Part shown: one piece after another, positions 1 to 64,000 of the stretch
Layout of the letters: the number at the start of each line of letters is the position of its first letter
How positions within the stretch are numbered: position 1 is the first letter of the stretch
Source: Salipiger sp. IMCC34102
Lineage (GTDB): Bacteria; Pseudomonadota; Alphaproteobacteria; Rhodobacterales; Rhodobacteraceae
Direction: 5' to 3'
NCBI RefSeq assembly: GCF_004145405.1
Contig: NZ_SELQ01000003.1
Location: 186,001 to 250,000 of the forward strand
DNA length: 64,000 nucleotides
Position numbers and translations under genes: made by a program
Notes under the pieces: generated by a model
Told to the model about the DNA's origin: nothing
Databases searched by the model: none
What the model saw: the letters and a program-made list of their open reading frames with translations, nothing else

Positions 1-351
1 AGGGTAGGCGTGACCTTCCTCGGGCAGCAGGTCGAAGTCGTAGACCGGGTCGTCCCCGTGGAAGAGACGTCCGACCTTCCAGGTCACCCCCTTGTCCAGC
101 ATCCGTTGTCCCACGCCCAGCCGGTCGAAGATCTCGAGCGTGCGCTTGGCCCAGCAGATCGCCCGGCTGCCCACCGAGACGACGTTGTTGTCGTCGAGCA
201 CGGTACAGGCCACCCCGCGCTGGGCAAGGTCCACCGCCAGGGCCAGGCCCACGGGACCGGCGCCCACGATCGCGACGGGAGCGTTCGAGCGGCCGCCGTC
301 GAGTTCCGGCGGGCGCTTGAAGGGTTCTGGCGTATGTTCGTAGGCCGGCAT
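1..351 (-). CDS. FAD-dependent aromatic monooxygenase, N-terminal part (runs off window)
   Basis: The 117 residues inside the window are the N-terminus of a class A flavin monooxygenase (PHBH/MhpA-like). An FAD-binding Rossmann motif GAGPVG lies at about residues 30-35, followed by a VLDD strand end and the segment SVGSRAICWAKRTLEIFDRLG, which is typical of 3-(3-hydroxyphenyl)propionate hydroxylase relatives. These enzymes hydroxylate phenolic rings using NAD(P)H and O2. The start at 351 is the first ATG before the Rossmann fold; about 30 extra residues precede the motif. It is the last visible gene of the homogentisate operon (28 bases after the MBL gene), so it may feed or modify an aromatic substrate of that pathway. 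The exact substrate cannot be told from this fragment. Confidence 0.8.
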   Translation of the reverse strand, partial: MPAYEHTPEPFKRPPELDGGRSNAPVAIVGAGPVGLALAVDLAQRGVACTVLDDNNVVSVGSRAICWAKRTLEIFDRLGVGQRMLDKGVTWKVGRLFHGDDPVYDFDLLPEEGHAYP

Positions 352-378
352 GGCAGGTCTCCTCCCCCGGGGCGCGGC

Positions 379-1329
379 TCAGCCTTGCAGCTGGGCCCAC
401 ATCTCCTTGTCGCGCTGGGCGGTCCAGACGCGCGGCGTGTCGATGCCGCGGGCCTCGTCGTAGGCGCGGGCCACGTTGAACGGCAGGCAATGTTCGTAGA
501 TCGCGTAATCGGCGAACTTGTCGTCGCAGGAGGCGCGCACGGCGTCCCAGGCATCCTTCAGCGATCCGCCGCGGCCCACGACGCGTTCCACGGGCTTGTA
601 GGTCGAGCGGACGAAATCCTCCGTCGCGGCAAGCGCCTTGGCGACCATCTCCTCGCCGACGAGCGCGTCGCCGCGGCCCGGCGCGATCGACTTCGGCTCG
701 AAGGCCGCGATGTTGGCCAGCGTGTCGGACCAGTCGGCGAAATGCCCGTCGCCGCAGTAGCAGGCCGAGTGGTATTCGACGATATCGCCGGTGAACATGA
801 CCTCCTGGTCGGGGACCCAGACCACCGCGTCACCCGCCGTATGGGCGCGGCCCAAGTGCATGATGTCGACCCGGCGGTTGCCCAGGTAGACGGTCATCGA
901 GTCGCTGAAGGTCGTGGTGGGCCAGGTCAGGCCGGGGATCTCCTCGTGGCCCTGGAAGAGACGGGGGAAGCGTTCGAACTCGCTGTCCCAGTCCTCCTGC
1001 CCACGTTCGGCGACCATGGCGCGGGCGGTGTCGGTCATGATGATCTCGCGCGCGCCGTAGGCCTCGGCCCCCAGCACGCGCACGGCGTGGTAATGGGTCA
1101 GCACGAGGTGGGTGATCGGCTTGTCGGTCACCTCGCGGACCTTCTCGATCACCATGCGGGCCAGGCGCGGGGTGGCCTGCGCCTCGACGATCATCACGCT
1201 GTCGTCGCCGATGATGACACCGGTGTTGGGATCGCCCTCGGCGGTGAAGGCGTAGAGCCCTTCGCCCACTTTCGTGAAGCTGATCTTCTTGTCGGCCATG
1301 TCGCCGGCGGATGCGAAGGCTTTTGCCAT
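379..1329 (-). CDS. MBL-fold metallo-hydrolase-like protein with altered metal motif
   Basis: A 316-residue metallo-beta-lactamase-fold protein. The usual HxHxDH signature reads HYHAVR (H79, H81, V83, R84), so the Asp and His normally used for the second metal are missing. The later GRAHTAGD motif (His about 163) and FTGD (Asp about 182) are kept, followed by an unusual Cys pair, SACYCGDGH, near residue 190. It could bind a single metal or have changed chemistry. The longer open frame extends upstream to 1488, but the ATG at 1329 is preceded by an AAAGG ribosome site and begins the conserved part. It is cotranscribed with fahA and hmgA, so a role in aromatic ring-fission metabolism is likely but unproven. 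Confidence 0.8.
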   Translation of the reverse strand: MAKAFASAGDMADKKISFTKVGEGLYAFTAEGDPNTGVIIGDDSVMIVEAQATPRLARMVIEKVREVTDKPITHLVLTHYHAVRVLGAEAYGAREIIMTDTARAMVAERGQEDWDSEFERFPRLFQGHEEIPGLTWPTTTFSDSMTVYLGNRRVDIMHLGRAHTAGDAVVWVPDQEVMFTGDIVEYHSACYCGDGHFADWSDTLANIAAFEPKSIAPGRGDALVGEEMVAKALAATEDFVRSTYKPVERVVGRGGSLKDAWDAVRASCDDKFADYAIYEHCLPFNVARAYDEARGIDTPRVWTAQRDKEMWAQLQG

Positions 1330-1365
1330 GTTGTCTAACCTTTGGTCTGAAGGCCGGTGGCGGAC

Positions 1366-1396
1366 GCCTCCGGCGGGAGTATTTCGAAAAAAGCGA
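1366..1396 (+). repeat. Dispersed GCCTCCGGCGGG-type intergenic repeat, copy a
   Basis: GCCTCCGGCGGGAGTATTT followed by an A-rich stretch, between the MBL gene and fahA. The first 12 bases recur at 21435 and, reversed, at 56507. The CGGAG/AGTATTT part matches the elements at 35901 and 51040 loosely. Confidence 0.6.
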
Positions 1397-1399
1397 GGA

Positions 1400-2656
1400 T
1401 CAGCGCGCGTAAGGATCGGGCAGGGCGGGCTGAACGCGGTTGGTGCAGGCCCCGAAGCCCACGCGGTAGCCGTCGCCCTTCGCGGCACCGCGCAGGGTCA
1501 GCGTGTCCCCGTCCTCGACGAAGCTGCGGGTCTGATCGCCCACGGCGAAGGGTTCCTTGCCGCCCCAGCTGAGTTCCAGCAGGCTGCCGCGCTGGTCCTT
1601 CTCGGGGCCCGAGATCGTGCCGGATCCAAGCAGGTCGCCCGTTCGCATGGGGCAGCCGCTGGTGGTATGATGCGCCAGCTGCTGGGCCGCGGAGTAATAC
1701 ATCTGGTCGTAATTCGTCCGCGCGATGGTCACGGGGTCCGCGCCATCGGGGGCGAGGTCCACCGCGAGGTCGATCTCGTAGAGCATCGGGCCAGGCTCCT
1801 TAAGGTAGTCCAGAAGGTCGCGCTGCCGCTCGGGCGTGCCGGTGCGGAAGGGCTCGAGTGCCGCGCGGGTGACGATCCAGGGGCTGAGGCTGGTGGCCGT
1901 CGCCTTGGCCTGGAACGGACCCAACGGCTGGTATTCCCACGCCTGGATGTCCCGCGCGGACCAGTCGTTCAACAGCACGTAGCCGAAGATCATCTCGTCG
2001 GCCTGTGCGACGGTCACCGGCCCGGTAGAGGACGTGCCCACGATGGCGCCAAGTTCGAGCTCGATGTCGAAGCGGTTGCAGGGGGCGAAGCGCGGGGCGT
2101 CGTCGTTCGGCCCCTTGAGCTGACCCCAGGGGCGGCGGATGTCGGTGCCGGAGATGCAGACCGAGGAGGCCCGCCCGTTATAGCCGATGGGGATCGACAA
2201 CCAGTTGGGTGGCAACGCGTTCTCCGCCCCGCGGAACATGGTGCCGACGTTCGTGGCGTGGTGGTAGCTTGCGTAGAAGTCGGTGTACTCGGCCACGTCG
2301 AAGGGCAGGTGCATCACCGCATCCGCCTGGGCTACGAGGTGGGGACGCAGGTCGCCTTCTTCCGCGGCGCCTTCGGCCAGCAGGTCGGTCAACCGGTTGC
2401 GCAGGGCGGCCCAAACCTCTTGCCCCGCGGCCATCACGGGATTCCAGCGGCCAAGGTCCATGAGGGGGCCGCCGGGCAGGTCGATCAGGCCCGCCGCCTC
2501 CACCGCCGCCAGGTCGAGGATCGTGTCGCCGATCGCCACGCCGCAGCGGGGCTGGGTGTCTTGTGCGGTCGAGAACACGCCATAGGGCAGGTTGTTCAGC
2601 GGGAAGTCGGTATCGGCGCTGTTGGCGCTGTCCACCCAGCTGCGGCGCAGACTCAT
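1400..2656 (-). CDS. fahA: Fumarylacetoacetase
   Basis: 418 residues, the usual size for fumarylacetoacetate hydrolase, which cleaves fumarylacetoacetate to fumarate and acetoacetate in the last step of tyrosine degradation. The metal and catalytic residues line up well with the mammalian enzyme: Asp126 in EYTDFY, His133 in YHHATNVG, Glu199 and Glu201 in FDIELELG, and the NDWSARDIQ motif near residue 231. The ATG at 2656 overlaps the hmgA stop codon (ATGA), which indicates translational coupling. The open frame continues far upstream in this GC-rich sequence, but that part is out of frame with hmgA and not real. Confidence 0.95.
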
Positions 2657-4020
2657 GACCAGTCTCCTTCCGGGGTGCCGTCGAAGCGTTTCTTCAGGCT
2701 GTCCCAGCAGTCGATGTAATCGTCCTGCAGCGGCGCCTCGTGGGCGGCGAAGGCGGTCAGGTGCTGGGGAAAGCGCGTCTCGAACATGAAGGACATCGTG
2801 TCCTCGAGTTTCTGCGGTTTGAGATCGGCGAAGGTCGCCGCCTCGAAGGCCTCGTTGTCGGGGCCGTGGGGCAGCATCATGTTGTGCAGGCTCATGCCGC
2901 CCGGCGCGAAGCCGTTGGGCTTGGCGTCGTACTGGCCGTAGATGTTGCCCATCAGCTCGGACATGACGTTCTTGTGGTACCACGGCGGGCGGAACGTATC
3001 CTCGGCCACGCCCCAGCGTTCGCGGAACAGGACGAAGTCGATGTTGGCGGTGCCCTCGACGCCAGAGGCCGCGGTCAGCACGGTAAAGATCGACGGATCG
3101 GGGTGGTCGAAGAGCACGGCCCCCACCGGGCAATAGGTGCGCAGGTCGTATTTCACCGGCGCGTAGTTGCCGTGCCAGGCGACCACGTCCAGGGGGCTGT
3201 GATCGATATGCGTCTCGTGGAACTGACCCTGCCATTTCACCACGACGCGGGAGGGCGCGTCGCGATCCTCGAAGGCGGCGACGGGCGACTTGAAATCGCG
3301 CCGGTTGGCCATGCAGTTCGCGCCGATCGGGCCGCGGCTGGGCAGCTCGAACTTCTGACCGTAGTTCTCGCAGACGAAGCCGCGGGCGGGACCTTCGACC
3401 AGTTCGACCCGGTAGACGAGACCGCGGGGCAGGATCGCGATTTCCTTGGGTTCGAGATCGATGACGCCCAGTTCGGTGCAGATCCGCAACCGGCCTTCCT
3501 GCGGGACAATCAGCAGCTCGCTGTCGGCAGAGAAGAAATACTCGTCCTCCATCGAGGCCGTGACGAGGTAGATATGCGCGGCCATCCCCACCTGGGTGTG
3601 GACGTCGCCCGCGGTGGTCATCGTGCGCATGCCGGTCAGCCAGGTCAGGCTTTCGTCCGAATGCGGCACCGGATCCCAGCGGTATTGCCCGAGCGAAGTC
3701 ACCTCCGGATCCACGTGGGGGGCGGATTTCCAGTACGGCATCTCGATCTGCGCGAAGCGGCCGACGTGTTTCACCGAAGGCCGGATGCGGTAGCACCAGG
3801 TCCGCTCGTTCTGGTGGCTGGGGGCGGTGAAGGCGGTGCCGGAAAGCTGCTCGCCGTAAAGGCCGTAGGCGCATTTCTGCGGGCTGTTTCGTCCGTCGGG
3901 CAGGGCGCCCGGCAGGGCCTCGGTCTCGAAATCGTTGCCGAAGCCGGGCATGTAGCCGTCGTGCAACGCGGTCGGTGTGGCGGCGCGGGTCAGGCCGGTC
4001 TGGGGGGCTTGGTCTTTCAT
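2653..4020 (-). CDS. hmgA: Homogentisate 1,2-dioxygenase
   Basis: 455 residues. The enzyme opens the homogentisate ring to maleylacetoacetate using non-heme Fe(II). The N-terminus has [19 protein letters not shown], which is diagnostic of the family. The iron ligands fall in [13 protein letters not shown] (His and Glu about residues 346-352) and [12 protein letters not shown] (His about 377). The ATG at 4020 has a GGAGG site 9 bases upstream; an in-frame ATG further out at 4059 lacks this. It is the first gene of the operon, reading away from a divergent MarR gene. No maleylacetoacetate isomerase is visible in the window. Confidence 0.96.
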
Positions 4021-4066
4021 GGCAAGGGCTCCTCCATTGCGTTGCGGAAACGGTAGCAAGACATCA

Positions 4067-4078
4067 TTGCATATGCAA
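4067..4078. promoter_or_regulatory. Palindromic operator candidate between hmgA and the MarR gene
   Basis: TTGCATATGCAA is a perfect 12-base palindrome in the 125-base divergent spacer, 47 bases before the hmgA start. MarR proteins bind such inverted repeats next to their own genes, so it probably controls hmgA and the regulator together. That is inference from position and symmetry. Confidence 0.5.
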
Positions 4079-4145
4079 CGAATTTTCCCGGCCTTGCAAA
4101 ACCCCGCCGTGTTGCCTTTGCATGAGGTGACCGAAAGGACCCGCG

Positions 4146-4610
4146 ATGACCGATGACCCGCCGACCGAATTCGACCTGATGGCCTTCACGCCCTACCGGC
4201 TTGCGGTCGTGGCGCAGCGGCTGAGCGAGCTTCTGGCGCGGCAGTACCGGGACCGGTTCGGGATCTCGATTCCTGACTGGCGGGTGCTGGTGCATCTCGC
4301 CCATTCGGGCGGCGCCTCGGTCCGGGATATCGAGGCGCGCGTGGCGATGGAGAAATCCAAGGTCAGCCGCACCTGCAAGCGGCTGGAGACGCGCGGCCTG
4401 ATCGCCAAGCGCGCCCACGACACGGACAGGCGGCTGGTGCACCTGACGCTGACCGACGAAGGCCGGCAGATGATGCGGGATCTGTTGCCGCTGGCCGCGG
4501 CTTTTCAGGGGGAAGTCGAAGCGCGGCTCGGGGCGGATTTCGCCAGGCTGGAGCAGGGGATCGACGGCGTGCTTTCACGCTTCGATCCGGCGGTGACGGA
4601 AACCGACTGA
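4146..4610 (+). CDS. MarR-family transcriptional regulator, probable hmgA repressor
   Basis: 154 residues with the winged-helix MarR layout: a dimerising N-terminal helix, a recognition helix around [29 protein letters not shown] (residues about 58-86), and the wing [16 protein letters not shown]. It is divergent from hmgA across a spacer holding a palindrome, the arrangement expected of a local repressor relieved by homogentisate or a related aromatic acid. The GAAAGGA site 7 bases before the ATG supports this start. The ligand is inferred from context only. Confidence 0.88.
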
Positions 4611-4640
4611 CCGGACAGCGGGTGCTGCCCGATCGGAAGG

Positions 4641-5819
4641 TCAGCGGCCCGCCAAGGCGCGCGGTTCGGCGCCGTCCCGGAAGCGCAGGTTGTCGCGGGT
4701 CAGCTGGTCGATGCGGGTGCGGCCCATCAGGCGCATGTCGCGGATCAATTCGTCGCGCATCAGGCCCAGCGCGCGTTCGACCCCCGGTTGGCCGGCGGCG
4801 GCCAGCGGGAAGAGGTAGTAGCGCCCCAACCCGACGGCCTTGGCCCCCAGAGAAAGCGCCTTGAGCACGTGGCTGCCGCGGGTCACGCCCGAGTCCAGCA
4901 TGACGTCCAGTCGGTCGCCCGCGGCCTGCACGATCTCGTCCAACTGGTCGAAGGGCGAGCGCGATCCGTCGAGCTGCCGCCCCCCGTGGTTCGAGATCAC
5001 GACCCCGGCGCAGCCGATGTCGGCCGCGCGCACGGCATCCTCGGCGGCCATCACGCCCTTCAGGCAGAACGGACCGCCCCACATCTCGACCATTTCGGCC
5101 ACGTCGTCCCAGTTCATCGCGGGATCCAGCATCTCGGTGAAGTATTGCCCGATGGAGGCGGTGCCGCCGCCCATGTCCACATGCGCGTCCAGTTGCGGCA
5201 ACGCGAAGGTGTCGTGACTGATGTAGTTGATCCCCCAGGCGGGCTTCATGACGAACTGCGCAAGGCCGCGCGCGTTCAGGCGGAACGGGATCGAGAAGCC
5301 CGTGCGCTTGTCGCGCTCGCGGTTGCCGCCGGTGATGCTGTCGACGGTCAGCATCATGACCTCGACGCCGGCTTCCTTGGCGCGCTGCATCATGGCGCGG
5401 TTCAGCCCACGGTCCTTATGGAAGTAGAACTGGTAGACCTGCGGGTTGGAATGTTTCTTCCGCAGCTCTTCCAGGCTGACGGTGCCCAGCGAGGATACGC
5501 CGAACATGGTCCCGAACTTCGCGGCGGCGGCGCCGGTGGCGCGTTCGCCGTCGTGGTGGAACAGGCGTTGCAGGGCCGTGGGCGAGCAATAGACCGGCAG
5601 GTCGAGCTTTTGCCCCATGACGGTAACCGAAAGGTCCACCTCTTCCACCCCGCGCAGCACGTTGGGGATCAGGTCGACCTCTCCGAAGCTCGCCGCGTTG
5701 CGCGCGAGGGTAGATTCATCGTCCGCGCCGCCGTCGATGTAGTCGAAGATGGGCGAGGGCAGTCGGCGTTTGGCCAGGCGCCTGAAATCAGCGTGATTGT
5801 GGCAGTCGGTCAGTCTCAT
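4641..5819 (-). CDS. lldD: FMN-dependent L-lactate dehydrogenase (LldD-like)
   Basis: 392 residues of the FMN alpha-hydroxy-acid dehydrogenase family, which oxidises L-lactate to pyruvate and passes electrons to the quinone pool. The catalytic segment VISNHGGRQLDG (His base and Arg) is intact at about residues 275-286, and the N-terminal FDYIDGGADDESTL flavin loop is canonical. Its ATG overlaps the stop of the rhamnulokinase gene (ATGA), so it is the last gene of the rhamnose operon. RhaD here carries a dehydrogenase domain that would make L-lactate from L-lactaldehyde, so this enzyme plausibly completes rhamnose breakdown to pyruvate. Another L-2-hydroxyacid cannot be excluded as substrate. 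Confidence 0.85.
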   Translation of the reverse strand: MRLTDCHNHADFRRLAKRRLPSPIFDYIDGGADDESTLARNAASFGEVDLIPNVLRGVEEVDLSVTVMGQKLDLPVYCSPTALQRLFHHDGERATGAAAAKFGTMFGVSSLGTVSLEELRKKHSNPQVYQFYFHKDRGLNRAMMQRAKEAGVEVMMLTVDSITGGNRERDKRTGFSIPFRLNARGLAQFVMKPAWGINYISHDTFALPQLDAHVDMGGGTASIGQYFTEMLDPAMNWDDVAEMVEMWGGPFCLKGVMAAEDAVRAADIGCAGVVISNHGGRQLDGSRSPFDQLDEIVQAAGDRLDVMLDSGVTRGSHVLKALSLGAKAVGLGRYYLFPLAAAGQPGVERALGLMRDELIRDMRLMGRTRIDQLTRDNLRFRDGAEPRALAGR

Positions 5820-7168
5820 GAGGTCTCCATCATGCGGCGCCAGGTTTCGGCGTAGGTACGCAGCGGCTTCGCGTCGCCCCGTGCGATACGCCGGCCCGCC
5901 GGACGCTTCGGCCCCGGTGCCACCAGCAGCGCGCTGCCGACCGAGGTTCCGGTGGCCGAGGCGCTGGCCTCGACCTCGCCGCGCAGGGCGCCGAGCATGG
6001 CAAGGTAGTCATCGTTGCGTGCGAAGGGGCCTTCGACGATCACGGGGCCCTGTGCGCCGATGAGCGACAGGCAGGTATCCGTCATCAAGGCGAGGTACCA
6101 CGACAACGCCAGCATCCGCGCGCCTTCGGTCACGGGCTCTTTCGTGAACCCCCCTTCGTGGTCGGGAAAGGGACCGGTGCCCGGAACGGTGCCCGGGCGG
6201 ATGAAGAGACCTGACAGCACCTCGTCGCGGTCGGCCTGCGTGATCGCGGGCGCGGTCCCGGGGCGCAGAAGCTCGAACTCGCGGCCCCCCATGAACCGGG
6301 CGGAGGGGACGGGATCGCCCTTGGCGTTCACGTTCACCAGCGTGTCGCGCGCGGGGTCGAGCGTCGTCTCTGCGCCTCCCACGGCCATCGCGATGACCCA
6401 GGTCCCGGTCGAGACGACCGAGAAGGGGGCCGCACGTCCCGCCAGGTGCGGATAGAGTGAGGCGTTGCTGTCGTGGATGCCGCAGGTGACGGGCGTGCCC
6501 GCGGGCAGGCCGGTGCGGGCGGCGATCTCGCGTGTGATCGGGCCCAGCACCTCGGAGGAGATGCGCGCCGGGGCCAGGCGTCCGGCCAGGCCCAGCCGAT
6601 CGACCAGCGTGGAAGCCCGGCCCGCGAATGGTGCCCAAAGGTCGGTGTGACAGCCCAGCGAGGTCACGTCGCTGGCAAGCTGGCCGGTCAGCCGGTAGCC
6701 CCAGTATTGCGGGTAGGTCACGACGTGGGCGACGCGCGCGTTAAGCTCCGGATCCTGCAACTGCCAATGCAACTGCGCGCCCAGGTTCAGGCCGGCGGGC
6801 AGGCGGGGCGAGCCGGTCTCTGCGAAGGGCGGACGGATCGCCTCGTAGTCGAAGGCCGTCGCTTCGGGGCCGTCGTGTTCGTAATCCAGCATCGGTGCGG
6901 CGAGCGCGCCCTTCGCATCCAGCAGCACCGCCGCCGCGCCATGGGTCGTGACCGAGATCGCGTCGATGCCCTGCGCCGCGTGAAATTGGCCGAGCGCGTC
7001 CAGCAGAAAATCCCAATGTCCGTCGAGGTCGAAGTGCGGCCAGGGTGGTCCAGGGCGCACGGCATTGGGGCGCGTGACGACGGCAATCTCGGCCAGATCG
7101 GACAGATCGACGAGCGCCAGCTTCGCGTTGGTCTTGCCGATGTCGATGACGGCGACGCGGGTGGTCAT
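5816..7168 (-). CDS. rhaK: FGGY-family carbohydrate kinase, L-rhamnulokinase
   Basis: 450 residues with the actin-like kinase fold: the phosphate-1 loop [12 protein letters not shown] at residues 6-17, [13 protein letters not shown] in the middle, and STGTWVIAM in the second half. It would phosphorylate L-rhamnulose to L-rhamnulose-1-phosphate, the substrate of the RhaD aldolase domain encoded across the divergent promoter. The ATG at 7168 overlaps the rhaM stop. An upstream in-frame start at 7255 would lie wholly inside rhaM and is rejected. FGGY kinases are hard to assign by sequence alone; the rhamnose operon gives the specificity. Confidence 0.87.
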
Positions 7169-7479
7169 GGCAGGTGGAACATCGGGGTAAGCGGGGTGGC
7201 CACGGGTGAATTGTCGGGCTGCGTGTGCATCAGGTCGGCCATATGCGCCCACCAACGCTGCATCACGTCCGTCTGCGGCAAGGCGTCCATCCCGTGATCA
7301 TCGGTCCGCCAAAGCACCGCGAAGAGGATGTCCGTCTCCTCGTCGAGGTGGATCGAGTAATCCGACACGCCGGCGTCCTTCAGCAGGGCGACCAGCTCGG
7401 GCCAGATCTCGTCGTGGCGACGTTTGTACGCGTCCCGGCAACCGGGGTTGAGGTGCATCTTGAAGGCGTGTTTCTCCAT
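7165..7479 (-). CDS. rhaM: L-rhamnose mutarotase
   Basis: 104 residues, the same length as the E. coli enzyme (called RhaU in rhizobia). It interconverts alpha- and beta-L-rhamnopyranose. Conserved segments are KAF/KHAF at the start, [12 protein letters not shown], the catalytic-region [11 protein letters not shown], and the PDNSP...F.LP tail. Two adjacent ATGs occur (7482 and 7479). The second is preferred because GGAG lies 7 bases before it and it gives the family length; the first overlaps the permease stop. It is embedded between the permease and kinase genes. Confidence 0.93.
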
Positions 7480-8474
7480 CATCTTCTCCGCATGGCCCAG
7501 AGGCGGGGCAGGGCGATGACCCCGATCAGAAGCGCGCCGATGACGATCGACATCACGATGCCCGGCACGTTCAGCAGGCCGAGGCCGAAGGTGACCAGAC
7601 CCATGACGAAGGCCGCGATGACGACGCCCGGGATCGTGCCCGACCCGCCGAGGATGTTGATCCCGCCCAGGACGACCATGGTGACGATCTCGAGCTCCCA
7701 CCCCATCGCGATGGAGGGCCGGGTCGAGCCCAGCCGCGAGGTCAGGCAGACCGCGGCAAGGCCCGACATCAGGCCGGTCAGCAGGAAGAGGATGAACTTC
7801 ACCCGCGCCACCCGGATGCCCGAGAAGAGCGCCCCCGTCGGGTTGTTGCCGATGGCATAGACCGCGCGGCCGAAGTTCGTCGTATGCAGCACGATCCCGT
7901 AGATCACGGCGATCAGCGCAAAGAGCACGAATTCGAACGAGATCACCCAGAAGACGTAGCCGCGCCCGAAATAGGAGAAATCGGAAGGGTAGCCGCCGTA
8001 GGCCTGGTCGCCCAGGACGATGTAGGACAGCCCCCGGAACAGGCTCATGGTCCCGATGGTCACCACGATCGAGGGCAGGCCCAGCCGGGTCACCAGAACC
8101 CCGTTGAAGGCGCCGCACAGCACCCCCGTGCCCAGGCCCACCGCGATCAGCACCGGCGTGCCCGCCCCCGCCTGCACGGCCGCCCCCATCGCGGTGGAGG
8201 CCAGCGCGATGATCGCGGCGACGGACAGGTCGATCTCTCCTGCTATGATGAGCAGCGCCATGGCGAAGGCGATCATCGCCTTCTCGGTAAAGTTGAAGGT
8301 GGCGTCCGACAGGTTCCAGGCGTTCAGGAAGTAGGGCGAGGCGAAGCTGTTGGCGATGAAGATCGCGACGGCCACGATCAGCAGCAGCGTCTCCCAGCTC
8401 TTGATCCGCTTGTCGAGCGGGGTCCGCAGGCGGTCGGGGATCGCGCGCCCGGTGGCGTGGTCGGTCAGGCTCAT
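7479..8474 (-). CDS. rhaQ: Rhamnose ABC transporter permease, second subunit
   Basis: 331 residues with about nine hydrophobic segments and the BPD_transp_2 signature of sugar permeases ([10 protein letters not shown] near residue 80, [19 protein letters not shown] around 215). It forms the inner-membrane channel with the neighbouring permease. The ATG overlaps the stop of the upstream permease gene (ATGA). RhaP and RhaQ are named by gene order after the rhizobial rhaSTPQ system. The sequence shows a sugar permease; rhamnose specificity comes from the operon. Confidence 0.88.
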
Positions 8475-9454
8475 GCCGGTTTCTCCGCGGATTTCAGGAT
8501 GATGCGGCCTTTTTCTCGTGTCGCGCGGGCGTTCAGCGCCACGGCGATGATGATCGCGGCCCCCGAGATGGCCATCTGCCAGAACGGAGAGATGTTCACG
8601 ACCGGCAGCGCGTTCTTGATCACGCCCAGGAACAGCGCGCCCAGCACCGCCCCGCCCACCGTTCCGATGCCCCCCGCGATGGAGACGCCACCGATCACGC
8701 AGGCCGCGACAACGTCGAGCTCGAATCCGCCGGCGATATCGACATAGGCCACCGCATAGCGCGACACCCAAAGATACCCGGTAAGCCCCGCCAGCGCGCC
8801 GCTGATGGTGAAGGCCCAGAACTGGCTGCGACCGACGTTCAGGCCGGTGTAGGTCGCGGCATGGGGGTTGCCCCCCACCGCGTAGAAGGCCCGGCCCAGC
8901 GTCGTGCGCGTCATCACGAGGCCGAAGACGACGATCGCCAGGATCGCGGTCCAGCCCAGCACCGGAAGGCCCAGGACTTCGGCCCGCGGGAAAGCCTTGA
9001 AGGCGGCCGACATCTCGTGGCTGTTCACCCAGTTGCCGTCCGAGACGAGGAAGATAATGCCGCGGTAGATGGTCAGCGTGCCCAGAGTCACGACGATGGG
9101 CGGGATCGCCAGTTTCCACACGAGAATGCCGTTGAACATTCCCATCAGCGTGCCGAGACCCACCGCCACGGCGATGATCACCGGGATCGGCAGATCGGGA
9201 TAGGCCACGTTGAGCATCGCCACGCACATGCCCGAAAGCGCCAGGTTGGCCGCCACCGACAGGTCGATGCAGCGGGTCAGGATCACGATCATCTGGCCGA
9301 TCGCCAGCAGGATCAGCGGCGAGGTATCGTTGAACACGCGCAGCAGGTTGCCGGGTGCGACGAACCCCGGAAAGCGGGTCGCGATCAGCGCGCACAAGGC
9401 CGCCACCGCCCCGAAGAGCAGCATTTCGCGCGAGGTGAGAAGACGTTTCAGCAT
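8471..9454 (-). CDS. rhaP: Rhamnose ABC transporter permease, first subunit
   Basis: 327 residues of the same permease family, with the family motif [17 protein letters not shown] near residue 70 and [22 protein letters not shown] near 200. It pairs with the RhaQ permease to form the transmembrane part of the importer. The start at 9454 lies 2 bases after the ATPase stop. A longer open frame to 9718 overlaps the ATPase gene out of frame and has no support. The N-terminal [13 protein letters not shown] is a normal cytoplasmic leader for the first membrane segment. Confidence 0.88.
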
Positions 9455-9456
9455 GA

Positions 9457-10971
9457 TCAGATTCCGGCCGCGTGGCGCACGAGGGTTTCGGGGGTCATCT
9501 TCGCGCCCGAAAGCTCGGCCGCCATCCGGCCCTCGCGCATCACGATGACGCGGTCGGACATGCCAAGCACTTCCGGGATTTCCGAGCTGACCATGATGAC
9601 GGCGAGCCCCTGCGCCGCGAGTTCCGCCATGAAGGCATGCACCGCGGCCTTGGAGCCGATGTCGATACCCTTGGTGGGCTCGTCGAGGATGATGATCTTG
9701 GGCTGCGTCGCCAGCCACTTGGCGATGACGACCTTCTGCTGATTGCCGCCCGACAGCGTGCCAAGCTCGGTGTCGAGCGAGGCCGCGCGCAGATCGAGGC
9801 GCCGGGTGTACTCGCGCGCAAGGTCGAACTCTCTTGCCATGCGCAGGAAGCCGCCCCGCGACGTGCGACCCAGCGAGGGCAGCGTGACGTTCTGGAAGAT
9901 CGGCAGGGCGGTGATCGCACCTTGCTTGCCGCGGTCCTCGGGGACGTAGACCAGCCCCGCCGCGATCGCATCGGCGGGCGAGTTGAGCGTGACCGGCTGG
10001 CCGTCGATGTGGATCTGGCCCGCGCTCGGTTTCGTGATGCCGAAGAGCGCCTGCATGACCTCCGACCGGCCGGCGCCGACGAGGCCGTAAAACCCAAGGA
10101 TTTCACCTTGGTGCAGGTCGAAGTTGATGTCGGCGAACTCGGTCGGATGGGCGTAGTCCGTGACCCGCAGGACCTCCTCCCCGATCCGGGCCTCGCGGTC
10201 CGGGAACACGGCGGAGACGTCGCGGCCCACCATCATCGTGACCAATGCGGCCTCGTCGATTTCCGAGACATGGCCCTCGCCCACGAACTGGCCATCGCGG
10301 AACACGGTGTAATGGTCGGCGATGCGGAAGATCTCGTCGAACTTGTGGCTGATGAACAGGATCGCCTTGCCCTGTGCCTTGAGTTTTTCGACCAGCTCGT
10401 AGAGCTCGTGGATCTCGGTATGCGACAATGCGGCGGTGGGCTCGTCCATGATGACGACGCGGGCGTCGACCGAGAGGGCGCGGGCGATCGCCACGAGGTG
10501 CTTGCTGGCGATGCCAAGTTCGCGCAGCTTCGTGCGCGGATCGAGTTTCGCGCCGATGCTCTCCAGGATCTCGCGGGCGCGGGTTTCCATCACGGTCCAG
10601 TCGATCAGGCCGAAGGTGCGGCGCGGGGCGTGCCCGAGGAAGATGTTCTCGGCCACCGACAATTCGTCGAAAAGCACGGTTTCCTGGTGGATCGCGGTGA
10701 TGCCCGCCGCGGTGGCGTCGCGGGGCGTGGGAAACCGCGTGGCTTCGCCGTCGATGCGGATCTCTCCGCCGTCGGGCTGATAGATGCCGGTCAGGATCTT
10801 GACGACCGTGGACTTGCCGGCCCCGTTCTCTCCGACGAGTGCCGTCACCTCGCCGGGGTAGAGGCCCAGCTTCACCTCGTCGAGCGCGGTGACACCGGGA
10901 AAGGTCTTGGTGACGCGGTCGAGGGCGAGGACGGGCGTGGCGTCCGCCGGTGTCGTGGCGAGAGCGGGCAT
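9457..10971 (-). CDS. rhaT: Rhamnose ABC transporter ATPase (duplicated nucleotide-binding domain)
   Basis: 504 residues made of two ABC domains in tandem, as in RbsA/AraG-type sugar importers. The first domain has Walker A GENGAGKST (about residue 50) and Walker B VVIMDEPTAAL. The second has the degenerate Walker A GLVGAGRSEV (about 295) and signature LSGGNQQKV with IIILDEPTKGI. The asymmetric second P-loop is normal for this family. It energises uptake with RhaP, RhaQ and the binding protein. A 102-base spacer with two hairpins separates it from rhaS upstream, which may lower its expression relative to the binding protein. Confidence 0.92.
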   Translation of the reverse strand: MPALATTPADATPVLALDRVTKTFPGVTALDEVKLGLYPGEVTALVGENGAGKSTVVKILTGIYQPDGGEIRIDGEATRFPTPRDATAAGITAIHQETVLFDELSVAENIFLGHAPRRTFGLIDWTVMETRAREILESIGAKLDPRTKLRELGIASKHLVAIARALSVDARVVIMDEPTAALSHTEIHELYELVEKLKAQGKAILFISHKFDEIFRIADHYTVFRDGQFVGEGHVSEIDEAALVTMMVGRDVSAVFPDREARIGEEVLRVTDYAHPTEFADINFDLHQGEILGFYGLVGAGRSEVMQALFGITKPSAGQIHIDGQPVTLNSPADAIAAGLVYVPEDRGKQGAITALPIFQNVTLPSLGRTSRGGFLRMAREFDLAREYTRRLDLRAASLDTELGTLSGGNQQKVVIAKWLATQPKIIILDEPTKGIDIGSKAAVHAFMAELAAQGLAVIMVSSEIPEVLGMSDRVIVMREGRMAAELSGAKMTPETLVRHAAGI

Positions 10972-11004
10972 CGAGGATCCTGCGGCGAAAGGGCGGGGAA
11001 GGCA

Positions 11005-11062
11005 CCGCCCCGGCCCGTGGCCGGAGCGGTAAGGATCGCGTAGCCCCGGTGAGAGGACCGGG
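11005..11062 (-). promoter_or_regulatory. Two hairpins between rhaS and rhaT
   Basis: On the transcript, CCCGGT/ACCGGG (11045-11062, six-base loop) is followed by a longer hairpin with arms CCGCCCCGGCC and GGCCGGAGCGG (11005-11029, one mismatch, loop CGT). Neither is followed by a T run. Such hairpins after a binding-protein gene often protect its mRNA and lower expression of downstream transporter genes; that role is inferred. Confidence 0.45.
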
Positions 11063-11073
11063 ACCGTTCGGGA

Positions 11074-12075
11074 TCAGAAGATCGACTTGAACTCGTCGAT
11101 GTTCGAGCTGTCGTAGACGAAGGGATCGGCCATCGCGCCGGAGGTCGTCTCGTCCAGCGTCACTTCGCCCATGCGGCCCATCGGGATGCTGGCGCCGGGT
11201 TGAGCGGTCGCTTCGTCGGTGGCCAGCGCGTGGGCAATCATGACGGCGGAATAGCCCAGGTCGATCGGGTTCCAGATCGCGAAGGACCGGGAGGCGCCGG
11301 ACTCGATCGCGCCGGCCATCTCGGAGGGCAGGCCAAGGCCCGTGACGTTGATCTCTCCGGCCTTGCCCGCATCCTCGACCGCTTGGGCGGCGGCCACGAT
11401 GCCGACGGACGTGGGTGCTATGATCGCGTCGAGGTCGGGGTAGGACTGCATCAGGCCCTGTGCCTCGCGGTAGGACTTGTCGGCCAGGTCGTCACCGTAG
11501 ACGGTCGCCACGACCTCGATCCCGGGGTAGTCTCCCATGACCTTGTTCATCTCCTCGATCCAGATGTTCTGGTTCGTGGCCGTCGCACTGGCCGACAGGA
11601 TCGCGACCTGCCCGCCGTCGGGCAGGTTGTCGGCGGCGAGCTTGATGATCATGTTGCCGATCAGCTCGTTCGAGGAGGGGTTGAGGTGCATCTCGCGCCC
11701 GCTTTCGGCGACGCCCGAATCCCAGCTGATGACCGTGATGCCACGCTGCATCGCGCGTTCCAGCGCGGGCGCCACGGCGTCGGGATCGTTGGCCGAGATC
11801 GCGATGGCGTCGACGTTCTGGGCGATCAGGCTGTTGATGACCTCGATCTGGCCTTCGGCGGTGGTGTCGGTGGGGCCGGTATAGATGATCTCGGTGTCGC
11901 CAAGCTCGGCGGCTGCTTCCTCAGCGCCTTCGGCGGCGGCCTCGAAGAAGCCGATGCCCAGCGCCTTGACGACCAGCGCGATGCGCATGTTGTCCTGCGC
12001 CATGGCCGAGGTGCCCATCAGGCTGGCGGTCAAGCCGAGGCCCGCGACGAGGGTGGTGAAGGTACGACGTTTCAT
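11074..12075 (-). CDS. rhaS: Rhamnose ABC transporter periplasmic binding protein
   Basis: 333 residues. A Sec signal peptide (MKRRTF, hydrophobic LVAGLGLTASLMG, cleavage after SAMA near residue 26) precedes a type I periplasmic binding fold (Peripla_BP_4) like the ribose and rhamnose binding proteins: the NMRIALVVKALG start, the IAISANDPDAVAPALERA ligand loop and the hinge region VISWDSG. It captures rhamnose and delivers it to RhaP/RhaQ. The start at 12075 has a GGAGG site about 9 bases upstream. It follows the regulator gene by 23 bases. Confidence 0.9.
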   Translation of the reverse strand: MKRRTFTTLVAGLGLTASLMGTSAMAQDNMRIALVVKALGIGFFEAAAEGAEEAAAELGDTEIIYTGPTDTTAEGQIEVINSLIAQNVDAIAISANDPDAVAPALERAMQRGITVISWDSGVAESGREMHLNPSSNELIGNMIIKLAADNLPDGGQVAILSASATATNQNIWIEEMNKVMGDYPGIEVVATVYGDDLADKSYREAQGLMQSYPDLDAIIAPTSVGIVAAAQAVEDAGKAGEINVTGLGLPSEMAGAIESGASRSFAIWNPIDLGYSAVMIAHALATDEATAQPGASIPMGRMGEVTLDETTSGAMADPFVYDSSNIDEFKSIF

Positions 12076-12098
12076 TTCAGGTTTCCTCCCATGGAAAG

Positions 12099-12911
12099 TT
12101 ACGATCCGGACTGGCTGTCCGTCTCGCCGCGAGCGCCGCCCGACTGGGCGACGATCAAGGTGATGTCCGCGCCCTCGAGCATGGCGGCGGTCTTGTCCGA
12201 GATCCGGTCGTCGGTGATGACCGTATCGATCCGCTCCAGCGGGCAGAGCACGAGGCTGGAGCGGTTCTCGAATTTCGATGAATCCACCAGCACGACCAGT
12301 TCGTCGGCCTGGTTGATCAGTTTCTGTTCGGCCTGGATCAGCAGGGGGTCGGCCTCCATCAGGCCGATGGGGCCCAGGCCTTGCGCGCCCATGAACATGC
12401 GCCGGGCGTAGAAATTGCGCGTCACGTCGTTGTCGAAGGGCGACAGGATGATGTTCTGTTCGCGGTAGATCGCGCCTCCGGAAAGCATGATCGTGTTCTT
12501 GGAATGCTTGAGCAGATGCTCGGCGATGGGGAAGGAGTTGGTGAAGATCTGGCACCGGCGCGAAGCCAGCGGATGGACCATCTGGAACGTCGTGGTGCCG
12601 CCGTTGATGATGATCGACTCGCCATCCTTGCACAGATCCACAGCGGCGCGGGCGATGGCCTGTTTCTCGGCGGCGTGCAGGGTCTCGTTGATCGCGAAGG
12701 GCCGTCCGGCGAGGCCCACGAAGGTGGGCGGGCTGATCGCCTCGGCTCCGCCGCGGACGCGCCGCAGCTTCTTTTGCAGATGAAGCGCGGCGATGTCCCG
12801 CCGGATCGTGGCTTCGGAGGCTTCGGTCAAGGCACATAGATCGGCCACCGTCACGACAGGTCGATCCTGGATCGCGGACAGAATGATGCCGTGCCGTTCT
12901 TTTTCGTGCAT
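12099..12911 (-). CDS. rhaR: DeoR-family transcriptional regulator of the rhamnose operon
   Basis: 270 residues with the DeoR architecture. An N-terminal helix-turn-helix (VTVADLCALTEASEATIRRDIAALHLQKKLRRVRGGA, about residues 20-56) includes the family TIRRD motif. The C-terminal DeoRC sugar-phosphate sensing domain has INGGTTTFQMVHPL and VLVDSSKFENRSSL. Repressors of this type are relieved by phosphorylated sugars, here perhaps rhamnulose or rhamnulose-1-phosphate. It is the first gene of the minus-strand operon and divergent from rhaD. It is unlike the AraC-type RhaR of E. coli and matches the rhizobial RhaR type. Confidence 0.88.
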   Translation of the reverse strand: MHEKERHGIILSAIQDRPVVTVADLCALTEASEATIRRDIAALHLQKKLRRVRGGAEAISPPTFVGLAGRPFAINETLHAAEKQAIARAAVDLCKDGESIIINGGTTTFQMVHPLASRRCQIFTNSFPIAEHLLKHSKNTIMLSGGAIYREQNIILSPFDNDVTRNFYARRMFMGAQGLGPIGLMEADPLLIQAEQKLINQADELVVLVDSSKFENRSSLVLCPLERIDTVITDDRISDKTAAMLEGADITLIVAQSGGARGETDSQSGS

Positions 12912-12934
12912 GTGATCCTCCCTGGTCCCGAGAC

Positions 12935-13033
12935 TGATCGATCAAGACGCGCCCTGTCAATCACTTTCGATCACGAGCACTCATTCTGCGGTGCAGCATG
13001 AACGGTTGTGAGCGTTTATGATTGACTTCGATC
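12935..13033. promoter_or_regulatory. rhaR-rhaD divergent control region with repeated TCGATC boxes
   Basis: The 186-base divergent spacer contains the perfect palindrome TGATCGATCA (12935-12944) and two further direct TTCGATC copies (12966-12972 and 13027-13033). Repeated short boxes suit a DeoR repressor acting on both promoters. The assignment rests on repetition and position only. Confidence 0.35.
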
Positions 13034-13097
13034 CCGGATCGCCGCACCAAAGTCGGGACTGACATCGGGGCGACGGCAGCCCCCAAGGGAGGACCGC

Positions 13098-15197
13098 ATG
13101 ACCAAGACCGCCACCGATCTGCTCGAGAACCGCTGGGACGAGGACAAGGCCCGCGGCATGAGCGAGCCCGAACTGCTGCTCTACCGCTCGAACATCCTGG
13201 GACAGGACAAGCGCGTGACGAACTACGGCGGGGGCAACACCTCGGCCAAGGTCATGCAGAAGGACCCGCTGACCGGCGAAGAGGTCGAGGTGCTTTGGGT
13301 GAAGGGGTCGGGCGGCGACATCGGCTCGATCGAGATGTCGGGCTTCTCGACGCTCTACATGGACAAGTTGCGGGCGCTGAAGGGCCTCTACCGCGGGGTG
13401 GAGTTCGAGGACGAGATGGTGGGCTACCTGCCGCATTGCACCTTCAACCTGAACCCGCGGGCGGCCTCCATCGACACGCCGCTGCATGCCTACGTGCCCC
13501 GCACGCACGTCGATCACGTCCACGCCGACGCGATCATCGCCATCGCCGCGGCCAAGGACGGCGAACGGCTGACGCGCGAGATCTTCGGCGATCGCGTCGG
13601 CTGGCTGCCCTGGAAGAAGCCCGGCTACGAGCTTGGTTTGTGGCTGGAAGATTTCTGCACCAAGAACCCGCAGGCGGAAGGCGTGGTCCTGGGTTCGCAC
13701 GGGTTGTTCACATGGGGCGACACCGCCAAGGCGTGCTACGACAAGACCATCGAGGTCATCAACGAGGCGACCGCCTGGCTGGGCGCACGGATGGAAGGCC
13801 AGACGATCTTCGGCGGTGCCGCGCACGAAAGCCTGGACCCGGCCGCCCGCCGCGCGGTGGCCGCCCGCCTGATGCCCGCGATCCGAGGCTTCGTGTCGGG
13901 CAACCAGCACATGGTGGGCCATTTCAACGACGAGGACGCGGTGCTGGAGTTCGTGAACGCCAAGGGCATGCCGCCGCTTGCCGCGCTGGGCACGTCCTGC
14001 CCGGATCACTTCCTGCGCACCAAGATCCGGCCGCTTGTGATCGACTTCGATCCCGCCAAGGGCAACGTGGACGACGTGCTGGCCGGTCTTTCCGACCAGA
14101 TCGCCGCCTACCGCGCCGACTACGCCGCCTATTACGACCGCTGCAAGCGGCCCGACAGTCCCGACATGCGCGATCCGAACGCGGTGGTCTATCTCGTGCC
14201 CGGCGTGGGAATGATCACCTTCGCCAAGGACAAGGCCACGGCGCGCATCTCGGGCGAGTTCTACGTCAACGCGATCAACGTGATGCGCGGAGCCGACACG
14301 GTGGACGAATACACCGGCCTGCCCGAACAGGAAGCCTTCGACATCGAGTACTGGCTTCTGGAAGAGGCCAAGTTGCAGCGCATGCCCAAGCCCAAGTCGC
14401 TCGCCGGTCGCGTGGCGCTGGTCACCGGCGGGGCAGGCGGGATCGGGGCCGCGACGGCGGCGCGCTACCTGTCCGAAGGAGCCTGCGTGATGCTGGCCGA
14501 CATCGACGAGTCAGCACTCGCCTCCACGGCCGAGACCCTCGCCGGGCGCTTCGGCCCCGATGTCGTGCGCACGGTGCAGATGAACGTCACCCAGGAGGAG
14601 GCCGTTCAGGCCGCCTACGCCGAGATCGCCGTGGAACTGGGCGGCGTCGATATCCTGGTGTCCAACGCGGGCATCGCATCCTCCGCGCCGGTGGAGGAGA
14701 CCTCGCTTGCGCTGTGGAACAAGAACATGGACATCCTGTCCACGGGCTATTTCCTGGTCAGCCGCGAGGCGTTCAAGCTGTTCCGGGTGCAGGACATCGG
14801 GGGAGCTGTCGTCTTCGTCGCCTCCAAGAACGGGCTCGCCGCATCGCCCAACGCCAGCGCCTATTGCACCGCCAAGGCGGCAGAGATCCACCTGGCGCGC
14901 TGCCTGGCGCTGGAAGGGGCAGAGGCGGGCATCCGTGTGAACGTGGTGAATCCCGACGCCGTGCTGCGCGGGTCGAAGATTTGGGAGGGCGACTGGCTCG
15001 ACCAGCGGGCCAGCACCTACGGCACCGACAAGGAGGGGCTGGAGGAGATGTATCGCAAACGCTCGATGCTCAAGCGCTCCGTCCTGCCCGAGGACATCGC
15101 GGAGGCCGCCTATTTCCTGGCCGCCGATACCTCTGCCAAGTCGACGGGCAACATCATCAACGTGGATGCGGGCAACGTGCAGGCGTTCACGCGGTAA
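13098..15197 (+). CDS. rhaD: Bifunctional rhamnulose-1-phosphate aldolase / L-lactaldehyde dehydrogenase
   Basis: 699 residues in two domains. Residues 1 to about 430 form a class II aldolase/adducin domain with TNYGGGNTSAK and the zinc histidines in HTHVDHVHAD (about residue 135). Residues about 435-699 form a short-chain dehydrogenase with the NAD loop VTGGAGGIG (about 440) and the YCTAK catalytic pair near 587. The aldolase half cleaves L-rhamnulose-1-phosphate to DHAP and L-lactaldehyde, and the SDR half would oxidise the lactaldehyde to L-lactate. A strong GGGAGGA site precedes the ATG. The lldD-like gene at the end of the divergent operon would take the product. Confidence 0.93.
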   Translation: MTKTATDLLENRWDEDKARGMSEPELLLYRSNILGQDKRVTNYGGGNTSAKVMQKDPLTGEEVEVLWVKGSGGDIGSIEMSGFSTLYMDKLRALKGLYRGVEFEDEMVGYLPHCTFNLNPRAASIDTPLHAYVPRTHVDHVHADAIIAIAAAKDGERLTREIFGDRVGWLPWKKPGYELGLWLEDFCTKNPQAEGVVLGSHGLFTWGDTAKACYDKTIEVINEATAWLGARMEGQTIFGGAAHESLDPAARRAVAARLMPAIRGFVSGNQHMVGHFNDEDAVLEFVNAKGMPPLAALGTSCPDHFLRTKIRPLVIDFDPAKGNVDDVLAGLSDQIAAYRADYAAYYDRCKRPDSPDMRDPNAVVYLVPGVGMITFAKDKATARISGEFYVNAINVMRGADTVDEYTGLPEQEAFDIEYWLLEEAKLQRMPKPKSLAGRVALVTGGAGGIGAATAARYLSEGACVMLADIDESALASTAETLAGRFGPDVVRTVQMNVTQEEAVQAAYAEIAVELGGVDILVSNAGIASSAPVEETSLALWNKNMDILSTGYFLVSREAFKLFRVQDIGGAVVFVASKNGLAASPNASAYCTAKAAEIHLARCLALEGAEAGIRVNVVNPDAVLRGSKIWEGDWLDQRASTYGTDKEGLEEMYRKRSMLKRSVLPEDIAEAAYFLAADTSAKSTGNIINVDAGNVQAFTR

Positions 15198-15218
15198 GGC
15201 GCGGCAAGGGAGGATACC

Positions 15219-16457
15219 ATGACGAGAGCTTACGATCTGGCGAAGGCCATGTATGCCGACTGGGGCGTCGACACCGAGGCCGCCATCGACCGGCTGAAGA
15301 CGATCCCCATTTCGATGCACTGCTGGCAGGGCGACGACGTGGTGGGGTTCGAGACCCGCACAGGCTCCTCTGGCGGCGGCATCCAGGCGACCGGCAACCA
15401 TCCCGGCCGCGCGCGGACCCCGGACGAGCTGCGCGCCGACCTGGACTTCGCCTACGGGCTGATCCCGGGGCAGCACCGGCTGAATTTGCACGCGATGTAC
15501 ATGGACACCGACCGGACGCCCGACCGGGACGAGATCGAGTATGCCCACTTCGCCCCCTGGGTCGACTGGGCGAAAGGGGCGGGGGTGAAGCTCGACTTCA
15601 ATCCGACGTTCTTTGCCCATGCGAAGGCCGACGACAACCTGACCCTGTCGCACCCCGATCAAGGCATCCGCGACTTCTGGATCGAGCATGGCCGCCGCAG
15701 CCGCGAGATCGCCGCGCGCTTCGGGCAGGAGCTGGACAGTCCTTCCATCAACAACGTCTGGGTGCCCGACGGCTACAAGGACGTGCCCGTCGACCGGATG
15801 GCCGCCCGGCGCAGGCTGGATGCGGCACTCGATGCGATGTTCGACACGCCGCTGGACGGGATGAAGGACGCGGTGGAAAGCAAGCTTTTCGGGATCGGGG
15901 TCGAGGCCTGCACCGTCGGCAGCCACGAATTCTACATGGGATACGCGATCCGAAACGGCACGGTCCTGTGCCTCGACATGGGTCATTTCCATCCGACAGA
16001 GAGCGTGGCCGACAAGCTCTCCGCTGTGGCGTTGTCGGTGGACGAGCTCCTGCTGCACGTCTCGCGGCCCATGCGGTGGGACAGCGACCACGTGATCCTG
16101 CTGGACGATTCCATCCAGATCATGGCGCAGGAGCTGATCGCGGGCGATCTGCTGGACCGGACCCACATCGGTCTCGATTTCTTCGATGCTACGATCAGCC
16201 GGACCGCGGCCTGGGTCATCGGCACGCGCAACATGCAAAAGGCGCTGTTGCAGGCTTTGCTGCGTCCGCTGGACCGGTTGCGCAAGGCCGAGGACGAGAT
16301 GGACTTCACCACCCGCTTCACGATGACCGAGGAGCTCAAGGACCTGCCTTTCGGCGCGGTCTGGGCCGAGTTCTGCGACCGCATGGACGCTCCCACGGGG
16401 CAGGCGCTGATCGGCAAGCTGGACGACTACCAGTCGAAGGTGGCGTCCCGCGGCTAA
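15219..16457 (+). CDS. rhaI: L-rhamnose isomerase (RhaI type)
   Basis: 412 residues of the xylose-isomerase-like TIM-barrel family that converts L-rhamnose to L-rhamnulose. The N-terminal SMHCWQGDDVVGFE, HRLNLHAMYMD and VKLDFNPTFFAHAKAD are characteristic, and acidic/His metal ligands lie in the second half (LCLDMGHFHPTE, LLDDS). It follows rhaD by 21 bases with a GGGAGGA site, giving a two-gene rhaDI operon opposite the transport and kinase operon, as in Rhizobium. It acts before RhaK in the pathway. Confidence 0.92.
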   Translation: MTRAYDLAKAMYADWGVDTEAAIDRLKTIPISMHCWQGDDVVGFETRTGSSGGGIQATGNHPGRARTPDELRADLDFAYGLIPGQHRLNLHAMYMDTDRTPDRDEIEYAHFAPWVDWAKGAGVKLDFNPTFFAHAKADDNLTLSHPDQGIRDFWIEHGRRSREIAARFGQELDSPSINNVWVPDGYKDVPVDRMAARRRLDAALDAMFDTPLDGMKDAVESKLFGIGVEACTVGSHEFYMGYAIRNGTVLCLDMGHFHPTESVADKLSAVALSVDELLLHVSRPMRWDSDHVILLDDSIQIMAQELIAGDLLDRTHIGLDFFDATISRTAAWVIGTRNMQKALLQALLRPLDRLRKAEDEMDFTTRFTMTEELKDLPFGAVWAEFCDRMDAPTGQALIGKLDDYQSKVASRG

Positions 16458-16697
16458 CGCGGAACTCTGACAGGAAAACGGGGGCGGCGGGACGAGGTCG
16501 TGCCGCCTCTGTCTCGAAAGCCCGCAACCAGCGTGATCCTGGCCGAGCGTGAAGGGCGCCCCTGGCGCGATCCTTCGCATGTGGCCGGATCTTCGGGGCG
16601 GTGATCCAGCCGCAGGCTGATCGGTCCCGGCATCGGGCGCCTTCCCGAAGAGCGACAGATCCACTCCGCGCCCGCGGGCGACCGGCGGACGATGGAA

Positions 16698-16732
16698 CGC
16701 CCCTGCCGCGGATCGGCTCCGCAGCAGGGGCG
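16698..16732 (-). terminator. Hairpin terminator after pyruvate carboxylase gene
   Basis: Arms CGCCCCTGC (16698-16706) and GCAGGGGCG (16724-16732) enclose a second matched pair, GCGGA/TCCGC, giving about 14 base pairs with one mismatch. It sits 7 bases after the pyc stop. No T run follows, so it may act as an mRNA 3' end or need Rho. The rest of the 281-base rhaI-pyc gap shows no gene. Confidence 0.55.
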
Positions 16733-16738
16733 ACGGGC

Positions 16739-19700
16739 TCAGCTTTCGAATTCCACCAGCAGGTCCTTGGCGTCGATCTGCGATCCCGCGCCGACATGGA
16801 CGGCCTTGATGGTGGCGTCGCGTTCGGCGTGCAGGCCCGTCTCCATCTTCATCGCCTCGATGGTCAGCAGAAGATCGCCCTTCTTCACCTTGGCACCGAC
16901 CTGGGCCGCGACAGTGGCCACGACTCCGGGCATCGGTGCGCCCACGTGATCGGGGTTGCCGAGCTCCGCCTTGGCATGGCTGACCTTGTCGGCCGCGGCA
17001 AGACGGTTCAGCACCCGGATCGTGCGGGGCTGTCCGTTGAGTTCGAAGAAGACCTTCACCTCGCCATCCTCGTTGATCTCCGAGGCGGCCTGCATGCGGA
17101 TTTCCAGCGTCTTGCCGGGGTCGATCTCGGCGCTGATCTCCTCTCCGGGCTCCATGCCGTAGAAGAAGGTCCGCGTCGGCAGGGTCCGCACGGGACCGTA
17201 GAGGTCGTGCCGCGCCGCGTAGTCGGTGAAGACCTTGGGATACATCAAGTAGCCCATCAGGTCCTCGTCGTCGATGTCGCCGGGGACCTTGGCCGAAAGC
17301 TCCGCGCGGGCCGCATCCAGGTCGACCGGCTTCAGATGTTTGCCGGGCCGGTCGGTCAGGGGCTTTTCGCCCTTCAGGACCTTCTTCTGGATCCCCTCCG
17401 GCCAGCCGCCCGGGGGTTGGCCCAGGCTGCCCTTCATCATGTCCACGACCGAGTCGGGGAAGGAGACGTCGACCGCAGGGTCCTCGACCTCCTCGCGGGT
17501 CAGGCCCTGGCTGACCATCATCAGGGCCATGTCGCCCACGACCTTCGACGACGGCGTCACCTTCACGATGTCGCCGAACATCCGGTTCACGTCGGCGTAG
17601 GTCTGCGCGACTTCGTGCCAGCGATCCTCGATCCCCAGGGAGCGGGCCTGCGCCTTGAGGTTGGTGAACTGGCCGCCGGGCATCTCGTGCAGGTAGACTT
17701 CCGACGCAGGCGCCTGAAGGCCGCTCTCGAAGGCGGCGTAATGCGCACGCACCTGTTCCCAGTAGTTCGAAATCTCGCGGATCGCGGCGATGTCGAGGCC
17801 GGTGTCGCGGGGATCGTGCTTGAGCGCCTCGACGATGGAGCCCAGCGTCGGCTGGCTGGTGTTGCCCGACAGGGCGTCCATCGCGGCATCCACGCAATCC
17901 ACCCCGGCGGCGGAGGCGGCGAGCACGGTGCCGATGGCCGCGCCCGAGGTGTCGTGGGTGTGGAAGTGGATCGGCAGGCCGACCTCTTCCTTGAGCGCGG
18001 TCACGAGCTGGCGCGCGGCGGGCGCCTTCAGAAGCCCCGCCATGTCCTTGAGGCCCAGGACGTGCGCGCCCGCGGCTTCCAGGTCCTTGGCCATGCCGAC
18101 GTAGTACTTGAGATCGTACTTCGACCGGTCGGGGTCGAGCATGTCGCCGGTGTAGCAGATCGTGCCTTCGCAGACCTTGTCCGCCGCGATCACCGCGTCC
18201 ATCGCGACGCGCATGTTCTCTACCCAGTTCAGGCTGTCGAAGACGCGGAAGACGTCCACGCCCGAGGTCGCGGCCTGCTTCACAAAGGCCTGCACCACGT
18301 TGTCGGGATAGTTCGTGTAGCCCACGCCGTTCGAGGCGCGCAGCAGCATCTGCGTCATGATGTTGGGCATCTTCGCGCGGATGTCGCGCAGGCGCTGCCA
18401 GGGGCATTCCTGCAGGAAGCGGTAGGCCACGTCGAAGGTTGCACCGCCCCAGCATTCGACGCTGAAGAGCTGGCTCATCTTCGTGGCGTAGGCGGGGGCT
18501 ACGGTGATCATGTCGATCGAGCGCATGCGCGTCGCCAGCAGGGACTGATGCCCGTCGCGCATGGTGGTGTCGGTGATCAGCAGGTGCGGCTGGTCCTTCA
18601 TCCACTGCGCCACGGCGGCGGGGCCGTCCCGGTCGAGAATCTGGCGCGTACCTTCGGGAACGTCCGTCGTCGTCTTGACCGGCGCGCGGGGCAGCTTGGC
18701 CTCGGCGGGGGGCTGTGTGCGACCCGCGGTCTCGGGGTGCCCGTTCACGGTGATGTCGGCGATGTAGGTCAGGATCTTCGTCGCACGGTCACGGCGGGCC
18801 TTGAACTCGAAGAGCTCGGGCGTCTCGTCGATGAACTTCGTGTGGTACTCGTTGCTGAGGAACGTCGGGTGCTTGAGCAGGTTCTCGACGAAAGCGATGT
18901 TGGTGCTGACGCCGCGGATGCGGAACTCGCGCAGCGCCCTATCCATGCGGGCGATCGCCATCTCGGGCGTGGGCGCGCGGGCGGTCACCTTGGTCAGCAG
19001 GCTGTCGTAATAGCGCGTGATGACCGCACCCGAATATGCCGTGCCGCCGTCCAGGCGGATGCCCGGTCCGGTCGCCGTGCGGTACATCTGGATCCGGCCG
19101 TAGTCGGGGATGAAGTTGTTCTGCGGATCCTCGGTCGTGACGCGGCATTGCAGCGCGTGGCCGTCGAGCTGCACGTCGTACTGGCTGGCGCAGCCCGTCG
19201 CCTCGACGATGGACTTGCCTTCGGCGATCAGGATCTGGGCGCGAACGATGTCGATGCCGGTGACTTCCTCGGTCACGGTGTGTTCGACCTGCACGCGGGG
19301 GTTCACCTCGATGAAGTAGAACTCGCCCGAGTCCATATCCATGAGGAACTCGACGGTACCCGCGCATTCGTAGTTCACATGGGCGCAGATCTTCTTGCCG
19401 AGGTTGCAGATCCGCTCGCGCTGGGTCTCGCTCAGGTAGGGGGCGGGAGCGCGTTCGACGACTTTCTGGTTACGCCGCTGGACCGAGCAGTCGCGCTCCC
19501 ACAGGTGATAGATCTGGCCGTGGCTGTCGCCCAGGATCTGCACCTCCACGTGGCGGGCCTTGAGGATCATCTTTTCCAGATAGCCCTCGCCGTTGCCGAA
19601 GGCGGCCTCGGCTTCACGCCTGCCTTCGCGGACCTTGTCCTCCAGCTCCGCCTCGGACTGGATCGGGCGCATGCCGCGCCCGCCACCGCCCCAGGAGGCT

Positions 19701-20182
19701 TTCAGCATCAGCGGGTAGCCGACCTCGTCCGCCTGGCTGCGGATGACCTTCATGTCCTCGCCCAGCACCTCGGTGGCGGGGATGACCGGCACGCCCGCCT
19801 CGATGGCGACGCGACGCGCGCTGGCCTTGTCGCCCAGCTTGCGCATGGTTTCGGCCTTGGGGCCGATGAAGGTGATCCCCGCTTCGGCGCAGGCGTCGAC
19901 GAAATCCGGGTTCTCGGACAGAAGACCGTAGCCGGGGTGGATCGCGTCCGCGCCCGACATCTTGGCCACGCGGATGATTTCCTCGATCGAGAGGTAGGCC
20001 GCCACCGGACCCAAGCTCTCACCGATCCGGTAGGCCTCGTCGGCCTTGAAGCGATGCAGGCTCAACTTGTCCTCTTCGGCGAAGACGGCGACCGTGCGTT
20101 TGCCCATCTCGTTGCAGGCGCGCATGACGCGGATCGCGATTTCTCCGCGGTTGGCGATGAGGATTTTCTGGAAGTCGGCCAT
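16739..20182 (-). CDS. pyc: Pyruvate carboxylase
   Basis: 1147 residues, the full length of the single-chain enzyme. An N-terminal biotin carboxylase domain (starting FQKILIANRGEIAIRVMRA; ATP-grasp GGGGRGMR and RDCSVQRRNQKVVE) is followed by the carboxyltransferase domain (TDTTMRDGHQSLLATRMR about residue 534) and a C-terminal biotinyl domain with EAMKME (Lys about 1110). It carboxylates pyruvate to oxaloacetate, an anaplerotic step needed for growth on lactate or rhamnose. The ATG at 20182 has AAGGA upstream; the longer frame from 20221 lacks support. It is monocistronic, with a 64-base gap to the next gene. Confidence 0.97.
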   Translation of the reverse strand: MADFQKILIANRGEIAIRVMRACNEMGKRTVAVFAEEDKLSLHRFKADEAYRIGESLGPVAAYLSIEEIIRVAKMSGADAIHPGYGLLSENPDFVDACAEAGITFIGPKAETMRKLGDKASARRVAIEAGVPVIPATEVLGEDMKVIRSQADEVGYPLMLKASWGGGGRGMRPIQSEAELEDKVREGRREAEAAFGNGEGYLEKMILKARHVEVQILGDSHGQIYHLWERDCSVQRRNQKVVERAPAPYLSETQRERICNLGKKICAHVNYECAGTVEFLMDMDSGEFYFIEVNPRVQVEHTVTEEVTGIDIVRAQILIAEGKSIVEATGCASQYDVQLDGHALQCRVTTEDPQNNFIPDYGRIQMYRTATGPGIRLDGGTAYSGAVITRYYDSLLTKVTARAPTPEMAIARMDRALREFRIRGVSTNIAFVENLLKHPTFLSNEYHTKFIDETPELFEFKARRDRATKILTYIADITVNGHPETAGRTQPPAEAKLPRAPVKTTTDVPEGTRQILDRDGPAAVAQWMKDQPHLLITDTTMRDGHQSLLATRMRSIDMITVAPAYATKMSQLFSVECWGGATFDVAYRFLQECPWQRLRDIRAKMPNIMTQMLLRASNGVGYTNYPDNVVQAFVKQAATSGVDVFRVFDSLNWVENMRVAMDAVIAADKVCEGTICYTGDMLDPDRSKYDLKYYVGMAKDLEAAGAHVLGLKDMAGLLKAPAARQLVTALKEEVGLPIHFHTHDTSGAAIGTVLAASAAGVDCVDAAMDALSGNTSQPTLGSIVEALKHDPRDTGLDIAAIREISNYWEQVRAHYAAFESGLQAPASEVYLHEMPGGQFTNLKAQARSLGIEDRWHEVAQTYADVNRMFGDIVKVTPSSKVVGDMALMMVSQGLTREEVEDPAVDVSFPDSVVDMMKGSLGQPPGGWPEGIQKKVLKGEKPLTDRPGKHLKPVDLDAARAELSAKVPGDIDDEDLMGYLMYPKVFTDYAARHDLYGPVRTLPTRTFFYGMEPGEEISAEIDPGKTLEIRMQAASEINEDGEVKVFFELNGQPRTIRVLNRLAAADKVSHAKAELGNPDHVGAPMPGVVATVAAQVGAKVKKGDLLLTIEAMKMETGLHAERDATIKAVHVGAGSQIDAKDLLVEFES

Positions 20183-20246
20183 GTCTGCGATCCTTATGCG
20201 GTTGCAGCATTGTGTAAGCACCCCAAGGCGATGTCCAGTGGGGCGC

Positions 20247-21380
20247 CTAGCGGATCAGGCGGTCGCGCACATCGACAAGCCGGCGGGTGCCCAGCTGCCC
20301 CATGTTGGCGATCAGGTCCTGTCGCAGGATGTCGACGGCATGGGCGGCACCCGCCTCTCCAAGGGCGCCGAGACCGTAGTGGAACGCCCGCCCCAGCATC
20401 ACGAAATCCGCCCCGAGGGCGATCATCCGCAGGATATCCAGCCCGCCCTCGACCCCGGAATCGGCGATGATCGGCAGGGACGTTTCGGCGCGGATCGCGG
20501 GCAGGACGGTCGCGGTCGCAGGCGCCGCGGCGAACTGGCGGCCCGCGTGATTGCTGACCCAGATCGCATCGACCCCGGCCTGTTCCAGCATCGGGGCATC
20601 TTCCGCGTCCATCGCGCCCTTCACAACCAGCGGGCCGTCCCAGGCGGCACGCAGCCGGGCAAGATAGTCCCGGTTCGGCGAGGTGCGCAGCAGGTAGCCG
20701 ATATGCGCATTCGACGGCAGGGCGCCGCGATGGGTGGAATAGCCTTCCATCAGCTTCGGGCGGGGCATGCCACGGCGTGCGATCCCCGCGACCCAGGCCG
20801 GGCGGCGGGCGAGGTCGGCCAGCATCGACGGCTTGATCTTCGGCGGATTGGTCAAACCCCCGCGGGTCTGCCGTTCGCGGCGCGAGGCGACGGGGACGTC
20901 CGCCGTCAGGACCAGCACGCGGAACCCCGCCGCCCGCGCCCGATCCAGCATGTCTCGCAGGATCTCCGGATCGCGGGGCGGGTAAAGCTGGAACCAGCCG
21001 TCGGCCCCGAGGTGCGGGGCGACGTCCTCGGGCGTCTGCGTCGCCATGGTGGACAGACCGTAGGGCAGGGATTCGGCCGCGGCGAGACGGGCAAGAGAAG
21101 CCTCCGCCCCCGGCCAGATCAGCCCGGACATGCCGACGGGCGCGATCCCGAAGGGCAGGGGATGGGTCCGGCCCAAAAGCCTTGCGGAGAGGTCGGGGTC
21201 GAACTCGCCGTGCAGGATCGAGGGCCGCAGCAGCACCGCGTCGAGGGCGGCGCGGTTTCGGTGCAGCGTCGATTCGTCGCCCGTGGCACTGTCGAGATAC
21301 TCCCAGACGAAATGCGGGATCCGGGCGCGGGCGCGGGATTTCAGGTCGGAGAGGGCCGGGTAACTTGCGTGCAAGGACAT
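20247..21380 (-). CDS. FMN-dependent alpha-hydroxy-acid oxidase family protein
   Basis: 377 residues of the same fold as LldD: HFVWEYLDSATGDESTLHRN near the start, LPFGIAPVGMSGLIWPGAE, and the active-site segment VSNHAGRQFAAAP (about residues 265-277). The usual SNHGGRQ is SNHAGRQ here, a conservative change next to the catalytic His and Arg. It is clearly a distant paralogue of the gene at 4641. Candidates are L-lactate, mandelate or glycolate oxidation; the substrate is unknown. It sits just upstream of pyc on the same strand with 64 bases between them, so a metabolic link through pyruvate is possible. Confidence 0.82.
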   Translation of the reverse strand: MSLHASYPALSDLKSRARARIPHFVWEYLDSATGDESTLHRNRAALDAVLLRPSILHGEFDPDLSARLLGRTHPLPFGIAPVGMSGLIWPGAEASLARLAAAESLPYGLSTMATQTPEDVAPHLGADGWFQLYPPRDPEILRDMLDRARAAGFRVLVLTADVPVASRRERQTRGGLTNPPKIKPSMLADLARRPAWVAGIARRGMPRPKLMEGYSTHRGALPSNAHIGYLLRTSPNRDYLARLRAAWDGPLVVKGAMDAEDAPMLEQAGVDAIWVSNHAGRQFAAAPATATVLPAIRAETSLPIIADSGVEGGLDILRMIALGADFVMLGRAFHYGLGALGEAGAAHAVDILRQDLIANMGQLGTRRLVDVRDRLIR

Positions 21381-21434
21381 GGATGCGACGCTAGGCGTTC
21401 GATCGGGCGGTGGGAAGAGGAGGGTAACGACGGA

Positions 21435-21469
21435 GCCTCCGGCGGGCGTTTATTTTGCCAGATGAAGTC
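21435..21469 (+). repeat. Dispersed GCCTCCGGCGGG-type intergenic repeat, copy b
   Basis: GCCTCCGGCGGGCGTTTATT then TTGCCAGATGAAG, in the 154-base divergent gap before uvrD. It joins the GCCTCCGGCGGG half seen at 1366 and 56507 to the GCCAGATGAAG half seen at 35918 and 51013, which shows they are one family. Confidence 0.65.
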
Positions 21470-21534
21470 GGGGTCGCGAACGAAAGGGGAACGGGGGGTT
21501 TATTCGGGCGCCGTGGAAGAGTATTAACGCGGGC

Positions 21535-23931
21535 ATGACCGATTATTCCGAAGACGACGCCTTCGAGCGTGCCGTGCCCTTGTCGCAACGTGCCATGGCG
21601 CGCCCCGCGGCGGCGGCCGATTACCTTGACGGGTTGAACCCCGCGCAGCGTGCGGCGGTCGAGGCGCTGGAAGGGCCCGTCCTGATGCTGGCGGGGGCCG
21701 GCACCGGCAAGACGCGGGCGCTGACCGCAAGAATCGCGCATCTGCTGACGACCGGCACGGCGCAGCCGCGCGAGATCCTGGCCGTGACCTTCACCAACAA
21801 GGCCGCGCGCGAGATGAAGGAGCGCGTGGGACGGCTTTTGGGGCAGACGGTGGAGGGGATGCCCTGGCTCGGCACCTTCCACGCAATCTGCGTCAAGCAA
21901 TTGCGCCGTCATGCGGAGCTGGTGGGGCTGAAGTCGAACTTCACCATCCTGGACACAGACGATCAGTTGCGGCTGATGAAGCAGCTCATCATCGCCGAAG
22001 GCATCGACGAGAAGCGCTGGCCGCCGCGGATGCTGGCGGGGATCATCGACGGCTGGAAGAACAAGGCCTACGGGCCCGACAAGGTGCCGCTTTCGGACGC
22101 GGGCGCCTTCGACCACAAGGGGGTGGAGCTTTATGCCGCCTACCAGGCGCGGCTGCGCGATCTGAACGCCTGCGATTTCGGCGATCTGCTGCTGCATATG
22201 GTGACGATCTTCCAGACCCACGAGGACGTGCTGGCGCAGTACCAGCGCTGGTTCCGATACATCCTCGTGGACGAGTACCAGGACACCAACGTGGCCCAGT
22301 ACCTGTGGCTGCGGCTTCTGGCGCAGTGCCACAAGAACATCTGCTGCGTGGGCGACGACGACCAGTCGATCTACGGTTGGCGCGGGGCGGAGGTCGGCAA
22401 CATCCTGCGGTTCGAAACCGATTTCCCCGGCGCCACGGTCGTGAAGCTGGAACAGAACTACCGCTCGACGCCGCATATCCTGGCCGCGGCCTCCGGCGTG
22501 ATCGCCTCGAACAAGGGGCGGCTGGGCAAGACGCTCTTCACCGACGCCGAAGAGGGCGAGAAGGTCCGCCTGATCGGCCATTGGGACGGCGAGGAGGAAG
22601 CGCGCTGGATCGGCGAGGAGGTCGAGGCGCTGCAACGCGGCACCCGGGGGCTGGAACCTGTCGGGCTGGACAACCAGGCGATCCTGGTGCGCGCGAGCCA
22701 CCAGATGCGCGCCTTCGAGGACCGGTTCCTGACCATCGGGTTGCCCTACCGGGTGATCGGGGGGCCGCGCTTCTACGAGCGACTCGAGGTGCGCGACGCC
22801 ATGGCCTATTTCCGCCTCGCGGTGAGCCTCGACGACGATCTGGCCTTCGAGCGGATCGTGAACACGCCCAAGCGTGGCCTGGGCGACAAGGCGGTTCAGA
22901 CGATCCAGCGCACCGCGCGCAGCAATGGTGTGAGCCTCGTCGAAGGGGCGCGGCTCGTGGTGCAGGCGAAACTCCTGGGCGGCAAGGGCCTGCGCGAACT
23001 GGGCGTTCTGGTCGACGGCCTCGACCGCTGGCATGCGCAGGTGCGGGCCGAGGCGGATACCCACGTCGAACTGGCCGAGATGATCCTCGACGAATCGGGC
23101 TACACGGGGATGTGGCAGAACGACAAGACGCCGGAGGCGCCGGGCCGTCTGGAGAACCTGAAGGAACTGGTAAAGGCGCTGGAGAATTTCGACAACCTTC
23201 AGGGCTTCCTCGAACACGTGGCGCTTATCATGGACAACGAGACCGAGGTCGAAGGCGAGAAGGTCAGCATCATGACCCTGCACGCCGCCAAGGGGCTCGA
23301 GTTTCCCGCCGTTTTCCTGCCGGGGTGGGAAGACGGGCTGTTCCCGTCGCAACGCTCGATGGATGAAAGCGGTCTGAAGGGCCTCGAAGAGGAACGCCGC
23401 CTGGCTTACGTCGGGATCACCCGGGCGGAGGAGATCTGCACGATCTCCTTCGCGGCGAACCGCCGGGTCTACGGCCAGTGGCAGTCGGCCTTGCCGTCGC
23501 GTTTCGTGGACGAGCTGCCGGAGGATCACGTGGAGGTCCTGACACCGCCCGGCCTATATGGCGGCGGTTACGGGGCGGCGGGGATGGCGGCAACCGCCAG
23601 TCCGAAGCTGCGCGAGGAATCCATGTCCGACCTGCACCAGAAGGCGCATGACGCGAACGTCTACAACTCTCCGGGTTGGCGGCGGTTGCAAGCGCGCGGC
23701 CAGCAGCGCGGCGTGAAGCAGCCGGCGGAGGCGCGGAACATGGTCATCGATCTCGACGCGGTCAGCAGCTACACCACCGGCGACCGCGTGTTCCACACCA
23801 AGTTCGGCTACGGCGAGGTGATGGGGATCGAAGGCGACAAGCTGGCGATCGAGTTCGACAAGGCGGGATCGAAGAACGTCGTCGCCAAGTTCGTCGTGCC
23901 GGCCGATACCGCGAGCGACGTGCCGTTCTGA
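21535..23931 (+). CDS. uvrD: ATP-dependent DNA helicase UvrD/PcrA
   Basis: 798 residues of superfamily 1A. Motifs run in order: Q-motif LNPAQRAAV, Walker A GAGTGKT (about residues 54-60), TFTNKAAREMKER, VDEYQDTN (DExx box), GDDDQSIYGWRGAE, EQNYRST, MTLHAAKGLEF and VGITRAEE. The C-terminus ends with the Tudor-like domain (GDRVFHTKFGYGEVMGIEGD) that contacts RNA polymerase in UvrD/PcrA. It unwinds DNA in nucleotide excision and mismatch repair. The N-terminus has about 30 extra residues before the Q-motif. The start at 21535 is the only ATG ahead of this and its ribosome site is weak. Confidence 0.95.
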   Translation: MTDYSEDDAFERAVPLSQRAMARPAAAADYLDGLNPAQRAAVEALEGPVLMLAGAGTGKTRALTARIAHLLTTGTAQPREILAVTFTNKAAREMKERVGRLLGQTVEGMPWLGTFHAICVKQLRRHAELVGLKSNFTILDTDDQLRLMKQLIIAEGIDEKRWPPRMLAGIIDGWKNKAYGPDKVPLSDAGAFDHKGVELYAAYQARLRDLNACDFGDLLLHMVTIFQTHEDVLAQYQRWFRYILVDEYQDTNVAQYLWLRLLAQCHKNICCVGDDDQSIYGWRGAEVGNILRFETDFPGATVVKLEQNYRSTPHILAAASGVIASNKGRLGKTLFTDAEEGEKVRLIGHWDGEEEARWIGEEVEALQRGTRGLEPVGLDNQAILVRASHQMRAFEDRFLTIGLPYRVIGGPRFYERLEVRDAMAYFRLAVSLDDDLAFERIVNTPKRGLGDKAVQTIQRTARSNGVSLVEGARLVVQAKLLGGKGLRELGVLVDGLDRWHAQVRAEADTHVELAEMILDESGYTGMWQNDKTPEAPGRLENLKELVKALENFDNLQGFLEHVALIMDNETEVEGEKVSIMTLHAAKGLEFPAVFLPGWEDGLFPSQRSMDESGLKGLEEERRLAYVGITRAEEICTISFAANRRVYGQWQSALPSRFVDELPEDHVEVLTPPGLYGGGYGAAGMAATASPKLREESMSDLHQKAHDANVYNSPGWRRLQARGQQRGVKQPAEARNMVIDLDAVSSYTTGDRVFHTKFGYGEVMGIEGDKLAIEFDKAGSKNVVAKFVVPADTASDVPF

Positions 23932-24064
23932 GAAGGTCGTCCAGGTCGCGCGTACGGCCCCATGCCATCGCCGGCGGAACCACCTGCGCGACGGCCCGGG
24001 GGGACGTCCGTGTGATCAGGAGCGTCACCAAGAGGATGGGCGCGATGCCTCGAACCGACATACG

Positions 24065-24104
24065 AAAAAAGGCGATGCGCGGGAGGAGGTGCGCATCGCC
24101 TTTT
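24065..24104. terminator. Bidirectional intrinsic terminator at the uvrD / sRNA array junction
   Basis: Perfect arms GGCGATGCGC (24071-24080) and GCGCATCGCC (24091-24100). The minus strand continues with six T, ending the sRNA array; the plus strand continues with TTTT, 139 bases after uvrD. Its loop is itself a copy of the CCTCCTCCC motif. The 133 bases between uvrD and this hairpin show no gene. Confidence 0.85.
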
Positions 24105-24508
24105 CGTTTGCGGCACAAACCTCGGGGAGGAGGTCGGGTCTGCGCCGGGACCGGGGCTTATGGGAGGAGAGCGCCCGGTCAACGGGCCGCCGCGGGAGGA
24201 GGTGCAGCGCCCGTATCCGTATGAGGTGCGGTGATCGCCGGGAGGAGGTGGCGATCACCGCGGTGTGGACCAACCGCAGGGAGGAGGACGCGGCGGATCC
24301 GGGTCTTTGTCCCGAGGGCATCGGCGGGGAGGAGGTCGCCTGAACCCTGGAACCAACGCATGCCGCGGGAGGAGGTGCGACATCCGTATCTTTTGTCAAA
24401 ACGGCGGCCCCTGGCCGGGAGGAGGTGGCCGGAGCCGCCGTCTTGAAGGTGCACATCGCCTCTATGGGAGGAGGGGGCGACGCGCTACAGATCCGGGCGG
24501 GGAGGAGG
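24081..24508 (-). repeat. Eleven-copy CCTCCTCCC loop motif
   Basis: Plus-strand positions of GGGAGGAGG: 24081, 24125, 24162 (last base A), 24194, 24240, 24279, 24327, 24367, 24417, 24466 and 24500. Spacing alternates between about 31 and 51 bases. The nine-base loop is constant while every stem differs in sequence yet stays complementary, so the loop and the pairing are conserved rather than the arms. Confidence 0.9.
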
Positions 24509-24529
24509 TCGCCGGGATCCGATGGAAAT

Positions 24530-24730
24530 TCAGTTGCCGTAGGCGGCTTCGGCCGCGATGCTCTTGACCATCGAGCGGGAGATGCCAAGATCGTCCAGTT
24601 CGCGGTTGCTGAGCGCGGACAGCTCACGGACGGTTGCGCTGTAGACGCGGCGGCGGTTCGCGGCGTCGATGAGCCGGGCGCGAAGACCGGCCAGGCCGTT
24701 CGGTGCGGTGTTGGTGCTGAAAAGTGCCAT
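24530..24730 (-). CDS. DUF1127 family small protein (CcaF1-like)
   Basis: 66 residues; the arginine-rich RARLIDAANRRRVYSATVRELSALSNRELDDLGISRSMVKSIAAEAAYG is a canonical DUF1127 domain. Members are small basic proteins; the Rhodobacter sphaeroides one encoded just before the CcsR RNAs (CcaF1) binds RNA. AAAGG lies 9 bases before the ATG. The first sRNA hairpin begins 10 bases after the stop, so protein and RNAs must share a transcript. A promoter candidate lies about 75 bases upstream. Confidence 0.88.
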   Translation of the reverse strand: MALFSTNTAPNGLAGLRARLIDAANRRRVYSATVRELSALSNRELDDLGISRSMVKSIAAEAAYGN

Positions 24731-24804
24731 TTGGTCGGGCCTTTCGGCTATCGGGTTTGTCTGGCGTTCGGGGCCGGATTGCCCTGCTGCCTTGCTTGTG
24801 ACCT

Positions 24805-24833
24805 TTATATGAGTTGATGCTGCAATTGCACAA
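24805..24833 (-). promoter_or_regulatory. Promoter candidate for the DUF1127-sRNA operon, with palindrome
   Basis: On the minus strand TTGTGC (24828-24833), 17 bases, then ATATAA (24805-24810), giving an expected start near 24797 and a leader of about 67 bases. The spacer and -35 contain the perfect 10-base palindrome TGCAATTGCA (24821-24830). In Rhodobacter the equivalent promoter uses heat-shock-type sigma factors; the CTCATATA stretch is compatible with that but not decisive. Confidence 0.4.
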
Positions 24834-24995
24834 TCGCCGTCTCGGCAATGCTGCTATGCAGCAAATGCAAGGTTACCCAAGGTCGCTTGCGAATCCGTGA
24901 ATCGCTACGGGCGCAGACCTTGCATCCGGGCGGCCTTGCACCTTCGCCCCGGGCGGCAGAGGGTGCAGCCGTTAGACAAGGAAGGACCCGGTCGC

Positions 24996-26069
24996 ATGGC
25001 GCTTGATCGACGAACCCTCATGGACACGCTGTCGCGGGTCGGATTGCCCGATGGCGGCGACATCGTCTCGCGCGACATGGTGCGGGCCGTGACAATAGAA
25101 GGGGACACCGTCCGCTTTGTCATCGAAGCGCCCGATGCCGCGACCGCCGCCCGGATGGAGCCGGTGCGCGCCGCCGCGGTGCAACTGGTGCAGGAACTTC
25201 GACCGAACCTGTCCGTCTCTGCGGTGCTGACGGCCCACGGTCCCGCCAAGCCCGCGCCCGAACCCCCCAGCCTCAAGGTCGGTCGTCATCCCACGCCGCA
25301 GGACGGGCCGCAGCGCGTGGCCGGTGTCGATCGGATCCTGGCCGTGGGCTCGGGCAAGGGGGGCGTCGGAAAATCGACGGTGTCCTCGAACCTTGCGGTG
25401 GCACTGGCGAAGGCGGGGCGGCGGGTCGGCCTGCTGGATGCGGATATCTACGGGCCCAGTCAGCCGCGCATGATGGGGGTAAGCCAGCGCCCCGGCAGTC
25501 CCGACGGCAAGAAGATCATTCCGCTCAAGGCGCATGGTGTCACGATGATGTCGATCGGCTTGATGGTGGATCCCGCGAAGGCCGTGGTCTGGCGCGGGCC
25601 GATGCTGATGGGCGCGCTTCAACAGATGCTGGGACAGGTGGAATGGGGCAACCTCGACGTTCTTATAATAGACCTGCCGCCCGGCACCGGCGACGTGCAG
25701 CTGACGCTGGCGCAGAAGACCGACCTGACGGGGGCCGTCATCGTCAGCACGCCTCAGGACGTGGCGCTTCTGGACGCACGCAAGGCAATGGACATGTTCA
25801 ACACCCTCAAGACCCCTGTGCTGGGCCTGATCGAGAACATGTCGACCTTCCACTGTCCGCATTGCGGTGAGGAAACCCAGATCTTCGGCCACGGCGGCGT
25901 CGGGCGCGAGGCGGAGGCGTTGGGCCTTCCGCTGCTGGGCGCCTTGCCCATCGACCTCGACACGCGGCTGGCGGGGGATGCGGGCACACCCGTTGCGGCA
26001 GGAGACGGCCCCGCGGCCCAGGCCTATGCCGCGCTCGCCAGAGGATTGATCGACGGCGGCATGGCCTGA
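24996..26069 (+). CDS. mrp: Mrp/ApbC family iron-sulfur cluster carrier P-loop ATPase
   Basis: 357 residues. An N-terminal MIP18-like (DUF59) domain (residues about 1-80) is followed by a deviant Walker A GSGKGGVGKST (about residue 117), the conserved DADIYGPSQPRMMG, LLIDLPPGTGDVQLTL and the C-terminal ENMSTFHCPHCGEE with the CxxC pair used to bridge a [4Fe-4S] cluster between two subunits. It delivers clusters to apoproteins in the cytoplasm. The ATG at 24996 has GGAAGGA upstream; an earlier in-frame ATG at 24897 would add a non-conserved arginine-rich stretch. Confidence 0.93.
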   Translation: MALDRRTLMDTLSRVGLPDGGDIVSRDMVRAVTIEGDTVRFVIEAPDAATAARMEPVRAAAVQLVQELRPNLSVSAVLTAHGPAKPAPEPPSLKVGRHPTPQDGPQRVAGVDRILAVGSGKGGVGKSTVSSNLAVALAKAGRRVGLLDADIYGPSQPRMMGVSQRPGSPDGKKIIPLKAHGVTMMSIGLMVDPAKAVVWRGPMLMGALQQMLGQVEWGNLDVLIIDLPPGTGDVQLTLAQKTDLTGAVIVSTPQDVALLDARKAMDMFNTLKTPVLGLIENMSTFHCPHCGEETQIFGHGGVGREAEALGLPLLGALPIDLDTRLAGDAGTPVAAGDGPAAQAYAALARGLIDGGMA

Positions 26070-26130
26070 GAGACAGCGGCGGGCCAAGCTTTCGACGCCT
26101 TTTCCGAGAATCACGCCGGATGCGGTCGAA

Positions 26131-26171
26131 ACCGAGGTATTCCCGGCGTCGAACCCGCGAAATGCCTCGGT
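26131..26171 (+). terminator. Hairpin after mrp
   Basis: Arms ACCGAGGTATT (26131-26141) and AATGCCTCGGT (26161-26171) pair over 11 bases with one mismatch, followed by only TTTC. It is 62 bases after the mrp stop. This may be the mrp mRNA 3' end. Confidence 0.35.
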
Positions 26172-26446
26172 TTCGGCATGCGCGGAATCCCCTGGAACTT
26201 CAGTGAACCGATCCCCGACGCGCCGTTCCGATTCTGAACCGCTGTGAATCGACCGGGCGAGACGTCGGAATCGGGTCGCGCGGCGTCTCGGATTCGCGCA
26301 ATTTTTCCCCCGAAATGAGCGCTAATATATATTGACTGCGGCGGGCCGGGCACGACCCTCGCCCGAATCGGACGGCGGCTAGAACTTTTTTCGCGCGTCA
26401 CTGAACTTCTCTGAACCCGCCCAAAATCGTCAAGATATGGTAAAAT

Positions 26447-26523
26447 TCATCCACAGGCATACCAAATATGCGCCGATCACTGGGGATAACAGACCGGTAA
26501 CGGGCCCGTGATCACCCGGTCTG
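26447..26523. promoter_or_regulatory. Structured region ahead of the dcw leader, with DnaA-like boxes
   Basis: The 764-base gap between mrp and mraZ has no convincing gene. This part holds TCATCCACA (26447-26455) and the inverted GTTATCCCC (26482-26490), each one or two changes from the DnaA box. It also holds a strong hairpin: CAGACCGG (26490-26497) and CCGGTCTG (26516-26523) around the palindrome ACGGGCCCGT (26500-26509). It lies just before the candidate promoter of the leader RNA. Function is not known. Confidence 0.3.
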
Positions 26524-26592
26524 TCCCATGAAGTTCACAGAATTCCCAAATAAACCGTTGCCGGTCCCGCCCCCTCATGGCACAAACATCTC

Positions 26593-26800
26593 CAAGGAAA
26601 GACGGGCAGACAAACAAGGGGCGCCAAAGACCCCACCGGCGAAAAGTCAGGTTTCATACAGGCCTCGTTTTATCCTTGAACGATCCGGCGCGCGGGCGAG
26701 CAGACATCCCCCACGATGGCGCGTGTAGCTGGTCAGGCCCTCTCCAGGGGGCAGAAAACGGCGGATCGAGCAGTGGCAGCTGGCTCGGTTCGCCGTTTTC
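26593..26800 (+). ncRNA. UpsM-like sRNA from the mraZ leader
   Basis: Rhodobacter species make an abundant sRNA (UpsM) of about 200 bases from the long leader of the dcw cluster by partial termination before mraZ. Here a terminator-type hairpin ends at 26800, 34 bases before mraZ, and no gene occupies the sequence before it. A possible promoter, TTGCCG (26558) with 17 bases to CACAAA (26581), would start near 26593 and give about 208 bases. The -10 is poor, so the 5' end is uncertain. The position and terminator are the main support. Confidence 0.5.
26754..26800 (+). terminator. Attenuator/terminator in the mraZ leader
   Basis: Arms GAAAACGGCG (26754-26763) and CGCCGTTTTC (26791-26800) are perfect, with an inner GAGC/GCTC pair. 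The T run is inside the 3' arm, matched by the A run of the 5' arm. It stands between the leader promoter and mraZ, so read-through would set expression of the whole dcw cluster. Confidence 0.7.
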
Positions 26801-26813
26801 ACATTCTAGAACC

Positions 26814-26839
26814 GTGGGGACGGAAAGGGCAACGTGGAA
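26814..26839 (+). promoter_or_regulatory. MraZ box-like repeats over the mraZ start
   Basis: GTGGGG (26814), AAAGGG (26824) and GTGGAA (26834) recur with an exact 10-base period, and the last overlaps the mraZ start codon. MraZ represses its own operon by binding direct TGGGN repeats spaced every 10 bases. The repeats here are imperfect. Confidence 0.35.
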
Positions 26840-27328
26840 GAGGACGGCTTCACGGGCACGTTTCAGTCGAAGGTCGACCGGAAAGGGCGCATGTCCATTC
26901 CGGCGAAGTTTCGACGCGTGATCGAGGAAGGCGACCCCGCGTGGTCCTCCGGCAAGCCGATGCAGGCCAAGATACTCTACGGCAAGCACCTGGGCGAAAG
27001 CCTGCAGATCCTGACCGTGAACGAGTTCCGCGCAAAGATGGCCCGGATCCTCGCCATGCCCGATTCCGATCCCAACAAGCAGTACATCAAACGCCTGTTC
27101 CTGGGCTATTCCGACGAGCTGACCATCGACAAGGACGGCCGCGTCGTGCTCGCCCAGCGGTATCGCGAGAAGCTGGGCATCGTCGAAGGCGAGCTGTCCT
27201 TCATGGGTCTCGGCGATTTCATCCAGGTCTGGAAGGACGAGAACTTCGAGGAAGCCGTGGACGCACCCATGGACGACTGGCTGGAGGGGCGCGGCGACCA
27301 TTTCGACCCCATGAGCCTGGTGGGCTAG
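26834..27328 (+). CDS. mraZ: Transcriptional regulator MraZ
   Basis: 164 residues with two AbrB-like MraZ repeats: [24 protein letters not shown] near residue 10 and [22 protein letters not shown] near residue 95. It is the first gene of the division and cell-wall cluster and a DNA-binding autorepressor of that cluster. The start is GTG at 26834, 5 bases after GGAAAGGG; no ATG is available before the first repeat. It is slightly longer than the E. coli protein because of the C-terminal tail [18 protein letters not shown]. Confidence 0.94.
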
Positions 27329-27332
27329 CAAG

Positions 27333-28298
27333 ATGGCCGATGCCGCACCCCATGTTCCGGTCCTCATCGACGCCATCATCGACGCCTGCGCGCCGGTGGA
27401 GGGGACCTGGCTCGACGGGACCTTCGGGGCAGGGGGCTACACCCGCCGCCTGCTGGAAGCGGGGGCCCGGCGCGTGATCGCCGTCGACCGCGATCCGCTC
27501 GCCTTCGAGATGGCGCGCGGCTGGATCGACGGCTACGGCGATCGCATCGAATGCGTGGCCGGTGAATTCTCGAAGCTGGACACCTATGCCGGTGAGCTCG
27601 ACGGGGTAGTGCTGGATCTGGGCGTGTCCTCGATGCAGCTCGACCGGCCGGAGCGGGGCTTTTCCTTCATGCGCGACGGTCCGCTCGACATGCGCATGTC
27701 GCAAAGCGGTCCCTCTGCCGCGGACCTCGTGAACACGGCGGACGAGGGCGCGCTGGCCGACATCATCTACCTTTACGGCGAGGAGCGCGCCAGCCGACGG
27801 ATCGCCCGCGCCATCGTCGCTGCGCGCCCCGTCAGCACGACGCTGGAGCTGGCCGGGCTGGTCGAATCCTGCCTGCCGCGCGCCAAGCCGAACCAGTCCC
27901 ATCCCGCGACCCGAACCTTCCAGGCGCTGCGGATCGCGGTGAACGACGAATACGGCGAGCTGGCCGAGGGGCTCATGGCCGCCGAACGCGCCTTGCGCCC
28001 CGGCGGGCAGTTGGCGGTCGTGACCTTCCACTCGGTCGAGGACCGCATGGTCAAGCGGTTCCTGCAGGCCCGCTCGGGGAACACCGCAAACGCGAACCGT
28101 TTCGCGCCCGCGCTCGAAGAGGTGACACCCGCCTTCACTCAAGCCTCCCGCAAGGCCATCGCGCCGAACGAGGCCGAAGTCGCGGCCAATCCGCGCGCGC
28201 GATCGGCCAAGTTGCGGGTGGCCCGCCGCACCGATGCCCCGTCACAGCCCATCGACCGCAAGACGCTGGGCATGCCGCTGAGGAAGGACGACCGATGA
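27333..28298 (+). CDS. rsmH: 16S rRNA (cytosine-1402 N4) methyltransferase RsmH
   Basis: 321 residues. It has the SAM-binding [14 protein letters not shown] (about residues 29-42), VIAVDRDP, the family hallmark [26 protein letters not shown], and [15 protein letters not shown] near the C-terminus. It methylates C1402 in the ribosomal P site. It begins 4 bases after mraZ and overlaps ftsL. It was formerly called MraW. Confidence 0.96.
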
Positions 28299-28657
28299 CC
28301 CGTTTCCTGATCAACCTGTGCATCGCACTTGCCGTCATGGGGCTTGGCACCTGGGCCTACCAGGAACACTATCGCACCCAGGCGGTGATGAAGGACGTCC
28401 GCGGCCTGCAGGCCCGGATCGGCGACGCGCACGAGCGCCTGGCGATCCTGCGCGCCGAATGGGCCTACCTCAACCGGCCCGACCGGCTGCGTGACCTCGC
28501 GGATCTGAACTTCGACCGGCTGGGCCTTCTGCCGATGGAGCCCGACAGCTTCGGCTCGGCGCGCTACATCGTCTACCCGATCCCCGACATCTTGCCGATC
28601 ACCGACCCCATCGACGTGCAATCCTACCTCGCGACCCAAGGAGAGGACCCGCTGTGA
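28295..28657 (+). CDS. ftsL: Cell division protein FtsL
   Basis: 120 residues with one transmembrane segment (residues about 4-21) followed by a periplasmic coiled coil ([31 protein letters not shown]) and a proline-rich tail. This bitopic layout and the position between rsmH and ftsI identify FtsL, which scaffolds the divisome with FtsB and FtsQ. Its ATG overlaps rsmH (ATGA) and its stop overlaps the GTG of ftsI. Sequence conservation in this family is low, so gene order carries part of the call. Confidence 0.9.
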
Positions 28658-30432
28658 TCCGGACCCCGCTGCGCCCGCTCGCCCGTATCCTCAAGGCCCG
28701 TGAAACCGGCGAGGATCCCGGCGCCATCGAAGCCGAGAACCTGCGCCTGCGCAACGAGGCGCAGGCCGACCGCGCCCGCAAGCGCGCCGAACAGCGGCTG
28801 GTGCTGCTGGGACTGGCCTTCGCGGTGGCCTTCGGGGCGGTGGGTCTGCGGATGGGTGCCCTTGCCGCAACCGTTCCCGACGAGGCGCGCGTCGCCACCA
28901 CCGGCAACCCCATCGTCGGCCGCCGCGCGGATATCGTGGACCGCAATGGCCGGATCCTCGCCACGAACTTCGCGACCCATGCGCTCTACGCGCAGACCCG
29001 CGACATGATCGACCCCGAGCGGGCCGCGCGCGAACTGGCCGAGATCTTCCCCGACCTCGACGAGGAGCGGCTGGTCAAGGATTTCACCGGTTCGCGCAGC
29101 TTCGTATGGGTGCGGCGCCGGATTTCGCCCGAGCAGATGCAACAGGTGCACGACATCGGCTCGCCCGGTCTGCTCTTCGGCCCGCGCGAGATGCGGCTCT
29201 ACCCCAACGGTCCCATCGCCGCGCATGTGCTGGGCGGCGCCTCCTACGGGCGCGAGGGGGTCAGCAGCGCCGAGGTGATCGGCGTCGCCGGCATCGAGCG
29301 TACCATGGACGAACGCCTGCGCGACCCGGCCAACGACGGCGCGCCGCTGAAGCTTTCGCTCGACCTGTCCGTCCAGGCCGCGACAGAGGAGGTTCTGGCC
29401 GGCGGCATGGCCTTGATGAACGCCAAGGGTGCGGCCTCGGTCCTGATGGACGTGCACACCGGAGAGGTGATCGCGCTGGCCTCGCTGCCGGACTTCGATC
29501 CGAACTCCCGCCCGCGTGCGCTGCTGGAAGGCGACCAGTCCGACGATCCGCTTTTCAACCGCGCGGTGCTGGGGGTCTACGAGCTGGGTTCGACCTTCAA
29601 GATCTTCGCCGCGGCCCAGGCGATGGAGCTGGGGCTGGTAAACCCCCAGACGATGATCGACACGAAAGGCCCGCTTAGCTTCGGACGCCAGCGAATCCGC
29701 GATTTCCACCGGATGGACCCCATGATGACGGTGACCGATGTCATCGCCGAATCCTCGAACGTGGGCACGGCCCGGATCGCGCTGCAGATCGGCGGAGAGC
29801 GGCAAAAGGATTTCCTGGGGGAGCTTGGCCTGACGGAGCCCACGCAGATCGAACTGACGGAGGCGCCGACGGGCCGTCCGCTTCTGCCGCCGCGCTGGGG
29901 CGAGGTCACGACCGCCACGATCAGCTTCGGCCACGGGATGTCCGTCTCGCCGCTGCACCTGGCCCAGGCCTATGCCACCATCGCCAACGGCGGCACCCGC
30001 GTGACACCCACGCTGCTTGCACGCGACGCCGTGCCCGGGCCGCGCGTGATGCGGCCCGAGGTCGCGAGAGACGCGATCGACATGCTGCGCGGTGTGGTGA
30101 CCGAAGGTACCGCGTCGATGGGCGATGTCGACGGCTACCAGATCGCGGGCAAGACCGGCACCGCCGACAAGCCCAAGCCCACGGGCGGCTACTACGACGA
30201 CAAGACGATCACGACCTTCGCCACGGTCTTCCCCGCCTCCGATCCCCAGTACGTCCTGATCGTCACCCTCGACGAGCCGGTCGAGACCAGCGGCGATCAG
30301 CCCAAGCGGACCGCGGGCTGGACGGCCGTGCCGGTCGCCGCCGAGATGATCCGCCGCGTGGGTCCCCTGCTGGGTCTGCGACCGCAGATTGAACCCCAGG
30401 CGCAGGCTGGTGTAACACTGACCTCGAACTGA
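28654..30432 (+). CDS. ftsI: Peptidoglycan transpeptidase FtsI (PBP3)
   Basis: 592 residues. A cytoplasmic N-terminus and one transmembrane segment (about residues 48-70) precede the pedestal domain and a class B penicillin-binding transpeptidase domain: STFK (active serine about 313), SSN (about 367) and KTGTA (about 500). It cross-links septal peptidoglycan with the SEDS glycosyltransferase FtsW encoded downstream. The start is GTG at 28654, overlapping the ftsL stop (GTGA), with AAGGAGAGGA upstream. Confidence 0.96.
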   Translation: MIRTPLRPLARILKARETGEDPGAIEAENLRLRNEAQADRARKRAEQRLVLLGLAFAVAFGAVGLRMGALAATVPDEARVATTGNPIVGRRADIVDRNGRILATNFATHALYAQTRDMIDPERAARELAEIFPDLDEERLVKDFTGSRSFVWVRRRISPEQMQQVHDIGSPGLLFGPREMRLYPNGPIAAHVLGGASYGREGVSSAEVIGVAGIERTMDERLRDPANDGAPLKLSLDLSVQAATEEVLAGGMALMNAKGAASVLMDVHTGEVIALASLPDFDPNSRPRALLEGDQSDDPLFNRAVLGVYELGSTFKIFAAAQAMELGLVNPQTMIDTKGPLSFGRQRIRDFHRMDPMMTVTDVIAESSNVGTARIALQIGGERQKDFLGELGLTEPTQIELTEAPTGRPLLPPRWGEVTTATISFGHGMSVSPLHLAQAYATIANGGTRVTPTLLARDAVPGPRVMRPEVARDAIDMLRGVVTEGTASMGDVDGYQIAGKTGTADKPKPTGGYYDDKTITTFATVFPASDPQYVLIVTLDEPVETSGDQPKRTAGWTAVPVAAEMIRRVGPLLGLRPQIEPQAQAGVTLTSN

Positions 30433-30451
30433 TTTGGCGCCGGGGGCCCGC

Positions 30452-31945
30452 ATGTCCGACATCAAGACCCTGCTGGACCTCGGGCTGCACGCCCGGGGCG
30501 GGCGCAACCCGCGTATCCTGGGGCTGGAGACCGACAGCGCCCGCGTGCGCGACGGCACGCTCTTCGCCGCGATGCCCGGCACGCGCGTACACGGTGCGAA
30601 ATACGCGGCCCAGGCTGTCGAGGCGGGGGCCGCGGCGATCCTGACGGACGCCGAAGGGGCGCGATTGATCGGCGACGCGCTGGACGGCAGGGACGTGGCG
30701 CTCGTCGTCGCACAGGATGCGCGGCAGGCCCTGGCGCAGACCGCCTCGCTGTGGTTCGGCGCCCACCCCGAGATCGTCGTCGCCGTCACCGGCACCAACG
30801 GCAAGACCAGCGTCACCACCTTCACCCGCCAGATCTGGGAGGCGCTGGGCTTTGCGGGCATCAACCTCGGCACCACCGGCGTGGAAGGGGCCTGGACCGC
30901 GCCCCTTGCGCATACGACCCCCGATCCGCTGACCCTGCACCGCGTGCTGGCCGAGGCGGACGAGGACGGCGTCACCCATGCCGCGATGGAAGCCTCCAGC
31001 CACGGGCTCGATCAGCGACGGCTGGACGGTGTCGTGGTCGCCGCGGCAGGCTTCACAAATTTTACGCAGGATCACCTGGACTACCACGAGACCTTCGAGG
31101 CCTACTTCGACGCCAAGATGGGGCTCTTCACCCGCGTGCTGGCCGACGACGGGGTCGCGGTCGTGAACCTCGACGATCCGCGCGGGCAGGAGGTCGCGTC
31201 CCTGTGCACCCTGCGCGGGATCGAGGTCATCGGCTGCGGCCGTCACGCCGACGCGCGGCTGCGGATCACCGGGCAGCGCTTCGACGACACCGGGCAGGAC
31301 ATCCAGTTCACCTGGCAGGACCGTCCCTTCCGCGCACGGCTGAACCTGATCGGCGGGTTCCAGGCGGAAAACGTGGTTCTGGCCTGCGGGCTTGCGATCG
31401 CCGCCGGCGCCCTGCCGGGCGACGTCTTCCGCACCCTGCCGGAGCTCACAACCGTGCGCGGCCGGATGCAGCTCGTGGCCCAGCGCGAGAACGGCGCCAC
31501 GATCTTCGTCGACTATGCCCACACCCCCGACGCGGTCGAGACGGCGCTCGAGGCGCTGCGCCCGCACGTGATGGGCCGCATCGTCGTGGTCCTCGGCGCG
31601 GGCGGCGACCGGGATTCCGGCAAGCGCCCCCTTATGGGACGCGCCGCCGCCGAGAACGCGGACATGGTCGTGGTCACCGATGACAATCCCCGCAGCGAAC
31701 GCCCCGCCGACATCCGCGCCGCGGTGCTTTCGGGCGCTATCGCCGCGCACGCCGCCGAGGTCACAGAGGTAGGCGATCGGGCCGAGGCGATCCTGCGCGG
31801 CATCGACGCACTGGGCCCCGGTGACGCCCTGCTGATCGCGGGCAAGGGGCACGAGACGGGCCAGATCGTGGGCGATACGGTGCTGCCCTTCGATGACGCC
31901 GAACAGGCCAGCGTCGCGGTCGCGGCGCTGGAGGGGCGGATATGA
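30452..31945 (+). CDS. murE: UDP-MurNAc-L-Ala-D-Glu:meso-diaminopimelate ligase MurE
   Basis: 497 residues. It shows the Mur ligase P-loop GTNGKTS (about residue 114), the central HATTTPDPL substrate segment, and the C-terminal DNPRSE motif that selects meso-diaminopimelate over lysine. It adds the third residue of the stem peptide in the cytoplasm. The ATG at 30452 begins the conserved N-terminus; an upstream TTG at 30434 is less likely. It follows ftsI by 19 bases and overlaps murF. Confidence 0.95.
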   Translation: MSDIKTLLDLGLHARGGRNPRILGLETDSARVRDGTLFAAMPGTRVHGAKYAAQAVEAGAAAILTDAEGARLIGDALDGRDVALVVAQDARQALAQTASLWFGAHPEIVVAVTGTNGKTSVTTFTRQIWEALGFAGINLGTTGVEGAWTAPLAHTTPDPLTLHRVLAEADEDGVTHAAMEASSHGLDQRRLDGVVVAAAGFTNFTQDHLDYHETFEAYFDAKMGLFTRVLADDGVAVVNLDDPRGQEVASLCTLRGIEVIGCGRHADARLRITGQRFDDTGQDIQFTWQDRPFRARLNLIGGFQAENVVLACGLAIAAGALPGDVFRTLPELTTVRGRMQLVAQRENGATIFVDYAHTPDAVETALEALRPHVMGRIVVVLGAGGDRDSGKRPLMGRAAAENADMVVVTDDNPRSERPADIRAAVLSGAIAAHAAEVTEVGDRAEAILRGIDALGPGDALLIAGKGHETGQIVGDTVLPFDDAEQASVAVAALEGRI

Positions 31946-33354
31946 CCCTCTGGACCGCCGCCGAGGCGCGGGACGCCACGGGTGGGGAAACGACGGGCGA
32001 CTGGACCGCGACCGGCGTTTCCATCGACACGCGCAGCCTGCAGCCCGGCGATATGTTCGTGGCCCTGAAGGCGGAGCGGGACGGCCACGACTTCGTTGCG
32101 CAAGCGTTTGAAAAGGGCGCATCTTCCGCACTTGTGACCCACCGGCCCGAGGGGGTCGCGGAAGACGCGCCGCTTCTGGTCGTGGGCAATGTCCTGACAG
32201 GCCTCGCGGATCTCGCGCGGGCCGCCCGCGCGCGCACCGCGGCCCGCGTGGTGGCGGTGACCGGTTCGGTCGGCAAAACTTCGACCAAGGAGATGCTGCG
32301 CGCCGCCCTGACCCCGCAGGGCCTCACCCATGTGGCGGAGGCCTCCTACAACAACCATTGGGGCGTGCCGTTGACCCTCGCGCGGATGCCGCGGGATGCG
32401 GCCTTCGCGGTGATCGAGATCGGCATGAATCACCCCGGAGAGATCGCTCCGCTCGCGCGTCTGGCGCGGCCGCACGTGGCAATGGTCACCACCGTCGCCC
32501 CCGCGCACCTGGAAGCCTTCGACGACCTCGACGGGATCGCACGCGAGAAGGCCTCCATCGTGGAGGGGTTGGAGCCGGGCGGGATCGCCGTGCTCAACGC
32601 GGATTTGTCCACCTCGCAGATCCTGCGCCAGATCGCGACGGATGCGGGGGCGAACCTCGTCACCTTCGGTCAGGACGCCGATTGGCGGCTCGACGACGTC
32701 CGGATCACGGACGTCGCCACGGTGATCGCCGCCGCCCATGCGGGAACCGACTACCTCGTGAAACTGTCCGTCCCGGGTCGGCACTTCGCCGCCAACGCCG
32801 TCGCGGTCCTTGCCGCTTGTGAGGCCCTGGGCGCGGACGCAGGCGACGCGGCGCGTCACCTGTCGGATTGGCAGCCGCCCGCCGGGCGCGGCACCCGCGA
32901 GACGGTCACGCTGGACCCCCACAACGAGGGCGAGAGCCTCGCGCTGATCGACGATGCTTTCAACGCCAACCCCGCCTCGATGGAGGCCGCTCTCGAAGTG
33001 CTGGCCGCGAGCGCACCGCGCGCGGGCGGGAGCGCCGAGGCGCGGGGCCGGAGGATCGCGATCCTGGGCGACATGCTCGAACTGGGACCGGAGGAGGTCG
33101 AGATGCACGCAAGTCTCGCCGCAAGCCCGCACCTCAAGAGCCTGGACGCGGTTCATTGCACAGGCCCGCGGATGCGCGCGCTCTTCGATGCGCTGCCGGC
33201 CGAACTTCGGGGGCAGTGGTCCCCCGATGCCGACGACCTTGCCGCCATGGCGGGACGGCTTGTCGGACCCGGCGATGTCGTGCTGGTGAAGGGGTCCAAG
33301 GGCAGCCACGTCAGCCGCGTCGTTGACGCCATCCGCAAACTCGGGCATCGCTGA
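31942..33354 (+). CDS. murF: UDP-MurNAc-tripeptide:D-Ala-D-Ala ligase MurF
   Basis: 470 residues with the MurF N-terminal substrate domain ([27 protein letters not shown]), P-loop [12 protein letters not shown] (about residue 108), [10 protein letters not shown] and IGMNHPGEI, then the glutamate ligase C-domain ([15 protein letters not shown]). It adds the D-Ala-D-Ala dipeptide to complete the pentapeptide. ATGA overlap with murE. Confidence 0.95.
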
Positions 33355-33380
33355 CCCGCAGTCCAGCAAGGAAGACATAC

Positions 33381-34463
33381 ATGCTCTATTGGCTTACCGG
33401 TTTGTCGGACGGCGGCGATTTCTTCAACCTTTTCCGCTACATCACCTTCCGCGCGGGGGGCGCGTTCCTGACCGCGCTGACGTTCGGCTTCCTTTTCGGC
33501 CTGCCGCTCATCAACGTGCTGCGTCGCACGCAAGGGAAAGGCCAGCCGATCCGGACCGACGGCCCCGAAGGTCACCTGGCCAAGGCCGGCACGCCGACGA
33601 TGGGGGGGCTGCTGATCGTCGGGGCCTCGACCACCGCGACGCTTCTTTGGGCCCGGTGGGATACGCCCTACATCTGGATGATCCTCTTCGTGACGCTCGG
33701 CTTCGCGGCCATCGGCTTCGCCGACGATTACGCCAAGGTGCGCGCCCAGGCGTCCGACGGGGTGTCCGGCAAGGTGCGGCTGGCGATCGGTTTCGCGATC
33801 GCGGGGCTGGCGGCATTCTTCGCCACGTTCTTCCACCCCGAGCAGTTGCAGTTCCAGCTGGCCGTGCCGGTCTTCAAGGACGTGCTGCTGAACCTCGGGG
33901 TCTTCTTCGTGCCCTTCGCGATGGTCGTGATCGTGGGGGCGGCCAACGCGGTGAACCTGACCGACGGGCTCGACGGGCTTGCGATCATGCCCGCGATGAT
34001 CGCCGCGGCGACCTTCGGGATCATCGCCTATTTCGTGGGTCGCGTGGACTTCGCCGACAGCCTTGGGCTGCACTACGTGCCCGACTCGGGCGAGATCCTG
34101 ATCTTCTGCGCGGGCCTCGTCGGTGGCGGCCTGGGCTTTCTGTGGTACAACGCGCCCCCCGCCGCGGTCTTCATGGGCGACACCGGGTCGCTGGCCCTCG
34201 GCGGTGCCCTGGGCGCCATAGCGGTGGCCACCAAGCACGAGGTGGTGCTGGCCATCGTCGGCGGGCTCTTCGTGGTCGAGGCGCTTTCGGTCATCATCCA
34301 GGTGCTCTACTTCAAGCGCACCGGCAAGCGCGTCTTCCTGATGGCCCCGATTCACCATCACTACGAGAAGAAGGGCTGGGCCGAGCCGCAGATCGTCATC
34401 CGGTTCTGGATCATCGCCCTGATCCTCGCGATGATCGGCCTCGCCACCTTGAAGGTGCGCTGA
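33381..34463 (+). CDS. mraY: Phospho-MurNAc-pentapeptide transferase MraY
   Basis: 360 residues and about ten membrane segments. It keeps the polar loops of the family: [32 protein letters not shown] and the histidine cluster [11 protein letters not shown]. It transfers phospho-MurNAc-pentapeptide to undecaprenyl phosphate at the inner membrane, making lipid I for MurG. It begins 26 bases after murF with an AAGGAAG site. Confidence 0.97.
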
Positions 34464-34464
34464 G

Positions 34465-35862
34465 GTGATCCCCGTCCGCGGATACCAGGGCCAGGCCGTC
34501 GGGGTCCTGGGGTTGGGCCGTTCGGGTCTGGCCGCGGCCCGGGCCTTGCGCGAAGGCGGGGCCCGCCCGGTGGTCTGGGATGACGGCCAGAGGGGCCGCG
34601 AGGTGGCGCAGGATGACGGGTTCGAAGTGCGCGATTTCACCGGTTTCGGTGCGTTCGACGGCATCTCGGCCCTGATCGTCAGCCCCGGCATTCCGCACCT
34701 CTACCCCGCGCCGAACCCGGCCATCGCGGCGGCCTGGGACGCGGGCGTGCCGGTGGACAACGACATCGGCCTGTTCTTTCGCTCCTTCGCGACGGAGGAT
34801 TGGCACGGCTTCGACACGGCCCCGCGCGTCATCGCGGTGACGGGAAGCAACGGGAAGTCCACGACGTCCGCACTCATTCACCACATCCTGGTGGAGAATG
34901 GACGTCCCACGCAACTTGCCGGCAACATCGGCCGTGGCGTGCTGGACATCGACCCCGCCCATGATGGCGAGGTCGTCGTGCTGGAACTGTCCTCCTACCA
35001 GACCGAGCTTGCGCGCCACATGACGCCGGACGTTGCGGTGCTGACCAACATCTCTCCAGATCACCTGGACCGCCACGCGGGGCCGGGGGGGTATTTCGCC
35101 GCGAAGCGCCGCCTGTTCTCGGAAGGGGGGCCCGATCGGGCCGTCGTCGGCGTGGACGAGGCGGAAGGGCGCTACCTTGCCAACCAGTTGGTCGACGCCC
35201 CCGGAGACGACCGCCTTATCCGGGTGTCGGTCGAGCGCAAGCTCTCGGACGGCTGGGCCGTCTGCGCGCGCAAGGGGTTCCTGACCGAGACGCGGCGCGG
35301 CAAGCAGGTGGCCTCCATCGATCTGCGCGAGATCGCGGGTCTGCCAGGTACGCACAATCACCAGAACGCCTGCTGCGCCTACGCGGCGGTGCGGACGCTG
35401 GGCCTTGGTCCGCGCGGGATCGAGGCCGCGATGCGCAGCTATCCCGGCCTGCCGCACCGCAGCCAGGTCATCGCGGAACAAGATGGTGTGCGTTACGTCA
35501 ACGATTCCAAGGCCACGAACGTGGACGCCGCCGCCAAGGCGCTGCAGGCCTTCCCCAGGATTCGCTGGATCTGCGGGGGCTTGCAGAAGGACGGCGGTCT
35601 GGACGGACTGATGCCGCACCTTGGTTCGGTCGTGCGGGCCTATGTGATCGGACGCGAGGCGGAGGCCTTCGCCCGACAGTTGGGCGGGCTCGACGCGGCG
35701 GTCTGTGGCACCATGACCGAGGCGGTCCGCCAGGCCATGGCCGAGGCGCAACCGGGCGAGGTGGTCCTGCTGGCCCCGGCCTGCGCCTCGTTCGACCAGT
35801 ACGACAGCTTTGCCGCCCGCGGGGATGACTTCGCGGAACGGGTGAAGGCCGGGCTGGTCTGA
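34465..35862 (+). CDS. murD: UDP-MurNAc-L-alanine:D-glutamate ligase MurD
   Basis: 465 residues with an N-terminal Rossmann-like domain ([17 protein letters not shown]), the ATP loop [13 protein letters not shown] (about residue 129), [19 protein letters not shown], and the C-terminal [15 protein letters not shown]. It adds D-glutamate, the second stem residue. The GTG at 34465, 1 base after the mraY stop with TGAGG upstream, gives the conserved start. It is the last gene before the strand switch in the cluster. Confidence 0.94.
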
Positions 35863-35871
35863 GAGGGTGAA

Positions 35872-35928
35872 GGGGGCGCTGCCCCCGCGGCTGCGCCGCT
35901 CCCCCGGAGTTTATCTGGCCAGATGAAG
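35872..35928 (+). repeat. Dispersed hairpin repeat, copy c
   Basis: GGGGGCGCTGCCCCC hairpin (35872-35886), then CCCCCGGAGTTTATCTGG ending in the palindrome ATCTGGCCAGAT and GAAG. The 28 bases at 35901-35928 are identical to the inverted copy at 51013-51040. It lies between the convergent murD and flavoprotein genes, where a bidirectional terminator role is plausible. Confidence 0.75.
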
Positions 35929-35975
35929 TGGCGGGGGTTTCTCGGGCTGTTCAGGTTTTTGGACCGGGCGGGCGT

Positions 35976-37148
35976 TCAGTCGGTCGCGGCGATCGCGGTG
36001 CCGGCGGCCCAGCCCGAGGACCAGGCCCATTGGAAGTTGTAGCCGCCCAGCCAGCCGGTGACGTCGACGGCCTCGCCGATGGCGTAGAGGCCCGGGACGG
36101 CCTTCGCTTCCATCGTTCGGGCGTCCACGGCGTCGGTGTCGATGCCACCCAGCGTGACCTCGGCGGTGCGGTAGCCTTCCGATCCGGCGGGGGTGAGCTG
36201 CCAGCGGTGCAGGTGCTGTGCGATCTCGGCGAGGGCCGCGTCTGAGAGGTCCGCGAGGTTCGACTTCGGCAGCTCGTCGCGCAGGAATGTCACCAGCTTG
36301 GCGGGCAGGTGGTGAGAGAGGACCGTGCCCAGGGCGCGGCGCCCGGCCGTCTGGCGGGCCTGCTTCAGGACGGCGAAGAGGTCCTGGGAGGGGGAGAGGT
36401 CGAGCGTGATGCTCTCTCCCTCGGTCCAGTAGCTCGACGCCTGAAGGATCGCGGGACCGGACAGGCCGCGGTGGGTGAAGAGCGTCGCCTCGTCGAAGGT
36501 GGGGCCGTTCGCCTGCGCCCGGGTCGGCAGGGCGGTGCCGGCGAGCGGCTTGAACGTCTCGCCGAAGGTCAGCGGCACAAGGCCGGGGCGGGGCGTGATC
36601 ACCCCCAGGCCGAACTGCTCGGCCAACTGGTAGGCAAGGCCCGTGGCACCCATCTTGGGGATCGATTTGCCCCCGGTGGCGATGACGAGATTGCGCGCCC
36701 GCACAGTCATCGGCGTGCCTGCCCGGGTCAGCGAGACCGCGAACTCACCATCGTGCCGCACGGCCTCCACCGACGTCTCGAGCCACAATCGGACACCGGC
36801 GCGGTCCATCTCCGCCCGCAGGAGGGCCACAATCTGTCGGGCGCTGTCGTCGCAGAAGAGCTGCCCCAGCGTCTTTTCGTGCCAGCCGATGCCGTGGCGG
36901 TCGACGAGCGCGATGAAGTCCCATTGCGTGTAGCGGGCCAGCGCGGATTTCACGAAATGCGGGTTGCGCGAGATGAAGGCCTGAGGGTCGGTATGCAGAT
37001 TGGTGAAGTTGCACCGACCACCGCCCGAGATGCGGATCTTCTCTCCGGGTGCGCGGGCGTGATCGACCACGAGCGTGTCGGGACCGGCGTGGGCGGCGGC
37101 CATCATGCCGGCGGCTCCGGCGCCAAGGACGAGGGTTGTGACCTGCAT
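35976..37148 (-). CDS. HI0933/YhiN-family NAD(P)/FAD-dependent oxidoreductase
   Basis: 390 residues. The N-terminal FAD motif GAGAAGMMAAAHA, then GEKIRISGGGRCNFTN, FFVKSAL-like and GWHEKTLGQLFCDDSARQIV segments, VIATGGKSIPKMGATG and the C-terminal YAIGEAVDVTGWLGGYNFQWAWSSGWAAG are the HI0933-like flavoprotein hallmarks. The reaction of this family is poorly defined. It stands antisense between murD and ftsW and splits the division cluster into two transcription blocks. The start at 37148 immediately precedes the Rossmann strand; longer frames have no conserved sequence. Confidence 0.88.
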   Translation of the reverse strand: MQVTTLVLGAGAAGMMAAAHAGPDTLVVDHARAPGEKIRISGGGRCNFTNLHTDPQAFISRNPHFVKSALARYTQWDFIALVDRHGIGWHEKTLGQLFCDDSARQIVALLRAEMDRAGVRLWLETSVEAVRHDGEFAVSLTRAGTPMTVRARNLVIATGGKSIPKMGATGLAYQLAEQFGLGVITPRPGLVPLTFGETFKPLAGTALPTRAQANGPTFDEATLFTHRGLSGPAILQASSYWTEGESITLDLSPSQDLFAVLKQARQTAGRRALGTVLSHHLPAKLVTFLRDELPKSNLADLSDAALAEIAQHLHRWQLTPAGSEGYRTAEVTLGGIDTDAVDARTMEAKAVPGLYAIGEAVDVTGWLGGYNFQWAWSSGWAAGTAIAATD

Positions 37149-37224
37149 GGACCCGACCTGACGCGAAACGCCGTGCGAGGCAAGCGCGCGACGATCCGCG
37201 GGGTGGGGAATAAAGTGTGGCGGC

Positions 37225-37239
37225 TGCGAATCATTCGCG
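37225..37239. promoter_or_regulatory. Fur-like palindrome between the flavoprotein gene and ftsW
   Basis: GCGAAT-C-ATTCGC (37226-37238) is a perfect 6-1-6 inverted repeat, and with its flanks it resembles the 7-1-7 pattern bound by Fur-family regulators. It lies in the 153-base divergent spacer, which presumably also holds the ftsW promoter. No regulator gene is nearby to support it. Confidence 0.3.
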
Positions 37240-37301
37240 TTACACTCGTGTTCAGATCCGGGGTAAACCGGACGACTTGAGGCATATTCGGGCGGACATC
37301 T

Positions 37302-38471
37302 ATGACCGAGATGGTATACGGCGCGCCGCGCGTGGCGACGGGAGACCCCGTTCTGCCGCGCTGGTGGCGCACGGTCGACAAGTGGACACTTGGCTGCGTC
37401 GTGGCGCTTTTCGGGATCGGGCTGATGCTGGGTCTCGCCGCCTCGCCGCCGCTGGCCGCGCGCAACGGGCTGTCGCCGTTCTACTATGTCTCGCGACAGG
37501 CGTTCTTCGGCATCATGGCGCTTCTGGCGATGGCCGGGTTCTCGATCCTGTCGCCGGCCAACGTCCGAAGGCTGGGCGTGATCGGCTTTGCCTTCTCCTT
37601 CGTGGCCCTGATGTTCCTGCCGGTCTTCGGCACGGATTTCGGCAAGGGGGCGATGCGGTGGTATTCGCTGGGCTTCGCCTCGGTGCAGCCGTCGGAGTTC
37701 CTCAAGCCCGGGCTGGTGATCATGTGTGCCTGGCTGATGGCGGCCGGGATGACCGTCGGCGGTCCCCCGGGGCGGCGGTTGAGCTTCGTCATCGTCTCGA
37801 TCGTGGTGGCCTTCCTGGCATTTCAGCCGGACTTCGGGCAGGCCTGCCTGGTGCTCTTCGCCTGGGGCGTGATGTACTTCGTGGCCGGGGCGCCGATGCT
37901 GCTTCTTCTGATCCTCGCCGGGGTCATCGTGAGCATGGGCGTGCTGGCCTATTCCAACTCGGAGCACTTCGCCCGCCGCATCGACGGCTTCCTGTCGCCC
38001 GACATCGACCCGCGCACGCAGCTAGGCTACGCCACGAATGCGATCCAGGAGGGCGGGTTCTTCGGCGTGGGCGTGGGCGAGGGGCAGGTGAAATGGTCGC
38101 TGCCCGACGCGCATACCGACTTCATCATCGCCGTCGCGGCCGAGGAATACGGGCTGGTCTGCGTGTTGGCGATCATCCTTCTCTACGCCGTGATCGTCCT
38201 GCGCAGCTTCGCGCGGCTGATGCGCGAGCGTGATCCCTTCATCCGCCTCGCGGGCACGGGACTGACCTGCGCCTTCGGCGTGCAGGCCTTCATCAACATG
38301 GGCGTGGCGGTGCGGCTTCTGCCGGCCAAGGGCATGACCTTGCCCTTCGTCAGCTACGGCGGATCGTCCCTGATCGCGACGGGGATCGCGGTGGGGATGC
38401 TTCTTGCGTTCACCCGCACCCGCCCGCAAGGCGAAATCGGGGACATCCTGCTGCGCCGGGCCGGCCGATGA
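37302..38471 (+). CDS. ftsW: Septal peptidoglycan glycosyltransferase FtsW
   Basis: 389 residues with about ten membrane segments of the SEDS family. Recognisable parts are the [17 protein letters not shown] loop, [12 protein letters not shown], the large periplasmic loop ([32 protein letters not shown]) and [15 protein letters not shown] near the end. It polymerises lipid II at the septum with FtsI. It starts a new transcription block after the antisense gene and overlaps murG. Confidence 0.95.
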
Positions 38472-39556
38472 GCAAGCTCGTGATGATCGCCGCGGGCGGC
38501 ACCGGCGGGCACATGTTCCCCGCCCAGTCGCTGGCCGAGGCGATGCTGGACCGCGGCTGGCGCGTAAAACTCTCGACCGACGCGCGCGGCGCGCGCTACA
38601 CCGGCGGCTTCCCTAAGGATGTGCAGATCGACACCGTCGCCTCGGCGACCTTCGCGCGCGGCGGCGCGCTGGCGAAGCTGATGGTGCCTGCCCGGATCGC
38701 GGGCGGGGCGTTGCAGGCCATCGTGAAGATGCGAAAGGACCGGCCGGACGTGGTCGTGGGGTTCGGCGGCTATCCCGCGATCCCCGCGATGACGGCGGCC
38801 ACGTCCTTGCGCATCCCGCGCATGATCCATGAACAAAACGGCGTGCTGGGCCGGGTCAACCAGCTCTTCGCCAAGCGCGTCCATACCGTGGCCTGCGGCA
38901 CCTGGCCGACGGAGCTGCCCGAGGGGGTCGAGGCCTTCCACACCGGCAACCCGGTGCGTGCCAGCGTGCTCGACCGGGCGGGCGCGGGCTACATCCCGCC
39001 GGGCGATTACCCGATGTCGGTGCTGGTGATCGGCGGCAGCCAGGGTGCGCGGATCCTCTCGGACGTGGTCCCGCCCGCCATCGCGGCTTTGCCCGAACCG
39101 GTGAAACGCTATATCCGCGTGCACCAACAGGCCCGCGAAGAGGATGTCGCCCGGGTGGAAGAGGCCTATGCGCAGGCGGGGATCGACGCCGAGGTCCGGA
39201 CATTCTTCGACGACATCCCCACGCTGATGGCAGAGGCGCAACTGGTCATCGCCCGCTCGGGCGCCAGCACCGTGGCGGACATCAGCGCGATCGGGCGGCC
39301 CGCGATCTTCGTGCCGCTCGCCTCGGCGATCCGGGACGAGCAGACCGCCAACGCCCGACAGATGGTCGACGCGGGCGCCGCCGTCCTGATGCCGGAGCGC
39401 AAGTTCACCCCCGAGGCGCTGGCGGAGCACATGGAAACCGTCCTGTGCCATCCCACCGGGGCCGGACAAATGGCCCGGGCGGCCTTGTCCTGCGGGATGC
39501 CGGACGCTACGGAGCGCCTCGTCGCTCTGGTCGAAACACTAGGAGGACGCCCCTGA
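38468..39556 (+). CDS. murG: UDP-GlcNAc:lipid I N-acetylglucosaminyltransferase MurG
   Basis: 362 residues, GT-B fold. The N-terminal [17 protein letters not shown] glycine loop, [28 protein letters not shown] and the C-terminal donor site [23 protein letters not shown] match the family. It makes lipid II at the inner face of the membrane. ATGA overlap with ftsW; the stop shares one base with the murC start. Confidence 0.96.
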
Positions 39557-40971
39557 TGGACGGAAATCTGCAGCTTATGGCACCGACGAAACTGCCCCTG
39601 GACGTGGGCGCTATTCACTTCGTGGGCATCGGCGGAATCGGCATGTCCGGCATTGCCGAGGTGCTGATCAGCCACGGCTACACCGTGCAGGGGTCGGATC
39701 TCAAATCCACCAAGATCACCGACCGGCTGGAAAGCCTCGGTGCGCGGATCACGATCGGTCAGCGGGCCGAGAACCTGGGCGATGCGCAGGTCGTCGTGAT
39801 CTCGACCGCGATCAAGCCGGGGAACGCGGAACTCGACGCCGCCCGCGCCCGTGGCTTGCCGATTGTGCGCCGGGCCGAAATGCTGGCCGAACTGATGCGC
39901 CTCAAGTCCAACGTCGCCGTCGCGGGCACGCATGGCAAGACCACCACCACCACCATGGTCGCGGCGCTGCTGGACGAAGGCGGCATCGATCCTACGGTCA
40001 TCAACGGCGGGATCATCCACGCCTACGGCTCCAACGCGCGGATGGGGCAAGGCGAGTGGATGGTGGTCGAAGCGGATGAATCCGACGGCACCTTCAATCG
40101 GCTGCCCGCCACCATCGCCATCGTCACCAACATCGACCCCGAGCACATGGACCACTGGGGCACGATCGAGAACCTCCGGCGGGGCTTTCTGGAATTCGTC
40201 TCGAACATCCCGTTCTACGGGCTGGCCGTCTGCTGCACCGACGACCCGGAGGTCCAGGCCCTCGTCGGGCGGATCAACGACCGCCGCGTCGTGAAGTTCG
40301 GGTTCAACGCCCAGGCGGACGTGCGCGCGACGAACCTGACCTACGAGAACGGCCAGGCGCATTTCGACATCGTCCTGCGCGCCGAAGGCGAAACCATCTC
40401 GGGCTGCGTCCTGCCGATGCCGGGCAATCACAACGTCTCGAACGCGTTGTCGGCGGTGGCGGTGGCCCGGCATCTTGGCATGACCAAGGACGAGATCCGC
40501 ACCGCGCTGAAGAAATTCGGTGGCGTCAACCGCCGCTTCACCCGCGTGGGCGAAGTGGATGGCGTGACGATCATCGACGATTACGGCCACCACCCGGTGG
40601 AGATCGCGGCGGTCCTGAAGGCCGCGCGGCACGCAAGCACCGGCCGCGTGATCGCCGTCCACCAGCCGCACCGTTTCAGCCGCCTGTCGCATCATTTCGA
40701 CGAGTTCTGCGCCTGTTTCAACGATGCGGACGTGGTCGGCATCTCTCCCGTATATGCCGCGGGCGAAACCCCGATCGAGGGTGCCAATCGCGACGCGCTG
40801 GTGGCGGGCCTGGTCCGGCACGGGCATCGCAACGTGCACGCGCTGGAAGACGAGGCGGACCTCGTCCAGCTGGTGCGCGACGAAGCGCGCCCCGGCGACA
40901 TGGTCGTCTGCTTAGGGGCTGGCACGATCAGCGCCTGGGCCTATGTGCTGCACGACAAGCTCAAGGGTTGA
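39556..40971 (+). CDS. murC: UDP-MurNAc:L-alanine ligase MurC
   Basis: 471 residues with [18 protein letters not shown], the P-loop [11 protein letters not shown] (about residue 125), [20 protein letters not shown] and [14 protein letters not shown]. It adds the first residue of the stem peptide. The ATG at 39556 has AGGAGG 9 bases upstream and is preferred over the in-frame ATG at 39577 and over the long open frame from 39445, which lies inside murG. Confidence 0.95.
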
Positions 40972-40975
40972 CCCC

Positions 40976-41236
40976 GTGCCCTGGTCGGTCATCTGCGCGG
41001 GTCTCTGGCTGGTCGCGGCGAATGTGCGCGCGATATTTCCTTCGCGCGACCGGCACTGGCGCTTCGCCTACGTCATGATCGCGATCGGCATACCGCTTCT
41101 GGGATGGGTCACGCTGGAGGCAGGCCCGATCGTGGCATTGCTCTTCATGGCGGGCGGGGCCTCGGTCCTGCGCTGGCCCATCTTCCACGCCTGGCGCCGC
41201 CTGCGTGGCCGCCGGGACGGGGAGCCTGCGGAATGA
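40976..41236 (+). CDS. DUF2484 family small membrane protein
   Basis: 86 residues with a hydrophobic N-terminal helix ([19 protein letters not shown]) and a second membrane hairpin ([36 protein letters not shown]), ending in a basic tail. It fits DUF2484, a family found between murC and murB in Rhodobacteraceae. Function is unknown; the fixed position suggests a cell-envelope role. The GTG at 40976 with AAGGG 8 bases upstream is chosen because the frame further upstream overlaps murC. Its stop overlaps murB. Confidence 0.8.
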
Positions 41237-42174
41237 TCGCGGACCTGCCCAAGGTGCGCGGCACACTGACCCCGGACCGGCCGCTCGACAGCCTGACCTG
41301 GCTTCGCGTCGGTGGCCCGGCGGAGGTGTTGTTCCAGCCCGCCGACGCCGAGGACCTGTCGGATTTCCTGAAAGCGCTGCCTGCGGATGTGCCGGTCTTC
41401 CCGATGGGCGTGGGGTCTAACCTGATCGTGCGCGACGGCGGCGTGCCGGGCGTGGTGATCCGGCTGGGACGCGGTTTCAATGCGATTCAAACCGAGGGGA
41501 CCCGCGTTACCGCCGGGGCCGCCGCTCTCGACGCCCACGTGGCGCGCCGGGCGGCGGAAGCGGGGCTCGATCTGACCTTTCTGCGCACCATCCCCGGCAG
41601 CATCGGCGGAGCCGTTCGCATGAACGCGGGCTGCTACGGCGCCTACGTGGCAGACGTGTTGCACAGCGCCGAGGCGATCCTGCGCGACGGCAGCCGCGTG
41701 ACGCTGACCCCGGCGGAGCTTGCCTTCGCCTACCGCTCCAGCAACCTGCCCGATGGTGCCGTAATCGTCTCGGCCACGTTCGATGCACCTCGCGGCGACC
41801 CGGACGCGCTGTCCCGGCGTATGGAAGAGCAACTCGCCAAGCGCGATGCGAGCCAGCCCACGAAGGACCGCACGGCGGGGAGCACCTTCCGCAACCCGGT
41901 CGGGCATTCCTCCACCGGGCGGGCCGACGACAGCCACGATCTGAAGGCCTGGAAGGTGATCGAGGACGCGGGCCTGCGCGGCGCGACCCTTGGCGGGGCG
42001 GTGATGAACGAGATGCATGCCAACTTCCTGACCAACGCCGGTGGCGCAACTGCCGCGGATCTCGAAGATTTGGGCGAAAAAGTCAGAAAAGAGGTTTACG
42101 CCGATTCCGGCCTGACTCTAGAGTGGGAAATCATGCGGGTGGGCATGCGGACTCCGTTCGACACCACGCGATGA
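41233..42174 (+). CDS. murB: UDP-N-acetylenolpyruvoylglucosamine reductase MurB
   Basis: 313 residues. FAD-binding segments are [34 protein letters not shown] and [17 protein letters not shown] (type II MurB), and the catalytic serine region is [12 protein letters not shown]. It reduces the enolpyruvyl group to form UDP-MurNAc. ATGA overlap with the DUF2484 gene; an extended frame from 41104 lies inside that gene. An 81-base gap follows before ddl. Confidence 0.95.
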
Positions 42175-42255
42175 CCCCGGAAACCGGGGTGGCCCAAGGG
42201 GCCAACCAAGAATTGACGGGTCGCCAAAAGGCCCGCGAGCAAGGCGGTACAGGGC

Positions 42256-43170
42256 ATGTCGGCAGTGACACCCTCCAAGGTCGTCGTCCTCATGGGCGGC
42301 CCATCGGCAGAGCGTGAAGTCTCTTTGTCGTCGGGGCGCGAATGTGCGGCGGCGCTGCGAGAGGCAGGATTCGAGACCATCGAGCTGGACGCGGGCCGCG
42401 ATCTGGCCGCGCGGCTTGCCGAACTGTCCCCCGACGTCGTCTTCAACGCGCTGCATGGCCGCTGGGGCGAGGACGGTTGCGTCCAAGGTCTGCTGGAGTG
42501 GATGCGGATCCCCTACACCCACTCGGGCGTGCTGGCCTCGGCGCTTACGCTGGACAAGCAGCGCACCAAGGCGGTCTACCAGGATGCGGGCCTGCCGGTG
42601 GTGCCGAGCCTGCTGGCCAAGGCCTCCGACGTGCGGGCGGGCCACGTGATGACGCCGCCTTACGTCGTCAAGCCCAACGACGAAGGGTCGAGCGTCGGGA
42701 TCTATCTGGTGCACGATGGGGCGACCGCGCCGCCGCAGCTGGCCGACAGCATGCCCGAGGAAGTGCTGGTCGAAGCCTACGCGCCCGGCCGCGAGCTGAC
42801 CGTGACGGTGCTGGGCAACCGGGCGCTGACCGTGACCGATATCCTGACCGACGGCTGGTACGACTACGACGCGAAATACGTCGAAGGCGGCTCGCGCCAT
42901 GTACTGCCCGCTGACCTGCCGCCCGAGGTCTTCGACGCCTGCATGGATCACGCCTTGCGCGCGCATCTGCTGCTGGGCTGCCGCGGCATCAGCCGCACCG
43001 ATTTCCGCTGGGACGAGGGCAAGGGCGCGGCCGGCCTGATCCTGCTGGAAACGAACACCCAGCCCGGCATGACGCCGACGTCGTTGGCGCCGGAACAGGC
43101 GGCGCATGTCGGCATCCCGTTCCCGGAGCTGTGCCGGATGCTGGTGGAGGACGCCTCTTGCGATCGATGA
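42256..43170 (+). CDS. ddl: D-alanine--D-alanine ligase
   Basis: 304 residues, ATP-grasp fold. The N-terminal VVVLMGGPSAEREVSLSSGR, then ALHGRWGEDGCVQGLLE, SALTLDKQRTKAVYQDAGLPVVPS, the PYVVKPNDEGSSVGI substrate lysine loop and LLETNTQPGMTPTSL are all present. It makes the D-Ala-D-Ala dipeptide used by MurF. The 3' end overlaps ftsQ. Confidence 0.96.
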   Translation: MSAVTPSKVVVLMGGPSAEREVSLSSGRECAAALREAGFETIELDAGRDLAARLAELSPDVVFNALHGRWGEDGCVQGLLEWMRIPYTHSGVLASALTLDKQRTKAVYQDAGLPVVPSLLAKASDVRAGHVMTPPYVVKPNDEGSSVGIYLVHDGATAPPQLADSMPEEVLVEAYAPGRELTVTVLGNRALTVTDILTDGWYDYDAKYVEGGSRHVLPADLPPEVFDACMDHALRAHLLLGCRGISRTDFRWDEGKGAAGLILLETNTQPGMTPTSLAPEQAAHVGIPFPELCRMLVEDASCDR

Positions 43171-44039
43171 CCCGCCCGATCCGCGACCCCGCGCCGTCGA
43201 AGTGGGGCTACCGCTGGCAACGCTGGATGCTGACGCCGGGCGTGCGCACCGGCCTGCGGGTGGGCGTTCCGCTGGCGCTCGTGCTGGCCGTGGGCGGCAT
43301 CTGGGCCGCGCAGGACGGCAATCGCGCGCTGGTGGCCGAAACCTTCGCCTCCGCGACCGAGGCCTTCCGCAACCGCCCCGAGTTCATCATGCGCAGCCTG
43401 TCGGTCAGCGGGGCGGACGAACCGCTGGCCGACCGCATCACCAAGATCGCGCAGATCGATTTCCCGGTCTCTTCCTTCGACATCGACCTCGAGGCGCTGC
43501 GGCGCGAGATCTCGGACCTCGAGGCCATCGCCGGGGCTCGGGTCTGGATCGGCGAGGCCGGCACTGTGCGCATCGACGTGGTCCCACGCGATCCGGTGGC
43601 GCTGTGGCGCACGGTCGAAGGCCTGCGGCTGATCGACGGACAGGGTGTCTTCTCGGGCCGGGTCGAGACCCGGGCCGAGCGTCGCGACCTGCCGCTGATC
43701 GCGGGGCAGGGGGCGGAGAGCTACATCGACGAGGCGCTGACGCTGTTCCGCCGGGCGGGCCCGATTTCGGACCGGGTGCGTGGACTGGTGCGCCGCGGTG
43801 ACCGGCGCTGGGACATGGTGCTGGACCGCGGCGTGCGCATCGCCCTGCCTTCGGTCGATCCTGCCGCGGCCCTCGACCGGGTGATCGCGATGCACACGGC
43901 GACCGCCCTGCTGGACCGCGACGTCTCGATCGTGGACATGCGCATGAAGACCCGCCCGACCGTCCGGGTAAGCAAGGACGCGGTGACCGCCAGCCGGAAC
44001 GCCGCGCGTGACCTAAGACCAATAGAGGCAATGCAGTGA
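43158..44039 (+). CDS. ftsQ: Cell division protein FtsQ
   Basis: 293 residues: a basic cytoplasmic N-terminus with DPAPSKWGYRWQRWMLTP, one membrane segment (about residues 37-55), a periplasmic POTRA domain (FIMRSLSVSGADEPLADRITKIAQ) and the FtsQ beta domain. It bridges FtsL/FtsB to the rest of the divisome. Two starts compete. The TTG at 43158 sits 7 bases after GGAGG and is preferred; the ATG at 43167 overlaps the ddl stop but has no ribosome site at the right distance. They differ by three residues. Confidence 0.92.
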   Translation: MRSMTRPIRDPAPSKWGYRWQRWMLTPGVRTGLRVGVPLALVLAVGGIWAAQDGNRALVAETFASATEAFRNRPEFIMRSLSVSGADEPLADRITKIAQIDFPVSSFDIDLEALRREISDLEAIAGARVWIGEAGTVRIDVVPRDPVALWRTVEGLRLIDGQGVFSGRVETRAERRDLPLIAGQGAESYIDEALTLFRRAGPISDRVRGLVRRGDRRWDMVLDRGVRIALPSVDPAAALDRVIAMHTATALLDRDVSIVDMRMKTRPTVRVSKDAVTASRNAARDLRPIEAMQ

Positions 44040-45373
44040 TGAAAGATCTCTACGATACGCAGCGCGCGATGCGGAACGTGCGCCAGGCCGCGATGCAGCG
44101 CGGCGTGATCGCGCTTCTCGACATCGGCACCTCCAAGATCGCCTGCCTGGTGCTGCGCTTCGACGGGCCCGACATCCTGGCAGCCAACGACGGGATCGGC
44201 GCGATGGCGGGCCAGTCGCGCTTCCGGGTCATCGGGGCCGCCACGACCCGGTCCCGCGGTGTCCGCTTCGGCGAGATCGACGCGATGCAGGAAACCGAAT
44301 GCGCGATCCGCACCGCGGTGCAGGCGGCCCAGAAGATGGCCGAGGTCCGTGTCGATCACGTCATCGCCTGCTTCTCGGGCGCGCGGCCGCGGTCCTACGG
44401 ATTGGACGGGTCGGTCGAGATCGAGGAGGGACTGGTCACCGAGAACGACATCGGCCGCGTCCTGGCCTCCTGCGAGATGCCGGACCTGGGCCCCGACCGC
44501 GAGGTCCTGCACGCCCAGCCGGTGAACTTCGCCCTCGATCACCGCAGCGGCCTGGCCGATCCGCGCGGGCAAGCGGGCAACACGCTCGCCACCGACCTGC
44601 ACCTGCTCAGCGTCGACGCCACCGCGATCCGCAACCTCTTCTTCTGCATCAAGCGCTGCGACCTCGAACTGGCGGGAATCGCCTCTTCCGCCTATGCCTC
44701 GGGCATCTCCAGCATGGTGGAGGACGAGCTCGAACTGGGCGGGGCCTGCATCGACCTGGGCGGCGGCTCGACCGGCATTTCCGTCTTCATGAAGAAGCAC
44801 ATGATCTTCGCGGATTCGGTGCGCATGGGCGGCGATCACGTCACCGGCGACATCTCGATGGGCCTGCAGGTGCCGCTGGCCGTGGCCGAACGGGTCAAGA
44901 CCTTCTACGGCGGCGTCGTGGCCACCGGCATGGACGACCGCGAGATGATCGAGGTCGGCGGAAACACCGGCGACTGGGAGCGCGACCGCCGCACCGTCAG
45001 CCGCGCCGAGCTGATCGGCATCATGCGCCCGCGGATCGAGGAGATCCTGGAAGAGACGCGGGCCCGCCTCGATGCCGCCGGGTTCGAGCATCTGCCGGGC
45101 CAGCAGATCGTGCTGACCGGCGGCAGCAGCCAGATCCCCGGTCTCGACGGGCTCGCGGCCAAGATCCTCGGCAGCCAGGTCCGGCTGGGACGGCCCATGC
45201 GCGTTCAGGGCCTGCCGCAAGCGGCGACGGGGCCCGCGTTTTCCTCTTCGGTGGGGCTTGCGCTCTTCGCCGCGAATCCGCAGGACGAATGGTGGGATTT
45301 CGATGTTCCCGCGGAAACCTACCCCGCCCGGTCGCTCAAGCGCGCCGTCAAGTGGTTCAAGGACAATTGGTGA
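44039..45373 (+). CDS. ftsA: Cell division protein FtsA
   Basis: 444 residues, actin-like ATPase: LLDIGTSKIACLVL (phosphate 1), the 1C insertion, LGGACIDLGGGSTGISVF (phosphate 2), FADSVRMGGDHVTGDIS and the adenosine loop VLTGGSSQIPGL. A C-terminal amphipathic helix (LKRAVKWFKDNW) would tether it to the membrane. It anchors FtsZ. The ATG at 44039 shares its A with the ftsQ stop and has GAGG 10 bases before; a GTG three bases earlier is the alternative. Confidence 0.95.
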   Translation: MKDLYDTQRAMRNVRQAAMQRGVIALLDIGTSKIACLVLRFDGPDILAANDGIGAMAGQSRFRVIGAATTRSRGVRFGEIDAMQETECAIRTAVQAAQKMAEVRVDHVIACFSGARPRSYGLDGSVEIEEGLVTENDIGRVLASCEMPDLGPDREVLHAQPVNFALDHRSGLADPRGQAGNTLATDLHLLSVDATAIRNLFFCIKRCDLELAGIASSAYASGISSMVEDELELGGACIDLGGGSTGISVFMKKHMIFADSVRMGGDHVTGDISMGLQVPLAVAERVKTFYGGVVATGMDDREMIEVGGNTGDWERDRRTVSRAELIGIMRPRIEEILEETRARLDAAGFEHLPGQQIVLTGGSSQIPGLDGLAAKILGSQVRLGRPMRVQGLPQAATGPAFSSSVGLALFAANPQDEWWDFDVPAETYPARSLKRAVKWFKDNW

Positions 45374-45550
45374 TACCCCAGATTTGGCGCATCACGCCAG
45401 ATCGTGAAAATTTGCGCGGAATCGCGCCACATTTTGTAGGCAAACCGTGCTTTTGAGGTGACGGACTGGGGTTGAATCGTTAACGTCACCCCAATAAGCG
45501 GATTCTGCCCGGTGGGACGGGTGCCAAACACATCAACAGGCGGACTGGTC
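45374..45550 (+). promoter_or_regulatory. ftsA-ftsZ intergenic region with inverted repeats
   Basis: 177 bases with no gene. Pairs visible are TGGCG/CGCCA just after ftsA, TGGCGC (45385) with GCGCCA (45424), and GGTGACG (45457-45463) with CGTCACC (45484-45490), the last overlapping an alternative GGGGT/ACCCC pair. An ftsZ promoter is expected here. The mutually exclusive hairpins could regulate it, but no consensus promoter stands out. Confidence 0.3.
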
Positions 45551-47188
45551 ATGACACTCAATCTCTCTCTTCCCGGGCATGAAGAGCTTAAACCCCGCAT
45601 TACCGTGTTCGGTGTCGGCGGGGCCGGCGGCAACGCCGTCAACAACATGATCGAGAAGGAGCTCGACGGCGTCGAGTTCGTCGTGGCCAACACCGATGCG
45701 CAGGCGCTGCAGCAATCGAAGTCCGACCAGCGCATCCAGATGGGCCTGAAGGTGACCGAAGGTCTGGGCGCGGGCGCGCGCGCGACCGTGGGTGCGGCCG
45801 CCGCCGAGGAAAGCATCGAACAGATCGTCGACCAGCTGGCCGGCGCGCACATGTGCTTCATCACCGCCGGCATGGGCGGCGGCACCGGCACCGGGGCCGC
45901 TCCGATCATCGCGCAGGCCGCGCGCGAGCTGGGCGTGCTGACCGTCGGCGTCGTGACCAAGCCCTTCCAGTTCGAAGGCGGGCGCCGCATGCGCCAGGCC
46001 GAGGAAGGCGTGGAGGCCCTCCAGAAGGTCGTCGACACGCTCATCATCATTCCCAACCAGAACCTCTTCCGCCTCGCGACAGAGAACACGACCTTTACCG
46101 AAGCCTTCGCGCTGGCCGACGACGTGCTCTACCAGGGCGTGAAGGGCGTGACCGACCTGATGGTGCGTCCGGGCCTCATCAACCTCGACTTCGCCGACGT
46201 GCGCTCCGTGATGGACGAGATGGGCAAGGCGATGATGGGCACCGGCGAGGCCGAGGGCGAGGATCGTGCCAAGCAGGCCGCGCAGAAGGCCATTGCCAAC
46301 CCGCTCCTGGACGAGATCAGCCTGCACGGTGCCAAGGGCGTGCTGATCAACATCACCGGCGGCTACGACCTGACCCTGTTCGAACTGGACGAGGCCGCAA
46401 ACGAGATCCGTGACAAGGTTCACGAGGATGCCAACATCATTGTAGGCTCCACCCTGGATACCGAGATGGAAGGCCGGATGCGCGTCTCCGTCGTGGCGAC
46501 CGGCATCGACGCCGCCGCCCGGGAAGAAGCCGCGCCTCAGCCGCGTCGGTCCGTGGCGGAGCCGATCCGCGAACCGCGCCGCGAGGAGCCGCGCCAGGAA
46601 GAGGTGCGCCGCGAGGAGCCGCGCCGCCGCGAAGTTCCCGCGGCCCGCGCGCCTGAACCGGCCCCCCAGCCGCATCGCGAAGAGCCTCGCCGCGAGGCGC
46701 CCGCAGCACGCGCGCCGGAGCCCGAGGCCCCGCGCGAACGGTCGCTGCTGGACGACATGGATGACCGTCACCAGGCACCCGCCGCGCGCGACGAGGATGA
46801 CGATCTGCCGCCGCCCGCCTATCAGCCCCGCCAGGAGCCCGAGCCCCGCGCCTCGGAAAGCTTCACGGCCCCCCGTGCCGCCCGCCCGGGCGAGCCGACC
46901 CCGGAAGCGCTCGCGCGTCTTCAGGCGGCCGTGCAGCGCCAGCCCAAGGGTGCGACCGAGGCACGCCGTGCCCCCGAGCCCGAGGCCGAGAAGGGCCGGT
47001 TCGGGATCAACTCCCTCATCGGGCGGATGACCGGCGAACAGAAGCCCGCACCTGCGGCACCCCGCCAGCAGCCGCAGGTCAGCGCGCAGCGCGACCAGGC
47101 CTCCGCGCGGCCCCGGGTCGAGGACGACGTCGATCCCGACCAGGAACGGATCGAGATCCCCGCCTTCCTGCGGCGTCAGGCAAACTAA
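45551..47188 (+). CDS. ftsZ: Cell division GTPase FtsZ
   Basis: 545 residues. The tubulin-like domain (residues about 14-320) holds the GTP signature GGGTGTG (about 109-115) and [11 protein letters not shown] before the T7 loop region. A disordered linker of about 200 residues follows, rich in repeated Arg-Glu blocks (REEPRREE-type at about 330-400), and the C-terminal peptide [13 protein letters not shown] binds FtsA and other partners. It forms the Z ring. The start at 45551 gives the conserved MTLNLSLP; a longer frame from 45512 is unlikely. The linker is much longer than in E. coli, as is common in this group. Confidence 0.97.
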
Positions 47189-47211
47189 GCGGGCTCTCTC
47201 AAGCGAAAAAG

Positions 47212-47237
47212 AGCCACCCTTCGGGGTGGCTTTTTTT
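47212..47237 (+). terminator. Intrinsic terminator after ftsZ
   Basis: AGCCACCC-TTCG-GGGTGGCT stem with a UUCG tetraloop, followed by a run of seven T; an A run precedes it. It is 24 bases after the ftsZ stop and marks the end of the dcw transcript. Confidence 0.95.
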
Positions 47238-47375
47238 GTTTTGTTTTAGGAGGTTGGAGGGTCCGGCTTGCTTTGTTTCAGACGGTTGCAATGTGTGAAT
47301 TGCGGCAGTGGGGCTGACTGACCTATCTGCACGTTACGATTTTATGAACGCCCCCGAACGACGCTAGGCAGACCC

Positions 47376-48293
47376 ATGCAGACGACCCTCAAGAGCGACG
47401 TGACCTTCGATGGTATCGGCCTGCACTCGGGCCGCGCCGCGCGGCTGACCTTGCGTCCCGCTCCGGCGGACCACGGCATCGTCTTCCGCCGCGTCGACCA
47501 GGCGGGGCAGGGGATCGATCTGCCCGCGCTGTGGGATCACGTGGAAATCTCTCCGCTGAATACCCGGCTGCGGGTCGGGAATACCACTGTCTCTACGATC
47601 GAGCATCTCATGGCGGCACTTGCAGGCTGCGGCGTGCACAACGCGCTGGTGGAGATCGACGGACCGGAAGTTCCGATCATGGACGGCTCCTCGGTCGATT
47701 TCGTGCGCGGGATCGTGGGGGCGGGCCTGCGCCGGATGCTGCCCGCGATGCAGGCGATCAAGATCCTCGACGAGGTGCGCGTGACCCAAGGCGACGCCTG
47801 GGCCAGTCTGCGCCCGGCCACGTCGCTGCAGATCGACTTCGACATCGACTTCGCGGATGCCGCCATCGGCCGGCAAAGCAAGACGCTGAACATGGCCAAC
47901 GGCAGCTTCGTGCACGAGTTGTGCGACAGCCGGACCTTCTGCCGCAACGCCGACGTGGAGGCGATGCGCGCGCAAGGCCTCGCACTCGGCGGCACGATCG
48001 AGAATGCCGTCGTCGTGGACAAGGACCGGGTGCTGACCCCCGGCGGCCTGCGCCACGCCGACGAGGCGGTGCGCCACAAGATGCTGGATGCGCTGGGGGA
48101 TCTCTACACCGCCGGGGCGCCGATCCTGGGCCGCTACACGGGCCACAAGGCCGGTCACAACCTGACGAACGCCTTGCTGCGCGCGCTCTTCGACCGGCCA
48201 GAGGCCTGGCGCATGGTCACCTGCTCCGATCAGATCGCCGCCCGTCTGCCGGGGCATGGCGTGACCCGGCACGACCTTTTCGCCGTCGCCTGA
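47376..48293 (+). CDS. lpxC: UDP-3-O-acyl-N-acetylglucosamine deacetylase LpxC
   Basis: 305 residues. The zinc ligands appear in VSTIEHLMAAL (His about 78) and GHKAGHNLTNALLRALF (His about 255), with IDGPEVPIMDGSSVDFV between. It catalyses the committed step of lipid A synthesis. It lies after the ftsZ terminator with its own 138-base upstream region, so it probably has a separate promoter. Confidence 0.96.
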   Translation: MQTTLKSDVTFDGIGLHSGRAARLTLRPAPADHGIVFRRVDQAGQGIDLPALWDHVEISPLNTRLRVGNTTVSTIEHLMAALAGCGVHNALVEIDGPEVPIMDGSSVDFVRGIVGAGLRRMLPAMQAIKILDEVRVTQGDAWASLRPATSLQIDFDIDFADAAIGRQSKTLNMANGSFVHELCDSRTFCRNADVEAMRAQGLALGGTIENAVVVDKDRVLTPGGLRHADEAVRHKMLDALGDLYTAGAPILGRYTGHKAGHNLTNALLRALFDRPEAWRMVTCSDQIAARLPGHGVTRHDLFAVA

Positions 48294-48418
48294 GCGGGCC
48301 GTCACATCTTGGCCGAGTGGCGCGATAAGGCGTTTTGCACCCCGGTCTTTTCTGTTAAACCCTCGACCAATGGGACCCGCCCGACGGGTCCGGCAAGACT
48401 TTGACGCGGGGGCGTGCG

Positions 48419-49261
48419 ATGCAGCTTTCATCGAACCGGTTCACCCTTGGGGCCGCTGTGCTGGTGCTGGGGCTGCTTGCAGGCTGCGGGGATCGCACCG
48501 CGGCACTGCCCGGTTCCGTCGACGGCCAGACCGCGATGCAGATCTTCCAGCAGGGCGAACAGCGGCTGGCCGCGGGCAACCCCGAGGACGCCGCCTTCTT
48601 CTTCGGAGAGATCGAGCGGCTCTACCCCTATTCCGAGTGGGCCGAACGCGCGCTGATCATGCAGGCCTATGCCTACCACATGGACAGCGACTACCCCAAC
48701 AGTCGCGCCTCCGCGCAGCGGTTCCTCGATTTCTATCCGGCGCAACCGGATGCGGCTTACGCGCAATACCTGTTGGCCCTGTCCTACTACGACCAGATCG
48801 ACGAGGTTGGCCGCGACCAGGGCTTGACCTTCCAGGCCGCCCAGGCGCTGCGCACGGTGATCGAACAGTATCCCGACAGCGAATACGCCAGCCCTGCGGT
48901 CCTGAAGTTCGACCTGGCCTTCGATCACCTCGCCTCGAAGGAGATGGAGGTCGGACGCTACTACCTCAAGCGGCGCAATTATGCGTCCGCCGTGAACCGG
49001 TTCCGGGTCGTCGTCGAAGACTTCCAGACGACCACCCATACGCCCGAGGCGCTGCACCGTCTTGTGGAAAGCTACCTTTCGCTGGGCCTCACGAACGAGG
49101 CGCAGACCGCCGGGGCCATCCTGGGTGCAAACTATCCCGCGACCGAATGGTACCAGGACAGCTATGCCCTGCTGACCGGCCAAGGGCTCGAGGCGCGCGC
49201 GCAAGGCGACAGCTGGCTGGCCTCGATCTACCGGCAGGTGCTCAAGGGCGAATGGCTCTGA
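48419..49261 (+). CDS. bamD: Outer membrane assembly lipoprotein BamD
   Basis: 280 residues. A lipoprotein signal peptide ends in the lipobox LLAGC (Cys about residue 23), followed by tetratricopeptide repeats (QTAMQIFQQGEQRLAAGNPEDAAFFFGEIERLYP and on). BamD is the essential accessory of the BAM beta-barrel insertion machine at the inner face of the outer membrane. The ATG at 48419 starts the signal peptide after a G-rich site; an upstream TTG at 48401 is less likely. Confidence 0.94.
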   Translation: MQLSSNRFTLGAAVLVLGLLAGCGDRTAALPGSVDGQTAMQIFQQGEQRLAAGNPEDAAFFFGEIERLYPYSEWAERALIMQAYAYHMDSDYPNSRASAQRFLDFYPAQPDAAYAQYLLALSYYDQIDEVGRDQGLTFQAAQALRTVIEQYPDSEYASPAVLKFDLAFDHLASKEMEVGRYYLKRRNYASAVNRFRVVVEDFQTTTHTPEALHRLVESYLSLGLTNEAQTAGAILGANYPATEWYQDSYALLTGQGLEARAQGDSWLASIYRQVLKGEWL

Positions 49262-49279
49262 CCGCGACACACCCCTGAC

Positions 49280-50932
49280 ATGCTCCGCACGCTCGACATC
49301 CGTGACATGCTCATCATCGACCGGCTGGAGCTTGGCTTTCAGCCCGGTCTGAACGTGCTCACCGGCGAGACGGGGGCGGGCAAGTCGATCCTGCTCGACT
49401 CCCTGGGCTTCGTGCTTGGCTGGCGTGGCCGGGCCGAGTTGGTGCGGCAGGGCGCCGACCAGGGGGAGGTGACGGCAAGCTTCGATCTGCCCGCCGAACA
49501 TGCCGCCCACGCGGTCCTGCAGGAGGCCGGACTTCCCGACGGGCCGGAGCTAATCCTGCGCCGCGTGAACACCCGGGACGGGCGCAAGACCGCCTGGGTC
49601 AACGACCGCCGCGCCAGCGGGGAAGTCCTGCGCGCACTCTCCGACACGCTGGTCGAACTTCACGGCCAGCACGATGACCGCGGCCTGCTGAACCCGCGCG
49701 GCCACCGGGTGATGCTGGACACCTACGCGGGCCTCGACGCCGAACTCGATGCCACCCGCGCCGCCTGGTCCGCACTTGCGCGGGCCGCGAAGGAGCGCGA
49801 GGCCGCCGAGGCGCGCATCACAGAGATCCGCGCCGAAGAGGAGTACCTGCGTCACGCCGTGGGCGAACTCGACGCGCTCGACCCGCAGCCGGGAGAGGAG
49901 GCGACGCTCGACGTCGCGCGCCGTACCATGCAGGCCGCCGAACGGATCAAGACCGACGTGGCGCGCGCGGGCGAGGCGCTCGGCCTGCAAGGAGCCGAGG
50001 GCCTGATGTCGGATGCCAACCGCTGGCTGATCGGCGCCGCCGACAAGGCCGAAGGCCGGCTCGACGATCCGCTCGCCGCGATCGAACGCGCGATGCTGGA
50101 ACTCGACGCGGCGCAACGCGGCGTGCAGGATGCGCTCGACGCGCTGACCTTCGACCCCGCCGAGCTGGAAGCGACGGAGGAGCGTCTGTTCGCAATCCGC
50201 GGCCTGGCGCGCAAGCATGGCGTTCTGGCCGACGATCTGGGCGGTTTCGCCGCGGACCTGCGGGACCGGCTGGCCCTGCTGGACGGAAGCGAGCGCGATC
50301 TGGGCGATCTGCAGAAGGCCGGACGCGCGGCGCAGGTAAGCTACGATGCAGCGGCGGAGGCGTTGCACGCGGCGCGGGCCTCCGCGGCCGGCGGGTTGGA
50401 CGCCGCCATGGCCGCCGAACTGGCGCCCCTGAAGATGGAGCGCGCGGTCTTCCGCACCGAGATCGCCGCAGCGCCCGCCGGTCCCGAAGGGCGCGACGCG
50501 GTGGCCTTCACGGTCGCCACGAACCCCGGCGCGCCGCCCGGACCGCTCAACAAGATCGCATCGGGCGGGGAACTGTCGCGCTTCCTATTGGCCCTGAAGG
50601 TCTGCCTCAGCCAGGCGGGCCAGGGCGGTGTGACGATGATCTTCGACGAGATCGACCGCGGTGTCGGTGGGGCCACCGCCGACGCGGTCGGCCGTCGTCT
50701 GGCCGCGCTCGCGGGCGAAGGTCAGGTGCTGGTCGTCACCCACTCGCCACAGGTCGCGGCCTTGGGCGGACACCACTGGCGCGTGGAAAAGCGGCAAGGC
50801 GCGGAGGAGACGACCTCCACCGTCGTCCCCCTCGACGCAGACGACCGCATTACCGAGATCGCGCGCATGTTGTCCGGCGACACGATCACCGACGCCGCCC
50901 GCGCCGCCGCCCGCGCGCTGATGGCGCCCTGA
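49280..50932 (+). CDS. recN: DNA repair protein RecN
   Basis: 550 residues, SMC-like. The N-terminal Walker A GETGAGKSILLDSLGFVLG (about residue 33) and the C-terminal ABC signature ASGGELSRFLLALK, Walker B MIFDEIDRGVGG and VTHSPQVAALG flank a coiled-coil middle region. It acts in double-strand break repair. It lies 18 bases after bamD and is probably cotranscribed. Confidence 0.95.
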   Translation: MLRTLDIRDMLIIDRLELGFQPGLNVLTGETGAGKSILLDSLGFVLGWRGRAELVRQGADQGEVTASFDLPAEHAAHAVLQEAGLPDGPELILRRVNTRDGRKTAWVNDRRASGEVLRALSDTLVELHGQHDDRGLLNPRGHRVMLDTYAGLDAELDATRAAWSALARAAKEREAAEARITEIRAEEEYLRHAVGELDALDPQPGEEATLDVARRTMQAAERIKTDVARAGEALGLQGAEGLMSDANRWLIGAADKAEGRLDDPLAAIERAMLELDAAQRGVQDALDALTFDPAELEATEERLFAIRGLARKHGVLADDLGGFAADLRDRLALLDGSERDLGDLQKAGRAAQVSYDAAAEALHAARASAAGGLDAAMAAELAPLKMERAVFRTEIAAAPAGPEGRDAVAFTVATNPGAPPGPLNKIASGGELSRFLLALKVCLSQAGQGGVTMIFDEIDRGVGGATADAVGRRLAALAGEGQVLVVTHSPQVAALGGHHWRVEKRQGAEETTSTVVPLDADDRITEIARMLSGDTITDAARAAARALMAP

Positions 50933-51012
50933 TCGTCGTGCCGGTGCGCATCGTATCGACCTCGCGTCGCCGCGACCGGCAGAGCATTCCCAGCTTCGGA
51001 ACGCGTCAGCCC

Positions 51013-51069
51013 CTTCATCTGGCCAGATAAACTCCGGGGGAGCCCCGCAGGGGCGGGGGCAGAGCCCCC
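51013..51069 (-). repeat. Dispersed hairpin repeat, copy d
   Basis: Inverted copy of the element at 35872: GGGGGCTCTGCCCCC hairpin (51055-51069 on the minus strand), then CCCCCGGAGTTTATCTGG ending in ATCTGGCCAGAT and GAAG (51013-51040, identical over 28 bases). It lies between the convergent recN and FAD oxidase genes. Confidence 0.75.
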
Positions 51070-51134
51070 TCCGACCTGGCCGATCGCGCGCCGCAGGATA
51101 GCCCGACCGCCGCGGCGATCGCCTTGCGCGCGTT

Positions 51135-52514
51135 TCAGCCGCCGGGTTGTCGCAGCATCTTGCCCGGGTTCATCAAGCCGTCTGGGTCCAGCGCCCGCTT
51201 GATCTGGGCCATCACGTCCCAGCCCTCTCCATGCTCGCGGTCCATGTAGGCAAGCTTGCCCATGCCGATGCCGTGCTCGCCGGTCACGGTTCCGCCAAGG
51301 CGCAGCGCGCGCTCGGCCATCTGCGCCGACAGCGCCATCGCGGCGGCCCGATCCTCGGCGCTGTCGTCGTCGATCAGAAGGGCCGCGTGGAAATTGCCAT
51401 CGCCCACGTGCCCCAGGATCGGCCCGGGGACCCGGCTTGCGGCGATATCGGCCTGCGTTTCGGCGATGGCCTGCGCCAGAGCGCTGACGGGCACGCAGAC
51501 GTCCGTCACGATCGCCCGCTTGCCGGGATGGTGGGCGAGGATCGACCAGAATGCGCGGTGACGCATCTCCCACAGCTTGGTGCGCTCCTCGGGCCGGGTC
51601 GCGACTTGCGGATCGTCGCCGCCGCAGTCGCGCGCGATCTCCGCGAAGGTGGCGGCGTCCTCTGCGACCGAAGTCTCGCTGCCGTGGAACTCGACGAAAA
51701 GATGCGGCCGGTCCGCGAAATCCGTCTTGCTGGCCGCGGCGACCACCGCGACGCAGGTCCGGTCCAGGAATTCCATCCGGGCCACGGCGAGCCCCATCAG
51801 CGTCACTTGCGTCGCGGCCTCGACCGCCGCGGGCACGTCCCTGAAGGCGCAGACCGCGGAAGAGATCGCCTGCGGCTGTCCGTGCAGCCTCAGCGTCAGT
51901 TCCGTGATGATCCCCAAGGTTCCCTCGGCCCCCACGAAGAGGCCGGTCAGATCGTAGCCCGCGCTCGATTTCGCCGCGCGATTGCCGGTGCGGATGATGC
52001 GGCCATCCGCCAGCACGACTTCGAGGGCGGCCACGTTGTCGTGCATGGTCCCGTACCGCACGGTCGTCGTCCCCGACGCCCGGGTCGCGGCCATGCCGCC
52101 CAGGCTTGCGTTGGCACCGGGATCGACGGGAAAGAACAGGCCCGTGTCCCGAAGGTGGGTGTTCAGATCCTCCCGCGTGACGCCGGGCTGCACGACGGCG
52201 TCCCGATCCTCGGCATGGACGCAGAGGATCCGGTTCATCTTCGTTAAGTTCAGCGTCAGCCCGCCGTGCGGGGCCAAGGTGTGCCCCTCGAGCGACGTGC
52301 CCGCGCCGAAGGGAATGACCGGGCAGCCGTGATCGGCACAGATCCGGACGATGGCGCTGACCTCCTCGGTGTCGCGCGGCCAGGCGACGGCATCGGGCGG
52401 GGTCGGTGCGAAGTGACTTTCGGACTGGCCGTGCGCGTCCCGGTCGGCGGCGCGCAAGGACAACCGGTCGCCCAACAAGGGGGCAAGGGCATCAAGGGCC
52501 GAGGAAATCGTCAT
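51135..52514 (-). CDS. GlcD/DLD-family FAD-binding 2-hydroxyacid dehydrogenase
   Basis: 459 residues. An N-terminal FAD_binding_4 domain (CPVIPFGAGTSLEGHTLAPHGGLTLNL, VQPGVTREDLN, FPVDPGANASLGGMAATRASGT, LTGLFVGAEGTLGIITELTLRL) precedes a C-terminal cap domain ending GGTVTGEHGIGMGKLAYM...DPDGLMNPGKM. Such enzymes oxidise D-lactate or related D-2-hydroxyacids and reduce a cytochrome or quinone. Identity close to yeast-type D-lactate dehydrogenase is likely, but substrate cannot be fixed by sequence. The ATG at 52514 has GGAG 7 bases before; a GTG at 52541 is the alternative. Confidence 0.85.
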   Translation of the reverse strand: MTISSALDALAPLLGDRLSLRAADRDAHGQSESHFAPTPPDAVAWPRDTEEVSAIVRICADHGCPVIPFGAGTSLEGHTLAPHGGLTLNLTKMNRILCVHAEDRDAVVQPGVTREDLNTHLRDTGLFFPVDPGANASLGGMAATRASGTTTVRYGTMHDNVAALEVVLADGRIIRTGNRAAKSSAGYDLTGLFVGAEGTLGIITELTLRLHGQPQAISSAVCAFRDVPAAVEAATQVTLMGLAVARMEFLDRTCVAVVAAASKTDFADRPHLFVEFHGSETSVAEDAATFAEIARDCGGDDPQVATRPEERTKLWEMRHRAFWSILAHHPGKRAIVTDVCVPVSALAQAIAETQADIAASRVPGPILGHVGDGNFHAALLIDDDSAEDRAAAMALSAQMAERALRLGGTVTGEHGIGMGKLAYMDREHGEGWDVMAQIKRALDPDGLMNPGKMLRQPGG

Positions 52515-52603
52515 CGCGGGCTCCAAAAAGGGCGGTTGCACTGCTTTTGCGCAAGCTCCGAATACCCTAAACGGAGATGGATACGCAAAAAAGGGGTGCC
52601 GCG

Positions 52604-54283
52604 ATGCACGGCGAGCGGAGGAGCCTGACGGGCCACGCGAAACTGGCGGGCGATCTGCGGAGGGCCTGGCTTGCGATGAAGCTGCGCGGGCCGGGACAGG
52701 TTCAGTTCTGGTTCATCGCGCTGGTCCTGGGCATCGCCGCGGGGGGCGCCGCGGTCCTGTTCCGTATCGCCATCGACCTCGTCCAGCGCGTGGCCTACGG
52801 GACGGAGGACCCCACGCACCTCCACAGTTTCGTCACCGGCCTGCACTGGTCGCAGATCCTGATCGTGCCGATCCTGGGCGGGCTGATCGTCGGCCTGATC
52901 CTCGATCGCTTCATCGAGGACAGCCGCGTCCGCTCGGTCGCGGACGTGATCGAAGGAGCGGCCTTGCGCGAAGGCCGCGTGTCCTTTCGCGAAGGGCTCG
53001 CCTCCGGGGCGGCGAGCCTGCTGACGCTGGGCATGGGCGGCTCCTCCGGGCGCGAGGGGCCTGTGGTGCACCTCGCGGCCGTGATCTCGACCTGGATCTG
53101 CACCCGGATCCGGGCGGATGGCGTCACCGGGCGTGATCTTCTGGGCTGCGCGGTCGCCGCGGCCGTCTCGGCCAGTTTCAACGCGCCCATCGCAGGCGCG
53201 CTCTTCGCGCTGGAGGTCGTGCTGCGCCACTTCGCGGTCCATGCCTTCGCCCCCATCGTCATCGCCAGCGTCGCGGGCACGGTCGTCAGCCGGCTGGCGC
53301 TGGGGGACGTCACGCAGTTCATCATCGACCGCGACAACGTGCTTGCTTTCTATGTCGAGCTTCCGGCCTTTCTGATCCTCGGTCTGCTTTGCGGTCTGGT
53401 CGCCGTTGTCCTGATGCGGGCGATTTTCTGGACCGACAACCTCGGCAGTCAGCTGCAATACCGGTTGCGTATTCCCGCCTTCCTGCGGCCCACGCTGGCA
53501 GGGGCGATGCTGGGCCTCATGGCGATCTGGTATCCCCACATCATCGGCGTGGGCTACGAGACGACGATCACCGCACTGGCCGGAGGTCTTCTGCTGCACG
53601 AGGCGGTCATCTTCGTCATCCTGAAGGTGGCCGCCGTGGCGATCACCATGGGCGGGCGCATGGGCGGCGGGGTGTTTTCGCCATCCCTGATGATCGGGGC
53701 GCTGACGGGGCTGGCCTTCGGCCTCGTGGCGACCGGGTTGATGCCGGACCTGTCGGGCGACGGCACGCTCTACGCGCTGGCGGGGATGGGCGCCGTGGCG
53801 GCCGCCGTCCTGGGGGCGCCGATTTCGACCACGCTGATCGTGTTCGAGTTGACGGGGGACTGGCAGACCGGGCTTGCGGTCATGGTGGCGGTGTCGATGT
53901 CGACGGCACTGGCCTCGCGACTGGTGGAGCATTCCTTCTTCCTGCACCAGCTCGAACGGCGCGGCGTGCATCTCGCGGCCGGGCCGCAGGTCTACCTGCT
54001 GGGGACCTTCGTGGTGGGCAACGTCATGCGGCCGCTGTCCGATCCGCGTGCCGCCGCCGAAAGCGCCTGCCAGGAGTTGATCGCGGCGGGCACCTACGTC
54101 TCGGCCAGCGCCACGCTGGACCTCGCGATGCCGATCTTCGAACGGACCGGGGATCGCTTCATCCCCGTGGTCACCGTCAAGAAAGGCGAACCGCCCGTCC
54201 TGCAGGGCGCGCTGTTCCACGTGGATGCGCTGCGCGCCTTCAACCGCGCCCTTTCGGCGCGGTCCGCGGAAGAGCATTCCTGA
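52604..54283 (+). CDS. ClC-family chloride channel/antiporter
   Basis: 559 residues with about ten to twelve membrane helices. The anion selectivity sequence GSSGREGPVVHLAA includes the gating glutamate (about residue 151), and the later GGRMGGGVFSPSLMIGA (GxFxP) closes the filter. The C-terminus (about 460-559) is a weak CBS-like region. It transports chloride across the inner membrane. Start choice: the ATG at 52604 has AAGGGG 7 bases upstream; the ATG at 52577 has its purine site immediately adjacent and is less likely. Confidence 0.9.
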   Translation: MHGERRSLTGHAKLAGDLRRAWLAMKLRGPGQVQFWFIALVLGIAAGGAAVLFRIAIDLVQRVAYGTEDPTHLHSFVTGLHWSQILIVPILGGLIVGLILDRFIEDSRVRSVADVIEGAALREGRVSFREGLASGAASLLTLGMGGSSGREGPVVHLAAVISTWICTRIRADGVTGRDLLGCAVAAAVSASFNAPIAGALFALEVVLRHFAVHAFAPIVIASVAGTVVSRLALGDVTQFIIDRDNVLAFYVELPAFLILGLLCGLVAVVLMRAIFWTDNLGSQLQYRLRIPAFLRPTLAGAMLGLMAIWYPHIIGVGYETTITALAGGLLLHEAVIFVILKVAAVAITMGGRMGGGVFSPSLMIGALTGLAFGLVATGLMPDLSGDGTLYALAGMGAVAAAVLGAPISTTLIVFELTGDWQTGLAVMVAVSMSTALASRLVEHSFFLHQLERRGVHLAAGPQVYLLGTFVVGNVMRPLSDPRAAAESACQELIAAGTYVSASATLDLAMPIFERTGDRFIPVVTVKKGEPPVLQGALFHVDALRAFNRALSARSAEEHS

Positions 54284-54290
54284 GGTCGGA

Positions 54291-54635
54291 TCAGACCTCT
54301 TCGACGGTCACGTGCTCGGTGTCGAAGGCGAGGCGCCCCGCGATCCGGGCCACGTCCGATTTCGGGTCTTCGTAACACCACACCACGTTCTCCAACGTGG
54401 TGCTCTTGGTCACGATCGAGAAATAGCTCGCCTCGCCCTTGTAGGGGCAGGTGGTCGTCCGGTCGGTGCGGTCGAGGAAGGTGATCGCGATGTCCTCCCG
54501 CGGGAAGTAGGCCACCGGATCGTAACCCGTCTCCCTCAGCATGAGCACGTCGGAGCTTTCCCCCAGCACGGCCCCGCCGGCGCGGACGACCCAATGGCCG
54601 CTGGCCTGTTCAATCGTGATACGGTCGGTGCTCAT
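54291..54635 (-). CDS. DUF427 domain protein
   Basis: 114 residues with the DUF427 core: WVVRAGGAVLGESSDVLMLRETGYDPVAYFPREDI, then TTCPYKGEASYFSI and VWCYEDPKSDVARIAGRLAF. The fold is a small beta-rich domain; the biochemical role is unknown. The ATG at 54635 has AAGGACG 8 bases upstream. It follows aminopeptidase P on the opposite flank with convergent ClC on the other side; its stop is 8 bases from the ClC stop. Confidence 0.85.
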   Translation of the reverse strand: MSTDRITIEQASGHWVVRAGGAVLGESSDVLMLRETGYDPVAYFPREDIAITFLDRTDRTTTCPYKGEASYFSIVTKSTTLENVVWCYEDPKSDVARIAGRLAFDTEHVTVEEV

Positions 54636-54668
54636 CAAGTCGTCCTTCAGGTCTGCGGGCGGCAAATG

Positions 54669-56459
54669 TCACAACGGCGCGCAGGCCCGGACCAGCCAGT
54701 CCCGCGCCATCCCGTCCACCTGTGGCCCAATCAGCTTGAGTGTATCGGCATGATAGGCGTCTATCCAGCGCAATTCCGCCCCTGTCAGTTGGGACCTGTC
54801 GATCAGACGGCGATCCAGCGGGACATGGGTGAGCGTCTCGAAACACAATTGCGGACGATCGTCGCCGCCCGGCACCGCCGGCGCCTCCCGGGTGACGATC
54901 AGGTTCTCGATCCGGATCCCGTAGGCGCCCTCGCGGTAGTAGCCCGGTTCGTTCGACAGGATCATCCCCGGTTCCAGCGCCACCTTCGAGCGGCGGGAGA
55001 TGCCTTGCGGCCCTTCGTGCACGCTGAGGTAGGAGCCCACGCCATGCCCGGTCCCGTGATCGAAATCGAGCCCCGCTTCCCACAGCGGCATCCGCGCCAG
55101 CGCGTCGAGGTGTTGGCCCCCCACACCGCGGGCGAACCGCGCCCGGCTGACGGCGATCATGCCGCGCAGCACGCGGGTGTAGCGGTCGCGGTGCACGTCC
55201 TTTGGCGCGCCCACGATCACCGTGCGGGTGATGTCGGTGGTCCCGTCGAGGTACTGTCCGCCGCTGTCGATCAACAGAAGCTCGCCGGGGGTCACCGGGC
55301 GGTCGGTGGCTTCCGTCACCCGGTAATGCACGATGGCTCCGTGCGCGCCCGCGCCGCAGATCGTCTCGAAGCTGATGTCGCGCAAGAGCCCGGTGTCGCG
55401 GCGGAATTCCTCGAGCGCCTCAACCACGCGGATCTCCGTCAATTGACCAGACGGCGCCTCGGCGTCCAGCCAGGCCAGGAAACGCACCATCGCGGCCCCG
55501 TCGCGCAGGTGGGCGGCCTGCGCGCCGGCGATCTCGACCTCGGTCTTGCGCGCCTTGGGCAGGATGCAGGGATCGTCGGCCTCGATCACCTCCGCTTCGC
55601 CCTCGGCCAGGTGGCGGGCGATGGCGTCGGGGCAGGATCGCGGATCGATCCGCACGGGACCATCGAGCGTGGCAAGCGCATCCTCGAAGGCGTCGGGGTC
55701 CTGCACGGTGACCTGATCGCCCAGGTGACCCGACAGCCCTGCCACCTTGGCCGCCGGAGCGAAGAGATCGACCGTGCCGTCGGCATGGAGGATCGCCGTG
55801 CATTGCGGCACCGGGTTGCGCGGAATATCCGCGCCCCGGATGTTCAGCAGCCAGGCGATGCTGTCGGGCAAGGTCAGGATCCAGCTGCCCTTGGGCGTGT
55901 CCGCCGTCAGACGCGCGCGCTTCGCGGCATGGGTCTCGCCCGTGAACTCGACGGGGTGGGCGAAATAGGGGGCGTCGGGTCGTGCGGGGCGATCGGTCCA
56001 GAGCGGATCGATCTGGTTGGGCAGCGGGCAGAGGTCGATGGACTTGCCCGATAGCTTCTCGGTCAGATCCTCGATCTCGGCGGCGGTGTGCAGCCAGGGA
56101 TCGTATGCGATCGCGCCACCTTCGGGAAGCTGCTCGATCAGCCAGTCGGACAGCTTCGTCTCGGGCCAGTTCACCGGTGTGAAATCGCGCGCGGTCTGGT
56201 CGCGGACCTGCAGCCGGTAGCGCCCGTCGACGAAGATGCCCGCGACGTCGTGCAGAATGACCGCGAAGCCCGCCGAGCCGGTGAAGCCCGTCAGCCAGGC
56301 AAGCCGCTCGTCGCAGGGGGCCACGTATTCGCCTTGCCAGCGATCGGTCCTCGGGACCAGCACACCGTCGAGGTGCTGCTCCGCCAGCCGCGCACGAAGG
56401 GCGGCCAACCGCGCGGGCCCCTGGTCCGGTTCACTGCTTTGCGTGAAGGTCTGAAACAT
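54669..56459 (-). CDS. pepP: Xaa-Pro aminopeptidase (M24, PepP type)
   Basis: 596 residues, the long three-domain form. Two creatinase-like N-terminal domains (DRWQGEYVAPCDERLAWLTGFTGSAGFAVI; then PNPVPQCTAILHADG-type segment) precede the pita-bread peptidase domain with metal ligands in LLIDSGGQYLDGTTDITRTV (two Asp), GTGHGVGSYLSVHEGP (His) and the C-terminal Glu pair of SNEPGYY and RIENLIV. It removes N-terminal residues before proline. The start at 56459 gives MFQTFTQSSEPDQGPARLAALR. The gene lies 33 bases upstream of the DUF427 gene. Confidence 0.92.
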   Translation of the reverse strand: MFQTFTQSSEPDQGPARLAALRARLAEQHLDGVLVPRTDRWQGEYVAPCDERLAWLTGFTGSAGFAVILHDVAGIFVDGRYRLQVRDQTARDFTPVNWPETKLSDWLIEQLPEGGAIAYDPWLHTAAEIEDLTEKLSGKSIDLCPLPNQIDPLWTDRPARPDAPYFAHPVEFTGETHAAKRARLTADTPKGSWILTLPDSIAWLLNIRGADIPRNPVPQCTAILHADGTVDLFAPAAKVAGLSGHLGDQVTVQDPDAFEDALATLDGPVRIDPRSCPDAIARHLAEGEAEVIEADDPCILPKARKTEVEIAGAQAAHLRDGAAMVRFLAWLDAEAPSGQLTEIRVVEALEEFRRDTGLLRDISFETICGAGAHGAIVHYRVTEATDRPVTPGELLLIDSGGQYLDGTTDITRTVIVGAPKDVHRDRYTRVLRGMIAVSRARFARGVGGQHLDALARMPLWEAGLDFDHGTGHGVGSYLSVHEGPQGISRRSKVALEPGMILSNEPGYYREGAYGIRIENLIVTREAPAVPGGDDRPQLCFETLTHVPLDRRLIDRSQLTGAELRWIDAYHADTLKLIGPQVDGMARDWLVRACAPL

Positions 56460-56480
56460 GGCGCAGCGGCCCCCGTTCTC

Positions 56481-56507
56481 TGTTCCATAAATATCCCCGC
56501 CGGAGGC
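56481..56507 (-). repeat. Dispersed GCCTCCGGCGGG-type intergenic repeat, copy e
   Basis: On the minus strand GCCTCCGGCGGGGATATTTA then TGGAACA, between cobT and pepP. Same head as the copies at 1366 and 21435. Confidence 0.65.
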
Positions 56508-56528
56508 ACGGCCTCGGCACGAGGCCGT
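56508..56528 (-). terminator. Hairpin at the cobT stop codon
   Basis: Arms ACGGCCTCG (56508-56516) and CGAGGCCGT (56520-56528) pair perfectly over nine bases with a three-base loop, beginning at the last base of the cobT stop and running into repeat copy e. No T run follows, so it may be a processing or Rho-assisted 3' end. Confidence 0.45.
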
Positions 56529-58405
56529 CACCCGACGCGGCGCATTCCCAACACGCGCGCGCGCTTGCGCGGATCGCTGTCGAAGAGGCTGGCAAGCTGT
56601 TCGGTCATCGCCCCGGCCAGTTGTTCGACGTCGGTGATCGTCACGGCGCGGTCGTAGTAGCGGGTCACGTCGTGGCCGATGCCGATGGCGGCCAGTTCGA
56701 CGGCCTTGCGCTTCTCGATCATGGCGATCACGTCGCGCAGGTGCTTTTCGAGGTAATTCGCCGGGTTCACCGACAGGGTGCTGTCGTCGACCGGCGCCCC
56801 GTCCGAGATGACCATCAGCACCTTGCGCTGCTCGGGCCGCCCGGCAAGTCGCCGGTGCGCCCATTCCAGCGCCTCGCCGTCGATGTTTTCCTTCAGCAGG
56901 CCTTCCTTCATCATCAGCCCGAGGTTCGGCCGGGTCCGCCGCCAGGGCGCATCGGCGGACTTGTAGACGATGTGACGCAGGTCGTTGAGCCGTCCGGGGG
57001 CCGGTTCGCGCCCTTCCTTCAACCAGGCCTCGCGCGACTGGCCGCCTTTCCACGCCTTGGTGGTAAAGCCCAGGATCTCGACCTTGACGTTGCAGCGCTC
57101 CAGCGTCCGGGCCATGACGTCGGCGCAGATCGCCGCGATCGAGATCGGGCGCCCGCGCATCGAGCCGGAGTTGTCGAGCAAAAGCGTGACGACCGTGTCG
57201 CGAAACTCCATGTCCTTCTCGACCTTGAACGACAACGGCGTCGTGGGACTGGCCACGATGCGGGCAAGCCGTCCGGCGTCGAGGATCCCTTCCTCGAGGT
57301 CGAATTCCCACGTGCGGCTCTGCTTGGCCTGGAGGCGCCGTTGCAGCTTGTTGGCCAGTCGCGCCACGGCCCCCTTCAGCGGATCGAGCTGCTGGTCGAG
57401 GTAGGCGCGCAGGCGTTCCAGTTCTGCCGGTTCGGCCAAGTCCGCGGCGCCGATCTCCTCGTCGTATGCGGTGGTGAAAACGCGGTAATCGGGATCCGCA
57501 TCAGAGACCGGACCAGGCTGCGGCGGCTCCATCGGGGCCTCGCCCTCGGGCATCTCGGTCTCTTCGCCCAGGTCGTCGTCGGCCTGGTCATCCATGCTGA
57601 CCTCGGCCTGGGAGCTGTCCTGCTGCTGCTCCTGGGATTGCTCGGGACTGGCGTCCGCCTCGTCGCCGTCGCTGTCGTCCTCGCCGGTGGAATCGGGATC
57701 CTGCTCCTCGTCGGCGCCTTCCTCGGCCTCGTCCTCCTGGTCCTCGTCCGGCGCATCGGGGTCGTCGCCCAGCTGGTCACCGTAGCCCAGGTCCGAGATC
57801 ACCTGCCGCGCGAACTTGGCGAAGGCCCGCTGGTCGGACAGCGTGTCGCCCAAGTTATCGAGCGTACCGCCGGCCTGGTTCTCGATGAAGCCGCGCCACA
57901 GGTCCATGACGTTGGCGGCGGCGGGGGGCAGATCACGGCCCGTGGCGAGGTGGCGCACGAGGTATCCCGCGGCGACCGCGAGCGGTGCTTCCTCCGTCGA
58001 ACGCACGCTGTCGTAGCCCCGACGCTGCGCCTCCGTCGCGATGCGGGCGTCGATGTTGCCCGCGGTTCCCGGCATGGTGCGGGCGCCCACGGCCTCGACC
58101 CGGGCGGTTTCCATCGCGTCGTAGATGTCGCGCGCCATCTGGCCTTGCGGCGCGTAGCGGTTGTTGGTGGCGGCATCGTGGTACTTGTGGCGCAGCGCGT
58201 AGGCGTCCGCCGTGCCGCGCGCCAGAAGCACCTCGTCGCGGGTCATGCGGCGGCTGACCTGCGGCAGGCGGATGCTGTCGTTGGTCTGGCCCGCGGGATC
58301 GACCGAGTAGCTGACGGTCAACTCGGCGTCGTCGGCCAGCACCTTGGTGGCCTCGGCCAGCGCCTTCTTGAACGGATCGGCGGGATTGTCGCTGGGTTTG
58401 CGCAT
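56528..58405 (-). CDS. cobT: Cobaltochelatase subunit CobT
   Basis: 625 residues, usual for CobT. An N-terminal domain ([48 protein letters not shown]) is followed by a very acidic disordered stretch (about residues 215-300, Asp/Glu-rich) and a C-terminal von Willebrand A domain with the MIDAS motif DNSGSMRG. With CobS (AAA+) and CobN it inserts cobalt into hydrogenobyrinic acid diamide in the aerobic cobalamin pathway. CobN is not in the window. Confidence 0.95.
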
Positions 58406-58418
58406 GGGTGGCTCCGGG

Positions 58419-58727
58419 TCAGCCGCAGGTCAGGGTGGCGGGCAGGCGGCCCGCGAACCGCAGCCGGGCCGAGGCGGGCAGGGGCGCTTCGCGGTCACCG
58501 CTCACCAGGTCGTAGAGGACCGGGGCCGCCTGCGCCGTGCAGCCGCGCGGGGCGGCGTCGCGGGCGGCCCGCTCGATACCTGCGATCGTCGCCTCCTCGG
58601 ACTGCGGCCGGACGAGCGCCAGCGCGCCGCTGTCCGACAGCGTGACGTCATAGGCGTTGCCGTCACCCATCGGCGTACAGGCGCCAAGGATCAGGGCCGC
58701 GCCGAGCTTTCCGCGCAGACGCTTCAC
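58419..58727 (-). CDS. Small putative lipoprotein between cobS and cobT
   Basis: 102 residues from a GTG start whose GTGA overlaps the cobS stop. The N-terminus [16 protein letters not shown] is a basic stretch, a hydrophobic core and a lipobox-like LGAC (Cys about residue 17). The rest ([45 protein letters not shown]...) has no domain I recognise. A longer frame to 58820 lies inside cobS and is rejected. Overlap with cobS and 13 bases to cobT mean it is cotranscribed with the chelatase genes, but there is no evidence of a link to cobalt. Confidence 0.65.
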
Positions 58728-59710
58728 CGAATGCTCTGGCTGGCTGCACTCTCGGGCAGTTCCTCGTCGAAGCAGCGCTGGTAGAACTCCGCTACCGTCT
58801 GACGTTCGAGCTCGTCGCACTTGTTGAGGAAGGACAGCCGGAAGGCGTAGCCCACGTCGCCGAAGATGCGCGCGTTCTCGGCCCAGGCCAGCACCGTCCG
58901 CGGCGACATGACGGTGGAAAGATCCCCGTTCATGAAAGCGGTGCGGGTGAGGTCGGCGACCGTGACCATCTGGCTCACGGTCTGGCGGCCCGCCCCGTCC
59001 TGATAATGCGGCGACTTGGCGACGACGATGTCGGTCTCCGTGTCGTGCGGCAGGTAGTTCAGCGTGGCCACGAGGCTCCAGCGGTCCATCTGCGCCTGGT
59101 TGATCTGCTGCGTGCCGTGATAGAGGCCGGTCGTGTCGCCCAGACCCACGGTGTTCGCGGTGGCGAAGAGGCGGAAATAGGGATGCGGCGTCAGGATCTT
59201 GTTCTGGTCCATCAACGTGAGCTTCCCGTCCGCTTCCAGCACGCGCTGGATCACGAACATCACGTCCGCACGGCCCGCGTCGTATTCGTCGAAGACGATG
59301 GCCACGGGATTGCGCAGCGCCCAGGGCAGGATGCCCTCGTGGAATTCGGTCACCTGCACGCCGTCGCGCAGCTTGATCGCATCCTTGCCGATCAGGTCGA
59401 TCCGGCTGATGTGACTATCGAGGTTCACGCGCACCGCGGGCCAGTTCAGCCGCGCCGCGACCTGTTCGATGTGGGTCGATTTGCCGGTGCCGTGATAGCC
59501 TTGGACCATCACCCTGCGGTTGTGACCGAAGCCCGCGAGGATCGCCAGCGTGGTGTCGGGGTCGAAGGTATAGGTGGGGTCGATCTCGGGCACCCGCTCG
59601 GAGCCTTCCGCGAAACCCTTGACGGTCATGTCGGTGTCGATTCCGAAGACCTCGCGGACCGAGATGTCCTGCGTCGGTGTCGCTTTGATGTCGATCGTGC
59701 CGTCGGGCAT
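58724..59710 (-). CDS. cobS: Cobaltochelatase subunit CobS
   Basis: 328 residues, AAA+ ATPase of the MoxR/chelatase type. Walker A is [13 protein letters not shown] (about residue 68), Walker [12 protein letters not shown], sensor 1 [12 protein letters not shown], with the CobS-type N-terminus [10 protein letters not shown] and [19 protein letters not shown]. It forms a ring with CobT that powers cobalt insertion by CobN. The ATG at 59710 has GAAAGG 9 bases upstream; the upstream frame extension to 59902 is not conserved. It is divergent from the sigma factor gene across 172 bases. Confidence 0.95.
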
Positions 59711-59882
59711 GCGGTCAGCCTTTCCAGAAGTCGTGCGGTCGGTTCGGTCCAATCCGGGATGCAATATATTGTTCCCTTTGCCAAGGGGCCGCGGGGCGGC
59801 CGTGCCGGGCAGTCGGGGGCGGTAAAACATTGCCCTTTGACCCTCGAGCGGCCATTGTGACGCCGAGACAGGGGATGACTGC

Positions 59883-60434
59883 ATGACTACGACCTCCGAC
59901 ATAGAGGATATGATCGCGCGCGTGGCGTCCGGCGACCGGGCGGCCTTCGAGACCCTCTATTCCGCGACCTCGGCGAAACTGTTCGGCGTCTGCCTGCGTG
60001 TCTTGGGCAATCGGGCGGAAGCCGAGGACGCGCTTCAGGAAATCTTTGTGAAGATCTGGCGCAATGCGGATCGGTACAAGGCGAACGGGCTCAGTCCGAT
60101 GACCTGGCTGATCACGGTGGCGCGTAATCACGCGGTGGACAAGATCCGTGCCCGCAAGACCCGCGCCTCGGGGACGATGGACGACGTTGCCGAAATGCCG
60201 GACGCCAGCCCCGGCCCCGAAGCACTGGCGATGGCGACCTCGGACCGGACCCGGATCGTCGATTGCATGGACCAGTTGGATCCCGACAAGGCGGGAGCGG
60301 TCCGACGCGCCTACCTGGAGGGCAATACCTACCAGGAACTGGCGGACCACTACGCGGTGCCGCTGAACACGGTAAGGACCTGGCTGCGACGCAGCCTGTT
60401 GAAGTTGAGAGAGTGCCTGTCGGATGACAGATGA
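59883..60434 (+). CDS. ECF RNA polymerase sigma factor
   Basis: 183 residues. Region 2 ([40 protein letters not shown], residues about 22-61) and region 4 ([35 protein letters not shown], about 145-180) are typical of SigK-like extracytoplasmic function sigma factors partnered by RskA-type anti-sigma proteins. It overlaps the anti-sigma gene by 11 bases. With an exported MsrB gene next in line, it probably responds to oxidation of envelope methionines or related stress. No target promoter sequence is evident. Confidence 0.9.
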
Positions 60435-61149
60435 GTTTGACCACGAAGAAGAGCAGGCGCTGACGGGCGAATACGTCCTTGGCCTGCTGACGGACGAGGA
60501 GGCAGCCGCCTACGAGGAGGTGCTGGCCGTCGATCCCGGCCTGCGCGCCGAATACGCCTTCTGGGCCGAACGGATCGCGGCATTGGCCGACCAACTGCCC
60601 CAGGTGATTCCGCCGGAACGGGTGTTTGCCGCGATCAAGGCCGATCTATTCGGACCGGAAACGAAAGGCGACACCACGGCCCGGCGCGGCTGGCTGGAGC
60701 GGTTGGGGCTGATTCCGGCGATGCTGGGCGGCGTCGCGGCGGCAGCCCTGGTCCTGTGGGTGCTGAACGTCTACATCCCCCCGACCTCGAGCGACCTCGA
60801 CCCCCAGGCACCCGCGCTGCAGGCGCAGATCGCGGCAGAGGACGATAGCCTGATCGTGCAGGCCGCTTTTGATGCCACCGCCGGCACCTTGCGGCTGACC
60901 CGGACCGCGGGGACCCCGCCACCCGAAGACCGCGTGCGCGAGCTGTGGCTGATCGCCGACGACACCCCGCCCGTGTCGCTGGGTCTTTTGTCTGACACGG
61001 CCGAAAGCACTCTGCCCGTCGAGCCAGCCCTTGCCACGGCCCTGCCGGGCGGAACGCTCGCGATTTCGGACGAACCCGCCGGTGGTTCACCCACGGGCAG
61101 TCCCACGGGCGACGTCCTGGCGCTGGGCGAGGTTGCCTCCACCGGCTGA
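60424..61149 (+). CDS. RskA-family membrane anti-sigma factor
   Basis: 241 residues. The cytoplasmic N-terminus (residues about 1-90) begins ALTGEYVLGLLTDEEAAAYEE, the typical sigma-binding domain, without zinc-binding HxxxCxxC. One membrane segment at about 98-117 follows, then a periplasmic RskA C-terminal domain with VRELWLIADDTPPVSLGLL and LAISDEPAGGSPTGSPTGDVLALGEV. It would hold the ECF sigma factor inactive until a periplasmic signal arrives. Translational coupling with the sigma gene (11-base overlap) fits equal amounts. Confidence 0.9.
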   Translation: MTDEFDHEEEQALTGEYVLGLLTDEEAAAYEEVLAVDPGLRAEYAFWAERIAALADQLPQVIPPERVFAAIKADLFGPETKGDTTARRGWLERLGLIPAMLGGVAAAALVLWVLNVYIPPTSSDLDPQAPALQAQIAAEDDSLIVQAAFDATAGTLRLTRTAGTPPPEDRVRELWLIADDTPPVSLGLLSDTAESTLPVEPALATALPGGTLAISDEPAGGSPTGSPTGDVLALGEVASTG

Positions 61150-61218
61150 GGCCGCTCCTCCTCACGCGGGCTTCACAACCGCGTAAGACGCCCCGCTTGC
61201 CCCATCGGGATGGGACAG

Positions 61219-61238
61219 GCGCGTGGTATGTCACGCGC
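61219..61238 (+). promoter_or_regulatory. Inverted repeat ahead of msrB
   Basis: GCGCGTG (61219-61225) and CACGCGC (61232-61238) around a six-base loop, in the 113-base anti-sigma to msrB spacer. Could be an operator or a hairpin that limits read-through; no promoter consensus seen. Confidence 0.3.
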
Positions 61239-61262
61239 GAGGACAAGAGGGAGGAGACGATC

Positions 61263-61721
61263 ATGAATCGCAGAACGTTCGTCGCGGCTATGCTGGCATC
61301 GACCGCGCTGCCCGGCGCCCTTCGCGCGCAAGGCTTCGAGGTGACACGCACGGAACGCCAGTGGCGCGCGATGCTGACCCCGCTGGAATACCGCGTCATG
61401 CGCGAGGAGGCGACCGAGCCTGCCTACAGCAGCCCACTCGACAAGACCTTCGCGGACGGCACCTATTTCTGCCGCGGCTGCGGGTTGGCACTCTATCCGT
61501 CCCGGACGAAGTTCGACAGCGGCACGGGCTGGCCCAGTTTCTACGCAAGCTACGACAACGCCATCGGCACGAAGGAAGACCGCAAGCTGTGGACCGTGCG
61601 CATGGAATGCCATTGCCGACGCTGCGGCAGCCACCTGGGCCATATCTTCGCGGATGGCCCCGCCCCGACGGGTCAGCGGCATTGCCTGAACGGCGTCTCG
61701 CTGATGTTCCGCGCCGCTTGA
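61263..61721 (+). CDS. msrB: Exported peptide-methionine (R)-S-oxide reductase MsrB
   Basis: 152 residues. The N-terminus NRRTFVAAMLASTALPGALRAQ has a twin-arginine motif and a cleavage site near residue 22, so the enzyme should reach the periplasm. The catalytic RHCLNGVSLMF (Cys141) and the zinc Cys pairs C70/C73 and C118/C121 are present. The GCGWPSF resolving Cys of many MsrBs is Thr here (GTGWPSF), while an extra Cys116 stands beside the zinc site. It repairs oxidised methionine in exported proteins. It follows the anti-sigma gene and is the likely output gene of the ECF system. GGAGGAG precedes the ATG. Confidence 0.9.
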   Translation: MNRRTFVAAMLASTALPGALRAQGFEVTRTERQWRAMLTPLEYRVMREEATEPAYSSPLDKTFADGTYFCRGCGLALYPSRTKFDSGTGWPSFYASYDNAIGTKEDRKLWTVRMECHCRRCGSHLGHIFADGPAPTGQRHCLNGVSLMFRAA

Positions 61722-61918
61722 GCGGTCGGGACGGCGTTCGGTCGAACCCCGGGGATAGGCGTCGATGCGTAAAACCGTCTGTTCGGCAGCGCCAAACCGA
61801 TCGCGAGGCGTCCGGGGAGGCAATCGAAGACGGGCCCGCGAAACAGTCTGTCGCCGCCTGCGTGCTGGGACCGCGCCACGGTCCGGGGTAAGAGGGATCG
61901 ACCGTAAGGACCCACCCG

Positions 61919-62407
61919 ATGCGCCAGCGTATCCTGCACCCCTTTCGTCCCTCGCCGGGCGAGTGTCGCTTGCTGATCGCAGGCGTATTGCTGGGCGGGC
62001 TGGGGGCGGTGCTGGCCTTCGTCGTCGTCAGCCAGGTCGCCGACCGCGGTGATCTGTTGCGGGGCTGGAGCCTGAGCGATGCCTGGTGCGCGGCCTCAGG
62101 CGCGATCGGCGGGATCCTGTCCTTCTACATTGGCCGCCGATGGCTGGGACGTTCCGGCGCGGTCGGCGCGATCCGGGCGCTCTGTGCCGTCGTCTGGATC
62201 GGTTGTCTAACGGCCCTGATCGCGGGCACGCTGATCCTGCCGGGCTACGGCACGATGTTCGGCCCCATGCTTTTCGGAACGGTGATCCTGGCCCGTCCGG
62301 CGCTGTTCCTGGCCTGGAGCTGCGGACTGATTCTGTCGCATCTTCTGGTGCGCGAATGGCGGATGGAACGTCTGCGGTTCGCCGAGCGGGCGGCGAACTG
62401 GCACTGA
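61919..62407 (+). CDS. Hypothetical membrane protein
   Basis: 162 residues with four hydrophobic segments (about 18-40, 58-74, 83-107 and 112-138), short loops and a basic C-terminus (REWRMERLRFAERAANWH). Codon usage fits neighbouring genes and AAGGA lies 9 bases before the ATG. I do not recognise the family. It stands between msrB (197-base gap, otherwise empty) and the convergent J-domain gene. Confidence 0.65.
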   Translation: MRQRILHPFRPSPGECRLLIAGVLLGGLGAVLAFVVVSQVADRGDLLRGWSLSDAWCAASGAIGGILSFYIGRRWLGRSGAVGAIRALCAVVWIGCLTALIAGTLILPGYGTMFGPMLFGTVILARPALFLAWSCGLILSHLLVREWRMERLRFAERAANWH

Positions 62408-62494
62408 TCCGTCCAGGCGCGCCGGTTCGCGGCGGTCAGTGCACGAACCGACGTCGGGACGACCGCGTGGCGGGGCAGGCCCCCCGCGCCCGCG

Positions 62495-63139
62495 TCAGTC
62501 CTTCTCGCGGAAATTGCGGCTGGCCTTGAGCTGGTCCCAGGCCCAGACGACCTCTGCCAACTGCTCTTCCTGACTGCGGTCGCCACCGTTCATATCGGGG
62601 TGCAGCACCTTGATGAGCGCCTTGTAGCACTTGCGGATCTCGGCCTTGGACATGCTGTCGCGGGCGTCGAGAATCTCGATCGCGCGGCGTTCGGTCGGCG
62701 GCAGACGGCGGGTCGCGCCGGTGGAATCGGCGTTGCGGCCGGGATTGCGGGTCGCGTTCTCGCCCAGCACCTCGTGCGGGTCCTTCACGCCGAGACGGGC
62801 CCAGGCCCGTTCCTCCGCCGATCGCTTGAACGGCCGGGTCGGGCGCTCCCAGGTCCGATCCCGGTCCATCTGGGCCATCAACTCGGCCTCCGAGGTGCTG
62901 TCGAAGAAGTTCCACTTGAGGTTGTATTCGCGGATGTGTTCCTTGCAGAACCAGATGTAATCGTCGAGCGTATCGGGCGATTTCGGCGCGCGATACTTGC
63001 CCGGCTCGTTGCAGCCTTCGTGTTCGCACACGCGCGTCGAGGTTTCCGACGCGCCTGACATGCCACGCCGCCCGCGGGGGTTCTTCTTCTTGCTGTTCGA
63101 CACGGACATGTCGAATCCGAAGGGATCTTTTCTGTTCAT
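62495..63139 (-). CDS. J-domain (DnaJ-like) co-chaperone
   Basis: 214 residues. The J domain is at the C-terminus (about residues 155-210), with helix II AEIRKCYKALIKVLHPDMNGGD carrying the HPD tripeptide that stimulates DnaK. The N-terminal half holds CEHEGCNEPGKYRAPKSPD and YIWFCKEHIREYN, a Cys-rich element typical of this alphaproteobacterial family. The ATG at 63139 is chosen; a GTG six bases upstream is too close to its ribosome site. It is divergent from bolA across 72 bases, a common pairing in alphaproteobacteria. Confidence 0.9.
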   Translation of the reverse strand: MNRKDPFGFDMSVSNSKKKNPRGRRGMSGASETSTRVCEHEGCNEPGKYRAPKSPDTLDDYIWFCKEHIREYNLKWNFFDSTSEAELMAQMDRDRTWERPTRPFKRSAEERAWARLGVKDPHEVLGENATRNPGRNADSTGATRRLPPTERRAIEILDARDSMSKAEIRKCYKALIKVLHPDMNGGDRSQEEQLAEVVWAWDQLKASRNFREKD

Positions 63140-63211
63140 GGCCACTCTTTCCTCGTCGGAGACAGCACTCTAAACCAATGGGCGGGCAGGTGAAGAGCAC
63201 AGGAGAAAATA

Positions 63212-63466
63212 ATGGCACTTGACGAAGAAATTCGAAAGGCGCTCGAAACCGGACTGGCGCCGGAGCGGCTGGAGGTCGTGAACGAAAGCGCGCAGCACGC
63301 AGGCCACGCGGGCGACGACGGGTCCGGCGAAAGCCATTGGCGCGTGGTGATCGGGGCAAGCACGCTCGACGGCAAGAGCCGGATCGCCAAGCACCGCGCG
63401 GTTCACGCGGCATTGGGCCCGGACATCATCACGCGCATTCACGCTCTCGCGATCGAGATGGTCTGA
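63212..63466 (+). CDS. bolA: BolA family protein
   Basis: 84 residues with the BolA class II fold. The middle SGESHWRVVIGASTLDGKSRIAKHRAVHAALG includes the conserved His expected to share an iron-sulfur cluster with a monothiol glutaredoxin, and the tail ends ITRIHALAIEMV. These proteins act in iron-sulfur trafficking and morphology control. AGGAG lies 6 bases before the ATG. Confidence 0.93.
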   Translation: MALDEEIRKALETGLAPERLEVVNESAQHAGHAGDDGSGESHWRVVIGASTLDGKSRIAKHRAVHAALGPDIITRIHALAIEMV

Positions 63467-63499
63467 CCACAATCGGTGAAGTGGCCCCTGAACCGACGT

Positions 63500-63937
63500 T
63501 CAGGTGTGGCGGTCGGCGGACTTGGCCGCTTCGGTCGATTCACCGGTTGTGCCGGAGGTTTCCGGTGCCGTCGGAGCGTCGGACACAGTCGATGCGGGTT
63601 CCTGCACGGGTGCCTGCTCGCCTCTGGCGCCGTCCGCGTCGCGCGCGTCGCTGTGGTCCTCGATCAGCGCGGGGGCGGTTTCCGGTGTATGGGCCTCCGT
63701 CGTCTTTGGGCGGCGGAACACCAGCAGGTTCTGGAACACGGTCACCCGGTTCATCATCAGGCCGTCACGTTCCTCCGCCGGAAGGGTGTCGGTGCGGAGG
63801 TATTCCCAGCCGTCGCTGGCGTAGCGGTTCAGGACGGTCGACATGGCCGCGGCGAACCGCAGCTCTACCCCCTTCATGCCCTTTTCCTTCAGCCCCTTAC
63901 GCGGGGCCGGGACGACGAGGTATTCGTAAAGGGCCAT
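63500..63937 (-). CDS. DUF4177 domain protein
   Basis: 145 residues. The N-terminal half (ALYEYLVVPAPRKGLKEKGMKGVELRFAAAMSTVLNRYASDGWEYLRTDTLP) is a DUF4177 domain, named for the DGWEY motif. The rest is a low-complexity Ala/Glu/Thr/Pro tail with no fold expected. Function unknown. AAGGAG is 8 bases before the ATG. The gene converges on bolA with 33 bases between them. Confidence 0.82.
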   Translation of the reverse strand: MALYEYLVVPAPRKGLKEKGMKGVELRFAAAMSTVLNRYASDGWEYLRTDTLPAEERDGLMMNRVTVFQNLLVFRRPKTTEAHTPETAPALIEDHSDARDADGARGEQAPVQEPASTVSDAPTAPETSGTTGESTEAAKSADRHT

Positions 63938-64000
63938 CGGGCGCTCCTTGAGGCGGCGGAGAGGGGATCAGACGTCAGGCAAGCTTTCTCGCGACGATCT

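Follow-up and report, generated by a model that had tools for sequence, protein, structure and literature searches.

In Rhodobacter sphaeroides, the gene ccaF1 is cotranscribed with four CcsR RNAs from an RpoHI/RpoHII promoter and the transcript is processed by RNase E, as described in passages of PMC10253847. According to the same passages, the DUF1127 protein of this species takes part, together with RNase E, in CcsR maturation, and the term CIN1 denotes the link between a short DUF1127 gene and CcsR-like RNAs. An excerpt of PMC5036791 gives RSs0680a-d as the former names of CcsR1-4. In Sinorhizobium meliloti, the RNA alpha-r14/NfeR1 (Rfam RF02344) is described as consisting of three hairpins with its own sigma-70 promoter; its seeds, which are redundant, silence ntrB at the initiation region (passages of PMC10746234). 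The S. meliloti RNAs SmelA075 and SmelA099, with three and four hairpins, respectively, occur in several dispersed copies per genome, and their loop motif is termed anti-Shine-Dalgarno in the relevant part of PMC3927594.

The hairpin array analyzed here lies in a 64-kb stretch of DNA (referred to as the window) and is a DUF1127-CcsR (CIN1, cuckoo RNA) locus of Rhodobacteraceae, i.e. of a known kind and not a new one. Belonging to a known family, the locus is in itself ordinary, and what value it has lies in comparison.

Organization of the hairpin array

Exact matches to the nine-base motif CCTCCTCCC are found 11 times in the window (both strands), compared to an expected number of 1.17, and none of 100 shuffled sequences contained 11 or more. 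Ten of these copies are clustered on the minus strand (24081–24508), and the pattern CTCCTCCC adds one further copy to the array (24162–24169). Free minimum-energy folding of region 24050–24540 (minus strand) produced eleven hairpins with the motif in every loop. The energy of this fold is −245 kcal/mol, compared to −181.4±6.0 kcal/mol for shuffled sequences (z −10.7; 0 of 100 as low). The array extends over 24066–24521 of the minus strand and comprises the following hairpins (the arm test and the pairs changed on both sides are described in the next section):

24488–24521, minus strand: hairpin 1, CCTCCTCCC in the loop (whole-region fold and arm test)
24451–24485, minus strand: hairpin 2, with a larger loop that holds CCTCCTCCC (fold and arm test)
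24396–24446, minus strand: hairpin 3, the longest stem, 20 pairs (fold and arm test)
24356–24387, minus strand: hairpin 4, two pairs with both sides changed (fold and arm test)
24309–24353, minus strand: hairpin 5 (fold and arm test)
24267–24300, minus strand: hairpin 6 (whole-region fold)
24228–24261, minus strand: hairpin 7, one pair with both sides changed (fold and arm test)
24182–24214, minus strand: hairpin 8, two pairs with both sides changed (fold and arm test)
24149–24180, minus strand: hairpin 9, variant loop TCTCCTCCC (fold)
24111–24147, minus strand: hairpin 10 (fold and arm test)
24066–24105, minus strand: hairpin 11, terminator-type, with a T run and the motif in the loop (fold)

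Hairpin 6 forms in the whole-region fold; alone, in a 53-nt segment, it adopts a different structure. Hairpin 9 is the odd one of the array, differing in both its loop and its inner stem. The motifs are spaced 32–50 nt apart, with neither long gaps nor alternation of short and long spacings. At the 3′ end, hairpin 11 and the T run provide the feature of a Rho-independent terminator, and the last hairpin is of the same type in all nine arrays of the window's genus. No terminator was reported by an automatic scan of the region, because the scan accepts loops of up to 8 nt and that of hairpin 11 has 10.

These results confirm the eleven-hairpin array noticed in a sequence-only reading of this DNA, as well as its closure by an intrinsic terminator (24066–24105, with the T run). 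The reading had counted eleven copies of one nine-base loop. The eleven hairpins stand, but the loops carry ten exact 9-mers and one variant identical at 8/9 positions (TCTCCTCCC, 24162–24170, minus strand), and the term “nine-base loop” was loosely chosen for loops of 10–15 nt that include the motif.

Stem pairing and covariation

In the arm test, the 5′ and 3′ arms of each hairpin in the window array were paired with their own partners or with those of other hairpins. The mean energy was −20.5 kcal/mol for own arms and −9.7 kcal/mol for swapped ones; the own partner was top-ranked in 9 of the 11 rows and runner-up in the remaining two. No arm permutation among 20,000 paired as well as the own arms, which, together with the covariation described below, bears out the earlier claim that each loop is held in a different, self-complementary stem. 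The same was observed for 157 distinct arrays from the listed loci, where the own partner was the best one in 1075 of 1326 hairpins (means −20.6 versus −11.4 kcal/mol).

Covariation was examined in the window array and those of three genomes of the same genus (G151, G152 and G153), whose eleven hairpins match one-to-one in order; the set represents about three lineages, since G151 and G152 are very alike by eye. The number of pairs changed on both sides was 17, compared to 6.3 in shuffled data, and 85.4% of cells were paired, compared to 82.0%; neither value was reached in any of 500 shuffles. When the partner was slid, at most 8 pairs had both sides changed, as against 17 in the unslid version, which is favored in the percentage of paired cells since the structure was taken from the window. 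Helices 1, 2, 5 and 10 showed pairing in just 61–70% of cells. Covariation of the stems had been set beforehand as one refutation test of the reading, and it holds.

Counts of invariant columns in four same-genus genomes, three of which were found by protein and not by motif, revealed a marked difference between parts of the array: the loop motif accounts for 94 invariant columns out of 99, the stems for 176 out of 277 and other positions for 32 out of 79.

Genomic context and family assignment

The array is placed directly downstream of a gene encoding a DUF1127 protein on the same strand, as the reading had claimed, with 21 nt separating the stop codon from motif 1. From this anatomy, the gene and the array would be cotranscribed. 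The neighboring genes and the matches to Rfam models are as follows:

24530–24730, minus strand: gene of a DUF1127 protein, 66 aa, in the place of CcaF1 (PF06568, 50.6 bits, E 1.6e-13)
21535–23931, strand opposite to the array: PcrA/UvrD-type helicase (best NCBIfam match, below cut-off)
24897–26069, opposite strand: ApbC/Mrp-type carrier (best NCBIfam match, below cut-off)
26834–27328, opposite strand: MraZ (best NCBIfam match, below cut-off)
27333–28298, opposite strand: RsmH (above the NCBIfam cut-off)
24065–24184, minus strand: match to Rfam ar14 (RF02344), hairpins 9–11 (63.5 bits, above the cut-off of 58.8)
24064–24152, minus strand: match to Rfam CcsR1 (RF02791), hairpins 10–11 (38.4 bits, below the cut-off of 65.3; E 1.3e-7)

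The DUF1127 protein matched no NCBIfam family at E 0.001. A second DUF1127 gene (43% identity) is present in the same genome (L060, G000:C10:607421-607582); no cluster of at least two motifs was found in its 3.2-kb locus.

The sequence-only reading had assigned the locus to the DUF1127 and CcsR/cuckoo family. This assignment is upheld by the ar14 match, the E value of the CcsR1 match, the DUF1127 gene upstream and the mraZ neighborhood. The check with covariance models that it had proposed gave a divided result: ar14 passes its cut-off and CcsR1 fails. Other stretches of the array scored 55.9 and 50.4 bits with ar14, below the cut-off. Across the family, the CcsR1 model exceeds its cut-off in 17 of 394 genomes and matches at E ≤0.001 in 324 of 394. 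A separate ar14 match (L004; 32.6 bits, below the cut-off, without CCTCCTCCC) was set aside.

Like the CcsR1-4/ccaF1 operon of Rhodobacter (Cereibacter) sphaeroides (RF02791), the locus consists of a DUF1127 gene followed by CCUCCUCCC hairpins and a 3′ terminator, lies near mraZ and has a putative promoter that fits the TTG and TAT signature; it differs from the CcsR1 family in its score, which is under the cut-off. It shares with alpha-r14/NfeR1 the CCUCCUCCC tips and hairpins with variable stems, and, as in the Rfam ar14 model, the terminator-like last hairpin bears the motif too. NfeR1 differs from the window locus, where eleven hairpins are found behind a protein gene, in its three hairpins and own promoter. 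The loop motif is also common to the cuckoo RNA family and CIN1 loci (Reinkensmeier and Giegerich 2015), and to SmelA075 and SmelA099, which have fewer hairpins and several dispersed copies.

The synteny of the locus was analyzed in 118 named loci, listed by motif scan. DUF1127 is directly upstream in 117 of them, a value partly built in by the search pattern, and in 39 of 46 arrays picked by motif alone. With the window proteins as queries, Mrp was found upstream on the other strand in 105 of the 118 loci, and Mrp, MraZ or RsmH in 110; since some of these loci are cut short, not all of the misses are true losses. The 118 loci include records named Rhodobacteraceae or Rhodobacterales bacterium, unclassified Alphaproteobacteria (L074, L091 and L174) and Pseudomonadota (L128 and L132); the remaining genera are presumably all Rhodobacteraceae.

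Number and spacing of hairpins

A total of 173 loci (118 listed by motif scan, 46 motif-chosen and 9 of the genus) was reduced to 157 distinct arrays by removing 10 that were truncated at an end and 6 that were duplicates. All but 9 of the loci were chosen by motif (at least two or three motifs needed), so degenerate arrays are missed. The number of motifs in these 157 arrays ranges from 2 to 23 with a median of 8; 29 arrays, including that of the window, have eleven or more, and 21 have more than eleven. Tandem arrays of at least three motifs are present in 47 of 149 genomes of the family (own genome included). Triple arrays were detected in none of 285 genomes of other families, among 289 sampled; with one to few genomes per family, this absence says little about Rhizobiaceae.

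The locus is present in all nine genomes of the window's genus, with 11, 11, 11, 11, 14, 15, 15, 19 and 23 motifs. Eleven is the minimum of this nine-genome set, to which the statement is limited, since two further Loktanella records (L133 and L161) have 7 motifs. The window's genus is the one to which Loktanella records belong: the arrays of G151 and G155 are the same as in Loktanella sp. DSM 29012 and Loktanella sp. LH_M9, and those of G150 and G006 the same as in L. fryxellensis and L. salsilacus.

Cuckoo RNAs reportedly have 2 to 4 hairpins. The Rfam CcsR1 model has 83 nt and contains two motif hairpins. In Cereibacter azotoformans (= Luteovulum azotoformans; L155), eight motifs are spaced by 39, 66, 38, 76, 40, 73 and 40 nt, i.e. 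they form four units of two hairpins each, which is what four CcsR RNAs would give; these four close pairs behind DUF1127 are likely to represent the ordinary CcsR1-4 layout. The comparison with R. sphaeroides is drawn through this species of the same genus. The description of the window array as an expanded version of a four-RNA locus, with more motifs than known, does not hold in that form: four CcsR-like pairs already amount to eight motifs, and a count of eleven is within the usual range of the arrays and the lowest in the window's genus (11–23). The idea that eleven is exceptional was rejected on the median and on the 29 arrays of this size or larger. By eye, the last two pairs of L155 resemble a recent duplication.

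What sets the window array apart from that of C. azotoformans is its even spacing and the absence of two-hairpin units with long linkers. Among the 142 arrays from the listed loci with at least five motifs, 98 have spacings above 60 nt and 47 show strict alternation of short and long spacings; alternation throughout was found in 10 of the 15 retrieved loci that exceed the CcsR1 cut-off. Within the genus, spacings stay at or below 55 nt in eight of the nine arrays, and the ninth (L055) has one of 97 nt. Since spacings above 60 nt are absent from the window array, the two-hairpin CcsR products may not form there.

In the two largest arrays of the genus, hairpins four positions apart match at up to 30/30 (L056, G149; 23 motifs) or 29/30 (L058, G154; 19 motifs) arm positions, in several rounds, the result of tandem duplication of a four-hairpin cassette. 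No pair of hairpins in the window array matches at 24/30 or more arm positions. A further array of 11 motifs (L015, G027) has only 5 exact 9-mers and near-identical repeated hairpins; this is perhaps a recent expansion with changed loops.

Proposed mode of action and alternative explanations

The explanation that we consider best, with a probability of about 0.72, is that of a DUF1127-CcsR operon transcribed from a stress promoter, in which the tips of the 3′ array have an anti-Shine-Dalgarno character and lower translation. One transcript would carry the DUF1127 message and the eleven hairpins and end at the terminator, and it would probably start, under stress, at a promoter of the stress-sigma (RpoH) type. 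Each hairpin would offer an unpaired CCUCCUCCC-type tip to which the Shine-Dalgarno region of a message could pair; the tips are read in this way partly because the 3′ end of 16S rRNA carries CCUCCU. The array might act either uncut or after cleavage by an RNase E-type enzyme, in which the DUF1127 protein would help. Messages with long purine-rich Shine-Dalgarno sites, e.g. those of transport or carbon-metabolism genes, would be translated less, and the many redundant tips would provide a higher seed dose per transcript. By analogy, the best supported mechanism would be that of CcsR and NfeR1, with redundant tips blocking translation starts; for anti-Shine-Dalgarno action of the array, support would come from the NfeR1 work, as presented in passages of PMC10746234.

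Many hairpins with one repeated tip are also typical of sponge RNAs of the CsrB/RsmZ type, which have another motif and bind another protein, so that the likeness is an analogy only. It seems unlikely that the main role of the C-rich tips is to titrate a protein that binds RNA (DUF1127, Hfq or other) in a CsrB-like manner, with message pairing being secondary. The number of tips varies from 2 to 23 between the listed arrays and the tip is little changed, as would be expected for a dose of binding sites, and the DUF1127 gene adjoins the array; moreover, CcaF1 is described as binding RNA and affecting CcsR levels, and CcsR as interacting with Hfq. However, seed-mutated NfeR1 no longer silences its target reporter (passages of PMC10746234), and an excerpt of PMC12501420 reports that RNA binding was not detected for the Salmonella DUF1127 protein YjiS and that DUF1127 proteins contact PhoR.

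Stability alone would not hold nearly all loop columns (94/99) invariant while the stems change, and the same tips are borne by trans-acting RNAs such as NfeR1. It is very unlikely that the array is a cis element, i.e. that it stabilizes the 3′ end or buffers processing and thereby determines how much DUF1127 message is present, with no effect on other messages, even though RNA structure generally hinders 3′ exonucleases, motif 1 begins only 21 nt past the stop codon and the array ends in a terminator-type hairpin. Hardly any credence can be given to the view that the array is no functional RNA but belongs to a family of repeats, resembles a CRISPR array or is the end of the coding sequence of an open frame (24025–24627, minus strand, 200 aa): the spacing is fairly regular (32–50 nt) and this long frame crosses the region, but the 9-mer alone repeats and the position of the array is syntenic. 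Coding sequence was rejected, since nothing but the 9-mer is conserved and the distances between motifs are mostly not divisible by three, and a CRISPR or mobile repeat was rejected because the stems differ and covary.

The arrays of the DUF1127-CcsR operons form a natural dose series in which the number of seeds may be tested against silencing strength: the seeds are near-identical, number from 2 to 23 per array and sit at a position that is largely syntenic.

Candidate targets

Perfect Shine-Dalgarno matches near an ATG were found at 23 sites of the own genome, compared to 1 for the reversed pattern; this enrichment is uninformative with respect to targets, because it is to be expected of any genome whose ribosome sites are strong. 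At these sites 21 frames of at least 40 aa were read, two of which are the same gene and five of which look non-genic by eye. Six of the candidates were run against NCBIfam: acetoacetyl-CoA reductase, two TRAP substrate-binding proteins and MsrB were above the cut-off, and an ABC permease and an acyl-CoA dehydrogenase matched below the cut-offs only. The list of candidate targets is a prediction.

In the predicted acetoacetyl-CoA reductase gene (phaB type; L237/L242, G000:C42:222007-222023), the sequence GGGAGGAG, perfectly complementary to eight loop bases, is placed just before the ATG. GGGAGGA precedes phaB in seven of the nine genus genomes and is missing in two. These matches are merely suggestive of phaB as a target of the array.

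Promoter region

Upstream of the DUF1127 gene, the following elements were identified by sequence match:

24851–24861, minus strand: CTGCATAGCAG, a PhaR-like box of the form CTGC-N3-GCAG, in agreement with the site CTGCNNNGCAG published for PhaR of R. sphaeroides
24817–24833, minus strand: TTGTGCAATTGCAGCAT, conserved element whose TTG fits an RpoHI/HII-type −35
24807–24813, minus strand: CTCATAT, putative −10, contains TAT

The signature of RpoHI/HII promoters is TTG and TAT, according to a figure legend of PMC10673084; the TTG at 24833 and the TAT within 24807–24813 fit it. A sigma-70 promoter scan found none.

Conservation of the elements was examined in 141 distinct upstream regions from the listed loci, with mononucleotide shuffles as the control; kinship inflates the counts. 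TTGTGCA-NN-YGCAGCA is present in 124 of the 141 regions (shuffled 0), TGCA-N6-GCAT in 117 (shuffled 0.5) and CTGCNNNGCAG in 97 (shuffled 0.4); the S. meliloti PhaR form YGCRNYGCR occurs in just 19 (shuffled 5.95). A passage of PMC12542648 cites CTGCNNNGCAG as the site of PhaR in R. sphaeroides. The conserved element TTGTGCA-NN-YGCAGCAT also fits TGCA-N6-GCAT, the LsrB-type box of NfeR1 (passages of PMC10746234). PhaR, which senses polyhydroxybutyrate, is thus one candidate regulator of two, beside a LysR-type protein (LsrB), and a PhaR-type protein is encoded in the own genome (PF07879, 97.8 bits). The conserved box would suggest that one of these regulators acts on the promoter in addition to stress sigma factors. 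A thin literature check found no publication joining PhaR to DUF1127 or CcsR.

A more far-reaching version, which we regard as improbable, is that the array acts as a dose-tunable polyvalent anti-Shine-Dalgarno RNA. Its seed number would change by tandem duplication of the four-hairpin cassette (between 11 and 23 tips in one genus), it would work as one long regulator and not as separate CcsR RNAs, and its PhaR-controlled promoter would allow feedback on transport and polyhydroxybutyrate genes, e.g. phaB. The newer points are the evenly spaced arrays that grow by four-hairpin cassettes and the promoter box matching a published PhaR site; worth following are the conserved box, the even spacing of the hairpins and the dose series.

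In an S. meliloti PhaR table, SMc02051 is listed at 1667000-1666980; this small PhaR-repressed gene, located approximately 0.5 kb from the cuckoo RNA NfeR1 (1667613-1667492), offers a lead. A further CTGC-N3-GCAG box (CTGCGGTGCAG) is present at 12986–12996 of the window.
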